Below are positions 1 to 13,787 of a DNA stretch of 13,787 bases, one piece after another. The translations under genes and the position numbers were made by a program. The stretch's first letter is position 1. Each line of letters opens with the position of its first letter. The notes beneath the pieces are model-generated. The model saw only the letters and a program-made list of their open reading frames with translations, was not told the DNA's origin and ran no database searches. Source of the DNA: Pseudobdellovibrionaceae bacterium (GTDB lineage: Bacteria > Bdellovibrionota > Bdellovibrionia > Bdellovibrionales > UBA1609). The stretch spans positions 1 to 13,787 of the forward strand of contig JAPORL010000166.1 of assembly GCA_026712605.1 (NCBI GenBank). The letters run 5' to 3'.

Positions 1-127
1 TTTTGCCACAAAGCGACTTGTGGTCGCGTTGTTGTCAAATCCGAACTCGTTTTTAGCTTTATATCTTACAAACTTTTAACCAAGAAACTTAAATGGGAAT
101 AAATAAGCTTTAAAACTCAGACATGCG
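1..127 (+). repeat. Palindromic repeat family, copy A (left end cut by window)
   Basis: First of two tandem copies in the same orientation; the shared start TTTTGCCACAAAGCGAC recurs 127 bp later. Going rightward it holds a GCGAC/GTCGC hairpin with a G:T pair near the loop, the core GTCAAATCCGAACTCG, the right arm TTTTTAGCTTTATATCTTAC, and an outer AT-rich extension ending in ACTCAGACATGCG. The left arm would lie outside the window. No protein is encoded. Family membership is seen directly in the sequence; any function is unknown. Confidence 0.85.
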
Positions 128-238
128 TTTTGCCACAAAGCGACTTTCAGTCGCTATGTGTTCAAATCCGAACTCGTTTTTAGCTTTGTATCTTACAAGC
201 TTTTAATCAAAAAAACTAAATAGGAATAAATAAGCTAT
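128..238 (+). repeat. Palindromic repeat family, copy B
   Basis: Tandem neighbour of copy A. It carries the best inner hairpin of the family: CACAAAGCGACT (134-145), loop TTC, then AGTCGCTATGTG (149-160), which is 12 pairs with a single A-A mismatch. This is followed by GTTCAAATCCGAACTCG and a right arm TTTTTAGCTTTGTATCTTAC. Its left side is the outer extension of copy A rather than a matching left arm, so A and B probably arose by unequal recombination. It ends about 40 bp before the promoter of the next gene. Confidence 0.88.
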
Positions 239-275
239 GATTTAACTAATTTACAAAAATAAAGAAATAAAAAGA

Positions 276-304
276 TTGAGTTTAATAATTTTATAAAATA
301 TATT
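276..304 (+). promoter_or_regulatory. Sigma70-type promoter for the 328-813 lipoprotein gene
   Basis: TTGAGT at 276-281 and TATATT at 299-304 are separated by 17 bp, matching 4/6 and 5/6 of the housekeeping consensus. Transcription would begin near 311. That leaves a short leader containing the ribosome site AGGA (320-323) five bases before the ATG. In DNA this AT-rich, chance matches are common, but spacing and position are both right. Confidence 0.5.
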
Positions 305-327
305 AAATTAAGATTAAGTAGGAAAAG

Positions 328-813
328 ATGAAAACTGTAATAATATTTTTTATCCTTCTGTTTGTTTTTTTAATTTCAGGCTGTGATGGCATTATTTGTG
401 AAGGCGAAAAAAAATCTGTAGTCCTTAGTTATAACCCTGAATTTAAAACGATAGATATAGGGGGAAGCCCTACATATAAAGCTAATGATAGCTGGGTAAA
501 AAAAATATTTGTTTCAGATATAGGTTTTTTAGTTTTAACATCACAAAAAACAGTGAAAATGATAGAAAAGGAAAATTGTAATAAACAAAAGGAAAATTGT
601 TTGGAGCATACTATAGAAGCTAGATATAATTTACAAACATATAAGGAACAAGAAGGCTATAAATATTGGTTTAATCTCACAGAACAAGAGCGACAGTCTC
701 TTTCTGATATAAATTCTCGTCTATCAAGAAATCCTGATTTTTATGCTCCTAAATGCCGTGAAGCTCCAGCAGGAGGTTTATTGGATTTTATTATGACAGT
801 AGATAGAGCCTAA
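328..813 (+). CDS. Small orphan lipoprotein
   Basis: A 161-residue protein that I do not recognise. Residues 1-18 form a hydrophobic signal peptide ending in the lipobox LISGC, so Cys19 should be lipidated and the protein held on the periplasmic face of a membrane. The mature part has four more cysteines (24, 84, 91, 143), enough for two disulfides; Cys84 and Cys91 sit in a near-duplicated KENCNKQ/KENCLEH stretch. The C-terminal half (105-161) is polar with aromatic residues, and no enzyme motif is visible. The start is supported by AGGA five bases upstream and a promoter at 276-304. It stands alone between copies of the palindromic repeat. The product class is well supported; the function is unknown. 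Confidence 0.85.
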   Translation: MKTVIIFFILLFVFLISGCDGIICEGEKKSVVLSYNPEFKTIDIGGSPTYKANDSWVKKIFVSDIGFLVLTSQKTVKMIEKENCNKQKENCLEHTIEARYNLQTYKEQEGYKYWFNLTEQERQSLSDINSRLSRNPDFYAPKCREAPAGGLLDFIMTVDRA

Positions 814-858
814 TTAGTTTAGTGCTTTTCTAGCTTTATTTTTTTGTTAGTCTTGTTT

Positions 859-978
859 TCAAAAAATTGCAGATAAAAGATTTAAAACGAGTTCGGATTT
901 GAACATATAGCGACCATAGGTCGCTTTGTGGCAAACCGCATGTCTGAGTTTTTAAAACTTTTATCTGCAATTTTTTGA
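859..978 (-). repeat. Palindromic repeat family, copy C, complete; likely bidirectional terminator
   Basis: A complete 120-bp copy, inverted relative to A and B. The arms 859-879 and 958-978 are perfect 21-bp inverted repeats, and pairing continues inward (881-887 with 950-956) after one mismatch. Inside are GAGTTCGGATTTGAAC and the hairpin AGCGACC-ATA-GGTCGCT (909-925). The outer arm has AAAAAATTGC at the left and GCAATTTTTT at the right, which is the layout of a bidirectional intrinsic terminator. It lies between two genes that converge on it (ending at 813 and 1017). The repeat is certain; terminator activity is inferred. Confidence 0.9.
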
Positions 979-1003
979 AGAAATTTAACACTGAGACAAA
1001 AGC

Positions 1004-1015
1004 TTGCTAAAGCAA
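1004..1015 (-). terminator. Possible weak terminator hairpin after the sugar dehydrogenase
   Basis: TTGCT-AA-AGCAA directly follows the stop codon of the minus-strand gene and is followed on that strand by GCTTTTG. The stem is short and the T run poor. The stronger palindrome at 859-978 lies just beyond and may do the real work. Confidence 0.3.
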
Positions 1016-1016
1016 T

Positions 1017-2189
1017 TTATAAGGGAGATAGTTTTAATATCATCCCTTCATCTACGCTTATCCAAATAAATCCTTTAGGATCTTCAATGACATCACGAAG
1101 ACGAAAATTAAGTGAAGATAATAGCCTTTCTTCTTTTATAACTGTTTTATTGCGAAACTTTAATCGGTTAAGGTGGCTTAAAGCTAAAGCTCCTGAAAAA
1201 AAATCGCCTTTCCATTTTTTAAATTTTTTTCCAGAGTAAATTAACAAAGTAGAAGGAGCAATAGAAGGTGTCCAATATTTAATCGGTTGTTCCATGCCTT
1301 TTTTATGAGTTCCTTCTCCAATTTTAAAGCCAATATAAGATTTGCCATAAGTAATAACTGGCCAGCCATAGTTTTTTCCTTTTTTAATTAAATTAATTTC
1401 ATCTCCTCCTTTAGGACCATGCTCTTGCAGATAGATTTGATGAGTTTCAGGATGAATAAAAAGACCTTGTGGATTGCGATGACCCCAGCTGTAAATTTCT
1501 GGCTTAGCTTGTTCATTTTTTATGAAAGGATTATCGGGAAAAGCTTTTCCGTTTTCATCTAATCTTAAAAGTTTTCCTAAGTGAGAAGATAAATCTTGAG
1601 CTAATTCTTTTTGTCCTCTATCTCCTACTGTCATAAACAAAGAGTTTTTTTTATCAAAAGCTAGTCTAGATCCAAAATGTATCCCGCTGTTATAAAAATC
1701 TTGAGCTAAAAAAATAATCTTCAAATTTGTAATTTCATTTTCTTTTAATTCTCCTACGGCTAAGGCTGTTGTTTGTTTTCTTTCTTTAGCAAAGGAGTAA
1801 GTGAAATAAATTTTTTTATTTTTTGTAAATTGTGGATGTAGAGCAAGATCTAATAAACCTCCTTGTCCTCTATCGTATAAATTTTTAAAATCAACTTTTA
1901 TTAAGCTTATTTGACCTGTTAAAATATCTAATTTTTTAACAAGTCCTTGTTTTTCTGTCCAAATCAGCTCTCTTTCATTTAAAAAATCCATTCCCCAGGG
2001 AATGCCTAAGTTTTCAGCTAGCACTTCTACTTTAAAGTGAGGTTTTGTTTTTTTATTTTCAAATAGAAGTTCTAGTTTTTTTGGAGTTTGATTTTGATTT
2101 ACAGGCTGGCTAAGCTCTGCTCTGTTAGCTTGGCTTAAAGATGCATATAGAATAAATAAAATCGTATAATAAGACATAGCTTTAAGCAT
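1017..2189 (-). CDS. PQQ-dependent aldose sugar dehydrogenase (YliI/GdhB-like), exported
   Basis: A soluble periplasmic quinoprotein of the glucose/sorbosone dehydrogenase family. Such enzymes oxidise aldose sugars with pyrroloquinoline quinone and Ca2+, passing electrons to the respiratory chain. The six-bladed propeller motifs are all present (numbering from the ATG at 2189): GIPWG 62-66, GQGGLLDLALHPQF 108-121, GIHFGSRLAF with the expected catalytic His161, GDRG 179-182, GHRNPQG with the expected cofactor-contacting Arg228, EHGPKGGDEIN near 246-256, NYGWP, SIAPSTL and a C-terminal FRLRDVIEDPKGFIWI. Length (390) is normal for the family. The frame can be extended to a TTG at 2216, but I chose the ATG at 2189 because it begins a clean signal peptide ending near SLSQA; an ATG at 2177 is also possible. 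No ribosome site precedes any of these. No PQQ synthesis genes are nearby. Confidence 0.93.
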   Translation of the reverse strand: MLKAMSYYTILFILYASLSQANRAELSQPVNQNQTPKKLELLFENKKTKPHFKVEVLAENLGIPWGMDFLNERELIWTEKQGLVKKLDILTGQISLIKVDFKNLYDRGQGGLLDLALHPQFTKNKKIYFTYSFAKERKQTTALAVGELKENEITNLKIIFLAQDFYNSGIHFGSRLAFDKKNSLFMTVGDRGQKELAQDLSSHLGKLLRLDENGKAFPDNPFIKNEQAKPEIYSWGHRNPQGLFIHPETHQIYLQEHGPKGGDEINLIKKGKNYGWPVITYGKSYIGFKIGEGTHKKGMEQPIKYWTPSIAPSTLLIYSGKKFKKWKGDFFSGALALSHLNRLKFRNKTVIKEERLLSSLNFRLRDVIEDPKGFIWISVDEGMILKLSPL

Positions 2190-2308
2190 TTTTACATAAA
2201 TATCGTCATATAGCAAATTATGAATAATAGAGTTATTTTTTTTATATTTTTATGGAATTAGAGCTTTCAGTCTTATTAGGTTTTATTTTTTCCATTATAG
2301 CTATAACT

Positions 2309-2378
2309 AAAAATTTGTAAGTCGCTTTGTGGGAAACCGCATGTCTGAATTTTAAGCTTTGTTATGTAAAAGCTTATA
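2309..2378 (-). repeat. Palindromic repeat family, copy D, internally deleted
   Basis: A fragment in the same orientation as copy C. An arm remnant (AAATTTGTAA) runs straight into GTCGCTTTGTGGGAAACCGC and ATGTCTGA, so the GAGTTCGGATTTGAAC core and half of the inner hairpin are missing. Its right side has its own small inverted repeat, AAGCTTT (2354-2360) with AAAGCTT (2369-2375). It lies between the divergent genes starting at 2189 and 2432. The rest of the gap (2190-2308) shows nothing recognisable. Confidence 0.75.
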
Positions 2379-2411
2379 ATAAGCCCAGCAAGCTACTTTA
2401 CATTTGGTAGA

Positions 2412-2417
2412 TATAAT
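2412..2417 (+). promoter_or_regulatory. Consensus -10 box for the 2432-3193 gene
   Basis: A perfect TATAAT whose expected start point (about 2424) lies only some eight bases before the ATG at 2432. There is no convincing -35 box and no ribosome site, so the transcript would be nearly leaderless. Confidence 0.4.
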
Positions 2418-2431
2418 GAAATTATATTATT

Positions 2432-3193
2432 ATGAAAAAAGCAACTTTATTATTTATTTTTCTTTCTTTTAATATTTTTGCTAATGACCCTACAGCTTCT
2501 GAAACACAATCAGATACAGAAGCGGGTTTTTGCTGTTTCAATCTTGAGTATTTGAAAAGCAGATCATCAAATACTTTAAAAATGATTGGCAAATTGAGTG
2601 ACTTGCTGGGTAATAAATTTAGACAAATGTATTTAACTCTTGTTGATAAAGACAACCGGGAAGAATATATAGACTCAAGTATCCAGATCCTATCTGATAC
2701 ATTAAATGTACTAAAAACAGGAGATAAAGATAAAATAGCTAATATAAAACAGACATTTCTTGATTCTGCTGATACTGGACATATTATTGGAGACTGTGTA
2801 CACCTTGAAGGGGCTAATTATCCTTCTTGTCTTAAAGAAAAACTATTAGAATTAGAAAATCTAAAAAAAGAATTGAAAAAAGATTATATAGTTGGAAATC
2901 AGCTTACTCCTTATCAAATAGCGTTTTTAAATCCTGATCACATAAGCCAGAAATTTAAGGTTTCTCCTGATGGTGATAATAATTTTGCTTATATGAGTAA
3001 AGAACAGATACAAGCTATCTCCTTAAAGGAAATTATGAAAATTAATCCTCTTAAGACTGAGGGTGTTCTTTCAAATCTTTCAGACAGTCAATTTAGAGCT
3101 TGGGCAACAGAAGAAAACATTGAGAGACTTCCGGAAAATATTCTAAAACAAAATATAAAGAGAATATATCCTGAAAAAAGAGTTCGGATTTGA
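2432..3193 (+). CDS. Secreted orphan protein, shortened paralogue of the 12204 protein
   Basis: A 253-residue protein with a signal peptide (1-17, cleavage after NIFA). Residues 153-245 align without a gap to residues 253-345 of the protein encoded from 12204, about 54 of 93 identical. Shared blocks include LTPYQ/ITPYQ, QKFKVSPDG, QIQAI, QFRAWAT and NIKRI. Upstream, C-x3-EG-x5-C (Cys122-Cys133) is matched by Cys187-Cys198 in the paralogue, so the N-terminal parts are related too. The paralogue continues at least 180 residues further, with a repeat-rich tail. This one stops three residues after the shared domain: codons for RVRI and the TGA belong to palindromic repeat copy E. It is probably a 3'-truncated gene whose product may still be made and exported. 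The function of the domain is unknown. Confidence 0.8.
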   Translation: MKKATLLFIFLSFNIFANDPTASETQSDTEAGFCCFNLEYLKSRSSNTLKMIGKLSDLLGNKFRQMYLTLVDKDNREEYIDSSIQILSDTLNVLKTGDKDKIANIKQTFLDSADTGHIIGDCVHLEGANYPSCLKEKLLELENLKKELKKDYIVGNQLTPYQIAFLNPDHISQKFKVSPDGDNNFAYMSKEQIQAISLKEIMKINPLKTEGVLSNLSDSQFRAWATEENIERLPENILKQNIKRIYPEKRVRI

Positions 3194-3294
3194 ACTGAAT
3201 AGTGCCTGAAGTTGCTATGTGGCCAACCGCATGTTTGAGTTTTTAATTTTTTATCTTATAAGCTTTTATACAAAACTATAAAACAGGAAATAAA
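3179..3294 (-). repeat. Palindromic repeat family, copy E, fused to the end of a gene
   Basis: Same orientation as copies C and D. AGAGTTCGGATTTGAAC forms the last codons and TGA of the preceding gene. It is followed by a decayed inner hairpin (AGTGCC..AGTTGCT), GGCCAACCGCATGTTTGAG, and an arm TTTTTATCTTATAAG-type plus outer extension that reaches the pepA stop codon at 3295-3297. The left arm is absent, replaced by coding sequence. The element thus fills the whole space between two convergent genes. Confidence 0.8.
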
Positions 3295-4770
3295 TTACTG
3301 ATAGGATCTAGCAAGCTCCACAAAGGTTCTTACCATAACACCGGAGGCTTGTTTTGAATTGCAATACTCTAAGCGGTTATGAACATTCCAAGCTGTCCCT
3401 GCAATGTCAAAGTGAGCCCAAGGGATATTTTTATCTACAAAATGCTCTAAAAAAGCCGCCGCTGTAGAGCTTCCTGCTCCTCTAGTAGAAGATATGTTAG
3501 CTACATCAGCTATAGCGCTTTTTATATCAGTTGAATGTTCTTTCACCAAAGGCAAACGCCAAACTCTTTCTCCTGATTTCTCACTGGCTTTGATAATTTT
3601 TTTAACTAGATTTTCATTTTTAGTAAAAAATCCAGTAAAAATATTGCCTAAAGCCATAATAATAGCTCCTGTTAAAGTGGCGGCATCAAAAATAGCTTGT
3701 GGTTTTTTTTCACTAGCATAACTTAAAGCGTCCGCTAAAATGAGTCGTCCTTCTGCATCTGTATTTAAAACTTCCATAGTTTTTCCGTTACGTGCTTTTA
3801 AAATATCTCCGGGTTTATTTGCATTTTCTCCCGGCATATTTTCAGAAGAAGGAATTAAACCAATGACATTGACTTTTAAATTTAGTTTTTCAATAGCGAT
3901 CATAGCTCCCGCAACAGCCGCCGCTCCACACATATCAAATTTCATTTCGTCCATAGCTTGAGCGGGCTTCAAACTGATACCTCCTGAGTCAAAAGTGAGT
4001 CCTTTACCTACTAAAATAATAGGTTTTTTAGTAGAGCCTTTATATTCCATTATAATAAAACGAGGCTCTTCAGGACTACCTAAAGAAACTCCCAGCAAGC
4101 CTCCCATTTTTTCTTTTTTAATTCGGTTTTTATCCCATACTGTTGTTTTAATTTTTGTGTTTTTTGTTTTTACTTTTATCTCATTAGCTAAAATAGATGG
4201 TGTCATTAAATTGCCGGGATAATTTGCTAGTTTTTTTGAAAAGTTAGAGGCTTCTGCTAAAATTAGACCTTCTTTTACTGCTTTTTCAATAGAAGATTGT
4301 TTTTTAGAGGTCAAACAAATAAAAAGATCTTTAATTTCTTTTTCGTTTTTGGATTTTTGTTTAAACTCATTGCATGTGTAGTTAGATAAAGTGACAGCTG
4401 TTGTGAAAGCTTGACAAATTTGATTTAAGTCTTTTGTGTTTTTTGTGATAAAACTTTCTACTAATACATCCGCTGTATTTTGATTATATTTTTTTAACTT
4501 TTTATACATTTTAGATGAAATTTGTCTCACTTCTTCATAATTAAAAGAGCTTTCATCTCCTAAGCCCATAAGCAGAAGGTATTGATGAGTTTTAGAATTT
4601 TGTAAGGGAAGAATGACGCTTTTTTTTCTATCTCCTTTAAAGCCAATTTCTGTCAGAGTGTTTTGAATATCTTTTTTGTGAGAGTTTAAAGCTTTGGGAA
4701 AACTGTTTTTAGACATAAAAGCAACTAATGTGTTGGCATTTTGTTTTGTTTTTTTAATTGAGATTTTCAT
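3295..4770 (-). CDS. pepA: Cytosol (leucyl) aminopeptidase, M17 family
   Basis: Hexameric metallo-aminopeptidase that removes N-terminal residues from peptides in the cytoplasm and serves peptide turnover; in E. coli it also binds DNA. At 491 residues it is full length. The two-metal site is intact: Lys256, Asp261 (GKGLTFDSGG), Asp279 (MKFDMCGAAA), Asp338 and Glu340 (NTDAEGRL), with catalytic Lys268 and Arg342. Their spacing equals that of E. coli PepA (K270, D275, K282, D293, D352, E354, R356). The N-terminal macro-like domain (about 1-160) is diverged, as usual. No signal peptide. The ATG follows AAAGGA at good distance. It is a single gene, divergent from 5280, with a palindrome in its promoter region. 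It is the only obvious housekeeping gene in the window. Confidence 0.97.
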   Translation of the reverse strand: MKISIKKTKQNANTLVAFMSKNSFPKALNSHKKDIQNTLTEIGFKGDRKKSVILPLQNSKTHQYLLLMGLGDESSFNYEEVRQISSKMYKKLKKYNQNTADVLVESFITKNTKDLNQICQAFTTAVTLSNYTCNEFKQKSKNEKEIKDLFICLTSKKQSSIEKAVKEGLILAEASNFSKKLANYPGNLMTPSILANEIKVKTKNTKIKTTVWDKNRIKKEKMGGLLGVSLGSPEEPRFIIMEYKGSTKKPIILVGKGLTFDSGGISLKPAQAMDEMKFDMCGAAAVAGAMIAIEKLNLKVNVIGLIPSSENMPGENANKPGDILKARNGKTMEVLNTDAEGRLILADALSYASEKKPQAIFDAATLTGAIIMALGNIFTGFFTKNENLVKKIIKASEKSGERVWRLPLVKEHSTDIKSAIADVANISSTRGAGSSTAAAFLEHFVDKNIPWAHFDIAGTAWNVHNRLEYCNSKQASGVMVRTFVELARSYQ

Positions 4771-4790
4771 AGTATGTCCTTTCTTAATAA

Positions 4791-4810
4791 GTTATATTTG
4801 ATATATCAAA
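4791..4810 (-). promoter_or_regulatory. pepA promoter region with a 14-bp perfect palindrome
   Basis: On the minus strand TATAAC (4796-4791) is a 5/6 match to the -10 box, about 20 bases before the pepA start; no good -35 box was found. Immediately upstream is TTTGATATATCAAA (4797-4810), a perfect 14-bp palindrome in the position of the spacer, where a bound repressor would block polymerase. It resembles an FNR box (TTGAT-N4-ATCAA), but the half-sites are two bases too close. An operator is inferred, not shown. Confidence 0.35.
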
Positions 4811-4863
4811 GTTTGTATTAATTCAAGTTTAAAAATAAAAAAAATTGGAATTTATATTAAAAG

Positions 4864-4957
4864 CTTGTAAGATATAAAGCTAAAAACTCGGACAGGCTTT
4901 TACACAAAGCGACTTTCAGTCGCTATGCTCAAATCCGAATCCCATTTTGAACTTTGT
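4864..4957 (+). repeat. Palindromic repeat family, copy F
   Basis: Nearly identical to copy G, 102 bp downstream (one base difference, TATA for TACA, over about 94 bp). It contains a left arm CTTGTAAGATATAAAGC, AAACTCGGACAGG, hairpin AGCGACT-TTC-AGTCGCT (4908-4924) and the subfamily core CTCAAATCCGAATCCC. The right arm is cut short and runs into the left arm of G. A recent tandem duplication is the simplest reading. Confidence 0.88.
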
Positions 4958-4958
4958 T

Positions 4959-5076
4959 TGAAAAACTTGTAAGATACAAAGCTAAAAACTCGGACAGGCT
5001 TTTACACAAAGCGACTTTCAGTCGCTATGCTCAAATCCGAATCCCATTTTGAACTTTGTATCTTACAAGTTTTTCA
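4959..5076 (+). repeat. Palindromic repeat family, copy G, complete
   Basis: A complete 118-bp copy. The arms 4959-4981 and 5054-5076 are perfect 23-bp inverted repeats, the left one beginning TGAAAAACTTGTAAG. The inner hairpin is at 5010-5026 (AGCGACT-TTC-AGTCGCT). Aligned with copy C, the arms differ by three substitutions and two single-base indels, yet every change is matched on both sides of each copy. Confidence 0.92.
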
Positions 5077-5081
5077 TCAAG

Positions 5082-5218
5082 ATACTTAAATATGTGTAAA
5101 TAAAGCCTTAAAGTCTAAATTATGACTTTTACCTTCAAAGCGACCTGTGTTCGCAATGTGTTCAAATCCGAACTCCTTTTTAGCTTTGTATCTTACAAGT
5201 TTTTAATTAAGAAACTCA
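5082..5218 (+). repeat. Palindromic repeat family, copy H
   Basis: Third copy in the cluster and same orientation as F and G, but of the A/B subfamily: core GTTCAAATCCGAACTCC and right arm TTTTTAGCTTTGTATCTTAC. The inner hairpin is partly decayed (GCGACC-TGT-GTTCGC). Its left part corresponds to the outer extension seen between A and B rather than to a paired arm. It ends about 25 bp before the -35 box of the next gene. Together F, G and H account for most of the 509-bp gap between the divergent genes at 4770 and 5280. Confidence 0.82.
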
Positions 5219-5244
5219 AATACTGTAGATTTTTAAAAAAAGCA

Positions 5245-5274
5245 TTGACTTTATTAAACATCTTTTAATATATG
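5245..5274 (+). promoter_or_regulatory. Promoter for the 5280 gene, predicting a leaderless transcript
   Basis: TTGACT (5245-5250, 5/6 of consensus) is followed after 18 bp by TATATG (5269-5274). An alternative -10, TAATAT at 5266-5271, has a shorter spacer. Either choice puts the transcription start within a few bases of the ATG at 5280. No ribosome site lies upstream of that ATG. Confidence 0.45.
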
Positions 5275-5279
5275 ACAAT

Positions 5280-6098
5280 ATGTCTAGAAAACTTTTTCTA
5301 ATTATTATTTTTATAACTTTTTCTTCTTTCCATTTGATTAGCAAAAGTGAGCTTTATCAAGATCAACAAATGATAGTTCTAGCTAATCATGATTCAGAAA
5401 ATACTTATATGATTCCTTCTGGTCCTCCCTTTATGGAAAAAACTAAGGAAGGAATAGAGGAGATATTGTTACAATATACATCATATTGTAAAATGAAAAA
5501 AAAGGAACCTGTAACAAGTATTTTTGAGGACTTGATAAATTACATAACACAAAAAGAGGAAGAGGAAAATAAATTTTTACCTTTACCTCAAGATCAGATT
5601 ATAGAGATTGCAGATTGCTATATGAAGTATGATATAAAAGAAGCCTATAAAGAGAGTAGAGATTTATGGCTCAGCCGAACAAGAACTGTAAGTACTAGTA
5701 GATTAACAATGGAGAAATGTTCAGAAGCTATTCTATTAGAAGATATGGAAATTTCTTGTAGTAAACATTTTTTTGATCTTGCGGAAACGCTTAAAAGATG
5801 TATTAATGATAAACGATGCCATTTAATTAGAGAAAATGGTGTTTATGGACATACAGGATATGGTGCTTATACTGGTACCTTTATTGTATTCCCATTTCCT
5901 GATGATGGTCGTATTATGAATGAAGTAGAAATAAACATAAACCTTGCAGGACATTCTGAAGTCTACTATCCAGCACATTTATCACACAGAGTTAATTGTA
6001 ATGATAATAAGTTCCGTGATTTATCCTGCAGTAAGGTGGATTTTCCACAACCCTATATTAATATTTTAAACAATAGATATTTAAATCCGCTAAATTAA
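5280..6098 (+). CDS. Cysteine-rich secreted orphan protein
   Basis: A 272-residue protein that I do not recognise. A signal peptide covers about residues 1-21 (positive MSRK, then LFLIIIFITFSSF). The mature part has exactly eight cysteines (70, 113, 147, 160, 174, 180, 240, 250), which suggests a disulfide-stabilised periplasmic or secreted protein. Residues 55-180 look helical and charged. Residues 186-235 are rich in Gly and aromatic residues (GVYGHTGYGAYTGTFIVFPF), probably beta strands, and hold several His. No catalytic motif could be named. The start is fixed by the signal peptide, although no ribosome site precedes it. The gene ends tail-to-tail with the minus-strand operon, the two stop codons overlapping at 6095-6098. 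Confidence 0.82.
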   Translation: MSRKLFLIIIFITFSSFHLISKSELYQDQQMIVLANHDSENTYMIPSGPPFMEKTKEGIEEILLQYTSYCKMKKKEPVTSIFEDLINYITQKEEEENKFLPLPQDQIIEIADCYMKYDIKEAYKESRDLWLSRTRTVSTSRLTMEKCSEAILLEDMEISCSKHFFDLAETLKRCINDKRCHLIRENGVYGHTGYGAYTGTFIVFPFPDDGRIMNEVEININLAGHSEVYYPAHLSHRVNCNDNKFRDLSCSKVDFPQPYINILNNRYLNPLN

Positions 6099-7126
6099 AG
6101 CTTAAACTCTGATCTTATAGAAAGTCCCCAAAAGGAACTTTTAATAATAGTGTCTCTTTCTGTGAAACGCTCTAAAGTTATAAATAATTCATCTGTTAAA
6201 TAAAAATCAGCTTTAAGTAGATATTCTACACTTTCACTAGACTGAGTTCCTTTTTTATAGAAGGCTTTTTCAAAAAGAAAAGATAAAACCAATGAATTCC
6301 ATTTGACAGAAGGAAAAATATAATAATTTAAAGTATCTTGGTTTTGGTAGCTGGTTTTCCAAATCTCTTGTTCTATGCCGAATAAAAGGGAATTAAAGGG
6401 GCGTGAAAAATAAGAGCTCAATCCAAAAGATTCTTTTTCATTTTTTGAAAAAAACTTCTGTTTGAAGTAATTAGCTATAACATATTTGTCATCTTCTTGA
6501 AAACCCAAGCTAACTGTCCATGTGTTTTTAGCTGTATTTAAAGGGTATATTAGTTTTGTTGTAAAAATGTATGAACTGAGCTTTAGATAAAAAGATTGCC
6601 AAAAATTTATCTTTATCAAAGCTCCCATATCATTATCTTTTAAAGGTATAATAATTTTTTTTAATAAAGCTCTTTTAGAAATGTTATGTCCATCTGTTTT
6701 TAATTGAAGGACGGGATACTCAAAGTATCCTATAGTTAAATCAATAGGCCAAAGTTTGGCTTTGCTATATTTTATAAAAACTTCTTCTATAGAGTAGCTC
6801 CATTTTCTTTCTTTATTAGAGAAAGAAAAGACCGTTTTAAAAGAACTATTTTTTGAAAATTGATAGTTAGAGATTATACCAATATAGGGAATAGAATATT
6901 GTGAACTGTATTTTTTTTCTAATAGATTATTTTTCATGATAGCAAAAGAGCTTTCTAACATTATAGAGTAATTTTTTTCTATCTTTTTTTGAGCAAGAAT
7001 ATTGCTTTCTTGTTCTTCTTCTATCTTTTTTTGAGTTTCTTGATTAGGAATATTGTTATTTTCTTCTATTTTTTCAGCTGAAGCGGAATTGAGATTAAAA
7101 AAAATAATTAGAATAAATTTAATCAT
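6095..7126 (-). CDS. Probable outer-membrane beta-barrel protein
   Basis: 343 residues, last gene of the five-gene minus-strand operon, 12 bp after its neighbour. A signal peptide (1-17, ending SASA) is followed by a Glu/Lys/Gln/Asn-rich segment (18-52) in which KKIE recurs three times, likely a periplasmic helix or linker. The rest has porin-like alternation of polar and aromatic/hydrophobic residues with many Tyr, Phe, Trp and Ser: SYSIEEVFIKYSK, LDSF-type strands, FYLKLSSYIF and SFWGLSIRSEFKL at the end. I count roughly a dozen possible strands, but cannot fix the number by eye. It ends in Leu rather than the usual Phe, though FKL is compatible with a last strand. A barrel at the end of an otherwise lipoprotein/periplasmic operon suggests the outer-membrane component of one complex. 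Family not identified. Confidence 0.72.
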   Translation of the reverse strand: MIKFILIIFFNLNSASAEKIEENNNIPNQETQKKIEEEQESNILAQKKIEKNYSIMLESSFAIMKNNLLEKKYSSQYSIPYIGIISNYQFSKNSSFKTVFSFSNKERKWSYSIEEVFIKYSKAKLWPIDLTIGYFEYPVLQLKTDGHNISKRALLKKIIIPLKDNDMGALIKINFWQSFYLKLSSYIFTTKLIYPLNTAKNTWTVSLGFQEDDKYVIANYFKQKFFSKNEKESFGLSSYFSRPFNSLLFGIEQEIWKTSYQNQDTLNYYIFPSVKWNSLVLSFLFEKAFYKKGTQSSESVEYLLKADFYLTDELFITLERFTERDTIIKSSFWGLSIRSEFKL

Positions 7127-7138
7127 AATAAAAATCTT

Positions 7139-7744
7139 CTATAAAAGAGGAGAGGAAATTCTAGCTCCTTTAACTAGACGAGAATGAAATATTTTTATTC
7201 CCCAATTTAGTCCTTTACCATATCTATAAAAATTAATATTGCTTGTATCTGTCAATAGAGTTTCTGTTGTTAAAACTTTAAGCTCTTTTTTTGTGTTGGT
7301 AGTAGTTTCTATTGTAAAATTTTCCCATATAGCGATTTTAGCCCCTTCTGGTATTCCGTTTTTAATTTCTATTGTGAAATTTATTTTAGAGCTATTTTTT
7401 GAAAAGTAATCTTTTTTTTCTAATAGGCTTTTCCATGTGGAATTATGAACTGAGGCAGTTATAATAAGGTCATTTTCTTTTCTTTTGATTTTTAGCTTAA
7501 CTCCATCTTCTGTTTTAAAACTATTGAAGTGGCTAAATAAGATAAGGTAAGAGTCTTGTTGGCTTAGGTAAGCTGTTATCTTATAATATTCAGTTGATAA
7601 AAGACCGGGAAGATGGCTTGGAGAAATGTAATAGTCTATAGAGCTATCTTTAACGCTTCTATCTGTTATTAAATTTTCCATTGTTAAAACTTTATCACAA
7701 GAGATTAAAAAAATAACAAAAAATAAAATTTTAATTTGTTTCAT
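7139..7744 (-). CDS. Small beta-rich lipoprotein of the envelope operon
   Basis: 201 residues. The signal peptide ends in the lipobox FLISC, so Cys16 should be lipidated; it is the only cysteine. Asp follows at +2, which in enterobacteria means retention in the inner membrane, though that rule may not hold here. The mature part alternates short hydrophobic and polar runs (YYKITAYLSQQDSYLILFSHF, then VKLKIKRKENDLIITASVH and KINFTIEIKNG), as in a beta-sandwich. It ends with GKGLNWGIKIFHSRLVKGARIS. No known family recognised. Fourth gene of the operon: 13 bp after the ankyrin lipoprotein and 12 bp before the barrel gene. GAG lies shortly before the ATG. Confidence 0.8.
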   Translation of the reverse strand: MKQIKILFFVIFLISCDKVLTMENLITDRSVKDSSIDYYISPSHLPGLLSTEYYKITAYLSQQDSYLILFSHFNSFKTEDGVKLKIKRKENDLIITASVHNSTWKSLLEKKDYFSKNSSKINFTIEIKNGIPEGAKIAIWENFTIETTTNTKKELKVLTTETLLTDTSNINFYRYGKGLNWGIKIFHSRLVKGARISSPLL

Positions 7745-7757
7745 TTTCTCAGCCTTT

Positions 7758-8981
7758 TTAATTATTATATCCTATATTTTCTGTCTTTTTGCCATGTTTC
7801 AATTCAAATATCTCTCTGGCTGTTTTTCCTTCTGTATTTTTTTGTTCTTCATTTCCATATTGTTTTAAATAGTTGTAGAAAAAAGGATCAGCCAATTTAG
7901 CTGAAATATGCAGACTGCTGTTTCCTTTTTTATTTGTTGAATTAATATGATCTGTCTTAACGGCTACAGTCAGTCTTGATTCTTTTTCTGTTAAAAGGGT
8001 GAAAGTTGATTTGAGTTCTTCATCATGCTTTTCTACTAAAGGATCTAGAGATAGTAAAAAATTTTGTAAAGGCAAATTTCCATTTTCATCTTCTAATAGA
8101 TAATTAGTCCATTGGCAGGTTGATAGAATTTGAATGCCTTCTAAAAATAAATTTTTAGCGCTTAAATTTATGGGACTTAACTCTTGATTATCTGTAGTAT
8201 TTATTAAATTATCCCAATCTAAATTTACAAATCCGACATATCCTGCATAACGCTGATAGCCTTCCCAAAAATAAGGTAATATCTTCTCATACCAAGACAA
8301 TTCTTGCCATTCGGTTAGAGTATGGCAATTATCATTTACTCCCCAACGGAGTAAATCACTATTTCGGTCTCTTATAGCAGTATGTAAAAAAGATTGCCCA
8401 TCATTATTTCTGAGGAATTGAAATTCTCTGTAGGGAACCTCTAAAAAACCTTTGTTATATTCAGTTTCTAAAGCTTCTGCTACTACAGAATTTTGAGCGA
8501 CATGCAAGGCTCTTTCTCCTTGATTTGTTTTCATATCTAAATCATCAAACTCATAATCTGTTAAAAATTCTGATTGGCTTTCATAAAAATTTTTAGCTAA
8601 CAGTTTAATTAAAGTTACATGTCCTTTTTGAGAAGCTAAAAACAGGTAGCCTTCACCATTTAAATTTTGGTGTAAATAATGTTTAGGACTCATTTGTTTT
8701 GCTAAAAATAAAGCGCCCTCTTTATTGTAAAATTTGATAGCTACTCCTAAAGGGGTGTCTCCTTCCTCATTAGTTGAAAAAAGATAAAGACCATTTTTAT
8801 TTAAAATTTGTTCCAGTTCTTGCTCACTCTTTCTATCAGCAATGCCTATAAATAGTTCATTAGGTAAAATAGATTGCTTTTCATCAATTGGAAGAACTGA
8901 ACTCAGTGTTAAATCTCTATAGGAACTATTTTGACATGCTGATAAAAAGGCTATAGCAAAAATAATAATTTGTTTTTTCAT
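7758..8981 (-). CDS. Ankyrin-repeat lipoprotein
   Basis: 407 residues. The signal peptide ends in LSAC, so Cys16 should be lipidated and the protein anchored facing the periplasm or cell surface. Degenerate ankyrin units can be seen near 70-98 (NEEGDTPLGVAI), 106-133 (NLNGEGYLFLASQKGHVTLI), 150-175 (TNQGERALHVA), 191-215 (NNDGQSFLHTAIRDRNSDLL), 261-290, 298-312 (ENGNLPLQNFL), 349-376 (NKKGNSSLHISA) and 382-397 (NTEGKTAREIFELKHG). Ankyrin repeats bind other proteins, so this is the likely scaffold of the operon's products. A strong ribosome site, AAGGAG, precedes the ATG. Spacing is 13 bp to both neighbours. The insert around 220-258 is rich in Trp and Tyr and is not ankyrin-like. The partner is unknown. 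Confidence 0.87.
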   Translation of the reverse strand: MKKQIIIFAIAFLSACQNSSYRDLTLSSVLPIDEKQSILPNELFIGIADRKSEQELEQILNKNGLYLFSTNEEGDTPLGVAIKFYNKEGALFLAKQMSPKHYLHQNLNGEGYLFLASQKGHVTLIKLLAKNFYESQSEFLTDYEFDDLDMKTNQGERALHVAQNSVVAEALETEYNKGFLEVPYREFQFLRNNDGQSFLHTAIRDRNSDLLRWGVNDNCHTLTEWQELSWYEKILPYFWEGYQRYAGYVGFVNLDWDNLINTTDNQELSPINLSAKNLFLEGIQILSTCQWTNYLLEDENGNLPLQNFLLSLDPLVEKHDEELKSTFTLLTEKESRLTVAVKTDHINSTNKKGNSSLHISAKLADPFFYNYLKQYGNEEQKNTEGKTAREIFELKHGKKTENIGYNN

Positions 8982-8994
8982 ATCTAATCTCTCC

Positions 8995-9606
8995 TTAGTT
9001 ACAATTTATATATTCTTTTAATGAGTATTTTTCTCTAACAGATCGATATATTTTATATAAAGAAAAAGCAGGTTGCTCACTATTAAACTGAGAAATGCTT
9101 TCTAAAATGATTCTTAATCTAGACCAGTCTAAATTTTTTGATTGAGGGTGAGTGAGGTAAGTATATAAGTGTTGGCTTAAAGTGGAAAGTATTAAATTTA
9201 AAATTGTTTTTGTATCTAAATATTCATATTTTTCATTTAGTTCATTTTGTTTAGACTGCATAAAGTAAATAATCTGAGATGTTTTTTTTAAGGCTGGAGT
9301 TAAATAAGGCTCTAGTATTTCAAATCTTTTATAGGTTTTGATAGAATTTTCTTCCATTAACTGAATTAGTTTTTCTGTTTGTAAAATATAATTTTTTGTT
9401 TCCTTTTCAGAAAGGTAGTTTCCTTCTAGTAAAGGTAGATACTCATATAAATGTGAAACAATCATTTTTGACTCTTCATGTTTTAATGAAGACTGTTTAA
9501 TTGACAAAACTATTTCAGTCTTTGATTTAAACATATCATAGCATTTATCTAGTAAAGAGCTTTGGGAGAAAGAACTAAATAAAATTATAATAAGAAATAT
9601 TTTCAT
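8995..9606 (-). CDS. Exported helical orphan protein
   Basis: 203 residues when started at the ATG at 9606. This start overlaps the TGA of the preceding gene (ATGA at 9606-9603), follows GGTGG, and begins directly with a signal peptide (MKIFLIIILFSSFSQSS). An upstream ATG at 9630 would add eight residues (MYGIGGEA) and spoil the signal, so it is rejected. The mature protein is almost wholly helical and charged, with heptad-like Leu/Ile spacing. It has two cysteines in the mature part, one near each end (numbers 22 and 202 from this start), which could pair. No family recognised. The 4-bp overlap implies translational coupling to the 610-residue protein upstream, and the two may bind each other. 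Confidence 0.8.
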   Translation of the reverse strand: MKIFLIIILFSSFSQSSLLDKCYDMFKSKTEIVLSIKQSSLKHEESKMIVSHLYEYLPLLEGNYLSEKETKNYILQTEKLIQLMEENSIKTYKRFEILEPYLTPALKKTSQIIYFMQSKQNELNEKYEYLDTKTILNLILSTLSQHLYTYLTHPQSKNLDWSRLRIILESISQFNSEQPAFSLYKIYRSVREKYSLKEYINCN

Positions 9607-11435
9607 CGCTTCACCACCAATTCCATACACTTTACTTTAGCCCTTTTGAAGGGCACAAGGCTGAAACCGATTTTCTTTTCCTTAAATAAAGAAAGAGACA
9701 TTAAATCTTCCCTTTTACCTTGTAATTTACTGAGAACTTCTTGTTTTGTAGTTTGATTATCTTTTAATAAAAATTGAACTTCATATAAGTAATCTAAAAA
9801 AGCCAGTAGTTTTTCCATAGATTCATATTTATAGAATTTAATTTTATTTATATCTGTGACTACAGAAATAGAGCTTAAAAAATCAGAAAACTCATAAACA
9901 GAATGAGAAAAACGACCAAAATTCCAATTTAATTTTAAAAGCTCTTTAAAAGATAAGTTATACTTATCTTTTAAAATCTTGACGCTGATATTAAAGTATT
10001 CAACAAATAGAACAGCCAAAACATTTTCAATAGATTGAGCCATTAAAAGTCTTTCTCTTTTATCTTTTTTTGTGTCAAAAATTCTCTCTATGCTTTCTAG
10101 TAGAGAATACACGACTTGGGCTTTTTCGTTAAATGGAATTTCTTGATATCTTTCTTCTACAGTAGTGTCTTGATTGGTTTTTTCATCAATGTAGAGCTTA
10201 AGTTTAGCTTGTCTTTTTAGTATAAATTCTTTGACAAGAGCTTTTTGTATTTCATCAGGCTCTGTTTCTAAAGTATGAGATTGGTTTTTATAATTTAGAG
10301 TTTGTTCTAAGATATTTTCTTGTAAAGATAGAGGCCAAAGTGTTTTTTTTCCAGTGATTTTATCTGGAAGATGATGCCCTGCCATGTAAGTTGTTTGACC
10401 TTTTCTTGATAAAAGTAAAAGATATCTTTTAAAACGATTTCCAAAAAAAGATTTTCTATTTACTTTAGAAACTTTGTTAATTTTTGTTTGTAGTTTTTCT
10501 ATTTTATTTTCAATGATTTCTTTTTTTTGTTCTAATTCATAGGGATCAGTAGTATTTATTTCTAATACTTCTAATTCGGATTTTAATTCAGATATTTTGT
10601 TAAATAGAGGATCTGTTTTATCTTTCAGTTTGTTGAGCCATAATTTTCTATGATCTTTAGGTCCTTCTTGATTGACTTTTCGTAAATTTATTTCATTAAA
10701 ATCTAAAGCTTCTTCTATAATGAAAAAAACTCTATTTTGGCTTTTTTTAACTTGACGAGATACCCATAAAACTTTTAGAGCATGAATCAAACTGATGTTA
10801 CTTAAGTTTCTTCCATAAGAAAAGGTTCTGATATATTTTTGAAAATGTCTAATTAAAGGAATGATCATTATATCAATAGCATTACAAAGAAAATGCGCCC
10901 CCTTTAGACCCATAAATACAGATAATATAGTTTCTGCTATCTCAGAGCTAACTTTAACAGTGGCGTAAAAATAACCATACTTTGCAGTAATTCGGCTTCC
11001 TGTATTGCTTAGATCTTTAGAAATATGTTTTGTTTTAGACATTGTTTTTTGAAACAAATTTTTGGGAATATGCCCTCTAGTTGTTTCAATCATAAACTCA
11101 GGATCTAAATCACAAGGGCAATATTTTTCAATTTCTGTGATATAAATTCTAAGCCATGCTTTTGTTAAATTCCAAAAGCTTTCATTCAAATAAACTTTAT
11201 GTCCATTGAATTTATAAAAAGGAGTGACGGAATTGTTTTCTGTTTGCTCTAACAGCTCAGGTGACATTAGGATTGCTTTTTCAAAAACAGAAAGCGCTGT
11301 TTCTATTTCTTTTTCAGAATGATGACCTTGATGAGAAAAAGACTTTAAAGGAGCAATAAAACAGCTTATGAATAAAAGCGAAAAAACCCCATATTTGTAA
11401 AAAGATATGTTTAAGTGTTTTATAAAATGGCTCAT
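9603..11435 (-). CDS. Large exported or membrane-anchored orphan protein, first gene of the envelope operon
   Basis: 610 residues, not recognised. The N-terminus (about 1-34) has a positive stretch and a hydrophobic core (YGVFSLLFISCFIAPL), then SFS and a His-rich SHQGHH. It is a cleavable signal or an anchor; FISC is a poor lipobox because Phe is at -3. The segment 157-196 is moderately hydrophobic (ILSVFMGL, IDIMIIPLI) and might be a membrane hairpin. Residues about 275-325 form a strong coiled coil (ELKSELEVLE, KKEIIENKIEKLQTKI). The rest is helical and basic. A CPC motif sits at 106-108. It leads the operon and is coupled by ATGA to the next gene. No ribosome site precedes the ATG at 11435, but no better in-frame start exists before the signal sequence. 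The function is unknown; an organising membrane component is a guess. Confidence 0.8.
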   Translation of the reverse strand: MSHFIKHLNISFYKYGVFSLLFISCFIAPLKSFSHQGHHSEKEIETALSVFEKAILMSPELLEQTENNSVTPFYKFNGHKVYLNESFWNLTKAWLRIYITEIEKYCPCDLDPEFMIETTRGHIPKNLFQKTMSKTKHISKDLSNTGSRITAKYGYFYATVKVSSEIAETILSVFMGLKGAHFLCNAIDIMIIPLIRHFQKYIRTFSYGRNLSNISLIHALKVLWVSRQVKKSQNRVFFIIEEALDFNEINLRKVNQEGPKDHRKLWLNKLKDKTDPLFNKISELKSELEVLEINTTDPYELEQKKEIIENKIEKLQTKINKVSKVNRKSFFGNRFKRYLLLLSRKGQTTYMAGHHLPDKITGKKTLWPLSLQENILEQTLNYKNQSHTLETEPDEIQKALVKEFILKRQAKLKLYIDEKTNQDTTVEERYQEIPFNEKAQVVYSLLESIERIFDTKKDKRERLLMAQSIENVLAVLFVEYFNISVKILKDKYNLSFKELLKLNWNFGRFSHSVYEFSDFLSSISVVTDINKIKFYKYESMEKLLAFLDYLYEVQFLLKDNQTTKQEVLSKLQGKREDLMSLSLFKEKKIGFSLVPFKRAKVKCMELVVKR

Positions 11436-11766
11436 AATACAAAAGTAGAAAGTAAATACAATAGAAAAGGGAAACTTGTCTATTAAATAAATTGAATATT
11501 GTAAAATTTTTATTATTTCTGGAAGAAATTTCCATTATTACAAATAATATCAAAAAATCAGATTCTATTTTAAGGATTTTATCAAACTAGGCAAAGTCAA
11601 TTTATCCTTCTTCAATCTTTTAAGGAAAAGAAAAATCAGAATCCAAGGATAACCGAGATTTTAAGTTATGAACGATCTCAAGCCTATAGTATAGTAGTTG
11701 CTTGAATATAGGATAGCATTAAATATTTAATAGGATAGATTGATTAAATAAATTAAAATAATTTCC
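11436..11766. other. Divergent intergenic region between two operons
   Basis: 331 bp without a credible gene between the minus-strand operon (start 11435) and the plus-strand pair (start 11767). It must hold both promoters, but none stands out. Visible structure: TGGAA-GAAAT-TTCCA near 11519-11533; GAGAT...ATCTC near 11655-11679; inverted CCTATA...TATAGG near 11683-11712; two copies of ATAGGATAG (11708-11716 and 11730-11738); and a start-codon hairpin at 11755-11782. A minus-strand frame of 79 codons here (11553-11314) overlaps the operon's first gene and has no support. None of the palindromic repeats found further left occurs here. Confidence 0.6.
11708..11738 (+). promoter_or_regulatory. 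Direct repeat ATAGGATAG, 22 bp apart, possible regulator site
   Basis: Exact 9-bp copies at 11708-11716 and 11730-11738 are spaced 22 bp start to start. That is about two turns of the helix, so two protein subunits could bind on the same face. They lie 30-60 bp before the ATG of the 145-residue protein. TTGCTT (11698-11703) could be a -35 box, with a poor AAATAT -10 after 17 bp. The function is inferred from spacing and place only. Confidence 0.3.
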
Positions 11767-11782
11767 ATGCGGAAATTATTTT
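11755..11782 (+). promoter_or_regulatory. Perfect 12-bp hairpin with the start codon in its loop
   Basis: AAAATAATTTCC (11755-11766) pairs perfectly with GGAAATTATTTT (11771-11782), leaving the four-base loop ATGC, whose ATG is the start codon of the next gene. No ribosome site lies upstream. In mRNA this structure would place the whole initiation region in a stem-loop, which suggests control of translation. In DNA it is equally a symmetric protein site. Seen directly; the role is inferred. Confidence 0.6.
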
Positions 11783-12204
11783 CTTTTTTGTTTATCATTC
11801 TATCACCTTTTGTTTCTGCTGAATTTACTAAAGTTTTAGAGCATGATGAGGGGGATGTTTTTGCTAACCCTGATAAAAGTATTCGGATCACAGTTAGAAA
11901 ACATACCGCAGATCTCCCTACACCTATTAGCGAGAAAAATTTAAAAGGTATTGCTGAAACACGCTTTTATGTTTTGAAAAAACTAGAGATAGGTTTTAAG
12001 GATTTTAAAATTGATCAAGTTTATAAAACAGCTGTCTCATTAAAAGATTCAAAGTCCTATGTCTGGAGAGGTTCTTATAAAGACAAAAAAGGTAAAGCTC
12101 GTTTTGTTGTTGAATTTATTACTTCAAAGCATACCTATAATGTCTTTACAGATAAAGAATACGATCTTGAAAAGGCTAGTAAAGTGCTTAAAGAGGTAAT
12201 TTAA
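11767..12204 (+). CDS. Small secreted orphan protein
   Basis: 145 residues. Residues 1-18 are a classical signal peptide (MRKLFSFLFIILSPFVSA), and cleavage would leave a basic domain of about 127 residues without cysteines. Strand-like stretches (SIRITVRKH, SYVWRGSYKDKKG, ARFVVEFITSKHTYNVFT) around a helix (ISEKNLKGIAETRFYVLKKL), with a final helix, recall the PsbP/Mog1-type alpha-beta sandwich. That is only a resemblance by eye. Its TAA shares one base with the ATG of the next gene (TAATG at 12202-12206), so the two are co-transcribed and probably translationally coupled. The ATG lies in the loop of a perfect hairpin and has no ribosome site. Function unknown. Confidence 0.83.
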   Translation: MRKLFSFLFIILSPFVSAEFTKVLEHDEGDVFANPDKSIRITVRKHTADLPTPISEKNLKGIAETRFYVLKKLEIGFKDFKIDQVYKTAVSLKDSKSYVWRGSYKDKKGKARFVVEFITSKHTYNVFTDKEYDLEKASKVLKEVI

Positions 12205-13787
12205 TGCTTAGGCTATTTATTTTTATTTGTTTGTCTTTTAGTAGCTTTGCAACTGATGAGGATGGTGTTGTAGGAACTTATGAAATTCCAGAAATTCCTG
12301 AAGTAGAAGTAGATACAGAAGCGGAAGCTTTGTGTCTGGACTTTGCTTGTATTCAAAAAAGAAATCCTACTTTTTCTCTACAAGAAGTTTCTGATTTATG
12401 TTACGAAATGCTTCCCGATTATTGTTTAGAAAATAAAGATATTAAGCCAGAGCATCTCATTTGCTCATCTAACCCAAAGACTAAGGTGAGAACTTCAGCA
12501 AGATCTGTAGAATATTGTGTTATAGGTATAATTGATGGAGTTATAGATATATTTGGATTGCTAATTAAAGGAGTTAAAGGAATTTATTCACTTTATGTTG
12601 ATGAAGAATACAGACAAGAATCTTTAAAGGTAGCTAGCTTTGTCATGGATTATGTGTTAGATGCGATAATAGAAGATGAGGCTGAAGCTGAGATTAAAAG
12701 AGATGAGATTAAGGATATAATTACTTCTCCTATTGTGGGTTTAGCTGATGAAATAACAAACTGTTTGAACATTGAAGGGACTGTTAATTATTTCTGTGAG
12801 GCTCTTGCTCAATATAAAACGGCTATGGCTATAGTTCGTATTCCTCGTAGAATTTATAGGCGCGGACAGACTATAGGGAGAGGGCTTCCAAAAAAACTTA
12901 GGACTTCAGAAAAATTAGCAGAAAGATCAAAACTAAATATATTATTGAAAAAAGGTACTATAATTGGAAATAAAATTACTCCTTATCAAGCAGTTCTTTT
13001 AACTAAGTCTCAAATAAAACAGAAATTTAAAGTTTCTCCTGATGGTAATAATAATCTTGCTTATATGAGGAAAAGACAAATTCAAGCTATTCCTTTAGAA
13101 GAAATTAAGAAAGTTCCTACTAGTAATAATTCTGCTGTTATTTCAAAATTTTCAGATAAACAATTTAGAGCTTGGGCGACAAACAAAAACATAGGTCAGA
13201 TTCCGAGAGATATTCTAGAAACAAATATAAAGAGAATAGATTCTAGTTCTATTGCTTCTATTCCTGCTAAAAAACTAGTAGAAATGCAGAAAAAATCTTT
13301 AGAGGCTATGTCTACTCCACAAATTTCCGCTTTAACTCCTAAGCAAGCTTATGAACTAAACCAAGTAGGCAAACTAAGTTATTTTTCTAGATCAAATAGA
13401 GAAATCATTGAATCAAAAATAACAAAATATAATCCACCCCCGATAGTTGCTACAAAACCTCAGCCTCCAGCTACAATTTCGTCAGGTTCAGGTAATATAA
13501 GAACTAATTCACCAACAAACAGAGTAGATGAAGACCAATTAAGAAAATTGTTTTTAACTGTACCAAAGCCTTCAGCTAAACCCTCTGCGGTTTCTCCAAA
13601 GGCTCAGCCTCCAGCTACAACTCCAACAGGTTCAGGCAGTGGAAAAGCTCAGCCTCCATCTACAACTCCAACAGGTTCAGGCAGTGGAAAAGCTCAGCCT
13701 CCATCTACAACTCCAACAGGTTCAGGCAGTCAAAAAGCTCAGCCTCCATCTACAACTCCAACAGGTTCAGGCAGTGGAAAAGCTCAG
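12204..13787 (+). CDS. Large secreted protein with Pro/Thr/Ser/Gly repeat tail (runs off window end)
   Basis: At least 528 residues, with no stop before the window edge. A signal peptide (1-16, FSSFA) is followed by a Cys-rich region (44, 49, 66, 74, 87, 105, 187, 198), a hydrophobic patch (105-132) and a basic stretch (209-250). Next come a 93-residue domain (253-345) shared with the 2432 gene product, and weakly repeated units of the form Q-I-x-x-I/L (QIQAIP, NIGQIP, SIASIP, QISALTP) up to about 390. From residue 418 the protein becomes a Pro/Thr/Ser/Gly linker. One diverged unit (KPQPPATISSGSG) is followed from residue 466 by tandem 15-residue units of KAQPPSTTPTGSGSG. The start has AGAGG eight bases upstream and overlaps the preceding stop by one base. 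A surface-exposed or secreted adhesin-like protein is plausible; no named family was recognised. Confidence 0.85.
   Translation, partial: MLRLFIFICLSFSSFATDEDGVVGTYEIPEIPEVEVDTEAEALCLDFACIQKRNPTFSLQEVSDLCYEMLPDYCLENKDIKPEHLICSSNPKTKVRTSARSVEYCVIGIIDGVIDIFGLLIKGVKGIYSLYVDEEYRQESLKVASFVMDYVLDAIIEDEAEAEIKRDEIKDIITSPIVGLADEITNCLNIEGTVNYFCEALAQYKTAMAIVRIPRRIYRRGQTIGRGLPKKLRTSEKLAERSKLNILLKKGTIIGNKITPYQAVLLTKSQIKQKFKVSPDGNNNLAYMRKRQIQAIPLEEIKKVPTSNNSAVISKFSDKQFRAWATNKNIGQIPRDILETNIKRIDSSSIASIPAKKLVEMQKKSLEAMSTPQISALTPKQAYELNQVGKLSYFSRSNREIIESKITKYNPPPIVATKPQPPATISSGSGNIRTNSPTNRVDEDQLRKLFLTVPKPSAKPSAVSPKAQPPATTPTGSGSGKAQPPSTTPTGSGSGKAQPPSTTPTGSGSQKAQPPSTTPTGSGSGKAQ
13599..13787 (+). repeat. In-frame 45-bp tandem repeat encoding KAQPPSTTPTGSGSG
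   Basis: Units start at 13599, 13644, 13689 and 13734, with a fifth beginning at 13779 and cut by the window end. They are almost identical in DNA: unit 1 has AAG and GCT (Ala) where the others have AAA and TCT (Ser), and unit 3 ends CAA (Gln) instead of GGA (Gly). A diverged relative sits at 13455-13496. Such similarity implies recent expansion, and unit number may vary between strains. Confidence 0.95.

Follow-up and report, generated by a model that had tools for sequence, protein, structure and literature searches.

Palindromic elements with a conserved core and locus-specific inverted-repeat arms in Bdellovibrionales, and their possible origin by fold-back copying

Whether long perfect hairpins result from slow compensation or from direct copying of one arm onto the other is an old question, and it is raised by two palindromes of one bacterial contig, whose arms differ between the copies and match perfectly within each copy. 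The window, that is, the whole stretch of DNA analyzed (13,787 nt), is one complete contig (G000:C12) of a Bdellovibrionales-related MAG, the host genome being 1.35 Mb in 251 contigs with a completeness of 89.6% and a contamination of 5.9%. Besides the two complete palindromes (C and G), the window contains six copies that are partial, one-armed, or in tandem, as follows.

1..79, plus strand: copy A1, truncated by the contig start; unit 1 of a tandem pair with a period of about 127 bp
113..205, plus strand: copy A2, unit 2 of the A1/A2 pair, without a matching left arm
859..978, minus strand: copy C, with perfect 21-nt arms at 859-879 and 958-978 and the core at about 889-948
2318..2383, minus strand: half copy, with the left half of the core and the left arm only
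3180..3268, minus strand: copy D, one-armed; the 3' end of ORF 2432-3193 lies within it
4857..4956, plus strand: copy F, tandem neighbor of G with a period of about 102 bp; right arm shortened
4959..5076, plus strand: copy G, with perfect 23-nt arms at 4959-4981 and 5054-5076 and the core at about 4989-5045
5110..5206, plus strand: copy H, with the core and the right arm, without a matching left arm

As described in the initial annotation, the two arms of each complete palindrome are exact reverse complements (21 nt in C, 23 nt in G), and the arms of C are homologous to those of G and diverged from them by three substitutions and two single-base indels. In 505 kb of DNA read from the host genome, which holds at least 104 copies, the arm pattern of C was found just at its own two places with up to one mismatch, and that of G at 58 exact places. 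The core string TCAAATCCGAA was located, with up to one mismatch, at 123 + 116 places in the host genome versus 22 + 23 places for the reversed control; copies in tandem and a further type of arm around the same core also occur there.

The conserved center of the element consists of CTC.GACA(TGCG), an apical hairpin, and (CC)GAACTC, and is flanked on each side by an imperfect stem of about 12 nt; the arms are variable. Sixty-eight copies were aligned, and the named structure was paired in 85.5% of the cells versus 64.3% after shuffling, the values being 47.1% and 56.4% when the partner was slid by one column. Covariation was 0.550 versus 0.190 in shuffled alignments. Two-sided changes were present in all 18 outer-arm pairs, for which shuffles scored nearly as high, and the number of pairs with any two-sided change (24 versus 22.1 shuffled) and of extra pair types (89 versus 82.1) were in modest excess. 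Mismatches on the core strand comprised 110 of the A-C type and 70 of the G-U type, and G-U wobble was rejected as a sign of a core-strand RNA in view of these counts, in which positions are shared by descent and non-independent. No Rfam model matched the window at its gathering score, and among eight loci just one tRNA, beside the element, was matched. A tRNA relic, prompted by the string GTTCAAATCC, was rejected because no tRNA was detected in the window, and the ideas of a kink-turn, an integron attC site, or a small ribozyme in the core were provisionally set aside.

Of 140 genomes of the order, 7 contained an exact 19-mer of the core, and none its reversed control. With a covariance model built from the 68 copies, an order-wide survey at E ≤ 0.001 identified carriers in 31 of 138 genomes, and a phylum-wide survey at E ≤ 1e-6 in 25 of 368, every one a member of this order; the filters of both surveys are strict, and weak matches are lost by them. 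Six related carriers are Bdellovibrionales or Oligoflexia MAGs, namely APA_bin_46 (G001), RHO2_bin_34 (G002), RHO3_bin_17 (G004), RHO3_bin_33 (G016), IP30b_bin.7 (G031), and IP30a_bin.14 (G135). On reading, the core (CTC.GACATGCG..., the apical hairpin, and ...CCGAACTC) was recognizable in other families of the order, and some copies had the shorter form CTCNGACA-hairpin-GAACTC. Among the matches listed, core-pattern matches outside the order (L174, the viral L213, and L214) were judged on reading to be chance. An assembly artefact is unlikely, given that many different assemblies carry the family, among them the single-contig genomes G042 and G098. The element family is real and unusual.

From the host genome and the six related carriers, 230 copies were collected by the core alone (17-mer with up to four mismatches, then 13-mer with up to three), of which at least one is spurious (L206, minus strand). 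Two arms (score ≥ 12) were present in 63 of 104 copies of the host genome, 48 of 56 in APA_bin_46, 5 of 5 in RHO2_bin_34, 19 of 20 in RHO3_bin_33, 19 of 22 in IP30a_bin.14, 7 of 7 in IP30b_bin.7, and 12 of 16 in RHO3_bin_17. Enough flank for a best-partner comparison was available for 209 copies, 159 of them two-armed, and the best partner of the right arm was the left arm of the same copy in 85 of 159 with ties and in 68 of 159 strictly. The expectation that the two arms of one copy cluster together was borne out in most relatives (with ties, 33/39 in APA_bin_46, 7/7 in IP30b_bin.7, 15/19 in RHO3_bin_33, 4/5 in RHO2_bin_34, and 8/12 in RHO3_bin_17) and failed in IP30a_bin.14 (8/19) and in the host genome (10/58), in which most copies share one arm type. 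Variants common to both arms of a copy numbered 48 in the host genome versus 9.2 ± 2.8 expected (2000 shuffles, maximum 18), as counted in the 49 of 95 copies in which both arms could be aligned to the consensus arm. The matching indels on both arms to which the initial annotation had pointed do occur, four being shared, in a weak excess over the 1.3 expected (shuffle maximum, 5).

Double and single-sided arm changes between nearest neighbors were counted in gapless copies only (42 of 49 copies with flanks in APA_bin_46, 30 of 97 in the host genome). The 42 copies of APA_bin_46 were 98.8% paired over 24 positions, and their nearest neighbors, with a core difference of 0.050 per nt, differed by 78 double versus 12 single-sided changes, where 8.2 doubles would be expected if the arms changed independently. 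The ratio of double to single changes was 22:1 in RHO2_bin_34 and 33:7 in IP30b_bin.7, and was balanced or reversed in RHO3_bin_33 (29:27), RHO3_bin_17 (26:23), the host genome (32:51), and IP30a_bin.14 (1:15), the copies of the last having a common imperfect inner arm; these four ratios stand against fold-back copying, in that arms in these genomes are either not always corrected or have not been corrected recently. Template switching is known to invert the spacer between the arms as a by-product; such an inversion was seen in 0 of 14 copies of APA_bin_46 with both tails and in 1 of 11 copies of the host genome, the latter by a loose pattern whose reversed control was also high.

In more distant carriers, arms proved to be specific to their loci. 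This set (arm score ≥ 13) comprised 87 rows from 21 genomes with nested and overlapping readings counted, and loci L322, L324, L365, and L367 yielded none; its copies were found by the model and a filter that both score arm pairing, so that its counts do not estimate how often copies pair. The model gave 38 matches in genome G028 and 32 in G017, and 24 loci were read in each. Pairwise differences among 20 copies of G028 (three rows with very long arm extensions omitted) and 24 copies of G017 were 0.031 and 0.113 in the core and 0.538 and 0.562 in the outer left arm, versus 0.010 in both genomes between the left and right arms of one copy. The strictly best partner of the right arm was its own left arm in 23/23 copies of G028, 24/24 of G017, and 39/40 pooled from 19 further genomes. 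Over the 12 nt beside the core (23 and 24 copies), likeness between copies was 0.69-0.93 and pairing within a copy only 0.61-0.89, whereas nt 13-42 outward were paired at 0.97-1.00, with likeness between copies dropping from 0.50-0.58 to about 0.3. Correction thus stops short of the stem adjoining the core in these two genomes. Stem lengths range from 28 to about 55 nt. When 20 outer arms of G028 were searched for, each gave exactly two strong matches, and both of these lay at the arm's own locus, the next best having an E of 0.07 (40 of 76 candidate places scored), and copying of arms from elsewhere in the genome was rejected, no second source being found for these 20 arms among the 40 of 76 places scored.

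Flanking genes can terminate within the palindrome. The EpmA gene of G106 has its five 3'-terminal codons and its stop codon inside an arm, and its match to the profile TIGR00462 extends to residue 406 of 407; therefore, the arm on the EpmA side is in all likelihood the native one and the opposite arm its copy. The CutA gene of G017, of which two matched residues fall within the arm, and the Peptidase_S9 gene of G118, with an imperfect arm at the gene end, are weaker cases. Other copies are inserted in frame. The element in HypF of G028 (TIGR00143) is absent from 10 of 10 aligned homologues, which have a short loop at the insertion site, and neither arm is clearly native. Another lies in a gene of RHO3_bin_33 that is probably FadJ-like by its motifs; the stretch is missing in six aligned homologues, and the homologue of G135 has an unrelated longer loop at that position. 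An in-frame insertion was also found in a gene that is presumably shikimate kinase/AroE-like. In seven genomes, the copies had no preferred gene orientation around them (36 convergent, 38 divergent, 30 and 40 tandem). The median distance from the core edge to facing stop codons was 78 nt in G028 and 75 nt in G017, and to facing starts 150 and 196 nt. A terminator or other gene-linked role was rejected, there being no orientation bias, and proximity to stop codons being insufficient for function.

Copies are dispersed and can be nested. Two congeners of G131 lack the element at the orthologous spacer, which measures 33 and 90 nt in them versus 249 nt in G131; intergenic spacers are too divergent for exact element ends or clean empty sites. 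The Y1 (RAYT) transposase profile PF01797, searched in 16 core-bearing, incomplete MAGs (a set outside which G028, G031, and G135 lie), had no match in G000, G002, G004, G005, G016, G017, and G022 and at least one in G001, G007, G008, G010, G015, G020, G038, G042, and G043. A Y1 transposase was tentatively set aside as the mover, with no match in 7 of the 16 genomes and matches in 9.

The anatomy of the element strongly suggests copying, and we consider it probable that the arms are made by fold-back (template-switch) copying seeded by the core. The element would be a dispersed, probably mobile short unit whose constant part is the central core. The core would fold back in single-stranded DNA, the imperfect stem would prime synthesis with the opposite flank as the template, and the sequence outward of the stem would be replaced, for some 28 to 55 nt, by an exact inverted repeat of one flank. 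By repeated rounds the arms could stay perfect, change in concert, and extend into the DNA of the locus. An imperfect stem that primes copying of the sequence beyond it would explain both the locus-unique arms and the mismatches beside the core. The reaction would be the template switch known at quasipalindromes, seeded repeatedly by a conserved core. That such a reaction takes place, whether it acts on insertion or afterwards, which of the flanks came first, and what mobilizes the core are matters of inference. Arm-to-arm correction (template switching or hairpin-templated repair), as offered by the initial annotation, is the option best supported by the locus-unique perfect arms, the predominance of double over single changes in APA_bin_46, RHO2_bin_34, and IP30b_bin.7, and the 3' codons of genes in arms; as a general rule it does not stand, given the mismatched 12 nt beside the core in G028 and G017 and the ratio of 1:15 in IP30a_bin.14, and it needs the amendment that arms are apparently also extended outward into locus-specific sequence. 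The short native loop of HypF would count against simple flank capture at that target, and the few shared indels (4 versus 1.3) and the modest excess over shuffles (24 versus 22.1, 89 versus 82.1) also count against fold-back copying. A more specific form, which we put forward tentatively as one possibility, is that only the core, some 70 nt long and lacking terminal repeats, moves, that synthesis primed by its imperfect stem turns a flank of each new site into a perfect inverted repeat of 28-55 nt, that the fold, not the arm sequence, is recognized in the next round, and that the arms are later kept alike by the same reaction.

Copying might instead be part of the life cycle of the element and no by-product of replication, if, with every transposition through a hairpin intermediate, an enzyme used one arm to remake the other. 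Such dedicated transposition, akin to the hairpin-based mobilization that was a further option of the initial annotation, is rather unlikely in our estimate. In G028, the combination of near-constant cores and unrelated outer arms is compatible with a burst of insertions, each acquiring new arms, and the dispersed and nested copies, the in-frame insertion in HypF, and the absence from the orthologous spacer of two congeners agree with it; however, the concerted change among homologous arms of APA_bin_46 needs no transposition, and seven core-bearing genomes had no Y1 match (nine others having at least one). Strong selection for the fold as the sole cause, a stable RNA or DNA structure being kept by ordinary two-step compensatory mutations, was another option of the initial annotation, and we regard it as improbable. 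It would account for the strong covariation in the arms and the apical hairpin, the conserved letters of the internal loop, and the asymmetric mismatches (A-C 110 versus G-U 70 on the core strand, equivalent to G-T on the other strand). It fits worse because it predicts neither locus-unique arms, nor the mismatches kept beside the core, nor a majority of double changes: outer arms are unique to their loci though the cores differ by 3%, mismatches are tolerated next to the core, and doubles far exceed singles among near neighbors of APA_bin_46 and RHO2_bin_34. The absence of gene-orientation bias in seven genomes and of a G-U excess on the core strand also speaks against it.

The symmetry of the arms about the core and their uniqueness to the locus would also follow if the core inserted into the loop of long palindromes that existed beforehand, and REP palindromes are known targets of insertion sequences (PMC1525189). 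This explanation is disfavored, to the point of being very improbable, because inverted repeats with exact arms of at least 22 nt nearly always contain the core: 27 of 29 were so flagged in the host genome (one more on reading), 41 of 45 in APA_bin_46 (two more on reading), 12 of 14 in RHO3_bin_33 (two more on reading), 7 of 8 in IP30b_bin.7, 25 of 25 in G028, and 24 of 24 in G017, although much of the scanned DNA was selected for holding copies, so that these counts are a lean and no proof. The locus-unique arms, with a likeness between copies that fades outward, make it hardly credible that this is an ordinary MITE-like family of several subfamilies whose terminal repeats are inherited by descent, even though the host genome resembles one in part (one arm pattern at 58 exact places, a second type of arm around the same core, and tandem arrays), as do the IP30a_bin.14 copies with their one common imperfect arm.

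Core-seeded fold-back copying has its closest parallel in template switching, which makes and maintains perfect inverted repeats according to PMC8794818 and PMC8604942; template-switch mutation at quasipalindromes is also treated in PMC7202029 and PMC3820800. As in those quasipalindromes, one arm would template the other, giving perfect arms and simultaneous paired changes, which were found in APA_bin_46, RHO2_bin_34, and IP30b_bin.7 and not in IP30a_bin.14 or the host genome. Unlike the cases described there, at scattered sites and in rRNA and microRNA stems, one conserved dispersed core here would seed arms of 28-55 nt. By analogy, Rickettsia palindromic elements (RPE) would be the nearest element family by habit, REP sequences by abundance, and mitochondrial hairpin elements by shape. 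PMC10969869 describes RPE as dispersed palindromes of about 100-150 bp, some in frame in genes, as are the present copies in HypF of G028 and in the FadJ-like gene of RHO3_bin_33; the locus-specific arms differ from RPE as described there, a distinction by description and not by sequence. REP sequences are likewise abundant, mostly intergenic, and palindromic, but according to PMC3733652 they have stems of 5-13 bp and a GTAG or CGTC tag, whereas stems here are 28-55 bp and the core letters CTC.GACA and GAACTC contain neither tag. MITEs, as described in PMC10969869, are also short and non-coding with inverted repeats; their terminal repeats are common to copies, whereas here the center is common and the inverted repeats differ, by 54-56% between outer arms in G028 and G017, with partial sharing in the host genome. 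Sponge mitochondrial repetitive hairpin elements, as PMC2800124 describes them, are dispersed hairpins with two types that differ by a few complementary stem changes; their stems are conserved and their loops vary, the reverse of the present case.

The view of the initial annotation that no named family has this core agreed with the lack of an Rfam match at gathering score and of a fitting description in the open-licence literature, in which neither a fitting Bdellovibrio palindromic repeat nor a transposable element with ends homogenized by template switching was found. As far as that literature was searched, no prior repeat family has been described with an inherited center and inverted repeats made on the spot.

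Each genome with the family supplies tens to hundreds of natural cases in parallel, with the core as the clock and the arms as the outcome, and from these one can measure how fast, how far, and in which direction hairpin arms are copied. Covariation of a stem alone is, by the same token, no proof of RNA function.

A gene of the window was compared with its paralogue, the paralogous stretches at 2836-3135 and 12908-13207 being 74% alike over 300 nt. The features concerned are as follows.

2432-3193, gene with the first paralogous stretch, 3′ end inside copy D
3180-3268 (-), copy D, a one-armed copy of the dispersed palindromic element

Since the gene terminates within copy D, it seems to have been shortened by the repeat relative to the paralogue. 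Elsewhere in the order, the 3′ ends of both convergent neighbours fall within the palindrome at locus L326 (genome G022) and at L334 and L342 (G106), and the arms therefore contain the last codons of these genes. The element adjoins the same left gene in RHO3_bin_33 (L188:5203) and IP30b (L171:5573), with different arms, opposite core orientation and the right-hand gene inverted in place.

In the genome of the window, the same core is also flanked by arms of another type, consisting of CTAAAGGCAATAAAAAAGC paired with its complement, at the following loci.

L063:3503, L068:8162, L084:5757, L101:5663 and L072:4751, second arm type (CTAAAGGCAATAAAAAAGC)

In IP30a copies (e.g., L227, L121 and L203), the inner arm is common to the copies, with identical mismatches, whereas the outer arms differ between copies and yet pair; in copy L231 of that genome the inner arm is matched. 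Tandem arrays of the element with a period of 128-129 bp (L075:4579-5022, L067:4458-4726, L115 and L103) lack the full left arm in their inner units, and one element lies within the core of another at L309 (G106), L325 (G099) and L343 (G118).

Further repeats were also present: 45-nt coding repeats in tandem (AQPPSTTPTGSGS-like) at 13446-13787 of the window, up to the contig end; a different long palindrome without the core (GTCTCTCTATTTTTTCAGGCAGGCC...) in APA_bin_46 (L141:2708-2819 and L178:1-192); and a second dispersed repeat (around CCCGAGAAGTTACGGAAAAGC) in RHO3_bin_33 (L240 and L188), adjoining the element and within the shikimate kinase-like gene. Two versions of the AroE-like gene in the genome of the window, on contigs G000:C95 and G000:C104, are 77-81% and 44% alike to the RHO3_bin_33 version; contig G000:C95 may represent contamination.
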